NCBI RefSeq assembly: GCF_000429545.1
Contig: NZ_AUCB01000034.1
Coordinates: 1-56,998 of the forward strand
Reading direction: 5' to 3'
Source of the DNA: Arenibacter certesii DSM 19833
GTDB taxonomy: Bacteria > Bacteroidota > Bacteroidia > Flavobacteriales > Flavobacteriaceae
DNA: 56,998 nt
Of the stretch, positions 1 to 56,998 are shown in pieces. The notes below the pieces were generated by a model that had not been told where the DNA came from, did not search any database, and saw only the letters and a list, made by a program, of their open reading frames with translations. Positions within the stretch are counted from its first letter, which is position 1, and every line of letters begins with the position of its first letter. The position numbers and the translations under genes were made by a program.

Positions 1-245
1 ATCTTACGGGATGAATACAAGTTGCGAAGGTAGGCGTAGACTAAGATTTTGAGCAAATCCCGAGGATGATAGCTTGAGGTGCCACCGCCTTTATAGGTTC
101 TTTCTATGGAGGTAATATCTATCTGGTCCAAAATGTTGTTGACGATACGTACAGGATGGTGCTCTGGAACAAGATCATCATAACTGGGTGGAAGAAGACT
201 CAATTGTGCCTGACTGTTGGTCTTCCATACAACTTTTCTTTTCAT
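1..245 (-). mobile_element. IS1182-type transposase, N-terminal part (runs off left edge)
   Basis: On the minus strand an open frame begins with ATG at 245 and is still open at base 1, giving about 81 residues. The start reads MKRKVVWKTNSQAQLSLLPP, followed by phrases such as VPEHHPVRIVNNILDQID and a YHPRDLLKILVYAYL segment. This is the usual N-terminal domain (DUF772 type) of IS1182/IS5-like transposases: a short lead, the hydrophobic DDLVPEHHPVR block, then the HPRxLLKILVYAY helix. The catalytic region lies outside the window, so it cannot be told whether the element is intact. No inverted repeat could be assigned, but the element end should lie between 246 and about 290, just before the terminator at 293-324. 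Confidence 0.85.
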
Positions 246-292
246 ACCTTAAGATACGAAAAACAGGACTTTTCTTAAAATATAAAGCACAA

Positions 293-324
293 AAAAGAGG
301 CTGCCTTTTTAGACAGCCTCTTTT
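293..324 (-). terminator. Rho-independent terminator of the propeller/cytochrome gene
   Basis: A perfect 11-bp stem (arms 293-303 and 314-324, AAAAGAGGCTG pairing with CAGCCTCTTTT) encloses a 10-nt loop. It lies 4 bp past the stop codon of the minus-strand gene 329-2878, and its own A/T-rich flanks supply the U-tract in that direction. The T-rich arm also gives it some terminator character on the plus strand, so it may be bidirectional. Confidence 0.8.
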
Positions 325-328
325 AATG

Positions 329-2878
329 TTACTGTAATTCCGACTGGCGGGCCTGCGATTTTAAAAATGCGAAGAGATCCATAACTTCTTGTTCGTTTAA
401 TCGGTTTAACAAAGCGGGCATCATGGCAGATCTTTTGGAGGCTTGCCTTGATTTAATATCGCTTTTCTTCAATTTTAATAATTGTTTTGGATTTAAGGGA
501 TTTTCATTGATAGTAAGGGTATCTGAAGTTTCGTTGATTAATCTGCCCCAATGCTCCTTATCATTATTCATAGTTATTTCTATAGCCTCATATTGATCAG
601 AGATGGTTTTATTTGGAAAAACAATGGCTTCTGCAATGTCCTTGGCAGAAAACCTATTGGTTATTTGAGTAAGATCTGGGCCTACGCTAGAACCACTGCC
701 TTGGAGGCTATGACAACTGTTACAGAGCACTGCCTTATACATTTGAGCCCCATTTTCAACATTTCCTTGGTCTGCTGCATTGTTGTAAAGCGCAACGATT
801 TCATCAACAGAATAATTTTTTCCTGGACCTTTAGGATGGGGTAGGCTAGCCAGATCGGTTCCGCTAACTTGTATTAGCTCTTCTCCAGATAAGGCTAACA
901 AATTTTCATGTTCACTTTTAGGCATATTAGTTAGGGCCTGTTCTCTTATTTTAAGCAGGAATCCCGTATAACTTTCCCCGCCATTAGCCGCAAATAGTTT
1001 TGCAAATGTGGTGAAATATTTCTCCCTAAGTTCCTTGTTCCAACCCTTACTAGCATAACTAAGGGCTTTTGCATAATGGATAAGTTCTGAAGGTGGGGTA
1101 TTGCTTTTCATTCTTTCAATAGTTCCGCCATATTGTTCGCTTCTTCCCGTAACTTCCTCTTTAATAACTGGGAAGTTCTCATTGGTATTGGCAATATCGT
1201 CTAGCATGGCTATAGTTTTTTCTACTACTTCAGGGTCGTCCAAATAGGCCAACAGTTGAACCATCTCCCTATTTACCTGATGGTTAGAAGAAGGGTAGTG
1301 GGGACTTAAATTTTTTAGTAGTTTAAGCTTGCTTTCTGAGTTAAATTCCCCACGAATAAATAATAGATTGTATGCTCGGATAACATCGGTTTTTTGATTT
1401 TCGGATAAGTCAGTAAAGCTTATTGCCCCTAATTTATCAAATGTTAATTGCTGTAATTCTTTGTTGCCTATCCTAGCAGATGCTATGGCGGATTGTAGTA
1501 TTACGTCTGGGTTATTCTCAGTAGTTAGGTTCGTCTTTATTATTTCTGGTGCTATATATTCCAGTGCCACCCTTGCTGCATATCTTATACGTTGGTCTGA
1601 ATGCTTATGGGAAGACCAAATAAGATCTACATCGGCTGGTGATCCCATGGCAAAGGACTCCAATTTTCTTCTTAATTGTTGTTCTTCTGTAATTACAGAC
1701 TCCGTCTGTTTGGCTTTCTTATTATTTTTAGAGTGGTATACGCGATAGAGTCCAGATTCTAATCGCCTTCCACCTGTTAAAAAATACATAGCGCCATCAT
1801 CCCCAGCAATTCCATCTGTAAGGGGGAGGGAGGCGCCGGCTAGAAACTCTTCTTTTTCTGCCCTATAACTTGCTCCCTCTGGAATTAATGAAACATAGTA
1901 CATGGTGCCAAAACTCCAATCGAATACAAAAAGTCCATCCTTATAGTGTTCGGGAAAATTTAACGTATGTCCTGCAATTACTCCTGTGGGAGATCCTTGA
2001 CCTATATCCAAAATTCCGGGAACATTATCTGGATAGTAAGCCGGCCATTTCCCAGAGCCTGTACGCCATCCAAATTCCGAGCCGTTTGTTATATGGCACA
2101 CGCGAATGGGCCTATACCAAGGAGAGCCCATATCCCATTCCATATCGGAGTCAAAAGTAAAAAGCTCACCATCTTTATTAAAGGCGAGATCATAGGCATT
2201 TCTAAAACCTGTAGCAATAACGGTTAGTTCTTTTCCATCTTTATCCGTTCTTGCAACCCATCCCCCTGGGGCTAAAACATCATTGGCATGACCTCTAGGG
2301 TCCTTTATGGCATCAAAGAGCTGGTCTTCATCCCATACAGGTTTTTGGACCGAATTAAAGGATTTTGGCAGAAGGGTGTGGTTTCCACCGGCCATATAGA
2401 GGTAACCATCTGGTCCCAGAACAATTCCATGTGGACCATGTTCGCCACGGCCTACAAACTGCTGTAAAAAATCTACATGATCCAGAACACCATCCCCATC
2501 GGAGTCGGTAACCTTGTACAATCCGCTTTCTTCTTGCTTATCCGAGTTGGTCATTACATACAAACTTTCATAGGCCCATAATAATCCGTGGGCATTGCCA
2601 ATATTTATAGGTATGGAATCTACTTTTATCGGTGTTTTAGATCCTATTTTGGGCACTTCAATGTAGTAGAGTGCTCCATATTGATCCGAAGCAATTAATC
2701 TTCCTTTGTTATCCTTGGTTATTGATACCCATGATCCTTGCTCATTGTCGCTGGGACTATATAATTTTTCTACTATAAATCCGTCTTGTACATGAATATT
2801 AGGGTCAGATTGGACTGGGGTTTTACACCCCAAAATCAATAAAAATAGAAATAAGGGAATAGAGGCTACTTTATTCAT
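329..2878 (-). CDS. Lipoprotein with sugar-dehydrogenase-type beta-propeller, HEAT-like region and C-terminal cytochrome c
   Basis: The 849-residue protein starts with a lipoprotein signal (lipobox LILGC, about residue 18), so it should be membrane anchored on the periplasmic or outer side. Residues about 30-390 are propeller-like, with repeated phrases such as GPHGIVLGPDGYLYMAGGNHT and ATGFRNAYDLAFN as in PQQ-type glucose/sorbosone dehydrogenases and the planctomycete 'membrane-bound dehydrogenase' family. Residues about 400-680 are helical and HEAT-like. A single c-type haem site CNSCH near residue 725 sits in a domain with GPDLTQI and a downstream VFPNKTISDQYE phrase, typical of the 'putative haem-binding domain' family. 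Inference: a periplasmic sugar or alcohol oxidase that passes electrons to its own haem. The substrate is unknown. It is transcribed alone and ends at the terminator at 293-324. Confidence 0.8.
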   Translation of the reverse strand: MNKVASIPLFLFLLILGCKTPVQSDPNIHVQDGFIVEKLYSPSDNEQGSWVSITKDNKGRLIASDQYGALYYIEVPKIGSKTPIKVDSIPINIGNAHGLLWAYESLYVMTNSDKQEESGLYKVTDSDGDGVLDHVDFLQQFVGRGEHGPHGIVLGPDGYLYMAGGNHTLLPKSFNSVQKPVWDEDQLFDAIKDPRGHANDVLAPGGWVARTDKDGKELTVIATGFRNAYDLAFNKDGELFTFDSDMEWDMGSPWYRPIRVCHITNGSEFGWRTGSGKWPAYYPDNVPGILDIGQGSPTGVIAGHTLNFPEHYKDGLFVFDWSFGTMYYVSLIPEGASYRAEKEEFLAGASLPLTDGIAGDDGAMYFLTGGRRLESGLYRVYHSKNNKKAKQTESVITEEQQLRRKLESFAMGSPADVDLIWSSHKHSDQRIRYAARVALEYIAPEIIKTNLTTENNPDVILQSAIASARIGNKELQQLTFDKLGAISFTDLSENQKTDVIRAYNLLFIRGEFNSESKLKLLKNLSPHYPSSNHQVNREMVQLLAYLDDPEVVEKTIAMLDDIANTNENFPVIKEEVTGRSEQYGGTIERMKSNTPPSELIHYAKALSYASKGWNKELREKYFTTFAKLFAANGGESYTGFLLKIREQALTNMPKSEHENLLALSGEELIQVSGTDLASLPHPKGPGKNYSVDEIVALYNNAADQGNVENGAQMYKAVLCNSCHSLQGSGSSVGPDLTQITNRFSAKDIAEAIVFPNKTISDQYEAIEITMNNDKEHWGRLINETSDTLTINENPLNPKQLLKLKKSDIKSRQASKRSAMMPALLNRLNEQEVMDLFAFLKSQARQSELQ

Positions 2879-2968
2879 TGGTGCATGGTTAATTGGTTAG
2901 GTTATTATTGAAGTAAAAAAATGTATGGCAAGAATAAGAAATTTTTAGATATTACAATTTAAGAATAT

Positions 2969-3340
2969 TTATACATGTTGGTCTCTAAGAATGGTGTTTC
3001 CATCTGGGTCAACAACAACAATGCTGGCAGGGCCGATCGAGTGTTTACCTGTCTTTTGTGCTAAAGGGATTCCTTTCTTTTCTAGGTCTTTTTCAATTTC
3101 CCTCACGTCGGTAAAAGTATCTAACTTGGAGGCATTTTCATCCCAGCCTGGATTAAAGGTCAATATTTTGTTTTCTAACATCCCCTGGAATAATCCAATG
3201 AGTGAGTTCCCATTTTTCATTATTAGATAATTTTCATCCAATTCGCCGACAAATACCGAAGATCCCAAATTTTCATAAAATAATTTGGAAGCAGTAATGT
3301 CCTTGACACTTAGACTTACCGAAAATGCACCTAATTCCAT
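2969..3340 (-). CDS. VOC (glyoxalase/bleomycin-resistance fold) family protein
   Basis: A 123-residue single-domain protein of normal length for the vicinal oxygen chelate superfamily. It opens MELGAFSVSLSVKDITASKL, with the first beta strand and the KLFYENLG helix, and ends in the usual DPDGNTILRDQH strand. Such proteins are dimeric metal-dependent lyases, dioxygenases or antibiotic-binding proteins; nothing here shows which. Possible metal ligands are the terminal-strand residues, but the pattern is too weak to assign. No signal peptide, so it is cytoplasmic. It lies 90 bp upstream, in transcription order, of the propeller gene on the same strand and may be co-transcribed. The function is unassigned. 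Confidence 0.8.
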   Translation of the reverse strand: MELGAFSVSLSVKDITASKLFYENLGSSVFVGELDENYLIMKNGNSLIGLFQGMLENKILTFNPGWDENASKLDTFTDVREIEKDLEKKGIPLAQKTGKHSIGPASIVVVDPDGNTILRDQHV

Positions 3341-3647
3341 ATGTTGTTTTTACAATCAAAAAAACTAAGTTACGGATTTTTTAAGTTATGGATTTGACAA
3401 ATTTTTGTTTATCAATCGCTAACTATTAAAAGTAAGGTGTAATTTATTTATTTGGATCATTTTTCGGTGAAATTTAGAAGGCTCGTTGATTAATCCCGAT
3501 ACTGAATTTCAAATCGCAATATAACAGGGCATTGGCGCCTTTAGATGGACTTTTTTACTAAATCGTTACAAAATCAACGCTTGGATTAATTTGAATTAAT
3601 ATATTTAGAATGAGTACAATTTGTCTTAATTTACTTGGAATGTAATA
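3341..3647. other. Intergenic 307 bp with no supported gene
   Basis: AT-rich DNA between the start of the VOC gene and the end of the ChaN-like gene. No frame with coding character, no RNA gene and no strong hairpin was seen. It presumably carries the promoter of the VOC gene. Confidence 0.5.
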
Positions 3648-4499
3648 TTAGTAGGTAGAAGTCATATCACTATCTACACATATAATGAAATCTGCTTTCT
3701 GGTGGTTTTCGGGCAACAGCTTCTTTAGATTTTCTTGGGATACAGTACTTATGGTAACATAGTTTAAATTAGCCTTATCTCTTTTAAGATACCAAAGGAT
3801 ACCTTCGTAGAAGTCGGAATGATAGGCGCCATTGAAATGTAAAAAAAGATGGTTATTCTTATAATTTTTTAATATAAAATGGGCCATGGTAGCATCTTTT
3901 ATGGCCTGTGCCATTACTAATTCGGGGCTTCCGTGATCTCCCATCATAGATAGTATGTTTTTGTAGGTAGGTAATTCGCTATCAAAAGGGATGGGAAGGG
4001 GTGCAATCCATTCTTTCTCTTCTGTATTAAGGGATTCTAGAATAGAAAAACCATTTTTATAAACGAGGTTTGCATATTTTCTTGGGATATTGGTAGCTAT
4101 AAATGGCAATTTTTTCCTTTTGGCGAAATCTACCAGTGGGGCATAATCGGTTTTATAGTTGGGCCAGAGTCGCGCTAGGGTATCCAGACCTTTAAACGTA
4201 ATTTCTTCGTTTAGATATTTGTTTAGGAGGATTTGGTTATCCGCTTCAAACATTTCAGCACCAAGGATTAGGAATCGTTGGCCGTTTAACTCCGCTGTTA
4301 TTTTATATTGCAACCAATGCGCGATAGGATTATCGTGTAACTCACCGAAGAGCACAATATCTGCCTTAGCCAATTTTCGCATCATTCTATTATGAGAAAC
4401 CTTCTTGCCCTTAGCATTAAAAAGTACATAGGGTTTAATTTGACTATAGATATTGCTACTAAATAGGAATAGGAAAAAGATGAATATTGTTCTAAACAT
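3648..4499 (-). CDS. ChaN-like haem/iron-regulated protein (DUF399, TIKI superfamily)
   Basis: The 283-residue protein has a signal peptide (MFRTIFIFFLFLFSSNIYSQ, cleaved after about residue 20) and the opening motif of the ChaN family: ADIVLFGELHDNPIAHWLQ, where the GELHD glutamate and histidine form part of the active or haem site. Later come GAEMFEADNQILLNKYL, ATNIPRKYANLVYKNG and HLFLHFNGAYHSDF, the second conserved histidine block, in the usual order. Family members (Campylobacter ChaN, Pseudomonas PhuW) are membrane-associated haem-binding proteins linked to iron uptake; others in the superfamily are metalloproteases. There is no lipobox, so it is likely periplasmic. It is transcribed alone on the minus strand. 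Confidence 0.8.
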   Translation of the reverse strand: MFRTIFIFFLFLFSSNIYSQIKPYVLFNAKGKKVSHNRMMRKLAKADIVLFGELHDNPIAHWLQYKITAELNGQRFLILGAEMFEADNQILLNKYLNEEITFKGLDTLARLWPNYKTDYAPLVDFAKRKKLPFIATNIPRKYANLVYKNGFSILESLNTEEKEWIAPLPIPFDSELPTYKNILSMMGDHGSPELVMAQAIKDATMAHFILKNYKNNHLFLHFNGAYHSDFYEGILWYLKRDKANLNYVTISTVSQENLKKLLPENHQKADFIICVDSDMTSTY

Positions 4500-4655
4500 A
4501 CAATTCGGGGTTACATTAAAGGACGAAGTTCCATTTCCACAATGATGATAAACAGAGTAAGCTCGGTTTTAAACTTCGGTCACCATAATTTTCTATAAGG
4601 ATAAAATTATGGAATATGTAGTATTAGGGGGATTCTTAATTTATTTTTTATAGGA

Positions 4656-6020
4656 TTAAATTTCAGTAGCGTTTTCTAACATAGTTGGGATTAGTTCGCT
4701 AATAGTGGGATGAATATGCACGGCATCCCTAACTGTCCTGTAGGAGGCCCCTGCATACATTTGGTCGATTATGGTATGTATATATTCATCGGCACCTGTC
4801 CCAATAAAGCTTGCTCCTAATATGGTATCGGTATCAACTTCAATAAAAATTTTTAACTTACCTGTAGTTTCTCCCATTTCTTTGGCACGAGATATGTTTC
4901 TCATAGGAATCTCTGAAACTTTAGCTGTAAGACCCATCTTTAGGATATCTTTTTTATTCATCCCTACTCTTGCAAAAGGAGGATCAATAAACGCCGCATA
5001 ACAAGTGAATCTATCCGAAAGAAAACGTTTCTGGTTTAGGAACAATTGGGAATTTACAATCTGAAAATCGTTATATGCGGTATGCGTAAAGGCACCTTTC
5101 CCATTACAGTCTCCCAAGGCCCAAATATGGTCTACGGAGGTCTTCAAGGTATCGTCTACCTGGATAAATCCATGGCGGTTAAGTTTTGCTCCAGTGTTTT
5201 TTATACCGAGATTATCTGTGTTGGGAGTTCGGCCGGTAGCCATAAGTAAATGGGTGGCCTTAAGTTTTTGGGTGATGGCATTGCAGTCGTAGGTTACCTC
5301 TATATAATCGTTAATTTTTCTGGCCCCAATACATTTAGATTGCAGTTTTACATCAACATCGCTGTCGCTCATAATCTCTAAAATAAGGGCAGAAATATCT
5401 TCATCTTCTTTTTTTAATAATTTATCTCCTTTTTCTATAATGGTAACCTTGCTGCCAAATCTTCTGAACATCTGCCCAAATTCTAACCCAATATATCCAC
5501 CTCCTATTATTACCAAATGTTCTGGTATCTCCTCTAACTCTAATATACTCTCATTAGTAAGATATGGAACCTCATTGAAACCATCTGGAATACTCGGCCT
5601 TGCGCCCACATTTATAAAAAATTTAGAAGCGCTATACTGTTTGCTGTTCACTTCAATGGTATGGTTATCCATAAACTTTGCTTCCCCACGGATAAGGGTA
5701 ATTTTCTTATCCTCGGTTAGCATTTTTTCCAAGCCCTTGCGAGATTCTTGGATAAGGGCATCTTTGCGCTGTTTTATTTTTTTCAGGTCGATGTGTACCT
5801 CGCCCTTAATTTCTATGCCTAGCGCACTACTATTCCCTGCAACATAGGCGCGTCTGGCTGAAGCCACGTATGCCTTGGTGGGTGTACAGCCAACATTGAC
5901 GCAGGTACCGCCCAAATAATTTTTCTCAATGATGGCGACCTTCTTTCCATGTTCGGCCAGACTTTTGGCTAGGGGAGGTCCCGCTTGTCCGGCTCCAATA
6001 ATAATTGCATCAAAATTCAT
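4656..6020 (-). CDS. Mercuric-reductase-like FAD-dependent pyridine nucleotide-disulfide oxidoreductase
   Basis: The 454-residue class I flavoprotein disulfide reductase has the FAD-binding GAGQAGPP at residues 9-16, the redox-active pair C40/C45 in GGTCVNVGCTP, and the NAD(P)-binding IIGGGYIGLEFG near residue 172. An ATGRTPNTD and a LGDCN block follow, and the C-terminal interface ends in HIHPTISELIPT, giving the His-Glu base pair. Length and motif variants (CVNVGCTPTK) are closest to mercuric reductases. It lacks the N-terminal HMA domain and the C-terminal vicinal cysteines of true MerA, and no mer genes lie nearby. Inference: a general NAD(P)H-dependent disulfide or quinone reductase; mercury reduction is possible but unsupported. 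Confidence 0.85.
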   Translation of the reverse strand: MNFDAIIIGAGQAGPPLAKSLAEHGKKVAIIEKNYLGGTCVNVGCTPTKAYVASARRAYVAGNSSALGIEIKGEVHIDLKKIKQRKDALIQESRKGLEKMLTEDKKITLIRGEAKFMDNHTIEVNSKQYSASKFFINVGARPSIPDGFNEVPYLTNESILELEEIPEHLVIIGGGYIGLEFGQMFRRFGSKVTIIEKGDKLLKKEDEDISALILEIMSDSDVDVKLQSKCIGARKINDYIEVTYDCNAITQKLKATHLLMATGRTPNTDNLGIKNTGAKLNRHGFIQVDDTLKTSVDHIWALGDCNGKGAFTHTAYNDFQIVNSQLFLNQKRFLSDRFTCYAAFIDPPFARVGMNKKDILKMGLTAKVSEIPMRNISRAKEMGETTGKLKIFIEVDTDTILGASFIGTGADEYIHTIIDQMYAGASYRTVRDAVHIHPTISELIPTMLENATEI

Positions 6021-6551
6021 AGCGTTTTATTTTTAATTTATGTCCACTCTAGACTACTAAATAGTCAGACTTATATCTAGTTCATTAGTAAGGGCTTGAC
6101 TTTTAGAATAGCACCAACATCAATTGTAGTGCTTTATAGTGTTGACCACGGAGGTGGGGAACAATTTTAAGAATGGATTACGTCTAGGTAATAGGGAGTG
6201 TTGAACTTCTCTATAATCCAAAATGCAATAATTAATCGTCCACCTACTAGCTTAAAGTTAAGGAATTATTTTTAGTGGACTTTCTATTTCTTGTTGAAGT
6301 AGGGTCGTATGCTGATAGATCGTTTAAAAAGCTATGTATAATTAGACGAAATTGAGGATACTATAACGTCTTCTGAAAATCAGTAAACCTTTTTAGCAAC
6401 TGGATTTATTATAAGAGCTTTCAGGAATCGAGGTAATCACTTAGATTTGTAGAACAAGAGGTATGGGAGGGAATAAATTTACGTAGTGCAGGAAACATGA
6501 GATGAGTTACCTTTTATTTATTTGTTGTAAGAAATGTAAAATATAATTGAA
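6021..6551. other. Intergenic 531 bp between divergent genes
   Basis: This stretch separates the minus-strand flavoprotein from the plus-strand DIP1984 gene and must hold both promoters. No open frame with coding character, RNA gene or strong inverted repeat was found. Confidence 0.5.
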
Positions 6552-7037
6552 ATGACAGAGCAAAATGATGAATCATTAAATAATAAAAGAATGAAACTTG
6601 CAGAGGGACTGTTGCTAAGGGCGGATCTAATGAAGAAAATAGAACATCTTCAAAATAGGATTAGACCAGTGCTAATTGTCTCTGACGATAAGCTTCCACA
6701 AGAGGATCCAAATAAATTACTGGCTCAATTAAGAAAGGCTATTCAGGATTTAGAATCCTTGGTTATAAGAATAAATAAAACTAATAATGTAACGATGGTA
6801 GAAGGGGAGGGGCTACTTATGGAAGCTCTTGCTAAAAGAGATTCTTTAAAAATGCTTTCTGAAAAGCTAAGGAATATACGGTTCGCTGCGCAAATAAATA
6901 ATAGTGGGGATAGTAATCTTAAAACCACCCTAAATATCAAGAACTTGCAAGCAGAAATGGATCAAACAGGTAGAGCTTTTAGGGAAATTGATAGTAAGAT
7001 CCAAGAAATTAATTGGCTCACAGAATTAAAAGATTAA
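6552..7037 (+). CDS. DIP1984 family protein (formerly 'septicolysin' family)
   Basis: A 161-residue helical protein that matches the DIP1984 family along its length. It has MKLAEGLLLRADLMKKIEHL near the start, an EDPNKLLAQL segment, VIRINKTNNVT, LMEALAKRDSL, and the closing REIDSKIQEINWLTEL. The family is small, widespread and uncharacterised; the 'septicolysin' label is historical and has no support here. The family consensus begins at the MKLAE methionine (6591), so the 13 residues MTEQNDESLNNKR may be an extension or the start may be internal. There is no signal peptide and the sequence is strongly coiled-coil-like. It is monocistronic. Confidence 0.85.
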   Translation: MTEQNDESLNNKRMKLAEGLLLRADLMKKIEHLQNRIRPVLIVSDDKLPQEDPNKLLAQLRKAIQDLESLVIRINKTNNVTMVEGEGLLMEALAKRDSLKMLSEKLRNIRFAAQINNSGDSNLKTTLNIKNLQAEMDQTGRAFREIDSKIQEINWLTELKD

Positions 7038-7379
7038 GCCGTGAGGCGGAATGGTCGGGGCGAGTGCCAGCCCCTTTTTATGGTGTGGTTTTCGGGGTAA
7101 ATAGAAAACGCTACCGCATAGAAGCTGCTTGGGTTGCAGCAAAAATGTATTGTTTAAGACCCATTACCGCTTACAACTTACAAATGTATATTGTAAAATT
7201 TACTACCGGGTACTGACCGATCATTCTTTTAATTTATATAAAATCTTACAGAAGTTAACCGCCTTACACAATTATCATCCTAACTAAATATAATTACAAT
7301 TACCACCTAATGGCCTGATTATGAGTGTGTAGCAATAATTGTAATGGTTGGTTCCTTAAGTCAATATCTGTCTTTTTTA
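7038..7379. other. Intergenic 342 bp between convergent genes
   Basis: Lies between the ends of the DIP1984 gene and the PAS sensor gene. A loosely spaced inverted repeat (TTACAATTA near 7287 and TAATTGTAA near 7337) is the only structure seen. No gene is supported. Confidence 0.4.
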
Positions 7380-10300
7380 TTATTTATTATTCATCAGGGA
7401 TTGTGATTTGTTAACTATATTGCTGATAATTAAATCCAATTCTGATGCAGATGATAAAATGTGGTCTAGTAAGCCTATTTTTTCCTCTTCTAAAATTGAA
7501 TCGTCCTTTATGATATGAATAAGGCCCATTAATCTGGCCAACGGAGCTCTTACCACATGGGACTGTGTCCATGCTATTTCCCTTAGTTTTTTGTTCTGTT
7601 CCTCTATATTAACGGCATGCTCCTGCAGTTCATTATTAAGTTTTCTTAACGAATCTTCATATTCCTTTCTATAGGTTATATCGGTCATTGAACCTACCAC
7701 CCTAACTGGAACGCCTTCCTGATTTCTAATTACAGCACCTTTATCCCACACATAGGCAAACTCCCCTGATTGTTTTAAGAATCGATATTCCACTTCCCAC
7801 TTATCTTTTTTGGGATCATTAATAGCTTGATTAAAAGATTCCATCACACGGTCTTTATCCTCTGGATGTAATAGACTAAACCAAGTGTTTTGGTTAATTG
7901 CATCAGGGCTTATATCATGTCCAAAAAGGAGTTTAAAACCTTCACTTAGGAATAAACTTTGTTTGGTAAAATCATAATCCCAAATAGCATCATTAGTAGC
8001 TTGAGATACTTTTTGAAACCGCTCATTGGACAACTCAATCTCTTTTTTGGCCGCAATACGTTCGTTTATGTCCTTGATAAATATGGATACACCATTATCG
8101 GAGGGATAGATATTTATTTCAAACCAGGTATCATTATCAGTGGAATACCCCTCAAAAGTTTGATTGATGCTATCCTGGGAAGAAGTAATTATCTTTTGAA
8201 AGAACTTTTGATCAGTGATATAGGAGAATACCTCTTCTATGGGATGGCTTAAAATAAGTGCTCTTTCTATTCCAAAAGATTTTTCTGCCTTTTGATTCCA
8301 ATAGGAAACTATGCCCTCATTGGTCATGGATATAAAAGCGTCCCCAATACCTTCTAAGATTAGATTTTTCTCCTCACTTGTGGTCTTATAATCTAATTGA
8401 GTAATTTTAAGTTGATGGATATCCTGAAAACTACCATAGATTCTTATACATTGATCATTGATTATTTCTGGTTTCCCAAGAACCCTTACCCATCGTTCTT
8501 GTCCTTTCCCAGTTATAATGGGTAATTCCACATCAAAGGGTTCGCCTTGATGAAATGTTTTAAGGATTAGGTCTGAGAATTTTTTGGAACTAGTTTCATC
8601 CTTATAAAAACCAGTCAGGCTTTTCAGGCTAGGGACATAATCTCTATCTACTTCGTGTATGATTTTGGTCATCTCAGACCAATATACTGTAGCTTTATCA
8701 AAATGCATTTCCCAAGCTCCAATTCTTGCTTGGTTAGTAATATCCATAAGCAACTCCTCTAGTTGCTTTTTTTCTGTTATATCCGTTCCAACTGTATAAA
8801 TGGTTCCTTTTTCTTGGGTGGGATTTGCTGTCCAGTTTATCCATTTTATTTTACCGTCTTTTGTTAGGTAACGGTTCTCAAAAGAACGTACGGCTTTCCC
8901 TTGTTTAAGTAGATTTAGTTGTCTTGTTGTTTTTAATTTATCCTCTGGATGCACAAAATCCATTGAATTCCTCCAAAGCATTTCCTCATCGGTATATCCC
9001 AAAAGTTGTTTTGTTGCTGGACTAATTTTTCGGAATTTTCCATCATCACCAATTTTACTTAAAATTGCTGGGGTAAACTTAAAAATTTCATCTAGCTCAA
9101 TTTCTAATAGTCTTCGGTTGATCGCCGATCCTAAATAAGTTTGAATTTGTTTAAATAACCCTCCATAAAATAGGGGATTTTTGTAATTGTTTTCCATCCC
9201 CAGAACAAGTATTCCCTTCACTTTTCTATTGTGTAATAAGGGGATGCCAACTACTTCTTGACGGCAACTAAGTTTAGCAGTACCATTTTGATCAAAAATA
9301 AAATCATTTTCTAAACAACTCCATACCGCAATTTCTCCGATTTCCCATAGCGACCCAGGAAGTCCTTGTCCTAATTGAAAAGTTGTTGGAGCATAATCGA
9401 AAAACGATTTTTGATCAGGTGGATATTGGGCAGCAAGACTAATGGTTGTTTTATTGGAATCTGGCAACCAAATTTGTCCTGCCGTATAATTTATATTTTC
9501 AGTTAAATGTTTTAGTATTGAGGTTAAACAGGCTTCTAGTACCTCATCTTTATTGAACAAATCTCCAATATCGTTCAATATTTTTCTTTGTAATAGATAG
9601 TTTTTCCTTTCTGTAACATCTCGTTCTATTGATACCCAATGGGTATATCTGCCATTTTCATCCGCAACAGGATTCATGACAAAGTTCACCCAATAATCCT
9701 CACCTAATTTATTTTTACTCCTAATGGTCATATCAAAGGCGTCCCAACAGGCCATGGATGCTTCAAGTCTTTTTATATCCAATGGATCCACATTCGGACT
9801 TTTTAAAATGTAGGTGCTTTTTCCTAGGATTTCTTTTTCTGTATACCCCGTCATTTTAAGGAAAGCCTGATTTACATAAATAATCTTATGCCCTCCTTGT
9901 TTAAGAGCCACTGCTTCAGTTATCAATACCGCCTCTTTGGTATGGGTTATCACAGATTTTAATAACCTCAGTTGCTCTTCTTCCTTTTTTTTATCTGTAA
10001 CATCTTGGACGGTACCCTCAAAATAGTCCGGTATATTATTACTGCCAAGAACAAAATATCCCAAACCATGAATCCATCTTAATGACCCATCAGGCAGTAT
10101 AATTCTATAAGTAGCGTCATGTATCCAATTATCAGAATTTGAGAATGCTTCCATTCGTTGAAATTGGGTTCTGTCTTCTGGATGGATGGTAGCTAAAAAG
10201 TTATTGTAATTTAACTCGAATTCCCCTTTCTCTCTACCCCAAATGGTATATACCTCGTCTGACCAGGAAATTGTAAAACTTTTCAGGTCAAGCGAAAAGT

Positions 10301-11993
10301 AGCCAAGTTTAGCAATGGCAGCCGTCTCTATTAGTTTGCGTTCAGTTTGTTTTAGATCGTGTAAATAAAATTCTCTTTCTGAAACATCATTACAACTGAC
10401 CAACATGCAGTCTCGATCATTAATCTTTATTTGGTGACCTACTATTTCTAGTTGTGATAATTTGCCATTTTTGCTCTGATGTGTAAATATTCCGTAGCTA
10501 ATATTTCCATCCTTTGGAGCCGATTTTTTTACAGCTTCCAAAAATACAGGAACTTCAATATCTGGCTTAAGGCTCAATGCATGCATTCCAATTAACTCTT
10601 CCCTAGTATACCCAAAATGCGATACCATACTTTCATTAACATCTAGAATTTTATGCGTGCCGAGATCTAGAATATATTTTGGTAATGGATCTGAGTTGAA
10701 AAGGAAACGTCTGTTTTCTTGTGAGATCAGTAGATTATGAGCCATGGACATGCGCTCCGTAATGTCCTTTGCATTTACAACAATACCTTGTATTACGGAA
10801 TCGTTAGATAAATTAATGACCAATACTTCTAACCATTTCCAACTCCCATCTTTATGTTTAAATCTAAAGGGTTTGGAAATAAAAGGCTCATTTTTATAAA
10901 ATTTCACAAAATTATTATAGGTGGTTTCCCTATCATCTTCATGCACATAGTTGAAAACATCTTTTCCACTAATTTCTTCTAAGGAATAACCAAGGGGTAG
11001 TCCATTGCCCCCGCTGGCGTAATTAATTTGCCCATTGAGATCTATAATCAAATGCAAGTTATAGCCCGCTTGGATTACTGAGGTATACTTTGGGGATAAA
11101 AAATCTATTTGTTCATAGATCTTTTTTTGTGGAGTAATATCATGAATTTCACCTTCAATGATAGTAGGCGAGAAGTCTTCAGTGTCAGCTATTTTATTTG
11201 CTTTAATTTGAATCCAAATAAACTGGCCAGATTGCTGTAAAATCCTGATGTCAATAATATTAGCAGAGGGTTTTTTATTAATCCAGTTGTCCAGCACTGT
11301 GTTAAATTTATATTTATCCGAAGGGTGAATAAGATTTGTCCATTTATCAATTGAGTTTATCTCAAACTGATCTGAATTGTACCCAAGAAACGCTATAAAA
11401 GACGGTTTTATATAAAATTTGTCCGATTCAACTTCTAATTTCCAAGTCGTGGTACTACTTATAACAATTGCATCTACAACTGGAAAATCCCATAAATCGT
11501 TTGGATTTTCAACTTCTCCTATTGATTTTTGTTCCGTTTCTATCGCTAATAGGGATAGCGTATGGTCCATTAGGGTTTTTATTCCATCTACTTCTTTTGG
11601 ACTTAGCACCTTGGAATGAAAATCCGAAATTAAGAATAGCCCTTCTATAATACCTAAAGGGTTTACTAAGGGTAATATGGCGATGAAGCTTGGATGGTTT
11701 TCCGGTAATTTAATTGTAGGTTCCTTGCTTTTTTTATATTCAGGGATGTTTTCAATGATACGCATTTCGTGGGAGCCAGTAGAAAGATATTCATTCAACA
11801 GATGCTCCATCGAGGTTGTTGCTTCTATAGAATTTGTCCCAAATGACTCCCTATTAGGGACTGCCAATAAAGCAATATTATTTAATTTAAGATCAAGTAT
11901 TATTGAGGTTAGTTGACAAATCTCTTCATAAATCTTCTGGGGAAGTGCTAGCTTCTGATAGGAGGGGAGGAACAAAAGGATATCTTCAGACAT
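7380..11993 (-). CDS. Giant multi-PAS/GAF sensor with HisKA-like tail and no ATPase domain
   Basis: The 1537-residue soluble protein has two GAF domains (about residues 15-150 and 795-965) and about nine PAS/PAC units recognisable by repeated endings such as GEIHDITPQKK, VNAKDITERM, GTVQDVTDKKK and IERDVTERK. It ends in a coiled coil and a HisKA-like helix, IAWTQSHVVRAPLARLMG, whose histidine matches the phospho-acceptor of the HisKA H-box. Only about 55 residues follow, so there is no HATPase_c domain: none of the N, G1 or G2 boxes are present. It is either a dimerisation/phosphotransfer hub or a sensor that borrows a kinase. It has no membrane segment. A receiver gene (12752-13135) lies 758 bp upstream on the same strand. 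Confidence 0.9.
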   Translation of the reverse strand: MSEDILLFLPSYQKLALPQKIYEEICQLTSIILDLKLNNIALLAVPNRESFGTNSIEATTSMEHLLNEYLSTGSHEMRIIENIPEYKKSKEPTIKLPENHPSFIAILPLVNPLGIIEGLFLISDFHSKVLSPKEVDGIKTLMDHTLSLLAIETEQKSIGEVENPNDLWDFPVVDAIVISSTTTWKLEVESDKFYIKPSFIAFLGYNSDQFEINSIDKWTNLIHPSDKYKFNTVLDNWINKKPSANIIDIRILQQSGQFIWIQIKANKIADTEDFSPTIIEGEIHDITPQKKIYEQIDFLSPKYTSVIQAGYNLHLIIDLNGQINYASGGNGLPLGYSLEEISGKDVFNYVHEDDRETTYNNFVKFYKNEPFISKPFRFKHKDGSWKWLEVLVINLSNDSVIQGIVVNAKDITERMSMAHNLLISQENRRFLFNSDPLPKYILDLGTHKILDVNESMVSHFGYTREELIGMHALSLKPDIEVPVFLEAVKKSAPKDGNISYGIFTHQSKNGKLSQLEIVGHQIKINDRDCMLVSCNDVSEREFYLHDLKQTERKLIETAAIAKLGYFSLDLKSFTISWSDEVYTIWGREKGEFELNYNNFLATIHPEDRTQFQRMEAFSNSDNWIHDATYRIILPDGSLRWIHGLGYFVLGSNNIPDYFEGTVQDVTDKKKEEEQLRLLKSVITHTKEAVLITEAVALKQGGHKIIYVNQAFLKMTGYTEKEILGKSTYILKSPNVDPLDIKRLEASMACWDAFDMTIRSKNKLGEDYWVNFVMNPVADENGRYTHWVSIERDVTERKNYLLQRKILNDIGDLFNKDEVLEACLTSILKHLTENINYTAGQIWLPDSNKTTISLAAQYPPDQKSFFDYAPTTFQLGQGLPGSLWEIGEIAVWSCLENDFIFDQNGTAKLSCRQEVVGIPLLHNRKVKGILVLGMENNYKNPLFYGGLFKQIQTYLGSAINRRLLEIELDEIFKFTPAILSKIGDDGKFRKISPATKQLLGYTDEEMLWRNSMDFVHPEDKLKTTRQLNLLKQGKAVRSFENRYLTKDGKIKWINWTANPTQEKGTIYTVGTDITEKKQLEELLMDITNQARIGAWEMHFDKATVYWSEMTKIIHEVDRDYVPSLKSLTGFYKDETSSKKFSDLILKTFHQGEPFDVELPIITGKGQERWVRVLGKPEIINDQCIRIYGSFQDIHQLKITQLDYKTTSEEKNLILEGIGDAFISMTNEGIVSYWNQKAEKSFGIERALILSHPIEEVFSYITDQKFFQKIITSSQDSINQTFEGYSTDNDTWFEINIYPSDNGVSIFIKDINERIAAKKEIELSNERFQKVSQATNDAIWDYDFTKQSLFLSEGFKLLFGHDISPDAINQNTWFSLLHPEDKDRVMESFNQAINDPKKDKWEVEYRFLKQSGEFAYVWDKGAVIRNQEGVPVRVVGSMTDITYRKEYEDSLRKLNNELQEHAVNIEEQNKKLREIAWTQSHVVRAPLARLMGLIHIIKDDSILEEEKIGLLDHILSSASELDLIISNIVNKSQSLMNNK

Positions 11994-12751
11994 TATGATT
12001 TGAGACTGATATTAAGGGGTATGTCATTTTTTAAAAAACATAAATTCTCCAAAATAAGTGAAATTAGGTTTTATAAATACGACAAAAAATCATCCCTAAG
12101 AAATTGACTTTTAATTTTTAAGAATAAACTTACAAAATACATAATTCATTGGATCAAAACTAATTATTAATTGTGGCCGATAAAATTTTTTTAACTCATT
12201 TAACGCCCTCAATTGACTCTAATATAATTTTCACTTTGTTTAGTGTAATGTGCTTAACAAAAAATTCTTGTCACAGATTTATAAAGCGTCTTACCAGCAT
12301 TCCTTTACTATTTAAAATTAATGGTAATTTATATCTTAAGATTGTGAAAGGAAAACCTATGGAAATGTTGTGACTATGTAGCCATATTTGTTCTGAACAA
12401 TGTTTTAATGACGCCTTGGAAGACTTATGTAGGAGAAGGAGTTAGGAAGCTAGGAATCAAAAAAGCCATAATAGTATTATCTACCATATAATATTATAAT
12501 TAATATTATTCTGTAGTTTGAATATAAAATAGAAGCGCTACAATGTGAAGGAGCCATATTCAAAAGGACAATCTTAACATCTATAAATTGAAATTGCCAT
12601 CAATAAGCATTTCTCTTTTGAAGTATTTAGTGGTGTAAATTATTATTATACCTGGGTCCAGCCAAAAATACTAGGCATTAACATATAAATTGAGGAAGAA
12701 ATCCACTATACCTTATTCTACATATGATTAACCTTTTATTTAATTTGCTTA
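11994..12751. other. Intergenic 758 bp, no supported gene
   Basis: Very AT-rich stretch between the receiver gene and the PAS sensor gene, both on the minus strand. Short open frames exist (for example on the plus strand around 12173-12373) but lack coding character or recognisable similarity. No strong hairpin was found. It probably contains the PAS sensor promoter. Confidence 0.45.
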
Positions 12752-13135
12752 TTAATCAAAAATGAGATTAACGGTATTTTTGGTTAAGGGTGTATTGCAA
12801 AAACCTTTAACTGTTGAGTAATGGTCTGCTTTATCTCGTTCCATTGTACTTATGAAGGAAGAAAGGAAATATATTTTTGTATTTTTTGCCTTTTCACTAA
12901 TGGAATAGAATTGATCAAGAAATGTCCACCCATTGGTTCCTGGTTTATTCAGATCTATAAATATATAATCTGGAAACTCTTGGCCAATGTCATAGAAGTT
13001 GTTTAAAACATCCAAAGCTTCATTGGCAGTGTCACAAACAAAAATATCGCTGTCTGCTTGACTCTGTTGAATGGCGTACCTAGTTGCATATTGGGAAACT
13101 AGGTTATCGTCAATAATCATTATAGATTTTTTCAT
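12752..13135 (-). CDS. Stand-alone CheY-like receiver with degenerate conserved lysine
   Basis: A 127-residue single receiver domain. The acidic pair D9/D10 (MIIDDN), the phospho-acceptor D61 (FIDLNKPG) and the S92/S93 switch region (FLSSF) are present. The usual KP dipeptide that closes the active site is replaced: GFCNTPLT has Thr where almost all receivers have Lys. This lysine is needed for signal propagation in typical CheY proteins, so this receiver may be phosphorylated but signal differently, or may work unphosphorylated. No output domain follows. It is the nearest upstream gene on the same strand as the ATPase-less PAS/HisKA protein, which makes a shared pathway plausible but unproven. 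Confidence 0.85.
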   Translation of the reverse strand: MKKSIMIIDDNLVSQYATRYAIQQSQADSDIFVCDTANEALDVLNNFYDIGQEFPDYIFIDLNKPGTNGWTFLDQFYSISEKAKNTKIYFLSSFISTMERDKADHYSTVKGFCNTPLTKNTVNLIFD

Positions 13136-13495
13136 TTGGGGAAAACTTTTAAATACGATTACTAGATTTATTAATGTTAGAAATTAATTTAAAAATTCTC
13201 AAAAAAAAGTTGTGGAATACAGACTAACTTTTACTGATTTATTTAGTGGAATCTTAAAAGTTGGGTAGAAAGAATGGGGTGAGTAGGTTTTTGTAGGCAT
13301 TGGTTTTTTATCTTGGTTGGTTTAATGTCCATCAATAACGGTAGGATACTTCAATTATTGCATGTTCAATAGGTGCTTTCTTACAGTCCAATACTATGGA
13401 CTTTTACTTTTTAAAAAAACGGAACATTTTTGAAATATTTAGTCTAACCCTAATGAATAATTATGAAATGGGGTAGTAAATATTTTAATCATTTA
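13136..13495. other. Intergenic, promoter region of the receiver gene
   Basis: About 360 bp with no supported gene between the receiver start and the long hairpin at 13496-13535. AT-rich; nothing else recognised. Confidence 0.4.
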
Positions 13496-13535
13496 ATTGG
13501 TAAGTGCAAAGTCGACACACTTTGCACTTACCAAT
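13496..13535. terminator. Perfect 17-bp hairpin, probable (bidirectional) terminator
   Basis: Arms 13496-13512 and 13519-13535 (ATTGGTAAGTGCAAAGT and its exact reverse complement) enclose a 6-nt loop. It lies 18 bp past the stop of the minus-strand gene 13554-13721. There is no U-run on either side, so it is not a classic intrinsic terminator. It could be an RNA-stabilising 3' hairpin or a protein-binding palindrome. Confidence 0.55.
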
Positions 13536-13553
13536 AACATTGCAACTTTTGGT

Positions 13554-13865
<312 letters not shown>

Positions 13866-13944
13866 CTATACCTCGCTAAAACACTATTAAATGCCTACAA
13901 TCCTGTTGTTGTAATTGCGGAATAAAAGTGGTGAAGCTCACTAG

Positions 13945-15042
13945 TTACATTATAATTTTTATGACCTCCGCGAGGTCTGGGTTCAGGGCGTGGGTTGTGG
14001 CCCATAGGCTACCATCTTTCCCGAAGGTAATTCCAGTAAGGCCCATTATTCCAGTTGCAATTACCTGGACGTCTAATGTAGTAAGATCAATTGCACTAAT
14101 GGTACCACCTGTACCTCCGCCAAGAACTTCAACTGCAAACCAGCTCTTCTCATCTAGTTCAGCTACGTAAAGTTTTCCATCTGCGCTAAATGTTAAATCA
14201 ATTATGGAGGTAAAACCACCATCAAATAGTTTCATGCAATCTGGACTTGTAGCACAATCTGCACCAGTCGCATTAGGCGCTATCCGCCAGATATTAGATT
14301 CTCCTGCTGGGGCTGGAAAACCCTTGAGTTCGCCAACATAATAATATCCATCTGGCCCTACAACTACGCTGGTAGGCACAGCTTGAGCAGACATCTCAGG
14401 AGTATTGCAAATGAATGCAAAGTCCGGATTGGGGCAACCTACGAGGTGCTGTAAATTGGAGGTCGACACCATTTCATTTGGAAAAAGTGCAATAACCCTA
14501 ATATTTCCTTGGTTATCTATTCGAAGCAGGTCGTTTCCACCTGCATCTGTAACTAATGTAGCATTACCTCCAAGGGATGCTAGCCCAAATGGGTTGGAGT
14601 CTACGCCCTGACCATCTGGATCGTTGGCCTCTTCAAAAGCGAACAAATCGGCAACGAGTTTTCTGTTACCTTTTGAAATTCGATGCAACCCCTGTCCCGA
14701 ATTGGTAGTAGGACCCGCTTCTCCTGCTCCAGTGACTGCCCACATAGCGCCTGTTCCGATAGGGGCAATGTCTGTAATACCCGGTAAAGGTGTGGTTGTA
14801 GTTCCTGTAGTGTTGGCTACCCCAGCACCACCATCTGCCACCAGAATATTGCCATTAGGAGCGGTTGCAAGCCCAAAAAGTGGGGTAGTGAACCTCTCGG
14901 TATCAGCAAGACTCGCGGCCTTCGCTTTGCCATTGACTATTTCATTGCTTAAAGGGAGCTCCGGGGTTACCGATTCCTTACTACATCCTACTAAAAATAG
15001 AAAAAGTAGGAATAGGATACTGTAAATAGATAGATTCTTCAT
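13945..15042 (-). CDS. ScyD/ScyE-like beta-propeller lipoprotein
   Basis: The 365-residue protein has a lipoprotein signal with lipobox FLVGC (Cys 20) and then a single NHL-like propeller. Repeated blades read PLFGLATAPNGNILVADGGAG, SNPFGLASLGGNATLVTDAG, PTSVVVGPDGYYYVGEL and IIDLTFSADGKLYVAEL, each with the glycine/aspartate turn. The closing blade is GLTGITFGKDGSLWATTH. The FPAPAGESNIWRIAP segment and overall length fit the ScyD/ScyE family, named from cyanobacterial scytonemin clusters but common as exported propellers of unknown role in Bacteroidetes. Scytonemin synthesis is not implied. It appears to be a single gene. Confidence 0.8.
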   Translation of the reverse strand: MKNLSIYSILFLLFLFLVGCSKESVTPELPLSNEIVNGKAKAASLADTERFTTPLFGLATAPNGNILVADGGAGVANTTGTTTTPLPGITDIAPIGTGAMWAVTGAGEAGPTTNSGQGLHRISKGNRKLVADLFAFEEANDPDGQGVDSNPFGLASLGGNATLVTDAGGNDLLRIDNQGNIRVIALFPNEMVSTSNLQHLVGCPNPDFAFICNTPEMSAQAVPTSVVVGPDGYYYVGELKGFPAPAGESNIWRIAPNATGADCATSPDCMKLFDGGFTSIIDLTFSADGKLYVAELDEKSWFAVEVLGGGTGGTISAIDLTTLDVQVIATGIMGLTGITFGKDGSLWATTHALNPDLAEVIKIIM

Positions 15043-15533
15043 AATTACATTTTTTAAGTAAATGAAAATTAAAAGGGAATTAATTCAATCAAGCTTTATA
15101 AAGGGGCAGCAAGTAACAATCACCTTCTGTAAGGTATAATTTTTAGATTGTAGGGGAAGTGAATCACGCGGCTATAACAACGATCTACACGTTGATTATC
15201 AGTTGCTTATAAAAGTATTGATTTTAAATGAGACCACAATTATAAATTCCTATAAATTTTACAGGCTTGTAATCCTAATCAAGTACATTAGTTATCTCTT
15301 AATAGCGATTTCTTGTTTTGGTTGTAAATATAACAGCGCAATAGCATCTTATAACAATTAAAAAACTCACGTATTGTAAAGCTATTGCGACTTGTTGAAG
15401 TGCTTAATAGTGAATAGCCGCTATATTAAAAATACTGGTTTTGCGTAATTAGGGTTGTAAAAAGGGAGACAATAAGAGAGAAATAAGGGAGGATAGATTT
15501 TTTTTAAACTATTTATAAGCCTGAATCATAAAA
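15043..15533. other. Intergenic, no supported gene
   Basis: About 490 bp between the ScyD-like gene start and the SusCD terminator. It has AT-rich composition, no coding frame and no RNA gene recognised. It presumably carries the promoter of the ScyD-like gene. Confidence 0.45.
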
Positions 15534-15564
15534 AAAGAGGTAGGAAATTAATCCTGACCTCTTT
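15534..15564 (-). terminator. Rho-independent terminator of the SusC/SusD operon
   Basis: On the minus strand a stem AAAGAGGTCAGGA pairs with TCCTACCTCTTT (one bulged base) around a 6-nt loop and runs into a U-tract. It lies about 38 bp past the susD-like stop codon at 15602. Confidence 0.8.
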
Positions 15565-15601
15565 CATAAACTAACTCAAACTAATTCAATTTTACATTTT
15601 T

Positions 15602-17263
15602 TTAATATCCTGAATTTTGTGTGATCAACGGATTACCGTCTTCATCCGTTCCTCCAAGATCCACTTGGGATTGTGGGATAGGAAAATATTCATGTTTACC
15701 ATTAATAAAATTGACTCCATTGAGATAAGGACGTATTTCTTTTTCTGTAGCTACATAGCTATTTATAACTTGTTCTGCTATGCCCCAACGTACAAGGTCA
15801 AAGAAACGGTGACCTTCATGGGCAAATTCTAATCTTCTTTCCATTCTTAGGGCTGTCATCGCTTCATTAGCATCTGCAAAAACAGGATATTCTTCTATGG
15901 AGTACTTTGCTGCCGTAGCACTGCCATCCAATGTCATTACCTTGTTGCCATCTCTTGCTCTTTTCCTTATATTATTTATTATGGTTCTGGCGCCTTCAAT
16001 ATCATCTGTGTGTATTAGCGCTTCTGCCCTCCACAATAATACATCGGCATAACGAATAATATAATAGTTCAATGCATTCACATAAGGCCAAACTGTAAGG
16101 TGGTGAGGCGAATTGGCAGACATTATTCTTTTCTTAGGTCCATATGGGCCATAGGTAGCTAAATCTCGAGCCCAATCAGCTTGGTAGAGAATTCCTAAGT
16201 CTTTATATGGGATGCCGGGACGGCCCAGGGTAAAATCAATTCGAGGGTCAACATTATCACTCATTGTCAATTGCGAATTGTCCATAGTAGGCAAACCAGC
16301 ACTATTGGTCTTATAGGCATTTACCAAGTTTTGTGTTGGTCGAAGAAATCCATAAGCGGAATATCTAGGTCCTCCAGGTGCAAGTAATCGATCCCCTATG
16401 GATCCGTTGTAATTGCTAGGATTACCGTCATTAATGGACTGCTGTATACTGAAAACTATTTCAGGGCCATTATCATTTTCGGGAAGAAAAACATCCTCAA
16501 AGTTTTCCATTAAACTATAGCCTCCATTCAGCATCACATCTTCAGTGGAAGTCAGTACCTGTTCCCATTTTCCTTGAAATAGATAAACCTTGGCCAAATA
16601 AGCCATTGCAGCATATTTTGTAGGCCTTCCTTTCTGGGATTGTGTCGCTGGCAAAACGGCGTATGCATCATTGAAGTCGGTCTCAATCTTACCCCAAACC
16701 TGTTCATTGGATAGAACGGTGTTAGAAACTTTAAAATCGGTCAATGACGTGGCATTCTCATCCAAAAAAGGTATTCTGTTATAAATCTTTTTAAGCTCAA
16801 AATAAAAATGACCTCTTAAAAATTTCATTTCGGCTAATCGTTGTTGTTTTAAATCAGACGAAATATCCTCAGTTTCATTTAATATTCCAATGGCTATATT
16901 TGTTCGTCTAACCCCTTCGTACAATGCCTTCCATTTTCTTTCAATATCGATTAATGATGGATTGGTACTAAAGATCTCCATTTGGTGAATATTGTTCTGA
17001 TCCCCTGTACCGCCACCACCTTTATAGGCATCATCGGATACTACATCTCCAAAACTCCAGTTAGAGGCAGGAGAATTAAATGCATTACTTGCATTATCTA
17101 TTTGTCCATTTAAAATACTATAAGCTCCTACTATTAGGGATTCAAGATTTTCTTCTTTAGAAATTTGTTCTTGGGTTAATTGACCATAGGGATCTTTTTC
17201 CAAAAATTCTGATGAGCACGAAACTAGTAGTATTGTTAGTGTAAAATATATTATCTGTTTCAT
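15602..17263 (-). CDS. SusD/RagB-family nutrient-binding outer-membrane lipoprotein
   Basis: The 553-residue protein has lipobox LLVSC (Cys 16) and the SusD core: an N-terminal SSEFLEKDPYGQLT segment, TPR-like helices with LKQQRLAEMKFLRGHFYFEL, and the C-terminal ALRMERRLEFAHEGHRFFDL followed by RWG, the best-known SusD signature. It ends in the YFPIPQSQVDL segment. SusD proteins sit on the cell surface as the lid of the SusC transporter and capture oligosaccharides or other large nutrients. It lies 18 bp downstream of the SusC-like gene, so the two are surely one operon. The divergent sialidase-like lipoprotein hints at a glycan substrate. No glycosidase of a recognised saccharide specificity is encoded in the operon. 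Confidence 0.93.
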   Translation of the reverse strand: MKQIIYFTLTILLVSCSSEFLEKDPYGQLTQEQISKEENLESLIVGAYSILNGQIDNASNAFNSPASNWSFGDVVSDDAYKGGGGTGDQNNIHQMEIFSTNPSLIDIERKWKALYEGVRRTNIAIGILNETEDISSDLKQQRLAEMKFLRGHFYFELKKIYNRIPFLDENATSLTDFKVSNTVLSNEQVWGKIETDFNDAYAVLPATQSQKGRPTKYAAMAYLAKVYLFQGKWEQVLTSTEDVMLNGGYSLMENFEDVFLPENDNGPEIVFSIQQSINDGNPSNYNGSIGDRLLAPGGPRYSAYGFLRPTQNLVNAYKTNSAGLPTMDNSQLTMSDNVDPRIDFTLGRPGIPYKDLGILYQADWARDLATYGPYGPKKRIMSANSPHHLTVWPYVNALNYYIIRYADVLLWRAEALIHTDDIEGARTIINNIRKRARDGNKVMTLDGSATAAKYSIEEYPVFADANEAMTALRMERRLEFAHEGHRFFDLVRWGIAEQVINSYVATEKEIRPYLNGVNFINGKHEYFPIPQSQVDLGGTDEDGNPLITQNSGY

Positions 17264-17281
17264 TTTGATATTTTTTTATAA

Positions 17282-20200
17282 TTAAAAAGCAATATTTAGA
17301 CCCAAAGTGACAGTTCGTGATGGTGGGTAAATAGCACGATCCACTCCAATATCCAGGTTACGGTCGTCAGATGAATAATTCTGCAAGCCAATTTCCGGAT
17401 CAATACCATCATAACCGGTAATGGTAAATACGTTCTGTAGGTTAACATATAAACGGAATTTGCTCAAAGAAAAGTTTTCGATTAGCTGTGGGTTAAAGTT
17501 GTACCCCAATTGCAATGTTTGAAGCTTTACAAAAGTCCCGTCCTTAACATAATAGCTAGATGGTCTAATATTATTGTTTGGATCGTTCAATGATAGTCGT
17601 GGTATGGATGAACCTGAATTAGAAGGTGTCCAAGCGTCTGCAATTCTTGAATGTTTATTGTAGGATGATAAGTTGTAGAAATCAGAATAATATCTGGTAA
17701 GGTCATAAACATCATTACCAAAAGAGGATCTAAAGAAGGCCGTTAGGTCAAAATTCTTATACTCAAAATTAAGATTGAGATTAAGGCTGAAATCTGGGTG
17801 TGGGTTTCCAATAAACGCCCGGTCTTTATCATCAATTACATTATCATTATTAATATCCTTGAATCTGATGTCGCCAGGGGATGTTGACGCATTCTGAAAG
17901 GAGTGAGCATCAATTTCTGATTGATCTTGAAAAATACCATCAGCTACCCATCCATAAAAGGATGCAATAGGTTGGCCTACTGCTGTTCTAGAGACTTCTT
18001 GATCAAAATTGTTGCTGTGCAGTGTTACTGCATCTATTCCAACAAAGTCTACCCCTTCTTTCAAGGAAGTAAGTTTGTTACGAATAACAGACATATTTAA
18101 CCCTGCGGAAAATTGAAGTTCTCTATCGTAATCATTTCGGTAATTGGCTCCTAACTCAAAACCTTTATTGTTCATTGCTCCAACATTGTCCCATACAGAG
18201 CTATTGGTACCTCCAGATATGGGTGCCAGTTGACGTTCTAGTAGAAGATCTTCAGTAGTCTTACTAAAATAATCCAAAGTAAAATCCAATCTGTTGGACA
18301 TAATCCCAAGATCTATACCTATATTATACTGTTCCGTAGTCTCCCATTTTAAATCTGGGTTACTGTTCCTAGATAATATATATCCGTTAAAAACGCTGTT
18401 TTGAGCACCATCAATAGCGTAATTAGAATTAAAAGCATTACTAAAATAACCGCTAGAAGTAACATAAGGTGGAATATCTTGATTCCCATTTTGTCCCCAT
18501 CCTAGCCTAAGTTTTAAGCTATTTACCAGTTCACTCTTATAAAAGGCTTCGTTTGAAATTTTCCAACCCAAGGAGGCAGCTGAAAAGGTACCCCATTTGT
18601 TATTGGCCAGTTTAGAGGTACCATCTCTTCTAATGGTATAAGAAGCTAAATAACGGTCGTCATAACTATAATTTGCTTTTCCGAAGTAGGAAACCAATGA
18701 ATTTTCAAATTTCATATTGGTATTTTGCTGCGTACCGGAATCCCCCGCATTTAAAACTTGAAAATTGGGATCGTTACCAGGAAAACCTTGACGGAATGCG
18801 GATAAGGTCTCTAAACTAGATTCTATACTTTCATAACCCCCTAATAGATTAAGGTTATGTTTATCATTAAAGGTGGTATCGTAATTTAACGTATTCGTAA
18901 AAGTCCATTCCAATAAATTCTGTTCCGACTTAGTTAAATCGGCCAAAACTCTTTGTACATTGGGTTCAGTGAAAGTAGGATTAAAATTGGTGCCCGAGAA
19001 GTTACTTATCGTTAAGCCATAATTAGTTTTAAATTTAAGTCCCTTGGCGAGTTGGATTTCTGCAAATACATTTCCAAAAAGACGCAATGTTTTATCCTCA
19101 TTATTTCTATTTCTTGTTAACGCGCCTAACGGATTTTGAATATCGTCTAGAGGGTAACCTGTAAATTCTCCATTTATATTATAAATAGGAGCAATAGAGG
19201 GCATTAGGAATGCACCATAAATGGGGCTTCCTAAAAGTGAATTGGTATTAACATCTGTATTATTGGAAAAAGACAGGGAAAAATTTTCTCCGACAGTAAC
19301 CATACTTCCTAACTTAAAGTTGATGTTAGCCCTGAAAGTATACCGGTCAAACCCAGTATCCTTTAAAATTCCATCTTGTTTGTAATACCCTACAGAGAAA
19401 AAACTGTTTGAGGCTTCGGTGCCACTGGAAAAGGAAATATTATGAGAAGTCACTAAAGCTGTATTGAATAAAGCCCCTAACCAATCTGTATCTGCTGAAG
19501 GAATGGTATTTTGTGCATCAAGAAAAGCAGGTATTACCGGTGTGCTACCAGAACCGTATATATCATTGGAAGGTGTAATGCCATCGTTGGCAAATGCTTG
19601 CCAAAGCCCTTCACCATACTGTGCGGCACTGGCTAATTTAGGTAATTTCACAACGGTCATAGCACCTGCATAACCATCATACGCAATTTTAACTTTGCCA
19701 TCTTGACCTTTTTTGGTGGTTATTACTACAACGCCATTTGCGGCCCTAGAACCGTATATGGAAGCAGAAGATGCATCCTTAAGAACCTGCAACGACTCTA
19801 TATCGTTTGGGTTTATTAAGTTGATTCCAGTAGTTGTAGGTACACCGTCAATAACGTAGAGAGGATCATTGTTTCTTATGGTACTAAAACCTCTAATTCT
19901 TATAGCCGCATTCCCTCCTGGAGAATTGGAGCTTAGAACTTCTACCCCTGCAGACCTACCTTGCACTATCTCGTTGACACTTCCTAGAGGTTGGTCTGTC
20001 ATTTCGTCAATTTTAACTATGGAAACGGCACCTGTAAGATCGCTCTTTCTTTCTGAGGTATACCCTGTAACAATCACTTCATCCAGTTTTGCAGAGTCTT
20101 CCTGAAGTACAATATTTAATTGCTCAAGGCCTGCAACAGGTTGTTCTTTAGTTATAAATCCAATAAAGGAAATGACTAAAATGGGATCCTCGCTTCGCAC

Positions 20201-20518
20201 ATTTATGGAGAAATTTCCATCAAAATCTGCAATAACGCCATTTGTAGTGCCTTTTTCAACAATGTTAGCTCCAGAAAGAGGAGTACCCGTATCGTCCGTA
20301 ACCTGGCCAGTAACAACCATCTGTTGATGGACTGACGGCTGGATTCTAAATCCGTCTATAGGTTCATTATGCAATTCAAGCGCTGTTCTAGTAAAATTTA
20401 AATGGGTTGCATTGGCCTGTATGGTAAATACTACCATTAACATTAACATTAAACTACTTCCTATCTTGAATTTAAATTCAAGAGGTGGATAGGACCTTCT
20501 TTTTTGATTGTTTCTCAT
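17282..20518 (-). CDS. SusC/RagA-family TonB-linked outer-membrane transporter
   Basis: The chosen start is the ATG at 20518 (MRNNQKRRSYPPLEFKFK), giving 1078 residues; a longer in-frame start at 20563 adds 15 unlikely residues before the signal peptide. A carboxypeptidase-regulatory-like domain follows (TGQVTDDTGTPLSGANIVEK). Next come the TonB-box region (LDEVIVTGY) and the plug with VQGRSAGVEVLSSN, IRIRGFSTIRNNDPLYVIDG and SIYGSRAANGVVVITTK. The long beta-barrel ends in the aromatic tail TVTLGLNIAF. It imports nutrients captured by the SusD partner in a TonB-dependent way. No HTCS, ECF/anti-sigma or other dedicated regulator is adjacent. Confidence 0.95.
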   Translation of the reverse strand: MRNNQKRRSYPPLEFKFKIGSSLMLMLMVVFTIQANATHLNFTRTALELHNEPIDGFRIQPSVHQQMVVTGQVTDDTGTPLSGANIVEKGTTNGVIADFDGNFSINVRSEDPILVISFIGFITKEQPVAGLEQLNIVLQEDSAKLDEVIVTGYTSERKSDLTGAVSIVKIDEMTDQPLGSVNEIVQGRSAGVEVLSSNSPGGNAAIRIRGFSTIRNNDPLYVIDGVPTTTGINLINPNDIESLQVLKDASSASIYGSRAANGVVVITTKKGQDGKVKIAYDGYAGAMTVVKLPKLASAAQYGEGLWQAFANDGITPSNDIYGSGSTPVIPAFLDAQNTIPSADTDWLGALFNTALVTSHNISFSSGTEASNSFFSVGYYKQDGILKDTGFDRYTFRANINFKLGSMVTVGENFSLSFSNNTDVNTNSLLGSPIYGAFLMPSIAPIYNINGEFTGYPLDDIQNPLGALTRNRNNEDKTLRLFGNVFAEIQLAKGLKFKTNYGLTISNFSGTNFNPTFTEPNVQRVLADLTKSEQNLLEWTFTNTLNYDTTFNDKHNLNLLGGYESIESSLETLSAFRQGFPGNDPNFQVLNAGDSGTQQNTNMKFENSLVSYFGKANYSYDDRYLASYTIRRDGTSKLANNKWGTFSAASLGWKISNEAFYKSELVNSLKLRLGWGQNGNQDIPPYVTSSGYFSNAFNSNYAIDGAQNSVFNGYILSRNSNPDLKWETTEQYNIGIDLGIMSNRLDFTLDYFSKTTEDLLLERQLAPISGGTNSSVWDNVGAMNNKGFELGANYRNDYDRELQFSAGLNMSVIRNKLTSLKEGVDFVGIDAVTLHSNNFDQEVSRTAVGQPIASFYGWVADGIFQDQSEIDAHSFQNASTSPGDIRFKDINNDNVIDDKDRAFIGNPHPDFSLNLNLNFEYKNFDLTAFFRSSFGNDVYDLTRYYSDFYNLSSYNKHSRIADAWTPSNSGSSIPRLSLNDPNNNIRPSSYYVKDGTFVKLQTLQLGYNFNPQLIENFSLSKFRLYVNLQNVFTITGYDGIDPEIGLQNYSSDDRNLDIGVDRAIYPPSRTVTLGLNIAF

Positions 20519-21104
20519 ATCTTTAAAATAATAACTGTGGTTATATAATTGTTTTAATCCCATTGTAATTTCGGGATAGGGTAATTAGAATTGTTTTTAG
20601 ATTTCCATATTATAGATGTATAAGTGAATTTATAGTGAAGTTAGATTTTTAGAGCTGAATTTATAAAAGGAATGGTTATTCATTATAACTTATAATCACT
20701 GCTTTCCATTCTTCCTCAATTGAAGTCGGCTTTTACGGACTTTATCCTTTTGCGATTAATAGACTTCATGCGATTTATAAAAATAACTCTTTTTTTAACT
20801 TTAAAATTAAAGAATCGGATGTGAGTTTGTTAAATAATTATATTTTTATTCTTTCAGGATGAAAAAGTAGTGAGAGATTTCTTTATAGGTTAAATTCTAA
20901 ACATATTCGAGAATTTTTTTATTGTTAATATGTGGCAATAATAGCCAGTTAAATAACGCTAGGAGTTAAGCTAATATTAAGTGCATATTAATCAATTGCG
21001 GGTTCCTACAGTTTCTTAATAGATATAATGCATACGGATTATAAGTGTAGCTTACTTTTACTGTTGTTCTGAATTAACTTCAATATTAAATTATTATTAT
21101 TATA
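20519..21104. other. Divergent intergenic region, SusC operon / sialidase-like gene
   Basis: About 586 bp without a gene. It must carry the promoters of both the minus-strand SusCD operon and the plus-strand sialidase-like gene. No convincing operator or TTG/TAnnTTTG pair was identified. Confidence 0.45.
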
Positions 21105-22355
21105 ATGAATCGTAAAGTGAAGAAATTCAGTTTGTTAAGTTTTATCTTTGTTCTTTCGGTACAATGTGCAGTTAGGAATTCAACCAACCCGAGGTCGGAA
21201 GTGAAACCTGAAAGTGCTATAATAGGTATCCATGATAAACCGAAAATTTTAGGAGATAGTTCGCTTGGGGTGCGTAAAATAAAAGATATTGTTATTTACA
21301 GGGACTCTTTGTTTTATTCCACGTTCCCTTCTGTAATAACTCGTCCTAACGGAGAAGTACTGGTGTCATTTAGGCGAGCGCCAGATCGTAAAATATTTGG
21401 GGAATCGGGCTCCAATCATGTTGATCCAAATAGTTATTTAGTTTCAGTTAGGTCCAATGATAATGGAGAAACATGGACAGAAAACCCTGAGTTAATTTAT
21501 TCCCATCCATTTGGAGGGTCCCAGGATCCCTGTCTTCTACAGTTAAAGGACGGCACTCTTCTTTGTACAAGTTACGGTTGGGCTTTTCTTAATACAGAAG
21601 GTATGGCCAATTTAAAGCTACCTAATTTCGTTAGTTCAGATGCTACTTTCTTAGGAGGATATCTGGTTCGTTCCTTTGATGGGGGAAAAACATGGGGAGA
21701 TGTTATTTATCCTCCTCATATAGAACCGGAAATTCTAAATGATGCATTTGGTGCTCCGGTGGCAGCCTATAATAGAGGAGCACTATATGAGGCAAACGAT
21801 GGGAGGATTTTATGGATAGTAGCGGCCCACGATATGCCCAATAAAACATCAAACCATCTGATCACCTCAGACGATAAGGGATTAACTTGGGATTATGTTT
21901 CTCCAGTAGCTGTAGACAGCAGGGTGTCTTTTAATGAGGCCTCTATTATTGAAACTCCAAAGGGTGATCTCATAGGCTTTTTAAGAACAGCTGATTTTGA
22001 AGACCAAGCGGTGATTTCGCGTTCTACAGATGGAGGTAAAACCTTTAAATGGGAATCTATGGGTTTCCAAGGCCACCCTTTAAATGCATTGCAATTAAAG
22101 GATAATAGGGTGTTACTTACTTATGGCTACCGCCATAAACCCTATGGAATACGGGCTCGTATTTTGAATGCCGAATGCACCAATTTTGCAACTGCTCCTG
22201 AGATAGTGATTCGGAAAGATGGTGGATCTAGCGATATCGGTTATACCTGGCCAACTCAATTAGATGATGGGAGCGTTTTGGTAGTGTACTATTTTAATTT
22301 AGAAAATGGTAGCCGTCATATTGCTGGTACTATTTTGGATATTCAAAATAAATAA
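21105..22355 (+). CDS. Sialidase-like (BNR/Asp-box) lipoprotein
   Basis: The 416-residue protein has a lipoprotein signal (lipobox LSVQC, Cys 21). It is a six-bladed sialidase-fold propeller with at least four Asp boxes: SNDNGETWTE, SFDGGKTWGD, SDDKGLTWDY and STDGGKTFKW. An RxP-type loop is seen near the N-terminus (FPSVITRPNGEVLVSFRR). These features place it in the sialidase/neuraminidase superfamily of exported enzymes, which also includes non-sialidase propellers. No full set of the three catalytic arginines could be assigned with confidence, so the substrate is open. It is divergent from the SusCD operon, and the two may form a small glycan-use locus. No terminator belonging to this gene was seen; the hairpin just after it points the other way. 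Confidence 0.75.
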   Translation: MNRKVKKFSLLSFIFVLSVQCAVRNSTNPRSEVKPESAIIGIHDKPKILGDSSLGVRKIKDIVIYRDSLFYSTFPSVITRPNGEVLVSFRRAPDRKIFGESGSNHVDPNSYLVSVRSNDNGETWTENPELIYSHPFGGSQDPCLLQLKDGTLLCTSYGWAFLNTEGMANLKLPNFVSSDATFLGGYLVRSFDGGKTWGDVIYPPHIEPEILNDAFGAPVAAYNRGALYEANDGRILWIVAAHDMPNKTSNHLITSDDKGLTWDYVSPVAVDSRVSFNEASIIETPKGDLIGFLRTADFEDQAVISRSTDGGKTFKWESMGFQGHPLNALQLKDNRVLLTYGYRHKPYGIRARILNAECTNFATAPEIVIRKDGGSSDIGYTWPTQLDDGSVLVVYYFNLENGSRHIAGTILDIQNK

Positions 22356-22440
22356 AATAGGAGAGATGGGTTATAGTAGCATATTTAACCATATAGATTT
22401 TATTCTGGGGAATAAGTTTTACTCCGTTTGTAAAACAAAA

Positions 22441-22471
22441 GAGGCCGACTAAACATTATTTAGCCGACCTC
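22441..22471 (-). terminator. Rho-independent terminator of the di-haem/Rieske/porin operon
   Basis: On the minus strand a 13-bp stem with two G-U pairs (GAGGTCGGCTAAA with TTTAGTCGGCCTC) is followed by TTTTGTTTT. It sits 33 bp past the porin stop codon at 22504. Confidence 0.85.
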
Positions 22472-22503
22472 AAACAACACTACTTAACTTAAAATCTGAA
22501 ATA

Positions 22504-23727
22504 TTAAAAATAAGTGGAAAGCCCTAAACTAAATCCGCCTGTCTTTGCAGCTGGATTATCGTGTACGTCCGTCTGATGTTGAATTCGATAATTGAGTCGG
22601 AATACGGTTTGTTGCGAGGGTCTAAAACTAACAGCAGGCATTGCGCTCCACAAATGGTCCCCGATATCATAACCGGTTTCTTCAAAAGTGCCTACGTTCC
22701 AGTCTACGTATTCTAATCTGCATCCTAGGTTAAGGGAGGCATTCTCCCAGCCTAACATTTTTTTACTGACTATAGGTTGCACTATGTCCAAAAATCCACC
22801 GTGTTGTTTGTTGCCATATTGCGGGGTATAGTTGTTGGGAACATCCACCTTTATCCAGGCCCATTCACCGGTTATAAAGGTCTTCCATTTTGGTAGGGTG
22901 TGGTTGTAATCTAAGGCAAAAACGGTGAGTCTTCTTTTTTCATCTACCTCTTCGCCATCGTCTTCAAAAGTGTTGTAGATGCCACCCATATAAGAGAGTC
23001 CGATTTCCCCGAAATTAGTATGGCGTACTGCAATCTTAGCTGTGGTTAAGGGGGTACCACTAGCGCTTTCCTCAAATCTTGAAAAGTTGGCCTTTGATGC
23101 GGGCAAATAGGTTTTGTTTTGGTCATTATCTATTACCGTATTGTCAAAACCACCAGTGAGATAAAGCTCGTATCCCATCATCCAATCCGCTTTGTATGTT
23201 TTACCAAACAGTCCAAATCCGGCTGTACTCCAAGTAGCGGGGAGCATTTGGGTGGCAGAAATAGGCCTATCCGTAAATTCCCATTTAGGGCCATCGTGAT
23301 TTTGGTTAAAAGCACCTATCGGATTCATAATTATCCCTCCGCGTAGGTTGAGTAGCGGATGAAATTCTACATCCAAGGAGGCAAATTCAATGACAATTTC
23401 ATTACCTCCTTCTTCAAATTCGATTTCACTCATAAACTTTAGTTTTTTACCAATGGAAGAGGACAGAAAGAGCGTCATCCGTCTCATTTGAAATTCGTGT
23501 CCTTCTGTAATCCCTTCGGTACCCATGTATTGCCAATTGGCTTCCATATAACCACCTACAGAAACGGGGGATATGCTTAAATTTAAAAAGGGACGATCGT
23601 AAACTGCGTCCATATTTAATCCCTTTTCGGTAGAATCTTTTTTGGTGTGCTGTAAAAGGGTTGCGTCTATTTGGGCTTGGACTATCCCAGTCATGGATAA
23701 AAGTACTAGGGTAATTATTTTTTTCAT
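22504..23727 (-). CDS. Porin-like outer-membrane beta-barrel protein
   Basis: The start at 23727 (MKKIITLVLLSMTGIVQAQ) gives a clean signal peptide and 407 residues; an upstream in-frame start at 23772 adds residues unlikely to be translated. The mature protein has alternating polar and aromatic strands typical of a 16-18-strand barrel, with phrases such as GGYMEANWQYMG, FEEGGNEIVIEFASLDVEFH and ALDYNHTLPKWKTFITGEW, and ends in the outer-membrane sorting pattern GFSLGLSTYF. It resembles the OprP/OprO-type and 'phosphate-selective porin' families only in general form. It lies 90 bp after the Rieske gene and before a terminator, so it is probably the last gene of the metal-regulated operon. The transported solute is unknown. 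Confidence 0.75.
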   Translation of the reverse strand: MKKIITLVLLSMTGIVQAQIDATLLQHTKKDSTEKGLNMDAVYDRPFLNLSISPVSVGGYMEANWQYMGTEGITEGHEFQMRRMTLFLSSSIGKKLKFMSEIEFEEGGNEIVIEFASLDVEFHPLLNLRGGIIMNPIGAFNQNHDGPKWEFTDRPISATQMLPATWSTAGFGLFGKTYKADWMMGYELYLTGGFDNTVIDNDQNKTYLPASKANFSRFEESASGTPLTTAKIAVRHTNFGEIGLSYMGGIYNTFEDDGEEVDEKRRLTVFALDYNHTLPKWKTFITGEWAWIKVDVPNNYTPQYGNKQHGGFLDIVQPIVSKKMLGWENASLNLGCRLEYVDWNVGTFEETGYDIGDHLWSAMPAVSFRPSQQTVFRLNYRIQHQTDVHDNPAAKTGGFSLGLSTYF

Positions 23728-23816
23728 CTGATAATATATATAGTGACCATTTCTACTTAAATTAAATTCCACATGAAATTCTAAAGTAACAGTCGAGTTT
23801 AGTGGGGTTTATTTTG

Positions 23817-24257
23817 TTAATGCTCTACTGACTTTAGGGAAACGTGAATACTATCTTGTGAAATACGTACAGGGAATGATCGTAAGGCATCCGTAGCAGG
23901 ACCATTGGTTACATTTCCTTTGTTATCAAATTCGCTTCCATGCGCAGCACATACCAACTTATCTCCGTAAGCATTAAGCTCATTTCCCTGATGAGTGCAC
24001 TGGAGGTAAAGGGCATTAAATTCATCTAAGGAGAATCGAAACAGCGCAATTGGGAACTGAAGTTTAGAATTGTTTACTACGATATAGTTATAATGGCCAT
24101 CCTTCTTTGCAAAGTCAGATTTTGGAATAACCAGCTCATCTCCTTTTATATTGGCTGTAATATTTTTAGTTGGCACACAACTTTGTAGGAATACACCAAT
24201 TGAGGTAGCCCCTAGGCAAGCAAGTCCGCATGTTTTAATAAATTCTTTTCTTCGCAT
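23817..24257 (-). CDS. Rieske 2Fe-2S protein (lipoprotein-like)
   Basis: The 146-residue protein has the Rieske ligands C87-T-H89 (QCTHQGNEL) and C103-AA-H106 (CAAHGSEFD), 14 residues apart between the two Cys, which is the normal [2Fe-2S] arrangement. The N-terminus MRRKEFIKTCGLACLGATS has a basic lead and hydrophobic core ending at FLQSC (Cys 27), consistent with a lipobox or a membrane anchor. It has the arsenite-oxidase/QcrA small-subunit size. It is encoded 2 bp after the di-haem gene, in the same operon. Inference: a small extracytoplasmic electron carrier that works with the di-haem partner. No cytochrome b gene is nearby, so it is not part of a bc1 complex. Confidence 0.9.
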   Translation of the reverse strand: MRRKEFIKTCGLACLGATSIGVFLQSCVPTKNITANIKGDELVIPKSDFAKKDGHYNYIVVNNSKLQFPIALFRFSLDEFNALYLQCTHQGNELNAYGDKLVCAAHGSEFDNKGNVTNGPATDALRSFPVRISQDSIHVSLKSVEH

Positions 24258-24259
24258 AA

Positions 24260-25459
24260 TTATAAGGATTCTAAAAATTTTAAAAGATCATTTTTTTCGG
24301 ATTGATCTAACCTTACATATTGGTTCTTGCTATTTTCTGCCTCTCCTCCGTGCTGTAGAATGGCTTCTTCAATACTTCTTGCTCTACCGTCGTGCATAAG
24401 GTAGTACTGGCCACCTTGAGAATCTGGAGAAAGTCCCAGCCCCCATAGCGGGGCGGTGCGCCATTCTGAGGTAAGGGCACCGCCTTCAGTATATCCATCG
24501 TCTAATTCTGGTCCCATATCGTGCAGCAATAGATCAGTATAGGGATAAAAGGTGTTATAGGATAAGGCTTCTATAGGGGCATATCCGGTTTTCATTTCTG
24601 GAAGGTGACAAGAGGCACACTGTATTTGTGAGAAGACATTTTTTCCGTTTTTCACTTGTGGATCATCTTGGTTGCGAGGAACGGGTGCTTTTAAGGTTTC
24701 CAGGTAAAAAACAACATCCCTAATAGTTTGTTTAGAGATCTCTGGGTCTACAGCCAAACCGGAATAAGTGTCTATAGGATCGAAGAGGGAGGTGATTCCC
24801 ATATCTTGATTGTAGGCATCCACCGTTTGCTCCAAAAGATTGTATACTGAAGCTTTTTTGCCAAAACGATGTATGTATTTTCCATTTCTTGTAATGGCAT
24901 CAGGAGAGGGAATGATAAAATCCCTTAAATAATCCCAATTGGGTACTCCAGATATCCCATCACCGTCTAAATCGTCGGGGTCGGCAAGTGCAAGAATATC
25001 TGCATCGGTAACATACTGTAGAAATCCCAATCCAGTAACTGCTGGAGGGGTAAAAACAGAATGAGTAGCACCTTCTGGTATAGTTTCCGGAGTATATCCT
25101 GGTAGAGCGCGATTTTGTAATTGGGGTCCTCCTAAATGCAGGAACTTATTACCAGTAGAATCTACTTGCCCAAAACGGGTTAGGGAAGTGGAGGGTAATC
25201 CTTTTCCGTCTCCAGCATGGCAACTAACGCAACTGGTAGCTACAAATAAGGGTCCAAGACCATTCTTGGAATGAAAAAGCTCATCGTTAAAAGCTACATC
25301 TCCACTAATGAATTGTGTTGTTTGGGCATGATTTAAACCCTCCATTGGGCCATCTAATAATTCTGACTCTATAGGTTCTGAAGAAAGAAAATCTTCACAT
25401 GACACTATTAATGACCCGATTAAAATCAGGTTTAGGATTGTAAATATTGATTTTATCAT
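24260..25459 (-). CDS. Di-haem oxidoreductase lipoprotein (DUF1111 'thiol oxidoreductase' type)
   Basis: The 399-residue protein has lipobox SLIVSC (Cys 21) and two c-type haem sites: C77-V-S-C-H81 (CVSCHAGDGKG) and CASCH near residue 285. Conserved family phrases include HSKNGLGPLFVATSC, GVPNWDYL, HRFGKKA, HDMGPELDDG, EWRTAPLWGLG and YLMHDGRARSIEEAILQHGGEA. This is the DUF1111 family, distantly related to MauG/CcpA peroxidases and often found beside iron-uptake genes. It is first in an operon with the Rieske protein and a porin. The promoter at 25485-25514 overlaps a DtxR-like operator, so expression is probably metal repressed. Confidence 0.9.
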   Translation of the reverse strand: MIKSIFTILNLILIGSLIVSCEDFLSSEPIESELLDGPMEGLNHAQTTQFISGDVAFNDELFHSKNGLGPLFVATSCVSCHAGDGKGLPSTSLTRFGQVDSTGNKFLHLGGPQLQNRALPGYTPETIPEGATHSVFTPPAVTGLGFLQYVTDADILALADPDDLDGDGISGVPNWDYLRDFIIPSPDAITRNGKYIHRFGKKASVYNLLEQTVDAYNQDMGITSLFDPIDTYSGLAVDPEISKQTIRDVVFYLETLKAPVPRNQDDPQVKNGKNVFSQIQCASCHLPEMKTGYAPIEALSYNTFYPYTDLLLHDMGPELDDGYTEGGALTSEWRTAPLWGLGLSPDSQGGQYYLMHDGRARSIEEAILQHGGEAENSKNQYVRLDQSEKNDLLKFLESL

Positions 25460-25484
25460 AACTCTTAATAAATAATTAGATATG

Positions 25485-25514
25485 CAAATATATTAAGTTA
25501 GGGATACCTAACAA
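25485..25514 (-). promoter_or_regulatory. Bacteroidetes sigma-ABfr-type promoter of the di-haem operon
   Basis: On the minus strand TTG (25514-25512) is followed after exactly 19 bp by TATATTTG (25492-25485), a perfect match to TTG-N19-TAnnTTTG. Predicted transcription starts near 25478, about 20 bp before the ATG at 25459. Confidence 0.8.
25497..25512. promoter_or_regulatory. DtxR/MntR-like operator palindrome
   Basis: GTTAGG-GATA-CCTAAC: two perfect 6-bp arms with a 4-bp centre. The TTAGG/CCTAA core is that of DtxR-family boxes. It lies between the two promoter elements of the di-haem operon and 45 bp before the start codon of the DtxR-family gene at 25557, so one site could control both directions. 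Confidence 0.75.
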
Positions 25515-25556
25515 ATTAATTTTGAAATATTTCTATCTTTACAAGAAACTATTGTA

Positions 25557-26216
25557 ATGCCATCACAAGCAACGGAGAATTATCTAAAGGCCCTTTATTA
25601 TTTATACTCTAAAAATCCAGAGATTTCCCTAACGGAATTGGGACAGCGGTTAGAGGTTAGCAAGCCTACTGTAAATGAGATGATTAAGAGGTTAGAGAAA
25701 CAAGGTTGGGTTACTTATGAAAGGTATAAGCCCATTTCTCTTACCGAGGAAGGAAAAAAAGCAGCTGCTTTGGTTATCAGAAAACACCGTTTATCTGAAA
25801 TGTTCTTATCAGAAATTATGGGGTTTGGATGGGAAGAAGTACATCAAATAGCCGAACAAATAGAGCATTTAAAATCCGATATTTTCTTTGATAGAATGAA
25901 TGAGATGTTAGGTTTCCCTACCAGTGATCCACACGGCTCGCCAATACCAGATAGGGAAGGAAATTTTATAGTGAACAATTATAAAATACTTTCTCAAATT
26001 GCAGAGGGTAAAACCGTGGAGTTAAAAGCCTTGCGAAGTAGTGATAAAGAATTTCTAATGTATTTGAATAAGAAGGAAATCCGCTTGGGATCCGTAATCA
26101 CCGTGAATAACATTGAAAAATTTGATAAAAGCATGACTGTCTCTTATGGGAAGCAAACAAATGTAATTCTTAGTCAGCCTGTTGCAGCAAAACTCTTAGT
26201 AGATCTAATCTCATAG
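25557..26216 (+). CDS. DtxR/MntR-family metal-dependent transcriptional repressor
   Basis: The 219-residue protein has the three expected parts. A winged helix-turn-helix (about 1-65: ATENYLKALYYLYSKNPEIS, TELGQRLEVSKPTVNEMIKR) comes first. The dimerisation/metal domain (about 66-140) has HRLSEMFLSEIMGF, the VHQIAEQIEH block and TSDPHGSPIP. A C-terminal FeoA/SH3-like domain follows (about 150-219). Metal ligands typical of the family (E and H in the EEVHQIAEQIEH and DPHG segments) are present. It senses Fe2+ or Mn2+ and represses uptake genes. It is divergent from the di-haem operon with a shared palindrome, and it sits beside the AraC/SusC/SusD/PepSY uptake locus. Autoregulation is likely. 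Iron versus manganese cannot be decided from sequence alone. Confidence 0.92.
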   Translation: MPSQATENYLKALYYLYSKNPEISLTELGQRLEVSKPTVNEMIKRLEKQGWVTYERYKPISLTEEGKKAAALVIRKHRLSEMFLSEIMGFGWEEVHQIAEQIEHLKSDIFFDRMNEMLGFPTSDPHGSPIPDREGNFIVNNYKILSQIAEGKTVELKALRSSDKEFLMYLNKKEIRLGSVITVNNIEKFDKSMTVSYGKQTNVILSQPVAAKLLVDLIS

Positions 26217-26297
26217 TTTTGTTATAGTGCCAAATATGACTCTTCTACTGCACTTTTAGAAAAGGTCATGTTTTAACTTGGGAACTACCGCATACCA

Positions 26298-27317
26298 TTA
26301 TCTATAATCAGTTGGCAGCTTACCGTGATGTTTTTTAAAGGCGGCAGAAAAATGGGTAGCATATTTATAACCTAAACTTTCAGCAATATCCGTAATCTTA
26401 CGGTCCGATTCTTTTAGGAGGTTTTTTGCCTTTTCCATTTTGTATTCCCTAAGGTAAGCCATTACGGAATTACCAAAGTGTGCTTTAAAATGGACTTTCA
26501 GGTGATACTCATTAGTTCCCACTGCTGTTGCCAATTCTTTAAGGCTGGGTGTTTCGGAAAGATTGGCCAACAATAATTTCTTGGCTTGGGCCATCTGTTT
26601 CGCGATTCGTTTATCTTCAGTCTGGTTTTCCGGTACAGATAAGGCCGTAAAATTGTTCCATTCACTACTATATAATAATAAAAGTTCCATAACTTTTATT
26701 TCGATGTAGTGTTCCAAAAAGCAACCAGTATACTTTTTGTATGCTAGCTCCTCTACAATTTGCCGCATTCTATAGTCAATTGGAAATGAGCTGTTGTTAA
26801 ATGATTTTATTGTTGCAGAAGGGGAGTGGTGCGCAAAGGATAAGATATTTTCAAAGTAAGCTTTCTCCGGACTGATGGCACTATTATGGATATTAATAAT
26901 AAATGCTTCTATAGCATCTTCAGATAAGGCAGTTAGCTGAATCTGCCCACAAGCGTATTTTACTAACTGTACCGTATTGGGAAGGATATCTAGAAATGCA
27001 CCCCTACCATCAGAAATCCTCAGGGATCCTTTCAAACCCATAAAAAGTTGAATATAATCCTCCCTACATTCAATAGTTGTGATTTTATTTAAATTTCCTG
27101 ACTTTCTACAATTACAATAATAAATACGGTCCGATAAAAACTCGTGCCCCGTTAAACTATCACTATCGAGGTCTCTAAATTTTGGGTGGGCTTGTCTGTC
27201 TTTACCATTTTTTACAATAAATCCTTTGTCGTCACCACGGTAGTCATTCAATAGACTATTGAATTGCATTACTACAGGTATTCCCTTTTTCGTCATTGAT
27301 ACTCCCTTTTTCGTCAT
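26298..27317 (-). CDS. AraC-family regulator, PchR-like
   Basis: The 339-residue protein has a C-terminal double helix-turn-helix (about 240-339) with SLKELATAVGTNEYHLKVHFK, the MAYLREYKMEKAKNLL linker helix and ITDIAESLGYKYATHFSAAF, ending in KKHHGKLPTDYR. The N-terminal half is a sensor domain of the PchR type, with LFMGLKGSLRISDG and VQLVKYACGQIQ. PchR regulators activate siderophore receptor genes when the siderophore is bound. It is divergent from the SusC-SusD-PepSY operon with an 79-bp gap. The first 14 codons are a tandem 7-codon duplication (MTKKGVS / MTKKGIP), so either ATG, or the later Met in VVMQFN, could be the true start. Confidence 0.88.
   Translation of the reverse strand: MTKKGVSMTKKGIPVVMQFNSLLNDYRGDDKGFIVKNGKDRQAHPKFRDLDSDSLTGHEFLSDRIYYCNCRKSGNLNKITTIECREDYIQLFMGLKGSLRISDGRGAFLDILPNTVQLVKYACGQIQLTALSEDAIEAFIINIHNSAISPEKAYFENILSFAHHSPSATIKSFNNSSFPIDYRMRQIVEELAYKKYTGCFLEHYIEIKVMELLLLYSSEWNNFTALSVPENQTEDKRIAKQMAQAKKLLLANLSETPSLKELATAVGTNEYHLKVHFKAHFGNSVMAYLREYKMEKAKNLLKESDRKITDIAESLGYKYATHFSAAFKKHHGKLPTDYR
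27276..27317 (-). repeat. 21-bp tandem duplication spanning the AraC start codon
   Basis: Two adjacent 21-bp units (27297-27317 and 27276-27296) each read ATGACGAAAAAGGGA plus two variable codons. Each unit carries its own in-frame ATG, giving MTKKGVS-MTKKGIP at the N-terminus. Confidence 0.85.
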
Positions 27318-27328
27318 TCTAATTGAAC

Positions 27329-27348
27329 CGACAACAATATTTTTGTCG
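27329..27348. promoter_or_regulatory. Inverted repeat, candidate AraC-regulator site
   Basis: CGACAA-N8-TTGTCG in the 79-bp gap between the divergent AraC gene and the SusC-like gene. Its position suits a site for the neighbouring regulator, but there is no direct evidence of binding. Confidence 0.35.
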
Positions 27349-27396
27349 CATCAAAATTAAGCTTTTTTAGACTAAATCTAAATAACAAACAGTACT

Positions 27397-30300
27397 ATGA
27401 AAAAATATTTACTTCAATTTTTAATTTTAATCAGTGTAACAATTGCACACGCACAAAAAATACATGTTAACGGTTTGGTTCTGGATGCGTATAACGATAT
27501 GCCCTTACCAGGAGCCACCGTACAATCCCTAAACGGAGCATCTTCTACGGTGACCGATTTTGATGGGAAATTTAGAATGTATGCTTTGCCCGGACAATCC
27601 TTGGTGGTGCGATATTTAGGATTTAAGGAGCAAGTTTTTACTGTACCCACCGATGAGTCTTTAATTACTATTGTTCTAGAAGAAGATGTAACTCAACTAT
27701 TGGGAGTTGAAGTTACTGGGGCCTTGGGAATAACCAGGTCCGCTAAGGAATTGGGGTCTTCTTCCCAAATAGTGATGTCGGAGGATCTGAATCAAGGTAG
27801 GGCGGTTAATCCTATTTTTGGCTTGGCAAGTAAAGTCGCCGGACTCCGTATTAACCGGTATGATAGCAAGGTAGATCCCGCTGCCCAGATTGTGCTTAGG
27901 GGAACGCGTTCACTACAACGGGGTAGGGGCATAGATGGAAGGTCTAATAATGAGCCTATATATGTTGTAGATGGCGTACCCATCCCGAGTATTGGTAGAC
28001 TTAATCCTAATGATATAGAGAGTATTACAGTTTTAAAAGGAGCTAATGCTGCGGCACTTTATGGGTCAGAGGGAGTGAATGGTGCCATAATGATAATTAC
28101 CAAGACAGGAAAAACAGGTAAGGGGGTAATTTCCTATTCCAACACCACTACTTTTTCGGATGTTTATTTCTTGCCTGAGGCTCAAACCACATATGGACCA
28201 GGTTTTAATGGAGTATACAGTCCAACCACCTTTGAGTCTTGGGGACCAGCCTTTGATGGTTCTTTAAAGCCATTTGGCAATCCCTTACCCAATGGTAACC
28301 AACCTATGGTGACCTATTCTGCGCCGCCATCGGATAACAGATTAAATTTATTTGATACCGGTGTTCATGTTCAGAATGATATTTCCTTTTCGGGAGGAGA
28401 TGATATCAGTACATATTTTCTAAGTGCACAGCATGTTAAACAAACCGGTGTTATCCCAAAGGATGAAAATAACAGAACCAACCTTCGATTTAATGGTACT
28501 CGAAACTTTGGAAAATTACGCACGGCCTACAGTATTAATTTTATACAAAATAAAAAAGATATTACTCCAGATGGTCCATGGATAAGTGCCTACCGATATC
28601 CCGCTAATTTTGACTATAGTTTAATTAAGGATTGGGAAAGCCCAAATTCCCCTGGAAATCCCAACAATTATTTTATCCCTAATGGAGGATGGTACAGGAA
28701 TCCTTATTTCCTTATAGATAATATCCGTAATCAAAGTGCCCAACAGGTATTAAATGGAAAAATTGAATTGAATTATGATTTGGCTCCTTGGGCAGAAGTC
28801 ATGTACAGAGCCGGATTCTATAGCAATACGGACGAAATTCGAAATTACACCCGAAAATTTGAAGCAGAAGGCACTCGGAATACCCTTGGTTCTGTAGATG
28901 ATGGCAGCCTATTCTATCGCAGATTTAACAGTGACCTTGTTTTAAATTTAAAGAAAGAGATTGGGGATTTCGATACGCGATTATTACTTGGTCATAACCT
29001 TCGTACCGATTATCGAAAGAGCCAGAATATTTCGGCCAGTAACCTGTTATATTCCGATATTATAAACCCAGAGAGTCGCGCTGGGGAATTGGGAGGCGGG
29101 TCTTCCATCACAGAGCAGCGTTCGTTTGGTGTATATGGGGAATGGGTTACGGGATATAAAGATTACGCCTACATTACTTTTACTGGGAGAAACGATTGGA
29201 ATTCTACCTTGAGTAGAGCCCAACGGTCTTACTTTTATCCAGGGGTGAGTGCGTCCTTTATCGTGTCTGAAGCCATTCCTTCTTTGCGAAATTCTGGAAA
29301 ATTATCTTTTGCCAAGATATACGGATCGTGGAACAGGACCGGAAATGTTACGTTGGTCCCCTATCAACTTAACAATGCCTACTCTCAATCCAATGGATTT
29401 CCTTTTGGAAATAACGTCGGATTTTTGCCCAGTCTTACAAATCCCAACCCAGATATAGAACCGGAATTTGTTACCTCCTATGAGGTGGGGATGCAGTTGG
29501 GGCTGTTTGATCAACAGGTAAAATTGGAGGCTACCTATGTGTATTCAGATTCTGATGGTCAGATTTCCAATGCAAATGTTTCCAGTGCTACTGGTTATAA
29601 TGCCATGCTCGTTAATTCGGGTCGCATGACCAATAATATAATAGAATTGAGTGTTAGCGGAGATATTATAAAGAATAGTGATATAAATTGGAATCTTGGT
29701 GTTAATTATAGTTATACGAAGAATGTTGTAAAAGAACTTTATGGCGATTCCCCTTTTCGTCAGAATTTTAGACAGTCCTATGCCTTTGTGGGAGAACAGT
29801 TTCCCAGCTTGTGGGTAAGCGATTATCAGCGGGATCCCAATGGTAATGTGGTGGTAGATGGACAGACAGGAGATCCCATTATTGCAGTGGACAATACATT
29901 ATTAGGGCCTATGGTACCTCCGCATATGCTAGGAATCAATTCTACATTCACGTACGGGAACCTTAGTTTGGGGCTACAGTTTGATGGACGTATGGGAGCT
30001 TGGTTCTATTCGGAAACCATTCCGTCTATGTTCGAATTTGGAACACATCCCCTTACCACAAAATATAATCGAGAACCATTTGTATGGCCTGGATCGGTAA
30101 TAGAAATAGCTCCTGGCGAGTATGTTCAAAATACGGATTTAAACACCTCTAGTGGAGGAAAGGAATTTTGGTCCAGACAAGGGTCCGTACAACGCAATAC
30201 AGCGGCTAAAGCAGACTTTTTTAAACTAAGGGAGGTTAACCTTAGTTATCGTTTGCCAGAATCTATTTTGGGCAATCAGGAGCTATTCCGGTCGGTCAGT

Positions 30301-30456
30301 TTAGGGGTAGTAGCGAGCAATCTGTTCGTTATTACCCACTCTAGTAACAACATTGGTGATCCAGAGTATCTGTATAATAGTACGGATGGATATTACAGTT
30401 TTAGACAAATTCCTCCAATGCGAAACATTGGTCTTACCCTAAACGTTCAGTTTTAA
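27397..30456 (+). CDS. SusC/RagA-type TonB-dependent receptor of a probable metal-chelate uptake locus
   Basis: The 1019-residue protein has a signal peptide (MKKYLLQFLILISVTIAHAQ). Next is a carboxypeptidase-regulatory-like domain (VNGLVLDAYNDMPLPGATVQ). The plug has RLNPNDIESITVLKGANAAA, ALYGSEGVNGAIMIITK and ASKVAGLRINRYD, and the barrel ends in GLTLNVQF. It is SusC-type by its N-terminal domain and its pairing with a SusD-like lipoprotein 19 bp downstream. The neighbours (a PchR-like regulator, a PepSY membrane protein and the DtxR gene 1.2 kb away) suggest a metal-chelate cargo such as a siderophore rather than a glycan. Compare the XusA receptor of Bacteroides, to which it is analogous by context only. 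Confidence 0.93.
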   Translation: MKKYLLQFLILISVTIAHAQKIHVNGLVLDAYNDMPLPGATVQSLNGASSTVTDFDGKFRMYALPGQSLVVRYLGFKEQVFTVPTDESLITIVLEEDVTQLLGVEVTGALGITRSAKELGSSSQIVMSEDLNQGRAVNPIFGLASKVAGLRINRYDSKVDPAAQIVLRGTRSLQRGRGIDGRSNNEPIYVVDGVPIPSIGRLNPNDIESITVLKGANAAALYGSEGVNGAIMIITKTGKTGKGVISYSNTTTFSDVYFLPEAQTTYGPGFNGVYSPTTFESWGPAFDGSLKPFGNPLPNGNQPMVTYSAPPSDNRLNLFDTGVHVQNDISFSGGDDISTYFLSAQHVKQTGVIPKDENNRTNLRFNGTRNFGKLRTAYSINFIQNKKDITPDGPWISAYRYPANFDYSLIKDWESPNSPGNPNNYFIPNGGWYRNPYFLIDNIRNQSAQQVLNGKIELNYDLAPWAEVMYRAGFYSNTDEIRNYTRKFEAEGTRNTLGSVDDGSLFYRRFNSDLVLNLKKEIGDFDTRLLLGHNLRTDYRKSQNISASNLLYSDIINPESRAGELGGGSSITEQRSFGVYGEWVTGYKDYAYITFTGRNDWNSTLSRAQRSYFYPGVSASFIVSEAIPSLRNSGKLSFAKIYGSWNRTGNVTLVPYQLNNAYSQSNGFPFGNNVGFLPSLTNPNPDIEPEFVTSYEVGMQLGLFDQQVKLEATYVYSDSDGQISNANVSSATGYNAMLVNSGRMTNNIIELSVSGDIIKNSDINWNLGVNYSYTKNVVKELYGDSPFRQNFRQSYAFVGEQFPSLWVSDYQRDPNGNVVVDGQTGDPIIAVDNTLLGPMVPPHMLGINSTFTYGNLSLGLQFDGRMGAWFYSETIPSMFEFGTHPLTTKYNREPFVWPGSVIEIAPGEYVQNTDLNTSSGGKEFWSRQGSVQRNTAAKADFFKLREVNLSYRLPESILGNQELFRSVSLGVVASNLFVITHSSNNIGDPEYLYNSTDGYYSFRQIPPMRNIGLTLNVQF

Positions 30457-30474
30457 TTTTAATACCATTTTATC

Positions 30475-31992
30475 ATGCTAAAAAATAAATTTATTCTTAC
30501 TACGCTTTACGTTGTTTCGGTAATTTTACTAGGGTCATGCGATTCTTACCTAGACGTAAACAGCAATCCAAACAAACCTACAAATGATAACCTGCCTTTG
30601 GAAGCTAAATTTCCAGCAGCCTTAGTTTCAACCGTTAATCAGGAGGTGGGCCAAATCAACAAGATAGGAGCCTTTTGGGGAGGTTATTGGGGAACCAATA
30701 ACGATGGTGCCAATCTATATTATGATCTCAAAACATATAATGGCCCCGGCATCCGTAGTCAGAGGGATGGTATTCCTGTTTGGGAAAATGGATTTAACAA
30801 TATCCTTTATTTTAAGTTGATAGAAGAAGAGGCTGCTGCAATTGGTGATGTGTTTTATACCGGTAGCGCCAAGATTATGCAGGGTTGGCTTTTCTTAAGG
30901 TTGGTAGATTTTTATAACAATATCCCTTTCGATCAAGCTGCAAGTGGCAATAATCACCTTAATCCAACGTATGAATCTGGACAGGAAGTCTACGAAAAAA
31001 GCATCAATTTAATAACGGATGGTATTTTGGATGTTAAGGCTTCTGACATGGTTCCTTCTATGAATCATGGAGATGTGCTTTTTGGTGGTAACAAAGATCT
31101 TTGGGCCAAATTTGGAAATACTATAAAGCTGAGGGCGCTGATTAGGCAAAGTGAGAAGGTAGATCAGACCTACTTACAATCAGAAATTGAATCTATTACT
31201 AAGGAAGGGTCTGGATTTCTAGGGCCAAATGAACATGCCTTAGTGAATCCAGGTTATCTAAATACCGATGGGAAATTGAATCCCTTTTGGAATAACTACT
31301 ATCGAGATGTTCAAGGGAACAGTACTGCCAATCATCAAAACCTAAGACCTACACTTTATCTGGTGGATAAAATGAAAAGTCGGGACGACCCTCGTTTGTC
31401 AAAAATTTATCAAGAGGTAAACGGTAAAATAAACGGAGTGATTTTCGGAAATCCCGATGCAGGAAAACCCGAATACTCAAGACAAAATACTTCTGCCCTT
31501 AAAGGTCCGCAAGAAAATAACGGGGAAGCAACTGGATTGCTACACGGAATTGACCAGGGAAGTGTGTTGATGACAGGTTTTGAATCCCAATTTTTACAAG
31601 CAGAAGCTGCTTACAGGGGGTGGATAGCGGGATCTATAACCACGTATTTCCAAAATGGAATCCGCTCATCCATGGATTACCTAAAAGTTGCAGAAACAGA
31701 TGCCTTAGCCTATACAGAAACTCAATTGAGAAACTTCGAACAATCAGGAACTCCATTGCAATTGCTTATAGACCAAAAATGGCTAGCGCTAAACAGTGTT
31801 TCCAGTATTGAAGCTTGGAATGATTACCGAAGGTTAGGCTTACCCCATTTTCCTGGAACTGCCGCTTCTGGAGTTTCGGGACGACCACTTAGGTTAATGT
31901 ATCCCGAGACCGAAAGAGGAACTAATAATGCACAGGTAGAACTGCAAGGGCTCGACTTGGTTACTGAGAACAAAATTTGGTGGATGCCCTAA
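30475..31992 (+). CDS. SusD-like surface lipoprotein (SusD-like_2 type)
   Basis: The 505-residue protein has lipobox ILLGSC (Cys 22) and then the SusD start CDSYLDVNSNPNKPTNDNL, as in the branch of SusD proteins that pairs with metal or peptide receptors. Helical repeats follow (ARIMQG-like segment, LRLVDFYNNIPFDQA), with SGQEVYEKSINLI, FESQFLQAEAAYRGW and the closing QKWLALNSVSSIEAWNDYRR block. It should form the surface lid of the receptor at 27397-30456, from which it is separated by 18 bp. The ligand is unknown. It is probably co-transcribed with the PepSY gene 77 bp further on. Confidence 0.9.
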   Translation: MLKNKFILTTLYVVSVILLGSCDSYLDVNSNPNKPTNDNLPLEAKFPAALVSTVNQEVGQINKIGAFWGGYWGTNNDGANLYYDLKTYNGPGIRSQRDGIPVWENGFNNILYFKLIEEEAAAIGDVFYTGSAKIMQGWLFLRLVDFYNNIPFDQAASGNNHLNPTYESGQEVYEKSINLITDGILDVKASDMVPSMNHGDVLFGGNKDLWAKFGNTIKLRALIRQSEKVDQTYLQSEIESITKEGSGFLGPNEHALVNPGYLNTDGKLNPFWNNYYRDVQGNSTANHQNLRPTLYLVDKMKSRDDPRLSKIYQEVNGKINGVIFGNPDAGKPEYSRQNTSALKGPQENNGEATGLLHGIDQGSVLMTGFESQFLQAEAAYRGWIAGSITTYFQNGIRSSMDYLKVAETDALAYTETQLRNFEQSGTPLQLLIDQKWLALNSVSSIEAWNDYRRLGLPHFPGTAASGVSGRPLRLMYPETERGTNNAQVELQGLDLVTENKIWWMP

Positions 31993-32069
31993 AGCGAGGT
32001 CGGATTAATGCTACCGATAATATAAGTAAATAGGCTTTCTGTTTTATAAAATAAATATTTCATACCATT

Positions 32070-33287
32070 ATGAAGAAACAAGTAAAAACAACTCGCTGGA
32101 TCCGAATCAGGAAATTTTTAAATGATATACACCTTTGGGTCGGATTGATCAGTGGGTTAATTTTATTGGTTGTTTGTTTTACGGGAACATTATATGTTTA
32201 TAATACGGAGATCAGGGAATGGAGTGCTCCACACCTTTATAAAGTAGCTGTTCCTAAAGAAAAAGAAGCGCTGCCCATTGAAACTATAATTCATAAAGGA
32301 AGGTGGGTACTTCAAGGAAATAGTACTGGAATAAAGATTTCTTCAGATCCTGCTCGCAGTCTTCAGATTATCACCAAAAAGGAGGGGGACAAAGGGCGTT
32401 TTGGAACTACTTATTTTTTTGATCCTTATACTGGGAATTTTCTTGGGGATAGTAAGGTAGATAACGCTGTGAACCGTTTTATGGGAAACATATTCAGTCT
32501 TCACCGTTGGTTACTATTGGATAAAATAGAAAAGCCTTTAATTACTGGTTTGGAAAACCGGACACTAGGTGGCTATATTACAGGTGCAGCCACCATATTA
32601 TTCACCATTGGAGTCTTAACAGGTCTCGTTATATGGATTCCGCGAAAGGTAAAATACTGGGGACAGGGACTTAAAATAAAATTCAGGGGAAATTGGAAAC
32701 GAATTAATCACGACTTGCACAATACGCTAGCATTTTATTCTGCTATTATTTTGTTTTTAATGGGAGTTACCGGACCGTTTTGGTCATTTCCATGGTACAG
32801 GGAGGTAATGCAGAAAAGTTTAGGTACTTATAAAGAACAACAAGTAAGTAAGACCTCAAGTAACTTAGAGAATAAAAGTAAGAAATTATTAATAGAGGAT
32901 TCAGATGTATTACCTATCGCAGAATATTTATCCGTTGTGGACTCGCAATTGGATTATTCCGGGGATTACAGTATAAGTATGCCCGAAAAAGGAGGAACTG
33001 AGATTAGCATTAGTAAGAAGAAAATTGGATTTTTCTCACCAGCTGCCTCCGATAAGATAGTGCTGGATGTAAACACCAAGGAAATAAAGGAGTTGGAAGT
33101 CTTTACTGCCAAACCTTTTAATGAGAGGGTATCCAGCTCTATTAAAGCATTGCATATAGGTGATGTATATGGATCGTTTACTAAGCTTTTGTATTTCATA
33201 TCTTGTCTTATTGCTACTAGTTTACCTATAACAGGTACACTGATCTGGATCAATAAAATGAAAAAAACAAAAAAGAAAAAGAAGTGA
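32070..33287 (+). CDS. PepSY-domain inner-membrane protein (PiuB-like, possible ferric reductase)
   Basis: The 405-residue protein has the PepSY_TM layout. A first membrane helix follows a basic lead (LHLWVGLISGLILLVVC, with FTGTLYVY), then a periplasmic PepSY stretch. Helices near 170-195 (TILFTIGVLTGLVIWIP) and 215-235 (TLAFYSAIILFLMGVTG) precede the second PepSY region. The last helix reads LLYFISCLIATSLPITG. The IxxLHRWL motif (FSLHRWLLLD) and HDLHNTLAFY histidines are those thought to bind haem in this family. The tail is almost pure lysine. Relatives (PiuB, FoxB, XusC) reduce or pass on iron from siderophores imported by the linked receptor. This supports a ferric-chelate role for the operon. 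Confidence 0.88.
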   Translation: MKKQVKTTRWIRIRKFLNDIHLWVGLISGLILLVVCFTGTLYVYNTEIREWSAPHLYKVAVPKEKEALPIETIIHKGRWVLQGNSTGIKISSDPARSLQIITKKEGDKGRFGTTYFFDPYTGNFLGDSKVDNAVNRFMGNIFSLHRWLLLDKIEKPLITGLENRTLGGYITGAATILFTIGVLTGLVIWIPRKVKYWGQGLKIKFRGNWKRINHDLHNTLAFYSAIILFLMGVTGPFWSFPWYREVMQKSLGTYKEQQVSKTSSNLENKSKKLLIEDSDVLPIAEYLSVVDSQLDYSGDYSISMPEKGGTEISISKKKIGFFSPAASDKIVLDVNTKEIKELEVFTAKPFNERVSSSIKALHIGDVYGSFTKLLYFISCLIATSLPITGTLIWINKMKKTKKKKK

Positions 33288-33561
33288 AATTCTTCATTAG
33301 CAACTAATTTTCAATGAATTATGGAATGTTAAAAAGTCTAGAAAACTATTTGGGGAAACATACAGTAGGATTACTTTATTGAAAGATTTAATTTGGCTCT
33401 CCTATAGAACGCTGATTTGTAACTGAACAAGATCACTGAAAACACAGTGTTAATTGTCTCTATTGCCAACATTAACTATTTTATTTTTTAATTATATTTA
33501 CCCGATAATATTTCTGTTTTTCAATACATAATAAGATCTAGACAAACAATATCGTAACTCG

Positions 33562-34008
33562 ATGAAAGAAATTCCTAACATTCTCCTTGCCGATGACGAT
33601 CCAGATGATTGCATGTTTTTCAGGGAAGCTTTAGTGGAGTTGTCATTATCTGCCCAATTAACTTTCGTTAATGATGGGGAAAAGTTAATAGATTTACTTA
33701 TAAACGGCACCACAGATCTACCTGACATCCTTTTCTTGGATTTAAATATGCCTATTAAAAACGGGGTTGAATGTCTAACAGAAATTAAAAGTATAGAAAA
33801 ATTAAAAAGGATACCTGTGGTCATTATTTCCACCTCCTATGATTCCACAAGTGCGGATGAATTATATCGTTTAGGAGCAGCCTACTATATACAGAAACCA
33901 ATCGGATTTTCGCAGCTCCAGGATCTAATTTTTCGGGCTATAAAGCTAGTTACAAATAAAAATATAACGAGGCCGGATAAAGTCGATTTTTTACTCAGCG
34001 AACAATAA
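33562..34008 (+). CDS. Single-domain response regulator (Rcp1-like)
   Basis: A 148-residue receiver with every invariant residue present: D11/D12 (LLADDDPDD), phospho-acceptor D60 (LFLDLNMPIKNG), S90/T91 (VVIISTS) and K112 (YIQKPIG). The DDDPDDCxFF opening and the FLDLNMP block are those of the Rcp1-type receivers that partner with PAS/GAF or phytochrome kinases in Bacteroidetes and cyanobacteria. No output domain is present. No histidine kinase is encoded next to it; the nearest is the ATPase-less PAS protein 22 kb away. It is the functional contrast to the degenerate receiver at 12752-13135. Confidence 0.92.
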   Translation: MKEIPNILLADDDPDDCMFFREALVELSLSAQLTFVNDGEKLIDLLINGTTDLPDILFLDLNMPIKNGVECLTEIKSIEKLKRIPVVIISTSYDSTSADELYRLGAAYYIQKPIGFSQLQDLIFRAIKLVTNKNITRPDKVDFLLSEQ

Positions 34009-34044
34009 TTTAAGAATGATAATATGATTTTTCTTTACTGGCCC

Positions 34045-34629
34045 CTAACTTCGTTTTAGGTTATCTAGAAATGCTATTAACGGTAGTATTCGCTGGTTAT
34101 TTTTCTTTTTTCTTTTTAATATGGAGAAATACATAAAAGCGAACATAGCAGCTGAAAGTACACTATGAATCATAATTCTCGAAAATAGCGATAATCCAGA
34201 GTGCTCCAAAATTGCTACATATCCAATATTGATACCCAGAATTAAAAGAAGAGTATAAAACCACATATATCTAGAGGTTATAAGCATTTGTTTTTTTAAT
34301 TTATCAATAAGCTTTACAATATACTTCTGGTTACTTAACTCGGCCTCATTCTTAATGGCGCCAAACCTACTTTTATAAATCTGTATTAGTATCATAATCA
34401 TCCCTAACCCAATTAACGAAACGGCTGTTAAATAGTAGGTATTAGAAAGGACCGGAAGTAAGAATAGTAATAGAATCAATGTCATTGGTAATGCAATGAG
34501 CAAAGCAATTCGCTCAGTTCTCCCTCTTTTTTCAATTTTGTTTAAATCTGCTATTAACTTAGTTATATCTAAGGGGCCCGATTTTTCTTCTTTCCAAAGA
34601 TTTTTCCAATTTAATATTTCTGGGTCCAT
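34045..34629 (-). CDS. Four-TM membrane protein, possible anti-sigma factor
   Basis: The 194-residue protein has about 65 N-terminal cytoplasmic residues rich in charge (MDPEILNWKNLWKEEKSG, LIADLNKIEKRGRTERIALL). Two pairs of membrane helices follow (about 46-65, 70-88, 122-142 and 150-170). The gene starts 2 bp after the ECF sigma gene ends, the usual place for its anti-sigma factor. It lacks the zinc-binding HxxxCxxC of ZAS anti-sigma factors, and no known anti-sigma domain was recognised. The role is inferred from position alone. Confidence 0.6.
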   Translation of the reverse strand: MDPEILNWKNLWKEEKSGPLDITKLIADLNKIEKRGRTERIALLIALPMTLILLLFLLPVLSNTYYLTAVSLIGLGMIMILIQIYKSRFGAIKNEAELSNQKYIVKLIDKLKKQMLITSRYMWFYTLLLILGINIGYVAILEHSGLSLFSRIMIHSVLSAAMFAFMYFSILKRKKKNNQRILPLIAFLDNLKRS

Positions 34630-34631
34630 AT

Positions 34632-35129
34632 CTATTTGAGTTTTTTGTTCAGTGACTTTTTAATTCGGTTTATTCTAACCCCCACATTGGAAGCTGTTAA
34701 GCCCGTTATAGTTGCAATCTCTTCATAACTGCAATCCTCTAACAACAATCCTATGATTATTCTATCTATTTCTTTAAGTGTAGCTATAGCTTTATAAAGC
34801 TTTGATATTTCTAGTTGATTATTGTGAGAATTGTCACTATCTTTCTCATAATGAGGGAGATGTTGGGGGTGGTTTGTTTCCCTTTGCTGTAATTTAGTTT
34901 TTCTATTGAGGGTTAAAAGAGCGGTATTTGTAGTAATGCGGTAAATCCAGGTTTTTATATTACTCTCCTTTCTAAAGCCTTCTAAATTATTCCATACTTT
35001 CATTAAAACCTCCTGAAACAAATCATCCGCATCTGGTTTATTTCCCATAAAGCCCAAACAAAGCCTATATATCTGATCCTTTGAGTCCTTATAGACCTGT
35101 TTAAAATATTGTTCTTTATTTTGCCCCAT
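34632..35129 (-). CDS. ECF-type RNA polymerase sigma factor
   Basis: The 165-residue protein has region 2 (YRLCLGFMGNKPDADDLFQEVLMKVWNNL, then TWIYRITTNTALLTLNRK) and region 4 (ISKLYKAIATLKEIDRIIIG, then DCSYEEIATITGLTASNVGVRINR) joined by a short linker. It has the ADDLFQEV core-binding and the GLTASNVGVRINRIK recognition-helix patterns of ECF sigma-70 factors. The start overlaps the end of the upstream hydrolase by 14 bp, and the stop is 2 bp from the membrane protein, so the three genes are tightly coupled. It probably drives its own operon; the signal is not apparent. Confidence 0.93.
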   Translation of the reverse strand: MGQNKEQYFKQVYKDSKDQIYRLCLGFMGNKPDADDLFQEVLMKVWNNLEGFRKESNIKTWIYRITTNTALLTLNRKTKLQQRETNHPQHLPHYEKDSDNSHNNQLEISKLYKAIATLKEIDRIIIGLLLEDCSYEEIATITGLTASNVGVRINRIKKSLNKKLK

Positions 35130-35991
35130 TGATAAACGACTTTATGTATTTTACAAACCACATTGGTTCATCCCACATGATAAAGTGTTTTGCTGTTTCG
35201 GCAATTTCTATCTTATAATCCTTCGCTTTAGAAAATTGGTTCTCATAGTTGTTTTTAACTAGCTCCTTTGTTATTCCATAGTTTTTAGCGCCGTACCAAC
35301 TTCCAAATACAAGAATAGGTATTTTTACTTTCTCTATATCATCCCTTAAGTCGGTTATCATAAGTTCGTACATGGCTTGGGCAATAGTTTCGCGATCCGA
35401 TTGTAAAGACCATTCTATGGCTGTTGAAATATTTTCAGAATCGGTGATCATTGTAGGAAGGGTAAGTTTTTGTTGTTGTATAAATAAACTATCGGAAATG
35501 GAAACAATCATTTCCCTAGTTTTATGTGCTTGTGGAAGAATAGGTTCGACATTCGTGTTGGGATTATATGCCGCAGCCATAAAAGGATAAGAGTCTACAA
35601 TTACGATTTCTTTTAATAATGCAGGTTCAGAAATAGCTATTGAGAGGGATAGAAATCCGCCTAAACTATGTCCAATCAGAAGGGGTTTGGCCTTAAGTTC
35701 ATTTTGGATATACCTGATAATTTCCTTTTCTCCAAAGGGTAAGTATCCTTTTTCAGGCGAAATGGGTTCCTGATTTGCAAATCCAGCTAAGGTCAGAATA
35801 TGGTATTCATAATTTTCATCTAATAGGTCTGTAGTCTGTTCCCATACTTTTCCTAAAGATGCCAGTCCGGGAATTAAAATTACCGGATCCCCACTTCCTT
35901 TTATTTCCACATTAAAGGGATAGGGTACAGGTTGGGGGAATACTGAAGTTTGAATGAAAAGAGCACCTAATACAATTACTAATTTTTTCAT
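35116..35991 (-). CDS. Exported alpha/beta-hydrolase
   Basis: The 291-residue protein has a signal peptide (MKKLVIVLGALFIQTSVFPQ) and the alpha/beta-hydrolase core. It has the oxyanion-hole segment VILIPGLASLGKVWEQ, nucleophile S109 in LLIGHSLGGF, the acidic strand IVIVDSYPF and the base histidine in AETAKHFIMWDEP. It has the typical length of the non-haem esterase/lipase-like branch. The substrate is unknown. It is the first gene of a hydrolase/ECF sigma/membrane-protein operon, an unusual position: the enzyme may be the output of the circuit or a modulator of its signal. Confidence 0.88.
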   Translation of the reverse strand: MKKLVIVLGALFIQTSVFPQPVPYPFNVEIKGSGDPVILIPGLASLGKVWEQTTDLLDENYEYHILTLAGFANQEPISPEKGYLPFGEKEIIRYIQNELKAKPLLIGHSLGGFLSLSIAISEPALLKEIVIVDSYPFMAAAYNPNTNVEPILPQAHKTREMIVSISDSLFIQQQKLTLPTMITDSENISTAIEWSLQSDRETIAQAMYELMITDLRDDIEKVKIPILVFGSWYGAKNYGITKELVKNNYENQFSKAKDYKIEIAETAKHFIMWDEPMWFVKYIKSFINGAK

Positions 35992-36077
35992 TATAACTGT
36001 TTTATGTTTTTCCCTTTAGATTAGCAAAGTCTAGTTTTATTACACTTTTCAGAGTTATTTTTTAGGAGAGTATTTGG

Positions 36078-36704
36078 TTACCCGATATGAAAGATATTGG
36101 CAATCGCTGAAATGATAAACTCAACTCCAATAGTAATCACAATAAAACCAATAATTCTCGATAAGGAATTTATACCGGAAGCACCCAATAATCTAACAAT
36201 ATAAAATGAGCTTTTCAATATGAGGTAAATGCATATTGTTGCTACAGAAATTGCTGCGAGAATTATAAATACTTTATCTAGTTCGGAATATTCCTGATTA
36301 TAGGAAATTAACAGGGACATGGTTCCCGGTCCTGCTATCATTGGCATTGCCAATGGAGTTAATGAAATTTCTGAGCGGGTTTTAATATCTTCTTTAACCT
36401 TTTCTACCTTCATTCCTTTATGCTTTCTAAATTCTCCGGTTAATAAAGCGAAACCCGATGTCGCAATAATGAGTCCTCCGGCAATTTTAAGGGAGTTTAA
36501 GGTAACTCCGAAGAAGAGTAAGATATACTTGCCGGCAGAAAATGAGATAAGTAATATTATAAAGACATTAATCGATGCCCATAGTGCTATTCGGTTCCGC
36601 TCTAAGCTACTGTTTTCCTGAGTTAGACTAACAAATACAGGTACGGTTCCAAAAGGGTTCATTACCGAAAATAAGGCCGCAAAAATCGTTATAAAAAGTT
36701 CCAT
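36078..36704 (-). CDS. MarC/NAAT-family inner-membrane protein
   Basis: The chosen start is 36704 (MELFITIFAALFSVMNPFG), giving 208 residues; an upstream in-frame start at 36740 adds 12 non-family residues. About six membrane helices are evident, with the MarC signature MNPFGTVPVFVSLT near the N-terminus, ISLTPLAMPMIAGPGTMS after the central loop and SLSRIIGFIVITIGVEFI near the end. The family was named for the mar locus but is not involved in antibiotic resistance; some members are proposed neutral amino acid transporters. It is monocistronic. Confidence 0.88.
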   Translation of the reverse strand: MELFITIFAALFSVMNPFGTVPVFVSLTQENSSLERNRIALWASINVFIILLISFSAGKYILLFFGVTLNSLKIAGGLIIATSGFALLTGEFRKHKGMKVEKVKEDIKTRSEISLTPLAMPMIAGPGTMSLLISYNQEYSELDKVFIILAAISVATICIYLILKSSFYIVRLLGASGINSLSRIIGFIVITIGVEFIISAIANIFHIG

Positions 36705-37369
36705 TCGTTTTTCAGCAAAGATTACTCCTTCCTTTTTCACTGAAATGAACCCTGTATTACGATTATGTAAATTTATCGTATGCTCTTTTTAATGGGAATT
36801 ATGATATGATTTTTTGTTTTTACCGGAAGACGGGTAAAGTGGGCCTGAGTTACTAATTTTTTGTATTTAGATAAACCTAATGGGGTAGATTCGTTGGAAT
36901 AAAAATATGGTTACAGACAGCAGATCACTGACTATTTCCAAAATCGCAGGAGAAAGGAATCAAACTTCGAATTAAATATGGAGGTTTAGCTAATAAAAGT
37001 GAATAGGGGTGTTATTAAAAACGTTTGGACAGGAATCGTAAACGAGTTACTAATATATTTTGGAGGGAGTTGAAACTGGACACTGGATGATTTTTCCAGA
37101 CACTGCCAAAGTTGATAATCCTAGGAGGATAATCCAAATCTCGGCAAAAATGCCGTGGAATTTGCACAATTTTATTAGAAACAACGACAAAGCCCATATC
37201 AATTTTTATTTTTTACAAACGAATGGGAAATCGGGATTTTTGTCCACCAAATTTTAAAAAAAATGCCGCATTTTCAGCGTGTTTTACAGTTGCTCAAATA
37301 GTACATACAATTTTAAGGGGGTCGCTTAGCCAATGTAACGGCTATAGCATAACTATAATTTATAAAAAT
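36705..37369. other. Gene-poor stretch, no supported gene
   Basis: About 665 bp with only short frames of non-coding character (for example 37060-37257 plus and 37015-37197 minus, which overlap each other antiparallel). No RNA gene or strong hairpin was recognised. Confidence 0.45.
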
Positions 37370-37519
37370 TTATTTACTGATTCTCTTTGCTGATTTTTCA
37401 TTTTTATTCTTAAGTAACTTGTAAGCTAGATATCCAAACTGGATTCCAACCAAGATAACTTTGGCTTTCCTTGTTTTAAAAAATAATGATGCTGCACCTA
37501 AGAGAAAAGTGGGTTTCAT
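37370..37519 (-). CDS. Small basic hypothetical protein (49 aa)
   Basis: A 49-residue frame begins MKPTFLLGAASLFFKTRKAK and continues VILVGIQFGYLAYKLLKNKN before a basic tail ending in RISK. One hydrophobic segment (about residues 21-35) is bracketed by basic residues, so it may lie in the inner membrane. The amino-acid make-up is far more protein-like than other frames in this gene-poor region. No family was recognised. There is no neighbour on the same strand within 800 bp. Confidence 0.5.
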   Translation of the reverse strand: MKPTFLLGAASLFFKTRKAKVILVGIQFGYLAYKLLKNKNEKSAKRISK

Positions 37520-38068
37520 AATTGTTTTATTTAGAGATTAAAAAAAATGTATTATTTGGTTTTAAAACGTAACAATTTGTAATAACAATTGACCATTTAA
37601 TGGAACTGTATTTATCTCATCAAACCTTGACTTCAAACAATTCAAGTAAAAGTTCAAGGCTTCCAGTCATTTTAAATTAATAGCGAAATAGGCTTGTACG
37701 TTTTAAGGGGTAATGTAGGAAGTTAAGCGAACAGGGATTGCTCCAAAGCAATTAACTATTAATTCATTTAATAATGGGAGGTTAATGTTAAAGGTAATAA
37801 TTCAAGTTAGGATGTTACAGGTATGTAACAAACAAATCTAACTACTCACTACTATCATCTAACTAAACATATAAAGAGTTGGTTATTTGATGTTTATGGA
37901 GTTGTGTTTATAATTTGATATTTCAGTTTTTTTAGGATAATATCTAAACATATATTGGGTATGCATTATGTTGTTAGTTTTGTAATTGAATCATAAGTGC
38001 TTTTAATCAATTTCTCTAACCTACTTGCTTTCATTTAGTTCATTGCTTTCTATTTCCTTTTTAAAGGA
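37520..38068. other. Gene-poor stretch, no supported gene
   Basis: AT-rich DNA with no supported gene. A 200-bp region around 37800-38000 is especially rich in T and A. Confidence 0.4.
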
Positions 38069-38174
38069 ATTCATGAACCTCCTACGTCGGTTTCTTTTGC
38101 TCGCCCAAAAGAAACGAAACAAAGAAAAAGGCGCCTTCTCCTATGAATTTTTTCGACACCGAGGTCGAAAAACC
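38069..38174 (+). repeat. Copy of a 26-bp dispersed motif fused to a double-hairpin element
   Basis: Bases 38069-38094 carry the 26-bp motif also found at 49047-49072 (identical) and 56521-56546 (one mismatch). It is followed by two perfect hairpins: GTTTCTTTTG/CAAAAGAAAC (38090-38099 and 38106-38115, 6-nt loop) and TTTTTCGAC/GTCGAAAAA (149-157 and 164-172, i.e. 38149-38157 and 38164-38172, 6-nt loop). A plus-strand open frame covers it, but its protein is low-complexity and basic, so it is judged non-coding. Confidence 0.65.
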
Positions 38175-38468
38175 ATGCGCCAAACTCCGCGTCGCTACGT
38201 TCCTTCGTTCCTGATTTCGGAGCTTTGGCCCATTATTCTGAGGATAAGGAATTTTGCTTCGCCATTTAATTAGGATATTATTAAAAAGATACCCAAACTT
38301 ACGTTAGCTAAAGTTCGTGTTCTCGGGCCCGCCCCGAGTGAGAGACTTAATACTTAAGCAATTTTCACTTCTAACAGGGTGCTTAACACATTAAAACAAA
38401 TGCGTATTTGGTATCAAAAGACCTGTATAATCCACTTTCAAAGTTATTTCCTACTAATCAGGAGTGTC
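38175..38468. other. Intergenic, no supported gene
   Basis: The rest of the hairpin-rich region up to the NrfD-like gene. A short GC hairpin CTCGGG-N5-CCCGAG lies near 38324-38340, about 130 bp past the stop of the nap-operon's last gene, and is a possible weak terminator without a U-tract. Confidence 0.4.
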
Positions 38469-39689
38469 CTACTTCCTTTTATACCGCAGTTTCCCTAGTT
38501 CAATGCCAATAGCAGTTTTTGCCAATATGGTAAAAATAAAAGCACCTAGTGCCCATATTCCTAAAGTCACACCTACCTCTATACCCGTAGGTAAGTACTC
38601 TACAATTTTACCATAAGGACCAGGAATAAACCCAGGTACGATAAGTCCAAAACCCTTTTCTATCCATATAGCAACAAACAACATTATACAACAGAGGTAT
38701 AATACATTTAAATTGTTTCTTAGCTTATTAAAGGTAAGCATAGCGGTGGCAATGACATTGAGCGTAATTGCGGTCCATATCCAAGGTAATAGAGCTGTTT
38801 TTCCGTGTAATCCAAAAAAGAGGTAATAAGCACTTTCACTGTGATGCGTGGGCGCATAAAATTCTTTAAATAATTCAGATATCAACATTATAAGGTTTAT
38901 CTGAGCCGCAACGGTTACAATCATTGCAATTTTTTTAATGGTCTTTTCTTCTACTTTAAATTCCGTAAAGCGTTTAATAATGGCCAATACCAGAATAATC
39001 AAGGCCGGACCTGCAGCAAATGCAGAAGCTAAGAATCGAGGGCCTAACAAAGCGTTGTTCCAGAAAGGTCTTGCCTGTAACCCTTGATATAAGAACGCAG
39101 TAACCAAGTGAATGGCTACCGCCCAAAATACAGAAAGAATAGCCCCTGGTAAATACACGTTCTTCTTGGCCTCTTTCCCTTGGTAATGTCTAAAGAGGAT
39201 ATAGAAAGGGATACTAATATTTATAAAAAGATAGACATTAAGCACAATAACGTCCCATGCTAACATAGAGTTAGGGAAATTAAATACGCCAATTCCAGGG
39301 ATCATATGCCACAGTACAGCGGGACCACCCATATCTGCTATTACAAAGGCGATACACATAATTAATGCAGCTACCGCTAATCCTTCCCCTATGAGTACCG
39401 CCTGTTTAAAGTCGATATCTTTTAGGATATAAGTTGGCATTACCAACATTACGGCGGCAGCGGCAACGCCTACTAGAAAAGTGAAATTAGAGATATAAAG
39501 TCCCCAACTAACACGGTCGTTCATTCCAGTAACGCTTAGCCCTTCATCTAGCTGAATAGAATAGCAGTACATACCAATTAGGATTACTATGGTTAAAAAC
39601 CCCATCCATAAATGGTATTTAAGAGAGCCTTTTGTGATGGTATCTAAACTATCAACAACTAAACTTTTTAATACTTTAAATTGTCCCAT
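38469..39689 (-). CDS. NrfD/PsrC-type quinone-interacting membrane subunit
   Basis: A 406-residue polytopic protein with about ten membrane helices, typical of the NrfD/PsrC/DsrP family (GMNDRVSWGLYISNFTFLVG, GEGLAVAALIMCIAFVIADM, GPAVLWHMIPGIGVFNFPNS, LGPRFLASAFAAGPALIILV). Family members oxidise menaquinol or ubiquinol at the membrane and pass electrons to a partner Fe-S protein, here the next upstream gene. It is the last gene of the nap operon. Placed with NapA, it takes the place of NapC or NapGH, which are absent. Confidence 0.9.
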   Translation of the reverse strand: MGQFKVLKSLVVDSLDTITKGSLKYHLWMGFLTIVILIGMYCYSIQLDEGLSVTGMNDRVSWGLYISNFTFLVGVAAAAVMLVMPTYILKDIDFKQAVLIGEGLAVAALIMCIAFVIADMGGPAVLWHMIPGIGVFNFPNSMLAWDVIVLNVYLFINISIPFYILFRHYQGKEAKKNVYLPGAILSVFWAVAIHLVTAFLYQGLQARPFWNNALLGPRFLASAFAAGPALIILVLAIIKRFTEFKVEEKTIKKIAMIVTVAAQINLIMLISELFKEFYAPTHHSESAYYLFFGLHGKTALLPWIWTAITLNVIATAMLTFNKLRNNLNVLYLCCIMLFVAIWIEKGFGLIVPGFIPGPYGKIVEYLPTGIEVGVTLGIWALGAFIFTILAKTAIGIELGKLRYKRK

Positions 39690-39780
39690 TCTTATTGTTT
39701 TAAATCACTGGAAAGCATATTAGAATCCTGCTTTACATTTTTGATTTATAATATTTCCAACTACCTTAACTTAATCATCC

Positions 39781-40902
39781 TTAGTCCATAAAGTACCAGA
39801 ATTTGGGTTCTGTTCCCAAATCTTCCTTAAGTCGAAACACTTTTTTGTTTTCTAACACCCATCTAATACTACTGTTTGGATCTAATAGGTTTCCAAAAAT
39901 TCGAGCTCCTGTAGGACAGGCCTCAACACAGGCCGGATTTTTACCCTTTCTAGTACGCTGAACACAAAAAGTACATTTTTCCATCACTCCTTTTTTCCGC
40001 ATTCTATTGCCTAAGTAGTGCTGATTCTTATTGACTTCATTTTCTGGCACTTCGGGTTTACTCCAGTTAAACCTTCTTCCATCATAAGGACAAGCAGCCA
40101 TACAATAGCGACAACCAATGCACCAATCATAATCTATAACAACAAGGCCATCTTCTTCTTTCCAAGTAGCTTGTACAGGACATACGTCTACACATGGTGG
40201 GTCATCACAATGGAAACATTGGGTTCCCATATAAAAATGACCTTCGGCGGGCACTTCATGGTAGTAGTTATCATCCGCTTTATCAAACTTAAAGCCTTCT
40301 CCATCTTTCATCTCGTGGATCCGGATATATTGCATTTCTGAGTTTCTATCCTGATTGTTTTCCGCTACACAGGCCGATACACAATCCATATAGCCTTGAC
40401 ATTTGGAAATATTAAAGGCATATCCAAAGAGCACATCTTCTGCTGCATTTTCCGCGGTCATACTAATATTCTTTCCAGTTCGTAATTCGTAGGAACGCAT
40501 CAGCCTATCTACCGTTTTCTTTTTCTCATCGTCGGTCATCAATTTATAGTTGCCTTTAAACTGCTCTTCCCAATCTATTTGTGCTTTCTCTTTAGCATCG
40601 CCACTAGTAGTTAAGCTACAAGAGGTACTAACGGCTCCTGCACCAATAAGCAGGCTTGCAGTTAGTTTTTTAAAGGCAGTTCTTCGGTCCATCTTAACAT
40701 CAAAAACCTGCTCAAAACCATCCTTGTGTCGCTCTTCGCCTATAGAAGCATTTATGGCAGCTTCATAAAACTCTTCTGCGCTGAGTTCTTCCTTATGAGA
40801 ATTACACCCACCTTCTGCCTTTCCACATCCGCAACTGCCAGAGGAACCCTTTTTCTTATTAAGACCAAGATCTAAAGAATACCATTTTTTATTTTCACTC
40901 AT
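39781..40902 (-). CDS. Four-cluster Fe-S electron-transfer protein (NrfC/DsrO/TtrB-like)
   Basis: The 373-residue protein has ferredoxin-type Cys groups near 168-178, 229-241, 261-271 and 310-329. Groups 2-4 are standard CxxC...CP patterns (CFHCDDPPCVDVCP, CIGCRYCMAACP and CTFC...CVEACP). Group 1 is unusual: C168-x5-C174-x3-C178 instead of CxxCxxC. A twin-arginine-like signal (MDRRTAFKKLTASLLIGAGA, R73/R74) is internal, after a 70-residue extension that has a cysteine-rich patch (SCGCGKAEGGC). Such extensions occur in TAT-variant oxidoreductase subunits. The protein is expected on the periplasmic side, between the NrfD protein and the tetrahaem cytochromes. It begins 10 bp past the tetrahaem lipoprotein stop. 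Confidence 0.88.
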   Translation of the reverse strand: MSENKKWYSLDLGLNKKKGSSGSCGCGKAEGGCNSHKEELSAEEFYEAAINASIGEERHKDGFEQVFDVKMDRRTAFKKLTASLLIGAGAVSTSCSLTTSGDAKEKAQIDWEEQFKGNYKLMTDDEKKKTVDRLMRSYELRTGKNISMTAENAAEDVLFGYAFNISKCQGYMDCVSACVAENNQDRNSEMQYIRIHEMKDGEGFKFDKADDNYYHEVPAEGHFYMGTQCFHCDDPPCVDVCPVQATWKEEDGLVVIDYDWCIGCRYCMAACPYDGRRFNWSKPEVPENEVNKNQHYLGNRMRKKGVMEKCTFCVQRTRKGKNPACVEACPTGARIFGNLLDPNSSIRWVLENKKVFRLKEDLGTEPKFWYFMD

Positions 40903-40912
40903 GCTTATATTT

Positions 40913-41542
40913 TTAGTGATCTAAACCTTCATTACGCTCTATAGCTTTCTGTGTATTAAATTGTGCTGGCCATCGTTGTTCAAAACCTGGATCATGGGGA
41001 TTATGACATTCCACACAAGTCATAGAAGCTCTGGGTGGAGTCCAGCCGGAAATTTTCTTACCATGCGCTCCACCTTTCCAATCTTCAAATTGGTTGGTAT
41101 GGCATTGGGCACAAAGCTTATAGCTGAGATTGAAATCTATGTTTCTGCCAGTCAGGGATGTAAGGTTGTTCATGTCCTCCCCATTATGACAAGTTGCACA
41201 GTCCATTGTTTCTATATTGGCGTGATTTATAGTTATATCCCAATGTGCTTTTGCTTTATCGGTCCCTTTCATCTGTGAAAGTGGTTTGCTATGGCATTCA
41301 ATACAGGCAAATGATTTAATCTGTGATTTACGTTCTGGGATTAAAAAAGTATGTTCGCCCTCGGTAATTTTAATTAAGTCTCTTCCTGCTAATAGCTCTT
41401 CCGAGGTAAGCGTACCATGATAAGGCTTTTCTTCTGCTTTTATTCTATCGCTCACCGAATGATATTCACCTTCGTTTTTGCACGAACTGAGTACTATTAT
41501 TAGAAATAGTAAGGCGTAATATGTTAGATTTTTATTCTTCAT
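40913..41542 (-). CDS. Tetrahaem c-type cytochrome lipoprotein of the nap operon
   Basis: The 209-residue protein has lipobox VLSSC (Cys 21) and four CxxCH sites (C80-H84, C115-H119, C144-H148 and C176-H180). Histidines elsewhere (for example HWDITINHANI and GGAHGKK) are available as distal ligands, which would make the haems bis-His. It begins inside the NapB-like gene (11-bp overlap) and is followed by the Fe-S gene, so it lies between NapB and the NrfD module both in the operon and, by inference, in electron flow. The sequence is not that of NapC/NirT (no N-terminal helix with the NapC haem pattern) nor of NrfB. No named family was recognised. Confidence 0.88.
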   Translation of the reverse strand: MKNKNLTYYALLFLIIVLSSCKNEGEYHSVSDRIKAEEKPYHGTLTSEELLAGRDLIKITEGEHTFLIPERKSQIKSFACIECHSKPLSQMKGTDKAKAHWDITINHANIETMDCATCHNGEDMNNLTSLTGRNIDFNLSYKLCAQCHTNQFEDWKGGAHGKKISGWTPPRASMTCVECHNPHDPGFEQRWPAQFNTQKAIERNEGLDH

Positions 41543-42248
41543 TGGAGGTGTTGAATTGTCTTATGAAAGTAGTTATATCCCCATCTATTTTTTTTGAATC
41601 CATTGGTAAATGACATTGTCTACAATTAACTCGTTCCGGATGGGAAACTCTAATCTCTTTTGGTGCACTAGGTCCTGCATGGCAAGTAACACAGTTTTCT
41701 CTCATTTGTAATTGATGCGGAATCATTGGAGGCCCATCTAATAAGGCATTGTTTACTCCTACACCTACTTTTGGGGGTTCTGGTTTTGAATATGCAAATT
41801 CCTTAAAAGTGGAGTTTGAAATAATTGCCACATGGCATTGCCTACAGTTAACCATTTCTGGATGGGGTGTAATAGGGGCATAGGCATTAAATTTCTCTAC
41901 AAACCCTCCATTTTGATGGCACTGATTACATGTATTGGCTCCATAGCTCATTTCCTTTGCAACAGGATGTGGAATGCTTGGGGGGGCACCTGGATAGGCT
42001 CTATTATCATAATACTCTTCCAAGGAACGTTGATGGTTTTCATCAATCGGCATTTTGGAATAATCCAGATGGGCGTCCTCTAAACGTCTAAAAGCACCAC
42101 TCTCAGCCGGGATATAATTTCCGGTAGGGGATTCAATAACCGATATATAAGCCTCTTCAAAAGATTGTTTATAGCTATAATTCCATATCACTATGAAGGC
42201 TATGAATATGATGACGAAAAGTGATATAATTCCTAGTCTCTTTTTCAT
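41532..42248 (-). CDS. NapB-like tetrahaem cytochrome with internal duplication
   Basis: The 238-residue protein has an N-terminal membrane anchor (residues 5-22) and four CxxCH haem sites: C107-H111, C135-H139, C186-H190 and C209-H213. Sites 1-2 and 3-4 form two equivalent halves. The first has APPSIPHPV..CNQCH..PHPEMVNCRQCHV and the second has GPPMIPHQL..CVTCH..SHPERVNCRQCHLP. Each half matches the di-haem NapB pattern (IPH...CxxCH...CxQCHVP). Normal NapB has only two haems, so this looks like a tandem duplication. It starts 120 bp after the NapA stop, is in the same operon and should be the direct electron donor to NapA. Confidence 0.85.
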   Translation of the reverse strand: MKKRLGIISLFVIIFIAFIVIWNYSYKQSFEEAYISVIESPTGNYIPAESGAFRRLEDAHLDYSKMPIDENHQRSLEEYYDNRAYPGAPPSIPHPVAKEMSYGANTCNQCHQNGGFVEKFNAYAPITPHPEMVNCRQCHVAIISNSTFKEFAYSKPEPPKVGVGVNNALLDGPPMIPHQLQMRENCVTCHAGPSAPKEIRVSHPERVNCRQCHLPMDSKKIDGDITTFIRQFNTSNEE

Positions 42249-42368
42249 CTGTGGATATTTATTGATTTTTAATGGTCATACCTGCCCGACTTCGACATTC
42301 AGGCGGGTGTAATTCGCATATCGTCATTCGTATTTGCGTCCAGTTTTCGGTCATGCTCATTTCATAGC

Positions 42369-44696
42369 CTATGCTTTTACAACTTTAACGGCACATTTTT
42401 TATAGTCGGGTTCTTTGGATATGGGGCAAAAAGCATCCAGTGTTACATCGTTGATAAGCATATTTTCATCAAAAAAGGGAACAAACACCTGACCTCTCGT
42501 AGGTAGGCCCCGTTCATTTATAGAGGCAGGAAGCGTACAGGATCCTCTTCTAGAAACAATTTTTATGTTCTCCCCATTTCTAATACCCAAGGCTTTTGCA
42601 TCTTCAGGGTGGAATTCAGCATAGGCATGTGGCATAGCTTGGTGCAATACCGGAATTCTTCTAGTCATAGATCCAGTGTGCCAATGTTCTATAACGCGAC
42701 CTGTATTTAACCAGAAAGGGTATTCCTCATCTGGTTTTTCGGGTGCATCCTCAAAAGGACGTTGCCATATTACTGCTTTCCCATCTGGATTCCCATAAAA
42801 ATGAAAATCTTCACCGTTAGAGCAGGCAGGATCATATTTGGCGTTATAGCGCCATTGTGTGGATTTCCCATCTACATATGGCCAAATAACCCCAGATTCT
42901 TTTTTCAGAACTTCCAATGGTGCCATGCCGTGTTTATTACCTTCGTGGAATTGGATGTACTCATTATAAATTTCTTCAACATGATTTTCCTTACTATATG
43001 GAAATAAATCGCCATACCCCATGCGTTTTGCCACTTCAATGAACATCCAAGCATCTGCCATGGTTTCTCCCGGACCTTCAACCATTTTTTCCCAATACTG
43101 TGTTCTGCGTTCGGAGTTCCCATAGAGTCCGCCTTTCTCTATATGCCAAGAAGCTGGTAATATTACATCTGCCACATCCGATGTGGGGGTTGGAAATACA
43201 TCTGAAACTACAACAAAGCAGGAGTCTTTTTGCATACCTGGTCTATAGCGCCCCGTTTTAGGTAAGGATACTAGGGGATTTGTTGCTTGTGTCCATATAA
43301 ATTTAATGTCGCCCCGATCAACCGCTCTAAACATTTCTGTTGCGTGGTAAGTGGGTTTAGAAGGAATTCGTTCATAAGGAACCTTCCAAATCTTTGCCGC
43401 CAACCTTCTATTTTCTTCGCTGGTTACCACCCCTTTTGGAAGCTTATGAGTAAAGGTGCCCACCTCTCTGGCAGTACCACAAGCAGAAGGTTGTCCGGTT
43501 AAGGAAAATGGTCCGTTTCCAGGTTGTGATATTTTACCTGTAAGTAAATGAATGTTATAAACAAGATTATTTATCCAAGTCCCTCTAGTATGTTGGTTCA
43601 TCCCCATACACCAGTAAGAAACAACCTTAGTATTTGGATTTCCGTAAATCCACGCTAAGTATTTAATGTCTTTTACCGATACTTTAGAATATTTTGATAC
43701 TTTTTCCGGACTATAATCTTTTAAAAATTCTTTATACGCTTCAAAATCTATTTGTTCTGGCTTATCGGTAAATTCATAGTGATCTTCTAGTCCATACCCC
43801 ATATTGGTGAGGCCTTTACTAAAAGTACAATGTTTTTCAACGAAGGATTTATTTACCCATCCGTTCTTTATAATTTCATAACAAATAGCGTTCGCAACGG
43901 CAAGGTCGGTTTGTGGTTCAAATAATATAGACCTGTCCGATGCTGTACTAGAGCGCGTTGTTCGGGTAGCAAAATCGATTATTTTAGCACCGCGTTTGGT
44001 TTTTTGTTCCAGCATTCTAGAAAATAATACCGGGTGCATTTCTGCCATATTGTTTCCCCAAGTTACAAAGTAATCCGCGTGATCTATATCTTCATAACAA
44101 CCCATGGGCTCATCGGCGCCAAAGGAGGTCATGAACCCCGTAACGGCGCTTGCCATACATAAACGGGCGTTACAATCTAGGTTGTTGGTGCCAATAGCAC
44201 CTTTCATGAATTTAGAAGCGATATACCCTTCGGGAATAGTAGATTGTCCGGAGGTATACATGGCTACGGAATCCTTCCCGTGAGCTGCAATGGTCTCCTT
44301 CATCTTATTGGCTACAATATCCAATGCTTCATTAAGCGGGGTCTTTACATAGCGCCCATTTTTCTTTACCAAAGCATGTTCTAATCGGTCTTTAGACTGG
44401 ATGCACATCGTTTGGTGATATCCTTTAACACACAATAGTCCTTTGTTGACCTTACTATTAGGGTCGCCCTTTACCGCAACTGGTTTTCCGTTTTCAACAC
44501 CGACTAGGATACCACAGCCTACCCCACAGAAACGACAAGGTCCTTTTTTCCAATCTAGATTTGCGTCTTTTGGTATACCTTTTTCCTGCTCACTGGCAAA
44601 TACAATACCCGGAAACATGGAGGCGGCAGCAGTCATGGCAGATAGCATGGCCATTTTTTTGATAAAATTTCTTCTATCAATTGGAGACTTTTTCAT
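42369..44696 (-). CDS. napA: Periplasmic nitrate reductase catalytic subunit
   Basis: The ATG at 44696 gives 775 residues; an in-frame TTG 6 bp upstream is less likely. The protein starts with a twin-arginine signal (DRRNFIKK), then the [4Fe-4S] motif C54-x2-C57-x3-C61-x27-C89. The molybdenum ligand C180 lies in [12 protein letters not shown], followed by [18 protein letters not shown], which is diagnostic for NapA rather than NarG, NasA or formate dehydrogenase. NapA reduces nitrate to nitrite at a Mo-bis-MGD centre in the periplasm. It lies 7 bp after napD and is followed by the NapB-like gene. Confidence 0.95.
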
Positions 44697-44703
44697 AATC
44701 AAA

Positions 44704-44940
44704 TTAATTTTGGGATACGTTGAAACCAGAGACTAAAGACAATAGTTTTAGACTGTCTAAAGCTTCAATTTTCTCTCTTAGCAGTTCTTCTGATTGTTCA
44801 TCTGGAGTATCTGTTACCAACGCTAACACATCTTGATTCTCAGCGGGAACAACTTCACATTGCCCAAGACGGATTAATGCTTCCATTAATTCTTTTTTCT
44901 TTCCTGGGACAGGATGGGCGAGATAACTTTTTATTGGCAT
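44704..44940 (-). CDS. napD: NapD chaperone for NapA maturation
   Basis: The 78-residue protein is a small ferredoxin-fold protein of the NapD family: [20 protein letters not shown], then [20 protein letters not shown] and a C-terminal strand ending [11 protein letters not shown]. NapD binds the twin-arginine signal of NapA in the cytoplasm until the Mo cofactor is inserted, and is usually beside napA. It is slightly shorter than the E. coli protein (87 residues). First gene of the nap operon. Confidence 0.88.
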
Positions 44941-45251
44941 GTCATGTCAGTTTTAATATCAATCGGTTGGTCTAAACAATATAAAGAAACGATTAACATA
45001 AGATTAACAGTTTCAAATTACTAAATTTTTCTGATAAAAAAGAATGATAAATCTCAGGTTTTGATAGTGTGATAAGCGCTATATTTATTGGGAAATAACG
45101 GTTTCTACTGAGTTTCAATCTGTTTTGTGTTGATAATCAGATGAGTGTGGTTGTTTTGTGAAGTCTCTAAGATTTATTACTTTCTGAAAATTTTAAAAAA
45201 AAATCATTTTTAATTCTGTAGTATGATGAAATCTAAACTTGATATAAAACT
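44941..45251. promoter_or_regulatory. Divergent control region, nap operon / Mo-cofactor genes
   Basis: A 311-bp AT-rich gap that must hold both promoters. A TTGAT...ATCA-type site (TGATAATCA near 45129) resembles half an FNR/CRP-like box, but its spacing is not right, and no ModE operator was confirmed. Confidence 0.4.
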
Positions 45252-46433
45252 ATGATAGACGTTAAATCAGCATTAAATCTAGTTTTACGGCACGCCTCTC
45301 TAGGATCAAAAACACAGGAGGTAGCGCTTAAAGCGGCCTTAGATTTTGTGTTGGCCAAGGATGTAATTTCAGAAATAGATATGCCTCCCTTTAGACAATC
45401 GGCCATGGATGGTTATGCGCTGCACATGGGGGAATCCAATTCTTATAAAGTTATAGGTGAAGTAAAGGCGGGTGATGCTGCAAATCCTGTTTTAAAAGCG
45501 GGTGAGGCGGTAAGGATATTTACAGGAGCCCCAGTTCCAGATACCGCAAATACGGTAGTAATGCAGGAGAAAGTAAGGGTTAATGGAGATAAGATCGTGC
45601 TTGTTGATCCATTAAATGTTAATCAGAATATAAGACCTAATGGGGAACAAATTAGATCCGGAGCAATCGCTTTAACCAAGGGAACAGCAATTAATAGCGC
45701 ACGAATTGGATTTTTAGCAAGTTTAGGGATTACTACTATTACGGTTTATAAGAAGCCTACCCTTTCTATTATTGTTACAGGAAACGAGCTTATTACTCCA
45801 GGAATTAAACTTTCCTTTGGTGAAATATATGAATCCAACGGTGTCATGCTATCCGCTGTACTAAGTGAATTAGGGTATAAGGATACTAGATTGATTAAGG
45901 TGGAGGATGATTATAACCAGACAAAAGAAGTCCTGCAAAAAGCCATAAACAATAGCGATGTTGTTCTTGTAACAGGAGGTATATCCGTTGGGGATTACGA
46001 TTTTGTAGGCAAAGCATTAAATGCAATAGGGGTGGAAGAAATTTTTTATAAAGTAAATCAAAAACCTGGTAAACCCTTATTCTTTGGGAAAAAAGGCGAA
46101 GTGTCCCTTTTTGCATTACCTGGGAATCCGGCAGCTGCACTTAGTTGTTTTTATATTTATGTGTACCCGCTACTAAAGAAGAGTGAAGGCGCATATAAAA
46201 CGCAACTTACGCGTATTGCCATGCCGCTATCTGTTGATTATTCTGTTAGGGGTAATCGTGCGCAGTTTTTAAAAGCACAAGTAGAGGGAAGTCATGTTCA
46301 TATTCTAGGCGGACAAAGTTCGGCTATGCTCAGCGCTTTTGGAGATGCAAATGCCTTGGTATACATACCGGAGGAGGTAACTGAAATAAAAAAAGGAGAA
46401 GGTGTAGAAACAATATTATTACCTGCTAAATAA
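45252..46433 (+). CDS. moeA: Molybdopterin molybdenumtransferase
   Basis: The 393-residue protein has normal MoeA length and layout: an N-terminal linker with ISEIDMPPFRQSAMDGYALH, the PNGEQIRSGA turn, then the MPT-binding domain with IVTGNELI, the GEIYESNG segment and VLVTGGISVGDYDF (the MoCF-fold signature). KVNQKPGKPLFFGKK and ALPGNPAAALSCF follow. MoeA inserts molybdate into adenylylated molybdopterin. It is the first gene of the Mo-cofactor set divergent from the nap operon, which supplies the cofactor for NapA. No MoaA, MoaD/E or MobA gene is in the window. Confidence 0.93.
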   Translation: MIDVKSALNLVLRHASLGSKTQEVALKAALDFVLAKDVISEIDMPPFRQSAMDGYALHMGESNSYKVIGEVKAGDAANPVLKAGEAVRIFTGAPVPDTANTVVMQEKVRVNGDKIVLVDPLNVNQNIRPNGEQIRSGAIALTKGTAINSARIGFLASLGITTITVYKKPTLSIIVTGNELITPGIKLSFGEIYESNGVMLSAVLSELGYKDTRLIKVEDDYNQTKEVLQKAINNSDVVLVTGGISVGDYDFVGKALNAIGVEEIFYKVNQKPGKPLFFGKKGEVSLFALPGNPAAALSCFYIYVYPLLKKSEGAYKTQLTRIAMPLSVDYSVRGNRAQFLKAQVEGSHVHILGGQSSAMLSAFGDANALVYIPEEVTEIKKGEGVETILLPAK

Positions 46434-46443
46434 TTTATGAAAT

Positions 46444-46785
46444 ATGAGTACGTATAAAATTAAAAGCAGAATTTGGATTGAAGCGGGAGATAATGTTTTT
46501 TTAGGGGAAGGCCGAGTGAAGTTATTAAAAGCGATTGATGAAGAAGGGTCTTTATCCAAAGCTGCTAAGTCGCTTGGGATGTCGTACAAAAAAGCTTGGA
46601 CCTTGGTAGATGCGGTAAACAAATCGGCAAAAAGGAAGGTGGTCGTAAAAACAGTGGGAGGTGCACAAGGAGGGGGAACCAAAATTACCCCGTATGGAAA
46701 AAAGCTTATAGAAGCGTTTGAGACTATTAATAAGAATTGTTGGGCCTTCCTAGACCAACAACTAAAAGCGTTGGATAGTATATGA
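46444..46785 (+). CDS. ModE-type winged-helix regulator, DNA-binding domain only
   Basis: A 113-residue protein that matches only the N-terminal domain of ModE: RIWIEAGDNVFLGEGRVKLL, then AIDEEGSLSKAAKSLGMSYK, KAWTLVDAVN and the KVVVKTVGGAQGGGTKITPY wing. Full-length ModE has two C-terminal molybdate-binding MopI/TOBE domains, which are missing. Such single-domain ModE-like proteins are common in Bacteroidetes and other phyla. The position between moeA (10 bp) and the permease (overlap ATGA) makes a role in molybdenum or Nap regulation likely, but direct molybdate sensing is not evident. It could act through another protein. Confidence 0.85.
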   Translation: MSTYKIKSRIWIEAGDNVFLGEGRVKLLKAIDEEGSLSKAAKSLGMSYKKAWTLVDAVNKSAKRKVVVKTVGGAQGGGTKITPYGKKLIEAFETINKNCWAFLDQQLKALDSI

Positions 46786-47528
46786 TGATTAACGATCCCA
46801 ACTTTTTATTATTTCTGGGTATACTTCCGGTGATTGCGTTTTTATATGCTGGAGTTGGTCACGGAGGTGCAAGTGGGTACTTGGCCTTGATGTCCTTGTT
46901 TTCTATGGCGCCAGAAACCATGAAACCTACAGCCTTACTTTTAAATTTATTTGTAGCGGGCACCTCTTTTTACTTCTATTATAAAGAAGGCTATTTTAAC
47001 AAAAAGCTCTTCCTGTATTTCGCAATATCTTCTATTCCAATGGCTTATTTAGGCGGACTTATCACTGTGGATGCCAGTATTTATAAAATCATCTTAGGGG
47101 TATTGCTGATTTTTGCAATACTAAAGATGCTAAATGTTTTTGGTAAGGAAAATGAGGTTATAAGAGAGGTAAAACTGTGGCAAGGTTTGCTGGTAGGAGG
47201 TGTAATTGGTTTCTTTTCGGGTCTTATTGGCATTGGAGGTGGCATTATATTAAGTCCGGTAATTTTATTGTTGCATTGGGGAAAAATGAAGGAAGCCGCT
47301 GCGGTATCTGCCCTCTTTATATGGGTGAATTCCGCTGCAGGTTTAGCAGGTCAGTTCACTAACGGCATTGTATTAAATAAGCAGTCGCTCCTAATGGTGA
47401 CTTTGGCTGTAATAGGCGGATTTGCAGGGAGTTATTATGGTAGTAAAAGAATGAGTAATACGAATGTGAGGTATATGCTTACTGTAGTATTGATTGCTGC
47501 CTCCGTGAAATTGATTTTTATACAATGA
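46782..47528 (+). CDS. TauE/SafE (TSUP) family permease
   Basis: The 248-residue protein has about seven to eight membrane helices and both halves of the TSUP repeat: PVIAFLYAGVGHGGASGYLA near the N-terminus and GFFSGLIGIGGGIILSPVIL at mid-protein. TSUP proteins move sulfonates, sulfite, sulfate or other small organic anions. Here it overlaps the ModE-like gene and lies between moeA and the MoaC-B fusion, so molybdate, sulfite or a sulfur donor for the cofactor are reasonable candidates; the cargo is not known. Confidence 0.85.
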   Translation: MMINDPNFLLFLGILPVIAFLYAGVGHGGASGYLALMSLFSMAPETMKPTALLLNLFVAGTSFYFYYKEGYFNKKLFLYFAISSIPMAYLGGLITVDASIYKIILGVLLIFAILKMLNVFGKENEVIREVKLWQGLLVGGVIGFFSGLIGIGGGIILSPVILLLHWGKMKEAAAVSALFIWVNSAAGLAGQFTNGIVLNKQSLLMVTLAVIGGFAGSYYGSKRMSNTNVRYMLTVVLIAASVKLIFIQ

Positions 47529-47706
47529 TAAAAGCATCGATTACCTTTAAGGGATACTGTCACAAAAATCCAGATTCTGAATAGGGGAGAGGTGATTTGG
47601 TAAAAAACCAATTGAATGCCGACCATCCCGAAAATTTAAGCACAAGGGTCAGTAAAGAGATTTCTAAGAAGCATTACATCAAATTAAAGAAAAGGTTATA
47701 GCAATT

Positions 47707-48627
47707 ATGGTAGATATTACACATAAAAACAATACGCTGAGAACAGCAATTGCCCAGGCAATTGTAAAAGTTAGTAAGGAAGAAACAATTGAGGCAATTA
47801 ATAATAAAACCGTACCTAAGGGCGATGTGTTTGCTATGAGTAAGGCTGCCGGACTTATGGGCGTTAAAAAAACACCAGATCTACTTCCAGATTGTCATCC
47901 TTTGCCCATCGAATTTACTGGGATCGACTATGAGATTAATGGATTGGAGATTAAAGTAACCGTTACGGTTAAAACAATCTATAAAACAGGTGTGGAGGTA
48001 GAGGCCATGCATGGAGCAAGTATTGTAGCGCTAAATATGTACGATATGCTGAAGCCCATAGATAAAGGAATAGAAATTCATCATATTAAACTATTGAAGA
48101 AAACAGGGGGCAAGTCTAGTTTTAAGGACAAGTTTAAGCGTGATGTAAATGCGGTAGTCATCGTCTGTTCCGATTCCGTATATGAAGGTAAAAAAGAAGA
48201 CAGTGCCGGTAAAGCAATCTTGAATAAACTAGAAGCATGTGAGGTAGGGATTCAGGATTACATCATTATTCCTGATGATGCCCAGATAATTGAGGAGAAA
48301 GCAAAGCACTACCAATCTAATGGAGCCGATTTAATCATCTATACAGGGGGAACAGGACTATCTAGTCGTGATGTAACACCGGAAGCATTAGAACCCCTCC
48401 TGGATCGTAGGATTCCTGGAATAGAAGAAGCGATTAGAAAATATGGCCAAGATCGTATGCCGTATGCCATGTTGTCTAGAAGTATTGCCGGAACTATAAA
48501 AAACACCTTGGTCCTTGCATTACCGGGTTCTACTAACGGGGCACGCGAATCTATGGATGCTATATTCCCATCGGTGTTACATGTTTTTAGAATTTTAAAA
48601 GGAGCGAGTCATGATAAAACAAAATAG
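47707..48627 (+). CDS. moaCB: MoaC-MoaB/Mog bifunctional molybdopterin protein
   Basis: The 306-residue fusion has an N-terminal MoaC domain (about 1-145) with MVDITHKNNTLRTAIAQAIV, LPDCHPLPI, and the VEVEAMHGASIVALNMYDM block. It has a C-terminal MoaB/Mog domain (about 150-306) with VIVCSDSVYEGKKEDSAG, the TGGTGLSSRDVTPEAL loop and the ALPGSTNGARESMDAI closing motif. MoaC makes cyclic pyranopterin monophosphate after MoaA; MoaB/Mog adenylates molybdopterin for MoeA. The fusion is widespread in Bacteroidetes. 178 bp separates it from the permease; part of that gap is open in frame (about 47570-47700) but no start or family was found. Confidence 0.93.
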   Translation: MVDITHKNNTLRTAIAQAIVKVSKEETIEAINNKTVPKGDVFAMSKAAGLMGVKKTPDLLPDCHPLPIEFTGIDYEINGLEIKVTVTVKTIYKTGVEVEAMHGASIVALNMYDMLKPIDKGIEIHHIKLLKKTGGKSSFKDKFKRDVNAVVIVCSDSVYEGKKEDSAGKAILNKLEACEVGIQDYIIIPDDAQIIEEKAKHYQSNGADLIIYTGGTGLSSRDVTPEALEPLLDRRIPGIEEAIRKYGQDRMPYAMLSRSIAGTIKNTLVLALPGSTNGARESMDAIFPSVLHVFRILKGASHDKTK

Positions 48628-48893
48628 TAGGTCATGAAGAGAAAGCTCTTGATTTAGATTGTAACCTGAGAGAGGTGACATTAGGTGCTAGAGGAAAATT
48701 AGGTCTTTTGATTTTCGGATTTTATACTTTCATAGCGTCCAGGCCGCTTTCATTAAAGTGAACATGGGCTGCCGGACACCTTCCTCACGGTAGGTAAACC
48801 ATTCTTCAATCAACGTAGAAATTCCTTGATTTGTTACTAAAAGAGAAGGAGGCCGAAAACCTATGCAGGAAGGCTTCTTGTATTGTTTTCCTT
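48628..48893. other. Intergenic, no supported gene
   Basis: The start of a 1.1-kb gene-poor stretch between two convergent genes. A 53-residue minus-strand frame (48730-48891), described separately, is the only coding-like feature. Confidence 0.4.
48730..48891 (-). pseudogene. Coding-like minus-strand fragment, possible gene remnant
   Basis: An open frame without a proper start reads from a stop at 48892 to a TGA at 48730. Its C-terminal half looks protein-like (LIEEWFTYREEGVRQPMFTL and then MKAAWTL). No family was recognised. Part of it overlaps the outer part of the dispersed repeat, so it may belong to the repeat rather than be a former gene. Confidence 0.25.
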
Positions 48894-49154
48894 ATCCGCA
48901 GAGGACCGATCGGAAAATGCAACGATTTGCATTTGAAGGGAGGGGCCAGCTGACGCATTTGCTAACACTGCAGCTGGCTCCTTAAAACAAAAGTTAACTA
49001 AAGGCCCTGTTCGTTTTATTCATTGTCTGTTATTTTATAGTAAGGTATTCATGAACCTCCTACGTCGGTTTCATCAAACAAGCAATGAAATCGCAGATTC
49101 ACGAAATCCGTTAAAAATCAATCAAAACCACTTGAGTAAAATGAAAGAATATAT
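48894..49154 (+). repeat. Dispersed structured repeat, copy A
   Basis: Matches copy B at 56208-56632, in the same orientation, through several conserved blocks (ATCCGCAGAGGACCG, GGGGCCAGCTG, AGGCCCTGTTCGTT, the 26-bp motif at 49047-49072, ATCGCAGATTCACGAAA). It has two hairpins: AAATGCAA/TTGCATTT (48915-48922 and 48927-48934, 4-nt loop) and GGGGCCAGCTG/CAGCTGGCTCC (48942-48952 and 48971-48981, one G-U pair). Weak homology to copy B continues outward on both sides to about 48816 and 49240. The short open frame starting MNLLRRFHQTSNEIADSRN is frameshifted in copy B, so the repeat is judged non-coding. Confidence 0.75.
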
Positions 49155-49325
49155 TTGACTTAGACTCAGTTATAAGTATTTGGAAAACTTTATTTATTCG
49201 AAAAATAGTGAAGTTACGTTGTTTGCATAATCACAACAATTGATCATGATCCCCAATTTGCTTACAGACGTTTTACGCTTAGTAGCTACATCCCTTACTG
49301 ATAATTCTAAAAGGCAGTAAAAGAA

Positions 49326-49368
49326 CAAAGGGAACAAAAACAATATTAATCGTTCCTAGTTCCCTTTG
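49326..49368 (-). terminator. Terminator hairpin behind the TPP riboswitch
   Basis: A 10-bp perfect stem (CAAAGGGAAC at 49326-49335 and GTTCCCTTTG at 49359-49368) lies 2 bp past the riboswitch on the minus strand and is followed by TTGTTCTTTTAC. It is suited to transcriptional control by the riboswitch. Confidence 0.75.
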
Positions 49369-49370
49369 CG

Positions 49371-49459
49371 ATCATGTTTTCCCCAAGTCAGCGTTACCTG
49401 ATAAGTTCAACGGGTATGATCTCAGCCATCGATTGTTCAATAGCACCCCGAAACACGAT
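49371..49459 (-). promoter_or_regulatory. TPP (thiamin pyrophosphate) riboswitch, no target gene
   Basis: On the minus strand the sequence has the conserved TPP aptamer core: GGGGTGC near the 5' end, GGCTGAGATCATACCCG and GTTGAAC in the pyrimidine-sensing arm, then CAGGTAACGCTGAC and CTTGGGGAA at the 3' end. The closing stem P1 pairs ATCGTGTTT (49459-49451) with AAACATGAT (49379-49371), with one G-U pair. A terminator hairpin follows at once. No thiamin gene follows in the 750 bp downstream; the next gene is on the opposite strand. Confidence 0.88.
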
Positions 49460-49742
49460 TATATAAATATACAAAAAATTATTCACTTATTTACGTAAAA
49501 ATGTAATCAATTGTGTAAAAATTTCAACTATGTTAAAAATAGTTCGCGTATCTGTAAGATATCCGCAGGTCTATAGTCTTCAATCTTGCTGATTGCTCGC
49601 TTGCAATAAGTAGACTTGCATTCCTACTGTTTGTTTTGTAGTGGTGTAAGCTCTCGGCAAACCTAAAAGGATACCAAGATAAATTATGGTATTTTAATCT
49701 GGGCCAGTAGCTCATCTATAGTGTCCGCCTTTACTCATAAAA
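49460..49742. other. Intergenic, upstream of the TPP riboswitch
   Basis: No supported gene. It is expected to carry the riboswitch promoter (AT-rich minus-strand DNA just upstream of 49459), but no exact TTG-N19-TAnnTTTG was found. A 60-residue minus-strand frame (49533-49715) has no coding character. Confidence 0.4.
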
Positions 49743-50201
49743 TCATGATTTCTTAGAGTCGGGATTCCAACCCAAGGCTATAGCAACCTGATTTTGATCT
49801 TTAATAACAGAGCGAATCATATAGGGTCTATCCCCACTAACATTCTGGATGGAATCTATAATAGGTTCCCCATCGATGATAACCGTTCCTTTAAAATTGT
49901 TTTTGGGTTGATGGCCAAGACCATACCTATTGTCTTCCACTAGCAATAGCATCAACATATTATCTGGGGTAGCAGTAGAACAGTAGATGCCATGATCATC
50001 CCATAAATACACTTTGTTTTTGGAGTTTCTTACGGATTCAATCCTATTCGGTTTGCCCAATATGTCTTCTAGCGCGGTGTAGTTGGTAGGAAATTGTATT
50101 TTGGAGTTATTAATTCGTATTGAATTAGCATCACACGTTATAACAATCTGTTCTTCCTTTTTTTTCCTTTTGCTCAGATCTCTAAAATCGAATATTCCCA
50201 T
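49743..50201 (-). CDS. Conserved hypothetical protein
   Basis: The ATG at 50201 (MGIFDFRDLSKRKKKEEQIV) gives 152 residues; a TTG start 9 bp upstream is less likely. After a basic N-terminus the sequence forms short beta strands with a characteristic phrase, ALEDILGKPNRIESVRNSKN, then VYLWDDHGIYCST and PKNNFKGTVIIDGEPI. It resembles DUF-type proteins of the 'LGKP...WDDLGI' kind found beside secretion and immunity genes in other bacteria, but no family is firmly recognised. It has no signal peptide. It lies 100 bp after the sigma-54 activator on the same strand. Confidence 0.65.
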   Translation of the reverse strand: MGIFDFRDLSKRKKKEEQIVITCDANSIRINNSKIQFPTNYTALEDILGKPNRIESVRNSKNKVYLWDDHGIYCSTATPDNMLMLLLVEDNRYGLGHQPKNNFKGTVIIDGEPIIDSIQNVSGDRPYMIRSVIKDQNQVAIALGWNPDSKKS

Positions 50202-50301
50202 AGCATGCAATATATTTTATTTTCATGAGTAAAGTAAGTTTTTAAATCTAGACTAACTAGTTTAAACGTACTCTCTAAGGAAACGAGTGACTTTTTAATT
50301 T

Positions 50302-52410
50302 CTAATCCCTAAAAATAGTCTCCTTCTTAATGCCAAGCTTGTTAATTCTGGCAAATAGGGTCTTTGCGTTCATATCTAGAATGCCCGCAGCGCCATTTTT
50401 ACCACTTACTTTTCCTTTGGTATGTTTTAAAACGGTTATTATATGTCGCCTTTGCACCTCTTCAAAGGTTAGTAGTTCGGTATCTTCGGTGGTTCCGGAA
50501 TCGGTAGGCATCCAGCTTCCGGTATTTAATGTGGTACCACTTTCAACGATCACAGCACGCTCAATTAAATTTTCCAATTCTCTAATATTTCCTGGGAAAT
50601 TATAGGCTATTAGCGCATCCACTGTTTTTTTAGACAACCGTTTAAAGGCTTTCCCTGCTTTGGCTGAATATTTTTCCAAAAAGAATTGCGCAAGTAGGGG
50701 AATATCCTCTTTCCGGTCTCTGAGGGGGATATTGTATATGGGAAATACATTCAGCCTATAATAAAGGTCTTCCCTAAAAGTACCCTCTTTTATCATGTCT
50801 TCCAGCTTTCGGTTGGTAGCGGCAATAACGCGCACATCTACTTTAATGGTTTTGGTACCGCCTAATTCATCAAACTCACCTTCTTGTAAAACGCGTAGTA
50901 ATTTAGATTGTAATCCTATGGGCATCTCACCAATTTCGTCCAGAAAAATTGTTCCCCCATCTGCTAAGGTAAACTTCCCCACCTTGTCTGCTACAGCACC
51001 GGTAAAAGCTCCCTTTTTGTGTCCAAACAGCTCACTCTCAATAAGTTCTTTTGGTAAAGTGGCACAATTCACTTTTATCAGGGGTCTATCCTTTCGCAAA
51101 CTATTGGTATGTACTGCACTTGCTAATAATTCCTTTCCTGTACCAGATTCCCCGGTGATAAGCACGGTAGTGTCTGTTGGTGCCACTAGATTTACTTGCT
51201 CTAGTACTTTTGCATAATCATCACTCTTGCAGACAATATTACTGGCATTTATTCTATGACTTATTTCTTCCTGTAAATATTCGTTTTCGCTTTCTAGACG
51301 TTCTTTCAACGATTTAATTTCCTCTAAAGCCTCATACAGTTTTAGATCACGCTTTTTTCGATCCGTAACATTTCTAATTACTGCACAATTATAATCTTCA
51401 TTATTAAATCGTAGATGATTGGCCGTAATATCAACAGGAAATTTTGTGCCGTCTTTTCTAACTACCAGCCATTCGAAACGTAAAGATCCTTTTTCAACTA
51501 CTTCACTAAAATGGGATGTCCACCAATCTTGATTTACCGACGGGTCAATATCAAAAATGGTGGCAGTATCGAGTTCCTTTTTTCTATAGCCCAGCTGTTT
51601 TATAACCGATTCACTATAATGAAAGAATTCCCCCTTTCTATTCAATACATATATTAAGTCTTCCGCATTATCTATAACCGCCTTATATAATTGAAGAGCG
51701 TTTTCTTTACGTTGTTGTTCCGTTACATCTTGATATATGCCCAGGATCTTATACACCTTATCACCTTTTAAAACGGGTCTAGCTACTGCTCTAATAAATC
51801 TAGAGGGGTTCTCTTTTGTTTCTAGCACTTCATCATATGAAGCAGCTTTTCTCATAACGCCGCGCAAAAGGCTTTTTGCTTTTTCACTGTCCTTAAATCT
51901 ATGGATAATATTTGCTGGGGCTAAGGCTTCCGTTTCCTGTGCATTAAATATCTTTAAAGCTTCTGTGGTGGTTATTAAAGGACCATCTTGTAAGTTTAAT
52001 TTCCAACCCCCAACATTGGCAATCGTTTCCGTCTTATCCAATAAATTTTTATAAAAACTGGAGTCGGTAATATCATTTACAATAGCACAAATGATATTTT
52101 TTCTATTATTTGAGAAAAATTGAGCGAATACTTCAACTTCATAAAATTTCCCTCCTTTATTCTTGTGAGTAGCCTTAAAATAGTGAGTGTGGTTGCTTTT
52201 TACAGTGTTCCAGTGCTCCTGCCAGCTTTCTTTGGTGGCCGTGGTATTAATATCAAAGATGGAAAGCGTTAATATTTCCGACTTTTTATATCCTAATCGG
52301 CTGTAGCACTTGGGATTAGCATATAAAATTCGGCCTTCTTCATCCATCCATAATACTTCATAGGGTAGGGTCTCAACTAACCATTCTTTTACTTCCGATT
52401 CTGGTATCAT
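50302..52410 (-). CDS. PAS-domain sigma-54-dependent transcriptional activator
   Basis: The 702-residue protein has three PAS/PAC units (about 5-115, 120-230 and 240-360) and a coiled coil. The AAA+ domain follows (about 385-620) with Walker A GESGTGKE, the sigma-54-contacting GAFTGA loop, Walker [13 protein letters not shown] and the R-finger segment [14 protein letters not shown] short Fis-like helix-turn-helix ends it ([20 protein letters not shown]). The intact GAFTGA motif says that it activates sigma-54 holoenzyme. The PAS part is cytoplasmic and could sense redox, oxygen or a small molecule. It is divergent from the pirin/YceI cluster, which has a sigma-54 promoter, so that is its probable target. 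Confidence 0.93.
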
Positions 52411-52453
52411 ACTTTATTTTTTATAGAAACACCTCGTAAAAATACGTAAATAT

Positions 52454-52487
52454 TTCTCATATGATAGAAAATTCTCATTAAATAGAA
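52454..52487 (+). promoter_or_regulatory. Tandem upstream activator sites (two 16-bp repeats)
   Basis: Two sites of the form TTCTCA-N5-TAGAA (52454-52469 and 52472-52487) start 18 bp apart. Each is an imperfect inverted repeat. They lie about 70-90 bp upstream of the sigma-54 promoter, the normal place for activator binding. A third related site with N2 spacing (TTCTCAGGTAGAA, 52646-52658) lies downstream of the predicted start. Confidence 0.6.
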
Positions 52488-52541
52488 TATATTATCAGAA
52501 GCAAAAATAGCATCAAACTGATAATCAATGATTTGTGTGTT

Positions 52542-52556
52542 TGGCACGAGATTGGC
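52542..52556 (+). promoter_or_regulatory. Sigma-54 (-24/-12) promoter
   Basis: TGGCAC-N5-TGGC matches the consensus TGGCAC-N5-TTGC at 9 of 10 fixed positions with the correct 12-bp GG-to-GC spacing. Predicted transcription starts near 52568, giving a leader of about 143 nt to the pirin gene at 52711. Confidence 0.75.
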
Positions 52557-52710
52557 TTACTATATACCGAACGAATCGATTATTAATTGACTGGGCTTTA
52601 TAAGAAAGTCGATTTAGAAATAAGAGGTTCTGTTTTAGAAAATGTTTCTCAGGTAGAAACAAAAAGGAAAAATTAACATACATTATTTATACAAAAAAAG
52701 AGAAAAGAAT

Positions 52711-53430
52711 ATGAAAAAAGTAATTCACAAAGCAGACACAAGAGGAAATGCAGATCACGGTTGGTTAAAATCTAGACACACCTTCAGCTTTGCAAATTAT
52801 CACAACCCAGAACGAATGAATTTTGGAGTATTGCGAGTACTAAATGACGATACCGTTTCTGAAAGTATGGGGTTTGGAACACATCCTCACAGGGATATGG
52901 AAATTGTTTCTATTCCATTGGAAGGAGACCTTAAGCACAAAGACAATATGGGGAATGAGACCATTATTAAAGCGGGTGACATCCAGGTAATGAGTGCTGG
53001 TACGGGAGTAATGCATTCCGAATATAACAATAATCCAGATCAGCCTGTAAAGTTTTTACAGATCTGGGTAATCCCTAACAAGCAAAATGTTGAACCCCGT
53101 TATGACCAGATAACGCTTAATACGACCGATCGTAAGAATAAATTGCAACAAGTTTTATCTCCTAATGCAGATGATGCAGGGGTATGGATACATCAAAATG
53201 CTTGGTTTAATATGACCAATCTAGATAAGGATAACGAAGTGCAATACAACTTAAACGATGCCGAAAATAATGGGGTGTACGCTTTTATATTAAAAGGTGA
53301 CGCCACTATAAATGGTGAAAAGCTAAACGAAAGGGACGGTCTTGGAATCTGGGATGTAGACACCCTAGATATAAAAGCAGATAGCGATACGGAAATTCTA
53401 TTGATGGAAGTTCCAATGAGCTTAAACTAG
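52711..53430 (+). CDS. Pirin-family protein (YhaK-like)
   Basis: The 239-residue bicupin has the pirin opening ADTRGNADHGWLKSRHTFSF and metal ligands in the N-terminal cupin: HPHRDMEIVS (two His) and GTGVMHSEYN (His and Glu). A C-terminal cupin follows with GVYAFILKGDATINGE. The length and motifs match E. coli YhaK/YhhW-type pirins. Pirins are Fe2+ proteins with redox-sensing or quercetinase-like activity. It is the first gene of the plus-strand cluster and is placed behind the sigma-54 promoter at 52542. Confidence 0.92.
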   Translation: MKKVIHKADTRGNADHGWLKSRHTFSFANYHNPERMNFGVLRVLNDDTVSESMGFGTHPHRDMEIVSIPLEGDLKHKDNMGNETIIKAGDIQVMSAGTGVMHSEYNNNPDQPVKFLQIWVIPNKQNVEPRYDQITLNTTDRKNKLQQVLSPNADDAGVWIHQNAWFNMTNLDKDNEVQYNLNDAENNGVYAFILKGDATINGEKLNERDGLGIWDVDTLDIKADSDTEILLMEVPMSLN

Positions 53431-53532
53431 TAATACATCTAAAGAAAACAACCGCTATTGGGTATAGATAATCCCATGAATGGTTTCAATTATCAAAATA
53501 AATTAAATATTAATCTTTAAATAAAAAAAAAC

Positions 53533-54057
53533 ATGTCAACACAAGTAAAAACAAAATGGACTATTGATGCAGCACATTCAGAAATCGGCTTTAAAGTAAA
53601 GCACATGATGATTTCTACAGTAACTGGTCATTTTGAAGAGTTTGATGCTACCGCTGAAACTGAATCAGATAAATTTATCAATGCCGATTTCAACTTTACA
53701 GCAAAAACAGCATCTGTCAACACTAAAAACAAAGATAGAGATGCGCATTTAAAATCAGATGATTTTTTCAATGCTGAGAAATATCCTGAAATGACTTTCA
53801 AGTCTAAATCTTTTGATGGTAGTACACTAGTAGGGGATTTAACCATTAGAGATGTGACCAAAGAAATTGAATTGGATGTAGATTTCAATGGTATTGCAGT
53901 AGATCCTTACGGACAAACAAAAGCAGGTTTTGAAGCTACTGGAAAAATAAATAGAAAAGATTTTAATCTTACTTGGAGTGCCGTAACGGAAGCTGGAAGT
54001 ATAGTGGTAAGTGACACTGTAAAATTAGTAATCGACTTACAGTTTACAAAGAAGTAA
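53533..54057 (+). CDS. YceI-family protein, cytoplasmic form
   Basis: A 174-residue lipocalin-like protein of the YceI family: WTIDAAHSEIGFKVKHMMIS at the start, then GHFEEFDATAE, the HLKSDDFFNAEKYPEMTFKS block and GDLTIRDVTKEIELDVDF. These proteins bind polyisoprenoid or amphiphilic molecules in a long pocket. E. coli YceI is periplasmic; this one has no signal peptide, so it stays in the cytoplasm. It has its own terminator (54076-54114). It lies 102 bp after the pirin gene. Confidence 0.93.
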   Translation: MSTQVKTKWTIDAAHSEIGFKVKHMMISTVTGHFEEFDATAETESDKFINADFNFTAKTASVNTKNKDRDAHLKSDDFFNAEKYPEMTFKSKSFDGSTLVGDLTIRDVTKEIELDVDFNGIAVDPYGQTKAGFEATGKINRKDFNLTWSAVTEAGSIVVSDTVKLVIDLQFTKK

Positions 54058-54075
54058 TCGATTAGAAGGATCATT

Positions 54076-54114
54076 AAAATGGGGTTGGATTAATAATTAA
54101 TTCAATCCCATTTT
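54076..54114 (+). terminator. Rho-independent terminator of the YceI gene
   Basis: An 18-bp stem with two G-U pairs (54076-54093 and 54097-54114) and a 3-nt loop starts 19 bp past the YceI stop and ends in TTTT. It separates the pirin/YceI pair from the four downstream genes, which probably have their own promoter or depend on read-through. Confidence 0.85.
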
Positions 54115-54152
54115 ATATTTATATTTAGAATAATAATTATAAACCCTATATT

Positions 54153-54434
54153 ATGGAGATCACAATAAAAGAATTAGACAATAAAGGCTTTGCAATGGCA
54201 AGGGAGAATGACAAAAGAGCGGGGATTATGACCTATTCTGTTGCAGGTAAGGAGCAGATCATAATAGACCATACAGAAGTGGAGCCCGAATTTAACGGCA
54301 AAGGCATAGGGAAGATGTTACTGTATAAAATTGTAGAGATGGCTAGAGAAAAAAATATAAAAATTTTACCTTTATGTCCGTTTGCCAAGGCCATGTTTAA
54401 AAAGCATGAAGATATACGTGATGTTTTAAAATAA
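54153..54434 (+). CDS. YjdJ-like GNAT-family N-acetyltransferase
   Basis: The 93-residue protein has the short GNAT form: DKRAGIMTYSV, IDHTEVEPEF, then the acetyl-CoA motif FNGKGIGKMLLYKIVEMARE and a PLCPFAKAMFKKHED tail. It matches the YjdJ type, which is next to YjdI in E. coli as here in the same cluster. The acceptor substrate is unknown. The next gene follows at once. Confidence 0.88.
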   Translation: MEITIKELDNKGFAMARENDKRAGIMTYSVAGKEQIIIDHTEVEPEFNGKGIGKMLLYKIVEMAREKNIKILPLCPFAKAMFKKHEDIRDVLK

Positions 54435-54453
54435 TTTGAATAAAAAAGGAAAT

Positions 54454-55347
54454 ATGTCTAACACCGAATTAATTATAGAAGAACGGGCTGCCGATATCGG
54501 TAATTTTATGGTCGGACGCTTATTGCCGTTTAGGCAAAAACGAGCAGTGGGACCCTTTACGTTTATTGACCATATGGGGCCTGCAAGAATGAGTAAAGAA
54601 GAAAGCTTAGATGTTGCGCCACATCCGCATATTGGCTTATCTACCCTTACCTATCTGTTTGAAGGCTCTATTCAACATAAAGACAGTCTAGGTTCTGATA
54701 TTGAGATTAAACCAGGAGCGGTGAACTGGATGACTGCCGGTAAAGGGGTGGTCCATTCGGAGAGAACACCAGATTATTTAAGAGATTCCGAGAAAACATT
54801 ACATGGCCTGCAAATTTGGGTGGCGCTACCTAAGCATTTGGAGCAAATGGAACCTAGCTTTGCCCATATTGAAGAAAAAGAGATTCCGCAATGGAATGAT
54901 CAAGGGGCGCAATTTAAATTAATAGCCGGTACTGCTTTTGGTAAAACCTCTCCAGTTCCTGTGCATAGTGAGTTGTTTTTTATAGAGATTAAAAGTACGG
55001 ATAAACAGCAAATTACTATTGGTGAAGATCTGTATGGTGAAAGTGCTTTATATATATTAAATGGTAGTATTAATTCCGAAGGCCACAATTACGGTCCCAA
55101 GCAAATTTTAGTCGCGAAGGACAGTACACTGTGTTCCTTTGAAATGGAGCCAGAAACAACCATTTATATTTTTGGGGGAATTCCTTTTGAGGAAGAGCGT
55201 TATATCCATTGGAATTTTGTGAATTCGGATAAGGAAGTCATAGAAAAGGCGAAAAAAGATTGGGAAGAACAGAATCTAAATGCTTTTCCTAAAGTAGTGG
55301 GTGATGAAAATGACTATGTGCCGCTTCCAAAGCCACGTAGAATATGA
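54454..55347 (+). CDS. Pirin-family protein, second copy
   Basis: The ATG at 54454 (MSNTELIIEERAADIGNFMV) gives 297 residues; an in-frame TTG 18 bp earlier is less likely. The N-terminal cupin has HPHIGLSTLTYLFEGSIQHK and KGVVHSERTP, which provide the His/His/His/Glu metal site. The C-terminal cupin has the LFFIEIKSTDKQQI and IYIFGGIPFEEERYIHWNFV blocks. It is a longer, different pirin subfamily from the copy at 52711. It lies 19 bp after the GNAT gene and its stop overlaps the start of the channel gene by 4 bp. Confidence 0.92.
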   Translation: MSNTELIIEERAADIGNFMVGRLLPFRQKRAVGPFTFIDHMGPARMSKEESLDVAPHPHIGLSTLTYLFEGSIQHKDSLGSDIEIKPGAVNWMTAGKGVVHSERTPDYLRDSEKTLHGLQIWVALPKHLEQMEPSFAHIEEKEIPQWNDQGAQFKLIAGTAFGKTSPVPVHSELFFIEIKSTDKQQITIGEDLYGESALYILNGSINSEGHNYGPKQILVAKDSTLCSFEMEPETTIYIFGGIPFEEERYIHWNFVNSDKEVIEKAKKDWEEQNLNAFPKVVGDENDYVPLPKPRRI

Positions 55348-55919
55348 AAACAGGAAGACTAGAAGCCTTTAGTGATGGTGTATTGGCCATTATCATAACC
55401 ATTATGGTGTTGGGAATGAGTGCGCCAGAAGGATACACCTTTGAGGCCTTAAGACCCATATTTCCGGTCTTTCTTACTTATATTCTGAGTTTTATCTATG
55501 TTGGAATTTATTGGAACAACCATCATCATCTATTACAAGCAGTCAATTTGGTTAATGGAAAAATCTTATGGGCAAACCTGCATTTGTTGTTCTGGCTTTC
55601 GCTTTTTCCCTTTGCAACAGACTGGATGGGAAAAAACCATTTTGAAGATAACCCCACTGCAATTTATGGCGGAGTGTTGCTTATGGCAGCTATTGCCTTT
55701 AAGATTATGGTGTACTGTGTTATAAAGAATGAGGGTAAAGATTCTAATATTGGTAAGGTATATAACAAGGATAAAAGAATGAATATTTCGTTGTTCTTGT
55801 ATTTAGCCGGTATTGTAATCTCGTTTTTTCTTCCTATATTAAGTTTGGTACTATATTTAGGGGTCGCCCTAATGTGGATTGTACCCGATCCAAGGATAGA
55901 AAGAACATTAAAAGATTAA
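55344..55919 (+). CDS. TMEM175-family potassium channel subunit
   Basis: The 191-residue protein has about six membrane helices and the family signature in the first helix, RLEAFSDGVLAIIITIMVLG. Further TM helices read YILSFIYVGIYWNNHHHLLQ and NLHLLFWLSLFPFATDWMG. Bacterial TMEM175 proteins form tetrameric K+-selective leak channels, with the FSDG motif at the helix-1 pore. The start overlaps the pirin gene stop, so the two are coupled. It is followed 3 bp later by the YjdI gene. Confidence 0.88.
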   Translation: MKTGRLEAFSDGVLAIIITIMVLGMSAPEGYTFEALRPIFPVFLTYILSFIYVGIYWNNHHHLLQAVNLVNGKILWANLHLLFWLSLFPFATDWMGKNHFEDNPTAIYGGVLLMAAIAFKIMVYCVIKNEGKDSNIGKVYNKDKRMNISLFLYLAGIVISFFLPILSLVLYLGVALMWIVPDPRIERTLKD

Positions 55920-55922
55920 AGT

Positions 55923-56126
55923 ATGGACACAAAGGAATATTCAAACGGAGAAATCACCATTTTATGGAAAGCCGATAAATGTATCCATTCGGGAATATGT
56001 GTTAAAACATTGCCCAAGGTTTATAATCCCAAAGCCCGACCATGGATAAAGCCTGAAAATGCTACTACAGAGGCGTTATTAGACCAAGTGTCTAAATGCC
56101 CTTCAGGAGCGTTGAGTATTAAATAG
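55923..56126 (+). CDS. YjdI-like divergent [4Fe-4S] mono-cluster protein
   Basis: A 67-residue protein of the YjdI family: EITILWKADKCIHSGICVKT, a linker with NPKARPWIKPENATTE and then VSKCPSGALSIK. The three to four cysteines (CIHSGIC and KCPSGA) form the mono-cluster site. It lies 3 bp after the channel gene and is the last gene of the cluster. The presence of both YjdI and YjdJ types here repeats the pairing seen in E. coli. Confidence 0.9.
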   Translation: MDTKEYSNGEITILWKADKCIHSGICVKTLPKVYNPKARPWIKPENATTEALLDQVSKCPSGALSIK

Positions 56127-56207
56127 TCATTGAAATTCCTTGATTAACTACTAAATGAAAAAGTAGCCTTAAAACAATTCGAGAAGCTTATCAATTAAGT
56201 TATCCTG
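56127..56207. other. Intergenic leading into repeat copy B
   Basis: From about 56133 (GAAATTCCTTGATT) it shows weak similarity to 48816 onwards, upstream of copy A. No gene is supported. Confidence 0.4.
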
Positions 56208-56632
56208 ATCCGCAGAGGACCGTAATGCAAATGCAACGAATTGCATTTGCATGTAGGGGCCAGCTGGCGCGTTGGAGGAAAAGCTCCGAGATTCAGCTTT
56301 TTTATTTCCAAAAAAGCGCGGAGTTTTGAATCCGGTTTTTAGATCTAATCTAAAAAATTCATCAGGACCGATCGGAAAATGCAACGATTTGCATTTGTAG
56401 AGAGGGGCCAGTTGGCGCGTGGGCCATCGCTACAGCTGGCTCCTTAAATCAAAGGTACACAGTACCTTCGCTTTCAGGCCCTGTTCGTTATATTCATTGT
56501 CTATTATTTTACATTAAGGTATTCATGAACCTCCTTCGTCGGTTTCATCGGACAAGCAAAGAAATCGCAGATTCACGAAAACCGATAAAAATCAATAAAA
56601 AACGACTTGAGTAAAATGAAAGAATATAATTG
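56208..56632 (+). repeat. Dispersed structured repeat, copy B, with duplicated 5' module
   Basis: It has the same blocks as copy A but its 5' module occurs twice (56208-56271 and about 56364-56420), separated by about 90 bp. Hairpins: a 12-bp stem ATGCAAATGCAA with its complement (56225-56236/56241-56252, loop CGAA); GCTTTTTT/AAAAAAGC (56296-56303/56310-56317) inside CTCCG/CGGAG; TTTTTAGAT/ATCTAAAAA (56336-56344/56348-56356); AAATGCAA/TTGCATTT (56377-56384/56389-56396); and GGGGCCAGTTG/CAGCTGGCTCC (56404-56414/56433-56443, two G-U pairs). The 26-bp motif is at 56521-56546. Confidence 0.75.
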
Positions 56633-56826
56633 GGAGAGATACAGTTAAACGAATATGATAATTTCTATTTAATTGAAAGATATTCAAGTTGCTTTATGTA
56701 GATAAACTCAACAATTGTCCATTATTCATATTAATTAATATTTCACCCATTAATTAATAAATAATTATCCATTCAAAAGGGATATTCGGGAGTAGGCCGA
56801 TTTTCACTAAAAACTGGACAGAACGA
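56633..56826. other. Intergenic, no supported gene
   Basis: AT-rich DNA after copy B. Weak similarity to the flank of copy A fades out by about 56720. Confidence 0.4.
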
Positions 56827-56860
56827 ATCCTGGAACATCGATGTTTCCGGGATTTTTTTT
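56827..56860 (+). terminator. Hairpin with 8-T tract
   Basis: An imperfect stem from 56827 to 56853 (ATCCTGGAACAT pairing with ATGTTTCCGGGAT, one bulge) is followed by a T-run to 56860. It acts on the plus strand, where no gene lies upstream, and it may mark the edge of a mobile element or an unrecognised small RNA. Confidence 0.5.
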
Positions 56861-56865
56861 ATGGT

Positions 56866-56998
56866 TTATTTTCGAAGTGGATTTTCGTCCGGTTTAAGAG
56901 GGCTTTTTGGTCGTTTTAGTGAGGTTCTGGCATACCTTTCCCATCGAAGTTTCGGATCGCTAGTCCCTATGCCGCTTTTTCCAGCGCCATGGCCGACA
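56866..56998 (-). CDS. Partial open frame at the right edge, unidentified
   Basis: On the minus strand the frame is open from the window end to a TAA at 56866, giving 43 residues that end in SLKRPKSPLKPDENPLRK. The tail is basic and proline-rich. No family was recognised. Its place next to a repeat and a lone terminator would suit a transposase C-terminus, but that is a guess. Confidence 0.25.
   Translation of the reverse strand, partial: VGHGAGKSGIGTSDPKLRWERYARTSLKRPKSPLKPDENPLRK

Follow-up and report, generated by a model that had tools for sequence, protein, structure and literature searches.

The window, which is the entire 56,998-nucleotide stretch of DNA analyzed from Arenibacter certesii DSM 19833, contains a six-gene periplasmic nitrate reductase (Nap) operon on the minus strand, adjoined by divergently oriented molybdenum-cofactor genes at 45252-48627 on the plus strand:

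44704-44940, minus strand: napD-like, 78 amino acids, probable NapA chaperone; below the Pfam NapD cut-off, first in the conserved six-gene order
42369-44702, minus strand: napA, catalytic subunit of periplasmic nitrate reductase; over the PRK13532 cut-off
41532-42248, minus strand: NapB-like tetraheme cytochrome; over the Pfam NapB cut-off
40913-41542, minus strand: tetraheme cytochrome, predicted lipoprotein; four CXXCH motifs
39781-40902, minus strand: DsrO-like Fe-S subunit; just below the DsrO model cut-off
38469-39689, minus strand: NrfD-family integral membrane subunit of the DsrP type; over the DsrP model and Pfam NrfD cut-offs
45252-46433, plus strand, divergent from the operon: moeA; Pfam MoeA domain over cut-off
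46444-46785, plus strand: modE-type; ModE domain at 85.6 bits, below the cut-off of 98.5
46782-47528, plus strand: TauE/SafE family; over the Pfam TauE cut-off
47707-48627, plus strand: moaC fused to a molybdopterin-binding domain; over the Pfam MoaC cut-off

The minus-strand ORFs occur in the tight order that a first-pass annotation of this DNA had described. Calculated from the coordinates, napA and the NapB-like gene are 120 bp apart, the NapB-like and lipoprotein genes overlap by 11 bp, and the next two gaps are 10 bp (lipoprotein to Fe-S) and 91 bp (Fe-S to NrfD-type). The listed start of napA is a TTG; an ATG at 44696, 7 bp from napD, is the likelier start. Relatives of the divergent moeA and modE genes were present at 30 of 67 fetched loci, with modE alone at three more. 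A pattern search upstream of napD revealed no FNR-like site, and a loose version of the pattern was as frequent in the window as in shuffled sequences.

NapA scored 939.7 bits against PRK13532 (cut-off 904), narrowly missed the cut-off of TIGR01706 (902 bits compared to 930.55), and had 2nya, a periplasmic nitrate reductase, as its best PDB match. The protein has a twin-arginine motif (DRRNFIKK), an Fe-S motif (C56/C59/C63/C91), and a cysteine, C182, at what we take to be the place of the molybdenum-binding residue; C182 is present in 66 of 68 aligned rows, and the remaining two rows are gaps. The NapD-like protein scored 19.7 bits against Pfam NapD, missing the cut-off of 28, and had no NCBIfam match at 1e-5, so its assignment as a probable NapD comes from position, size, and linkage. 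An unexpected result was that napA exists in two types, which have been exchanged repeatedly inside the operon. Co-variation among the five other genes was strong (r 0.70–0.88), whereas co-variation of napA with those five was weak (r 0.38–0.46), which fits such swapping and fits a looser partnership equally well.

Both cytochromes contain four CXXCH motifs, confirming the earlier count of eight hemes outside NapA. The NapB-like protein scored 33.5 bits against Pfam NapB (cut-off 25.1), and its profile gave weak matches to NapB structures (1ogy_B, E 2.8e-5; 3ml1_B and 1jni_A, E 0.002–0.004) as well as to a nitrite reductase (E 0.008). Its hemes are arranged in two tandem H..CXXCH..H..CXXCH units (H94/C107-H111/H129/C135-H139 and H178/C186-H190/H203/C209-H213), with H94, H129, H178, and H203 kept in 67/67 operons. 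Unlike the two-heme soluble NapB, this protein has four CXXCH motifs in 66 of 67 operons (three in the other), and profile comparison indicates that the surroundings of the first and last hemes retain the NapB pattern. Judged by its tandem diheme pattern, it looks like a duplicated NapB. A NapB-like match in another genome (G189) was rejected: it is a triheme protein that sits where DsrJ would be expected in a dsrMKJOP-like cluster. The lipoprotein cytochrome has a predicted lipid cysteine, C21, kept in 66/67 operons, and four further histidines (H100, H107, H160, and H183) that are present in all 67; its CXXCH count is four in 64 operons, five in two, and three in one. No NCBIfam family exceeded its cut-off for this protein, and its profile matched structures weakly (best E 0.013). 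AlphaFold models of the two cytochromes were unusable (mean pLDDT 40.6 and 45.8); the sole confident part of the poor NapB-like model was an N-terminal hydrophobic helix, residues 2–32, which is likely to be a membrane anchor.

The Fe-S subunit scored 197.5 bits against the DsrO model, just below the cut-off of 200, and contains a twin-arginine motif (R73-R74) and an N-terminal extension with C24, C26, and C33; the conserved C95 is a possible lipid cysteine. The first-pass annotation had called it a four-cluster protein; it contains 15 rather than the expected 16 cluster cysteines. Because Tyr171, found in 67/67 operons, replaces a cysteine of motif I, the cluster at this motif is probably [3Fe-4S]. 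The membrane subunit was correctly placed in the NrfD family (122.3 bits against Pfam NrfD, cut-off 25.8) but is of the DsrP kind (420.8 bits, cut-off 350) and not the NrfD of NrfABCD: its matches at 0.001 were DsrP, QrcD, and TtrC, and TIGR03148 was absent from these three. Its Y65, D119, S141, and D146 correspond to proposed quinone-site residues of DsrP, and this quartet is kept in 67/67 operons. In total, 16 of 20 quinone-binding and ion-pathway residues of DsrP, as listed in PMC8076601, are retained, with R152, K162, T194, and K329 lost by strict numbering; the ion-pathway residues that remain lie in both halves of the protein. Close relatives of this subunit (loci L108-L110) have 10 hydrophobic segments.

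This NapA occurs in 68 of 397 sampled Flavobacteriaceae genomes. All six genes stand in the same order in 67 of the 68, namely in the window itself and at 66 of the 67 loci fetched for comparison, the last being broken by a contig end. The linkage that the first-pass annotation had proposed to look for in other Bacteroidetes is thus fixed within Flavobacteriaceae; at 13 sampled NapA loci of the same phylum outside the family, the six-gene operon was found at none. Carriers include Zobellia and Cellulophaga (loci L010, L013, L014, and L017), non-pathogenic flavobacteria of marine origin. The order also held at 75 of 80 named loci, which were chosen via the NapB-like gene. Of 388 family genomes, 66 carry the lipoprotein gene, and all but one of these are NapA-positive; in the NapA-negative genome (G741), its copy begins 678 bases from a contig start. 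In a phylum-wide sample (n=375), the DsrP matches inside Flavobacteriaceae fell in the same four genomes that carry NapA there (G000, G134, G182, and G296). One of these, G296, has a second lipoprotein, Fe-S, and NrfD-type unit, in a 13-kb stretch that shows no NapA, and one genome (L026) has the four module genes without adjoining napDA.

A NapC or NapGH set elsewhere in the genome would have argued against the first-pass proposal. Profile searches of the A. certesii genome detected no NapC/NirT-family protein (PF03264) and no NarG. Its two NapH matches (61.9 and 26.2 bits) fell in ORFs of 530 and 482 amino acids, and none fell in an ORF of NapH size (~250–300 amino acids). We argue the absence of NapH from ORF size because NapH-like proteins at four other loci score only 99.7–123.6 bits. 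Among the matches listed for the 68 NapA genomes, no NapH exceeded the cut-off, the highest score being 72.0 bits for a 531-residue ORF. A NapC/NrfH-family protein over the cut-off was present in 35 of the 68 genomes and absent from 33. We rejected NapC as the identity of these proteins: in 30/30 inspected PF03264 loci, the gene adjoins a CXXCK nitrite reductase gene (nrfA) and is NrfH by this neighborhood, with one inspected pair exceeding both the NrfH and NrfA cut-offs. Five further genomes exceeded the PF03264 cut-off; in G628 the gene lies beside a CXXCK ORF, in G544 it is a 101-residue two-heme ORF with none adjoining, and G598, G630, and G666 were outside the locus inspection. At the 13 out-of-family NapA loci, four have adjoining NapG-like and NapH-like genes, all under curated cut-offs, and nine have a tetraheme protein with 2–3 hydrophobic segments, eight of these above the NapC/NirT cut-off. 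The A. certesii genome encodes two NrfD proteins, that of the operon and an ActC-like one, the latter on another contig in an alternative-complex-III-like set beside cytochrome oxidase genes.

Given that the genome shows neither NapC nor a credible NapH, that linkage with NapA is fixed, and that quinone-site residues are kept, the NrfD-type and Fe-S subunits are best read as the quinol-oxidizing part of the system. The earlier proposal that such a pair replaces NapC or NapGH thus survives, with three amendments: the membrane subunit belongs with DsrP, one cluster is probably [3Fe-4S], and the NapB-like protein looks like a duplicated NapB with a likely membrane anchor. We propose, with a probability of roughly 0.7, that the six genes encode a dedicated membrane-bound quinol:nitrate electron-transfer system, in which the NrfD-type module would most likely be a third kind of quinol dehydrogenase devoted to Nap. 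Quinol, probably menaquinol, would be oxidized at the DsrP-type subunit near the periplasmic face; electrons would then cross the Fe-S subunit by way of its four clusters to the tetraheme lipoprotein, from there to the membrane-anchored tetraheme NapB, and finally through the [4Fe-4S] cluster of NapA to the molybdenum site, where nitrate would be reduced to nitrite. We infer the assembly into a single complex, the order of carriers, the direction of flow, and the identity of the quinone.

This route could be correct and its quinol step electroneutral, as with NapC, serving redox balancing more than growth. This version refines our proposal, is compatible with it, and in our estimate falls somewhat short of even odds. 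Periplasmic quinol oxidation coupled to periplasmic nitrate reduction stores no energy unless protons are moved, according to PMC6195509. The ion-pathway residues retained in both halves of the DsrP-type subunit, however, argue against an electroneutral step, as do the nrfHA genes of some relatives, which would serve the onward step to ammonium. A bolder suggestion, that menaquinol oxidation by the DsrP-type subunit is coupled to the movement of protons, giving a higher yield than NapC- or NapGH-driven Nap, is one that we regard as doubtful.

Less probable still is direct docking of the Fe-S subunit on NapA, as in the catalytic-FeS-NrfD trimers of polysulfide and tetrathionate reductases, with the cytochromes serving another partner such as nitrite reductase or an outside donor. 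NapA and the Fe-S protein each have a twin-arginine motif, several complexes listed in PMC8076601 place NrfD and Fe-S subunits under a molybdenum subunit, and nrfHA-type genes lie directly downstream of the operon at four fetched loci (L161, L163, L166, and L199). However, nrfHA is no fixed neighbor, given the 33 genomes without a NapC/NrfH-family protein over the cut-off; the NapB pattern persists around two hemes of the NapB-like protein, and NapA ordinarily works with a NapB; and the G296 unit keeps the lipoprotein with the Fe-S and NrfD-type genes where NapA is missing. Least probable is a scheme in which alternative complex III or a bc1-type (Qcr) complex feeds NapB and the NrfD-type module performs reductive NapA maturation or reverse cytochrome:quinone reduction, for although the genome's complex-III-like set could reduce a cytochrome feeding NapB, and in Campylobacter jejuni Nap electrons are described as passing via QcrABC while NapGH may do something else (PMC6195509), that set lies on a different contig, the module stands beside NapA in all but one of 68 genomes, and its quinone-site residues are intact.

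In our preferred reading of a dedicated NrfD-type quinol dehydrogenase, these marine flavobacteria may respire nitrate by an undescribed route that uses a module type best known from sulfur metabolism. Nap has been regarded as coupling to quinol via NapC or NapGH without energy conservation, the use of Qcr for Nap in Campylobacter being a reported electrogenic departure (PMC6195509), and our search of open-licence PMC papers did not find the six-gene operon; the text available from the Tenacibaculum maritimum genome paper names NapAB alone (PMC5561996). A different, strictly linked donor in 68 of 397 family genomes would alter how nitrate respiration is read from genomes, and the operon offers a clean genetic case on whether an NrfD-type subunit moves protons.

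Compared to Nap systems with NapC, NapGH, or NapM (napMADGH), the operon shares NapA, a probable NapD, a multiheme cytochrome donor, and periplasmic nitrate reduction, but uses a DsrOP-type pair and two tetraheme cytochromes in a genome without the NapC family or a credible NapH. The likeness to DsrMKJOP lies in its JOP part: DsrP is over the cut-off, DsrO is just below, and a multiheme cytochrome adjoins as DsrJ does. In contrast to DsrMKJOP, the operon lacks dsrM, dsrK, and dsrJ, encodes two tetraheme cytochromes rather than one triheme protein, and is linked to NapA; motif I contains a tyrosine here and four cysteines in four compared DsrO-type proteins. Planctomycetota MAGs have been reported to contain NrfD-like clusters that adjoin nap or nar genes; these are of the alternative-complex-III type with actD, their role was left open by the authors as nitrite reductase or respiratory-chain part, and the portion of the paper available describes neither a tetraheme NapB nor a conserved six-gene nap operon (PMC10732223). 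QrcABCD and alternative complex III share with our operon the layout of cytochrome, molybdopterin-family protein, Fe-S subunit, and NrfD, and QrcC reportedly has one [3Fe-4S] cluster (PMC8076601), like the one predicted for the Fe-S subunit here. Proton movement by Qrc has been probed in menaquinone liposomes with a pH indicator (PMC13059093). Scores against the Qrc models were low, however (QrcD 44.4 bits, cut-off 570; QrcC 149.5 bits, cut-off 400), and the ActB-like protein of the A. certesii genome has its missing cysteine in motif III, whereas that of the operon Fe-S subunit is in motif I. The molybdenum protein of the operon, unlike that of either complex, is a NapA with its own NapB.

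The first-pass annotation had proposed a nap operon in which an NrfD-type membrane protein, an Fe-S protein and two tetrahaem cytochromes replace NapC or NapGH as the electron donor to Nap. All six ORFs are in place:

44704-44940, minus strand: napD, opening the conserved gene order; weak model support (19.7 bits, NapD cut-off 28)
42369-44702, minus strand: napA, likely ATG start at 44696; above the PRK13532 cut-off, slightly below that of TIGR01706
41532-42248, minus strand: NapB-like tetrahaem cytochrome; Pfam NapB 33.5 bits, above 25.1
40913-41542, minus strand: lipoprotein cytochrome; four CXXCH, no NCBIfam family above cut-off
39781-40902, minus strand: Fe-S protein; DsrO 197.5 bits, cut-off 200
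38469-39689, minus strand: NrfD-type membrane protein; DsrP 420.8 bits, above the cut-off of 350

The closest named relative by locus is Arenibacter latericius (L009; NapB-like protein 98% identical).

The proposed linkage is conserved in relatives. Among named genomes, 215 relatives of the NapB-like gene were detected, and 75 of the 80 loci kept (the best 80 of 215) hold all six genes in order; the other five are L026 and four loci truncated at contig ends (L016, L018, L020 and L033, one with a broken Fe-S frame). These loci were selected via the NapB-like gene, and hence a second set was selected via NapA (E ≤ 1e-140), which was present in 68 of 397 sampled genomes of one family (f1), taken to be Flavobacteriaceae because the named loci are flavobacteria. 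Exactly the six genes occur at 63 of 67 fetched NapA loci; three more have the full set but with napA broken (L167, L210) or an additional molybdenum-family ORF present (L205), and one (L215) is truncated by a contig end. Counting the window, the six genes stand together in 67 of the 68 NapA genomes. Of 388 family genomes, 66 carry the lipoprotein gene, and 65 of those 66 are NapA-positive. Across the phylum, 17 of 395 sampled genomes encode NapA of this kind, four of them Flavobacteriaceae; at the 13 loci outside the family, a tblastn search (E 0.001) of the 12.5-19 kb fetched around napA detected none of the NapB-like, lipoprotein, Fe-S and NrfD-type proteins. The operon is a fixed unit within one family, Flavobacteriaceae.

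In L167 and L210, stop codons break napA (one TAA; one TGA and one TAG), and the other five genes are present. In L026 (Haloflavibacter putidus), four genes remain at 8682-13793, those for the NapB-like protein, the lipoprotein, the Fe-S protein and the NrfD-type protein, with no napD, napA, moeA or modE seen within the 20.7 kb fetched, which may reflect gene loss, a move or an assembly fault.

A NapC or NapGH set elsewhere in the genome had been named as evidence against the proposal. The assembly (83 contigs, 99.99% complete) contained no match to PF03264 (NapC/NirT) and two weak matches to the NapH model, lying in ORFs 530 and 482 aa long; no NarG was found in it. It encodes two NrfD-family proteins, including the operon's own; the second has as neighbours a QrcBC-like molybdopterin/Fe-S protein (1036 aa), a protein with six haems and the genes for cytochrome oxidase, a cluster that we read as alternative complex III. 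A PF03264 protein above cut-off occurs in 35 of the 68 NapA genomes, and 33 have none above it. For 30 of these 35 genomes the locus was inspected; in all 30 the PF03264 gene adjoins an ORF carrying one CXXCK besides four CXXCH, i.e. NrfA, and in one of them (L163) the pair exceeds the NrfH and PRK11125 (NrfA) cut-offs. The NapH cut-off was reached in 0 of 68 genomes (best among the matches listed, 72.0 bits in a 531-aa ORF); because genuine NapH-like proteins in these samples score no higher than 100-124 bits, absence of NapH was judged on ORF size plus score. At L161, L163, L166 and L199, tetrahaem NrfH-like and CXXCK (NrfA-like) genes directly follow the NrfD-type gene, setting nitrate and nitrite reduction to ammonium next to each other.

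Ligand positions were compared in aligned proteins from 67 six-gene operons. The NapB-like protein consists of two tandem units, each His..CXXCH..His..CXXCH, and its four outer histidines are kept in 67/67 rows, a pattern that suits four bis-His haems. Its N-terminal helix is the sole confident part of the structure model and is therefore likely to be a membrane anchor. The lipoprotein keeps its lipid cysteine in 66/67 rows and its four outer histidines in 67/67. In the Fe-S protein, the twin-arginine motif is present in 67/67 rows and C95 in 65/67. Its cluster motif I is C-x2-Y-x2-C-x3-C, and Tyr171 is present in 67/67; because this tyrosine replaces a cysteine kept in DsrO-type proteins (four compared, plus the second unit of genome G296), this site likely holds a [3Fe-4S] cluster. 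Residues 1-70 form an extension before the twin-arginine motif, with C24 (65/67), C26 (62/67) and C33 (65/67); it was not seen in L110. The genome's own ActB-like protein, encoded on another contig, also carries an extension; this one fits the 'TAT-variant-translocated molybdopterin oxidoreductase' model.

NrfD-type residues were mapped through DsrP of L278, probably a Chlorobi locus judging from its dsrMKJOP-like clusters, whose letters match published DsrP1 numbering at 19/20 positions. The source list, in the available text of PMC8076601, is itself based on homology models. The NrfD-type protein keeps 16 of the 20 DsrP residues, including the quinone quartet Y65, D119, S141 and D146 (67/67 rows), and its K345 (66/67) aligns with Arg387 of the genome's ActC-like protein. 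In Qrc, S138 is essential and D120A retained 68% activity (available text of PMC13059093); on our reading of the residue tables, these correspond to S141 and D119 here.

A second set in G296 (L276:7062-12899) encodes a lipoprotein (37% identical), an Fe-S protein (52%) and a DsrP-type protein (45%; 382.7 bits). Behind these lie a monohaem cytochrome and a tetrahaem/Fe-S/NrfD-like set, the latter below curated cut-offs. No NapA lies in the 13 kb seen around the second set, a stretch ending at a contig end of this 2.5 Mb genome. This one case without NapA argues that the lipoprotein, Fe-S and NrfD-type proteins form a quinol-cytochrome unit feeding NapB and NapA.

Two NapA types can be distinguished, the first (that of the window) at 29 and the second at 35 of the 64 loci kept, with mean identities of 85% within and 73% between types. 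This split is almost absent from the other five genes, which correlate at 0.70-0.88 among themselves and at 0.38-0.46 with napA. All 41 differences fixed at >90% in both types lie at residues 90-585, for example C177 or A177, five residues ahead of C182. A quick tree from the four downstream genes requires 12 or more switches of NapA type, the NapA tree one; grouping each type as one clade was rejected on the former (p-AU 0.0014, with groups named after the identities had been seen). The plain reading is that the napA core recombined between operons and the electron module stayed constant.

In the proposed route, the lipoprotein/Fe-S/NrfD-type unit would oxidise quinol and pass electrons to NapB and then NapA. 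The gap between menaquinol (-75 mV) and nitrate (+420 mV) is 495 mV (available text of PMC6195509), enough for energy coupling, but a Qrc-like proton path working in the quinol-oxidising direction might just as well dissipate the gradient.

The combination of parts was not found in the open-licence papers searched; the NrfD complexes listed in the available text of PMC8076601 include no Nap member, and its main text lacks the word NapA. Every part is of a known kind. A cysteine is missing from motif I in the operon's Fe-S protein, but from motif III in the ActB-like protein. Outside the family, four of 13 NapA loci carry genes of the NapG-like (142.6-155.7 bits) and NapH-like (99.7-123.6 bits) kinds, below curated cut-offs, and the other nine (L115-L123) encode next to napA a protein with four haems and 2-3 hydrophobic segments, possibly an enlarged NapC-like donor; eight of the nine exceed the NapC/NirT cut-off. 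Thus, the donor genes at these 13 loci and the 67 in the family place known donor kinds beside Nap elsewhere and a new module in Flavobacteriaceae in these samples.
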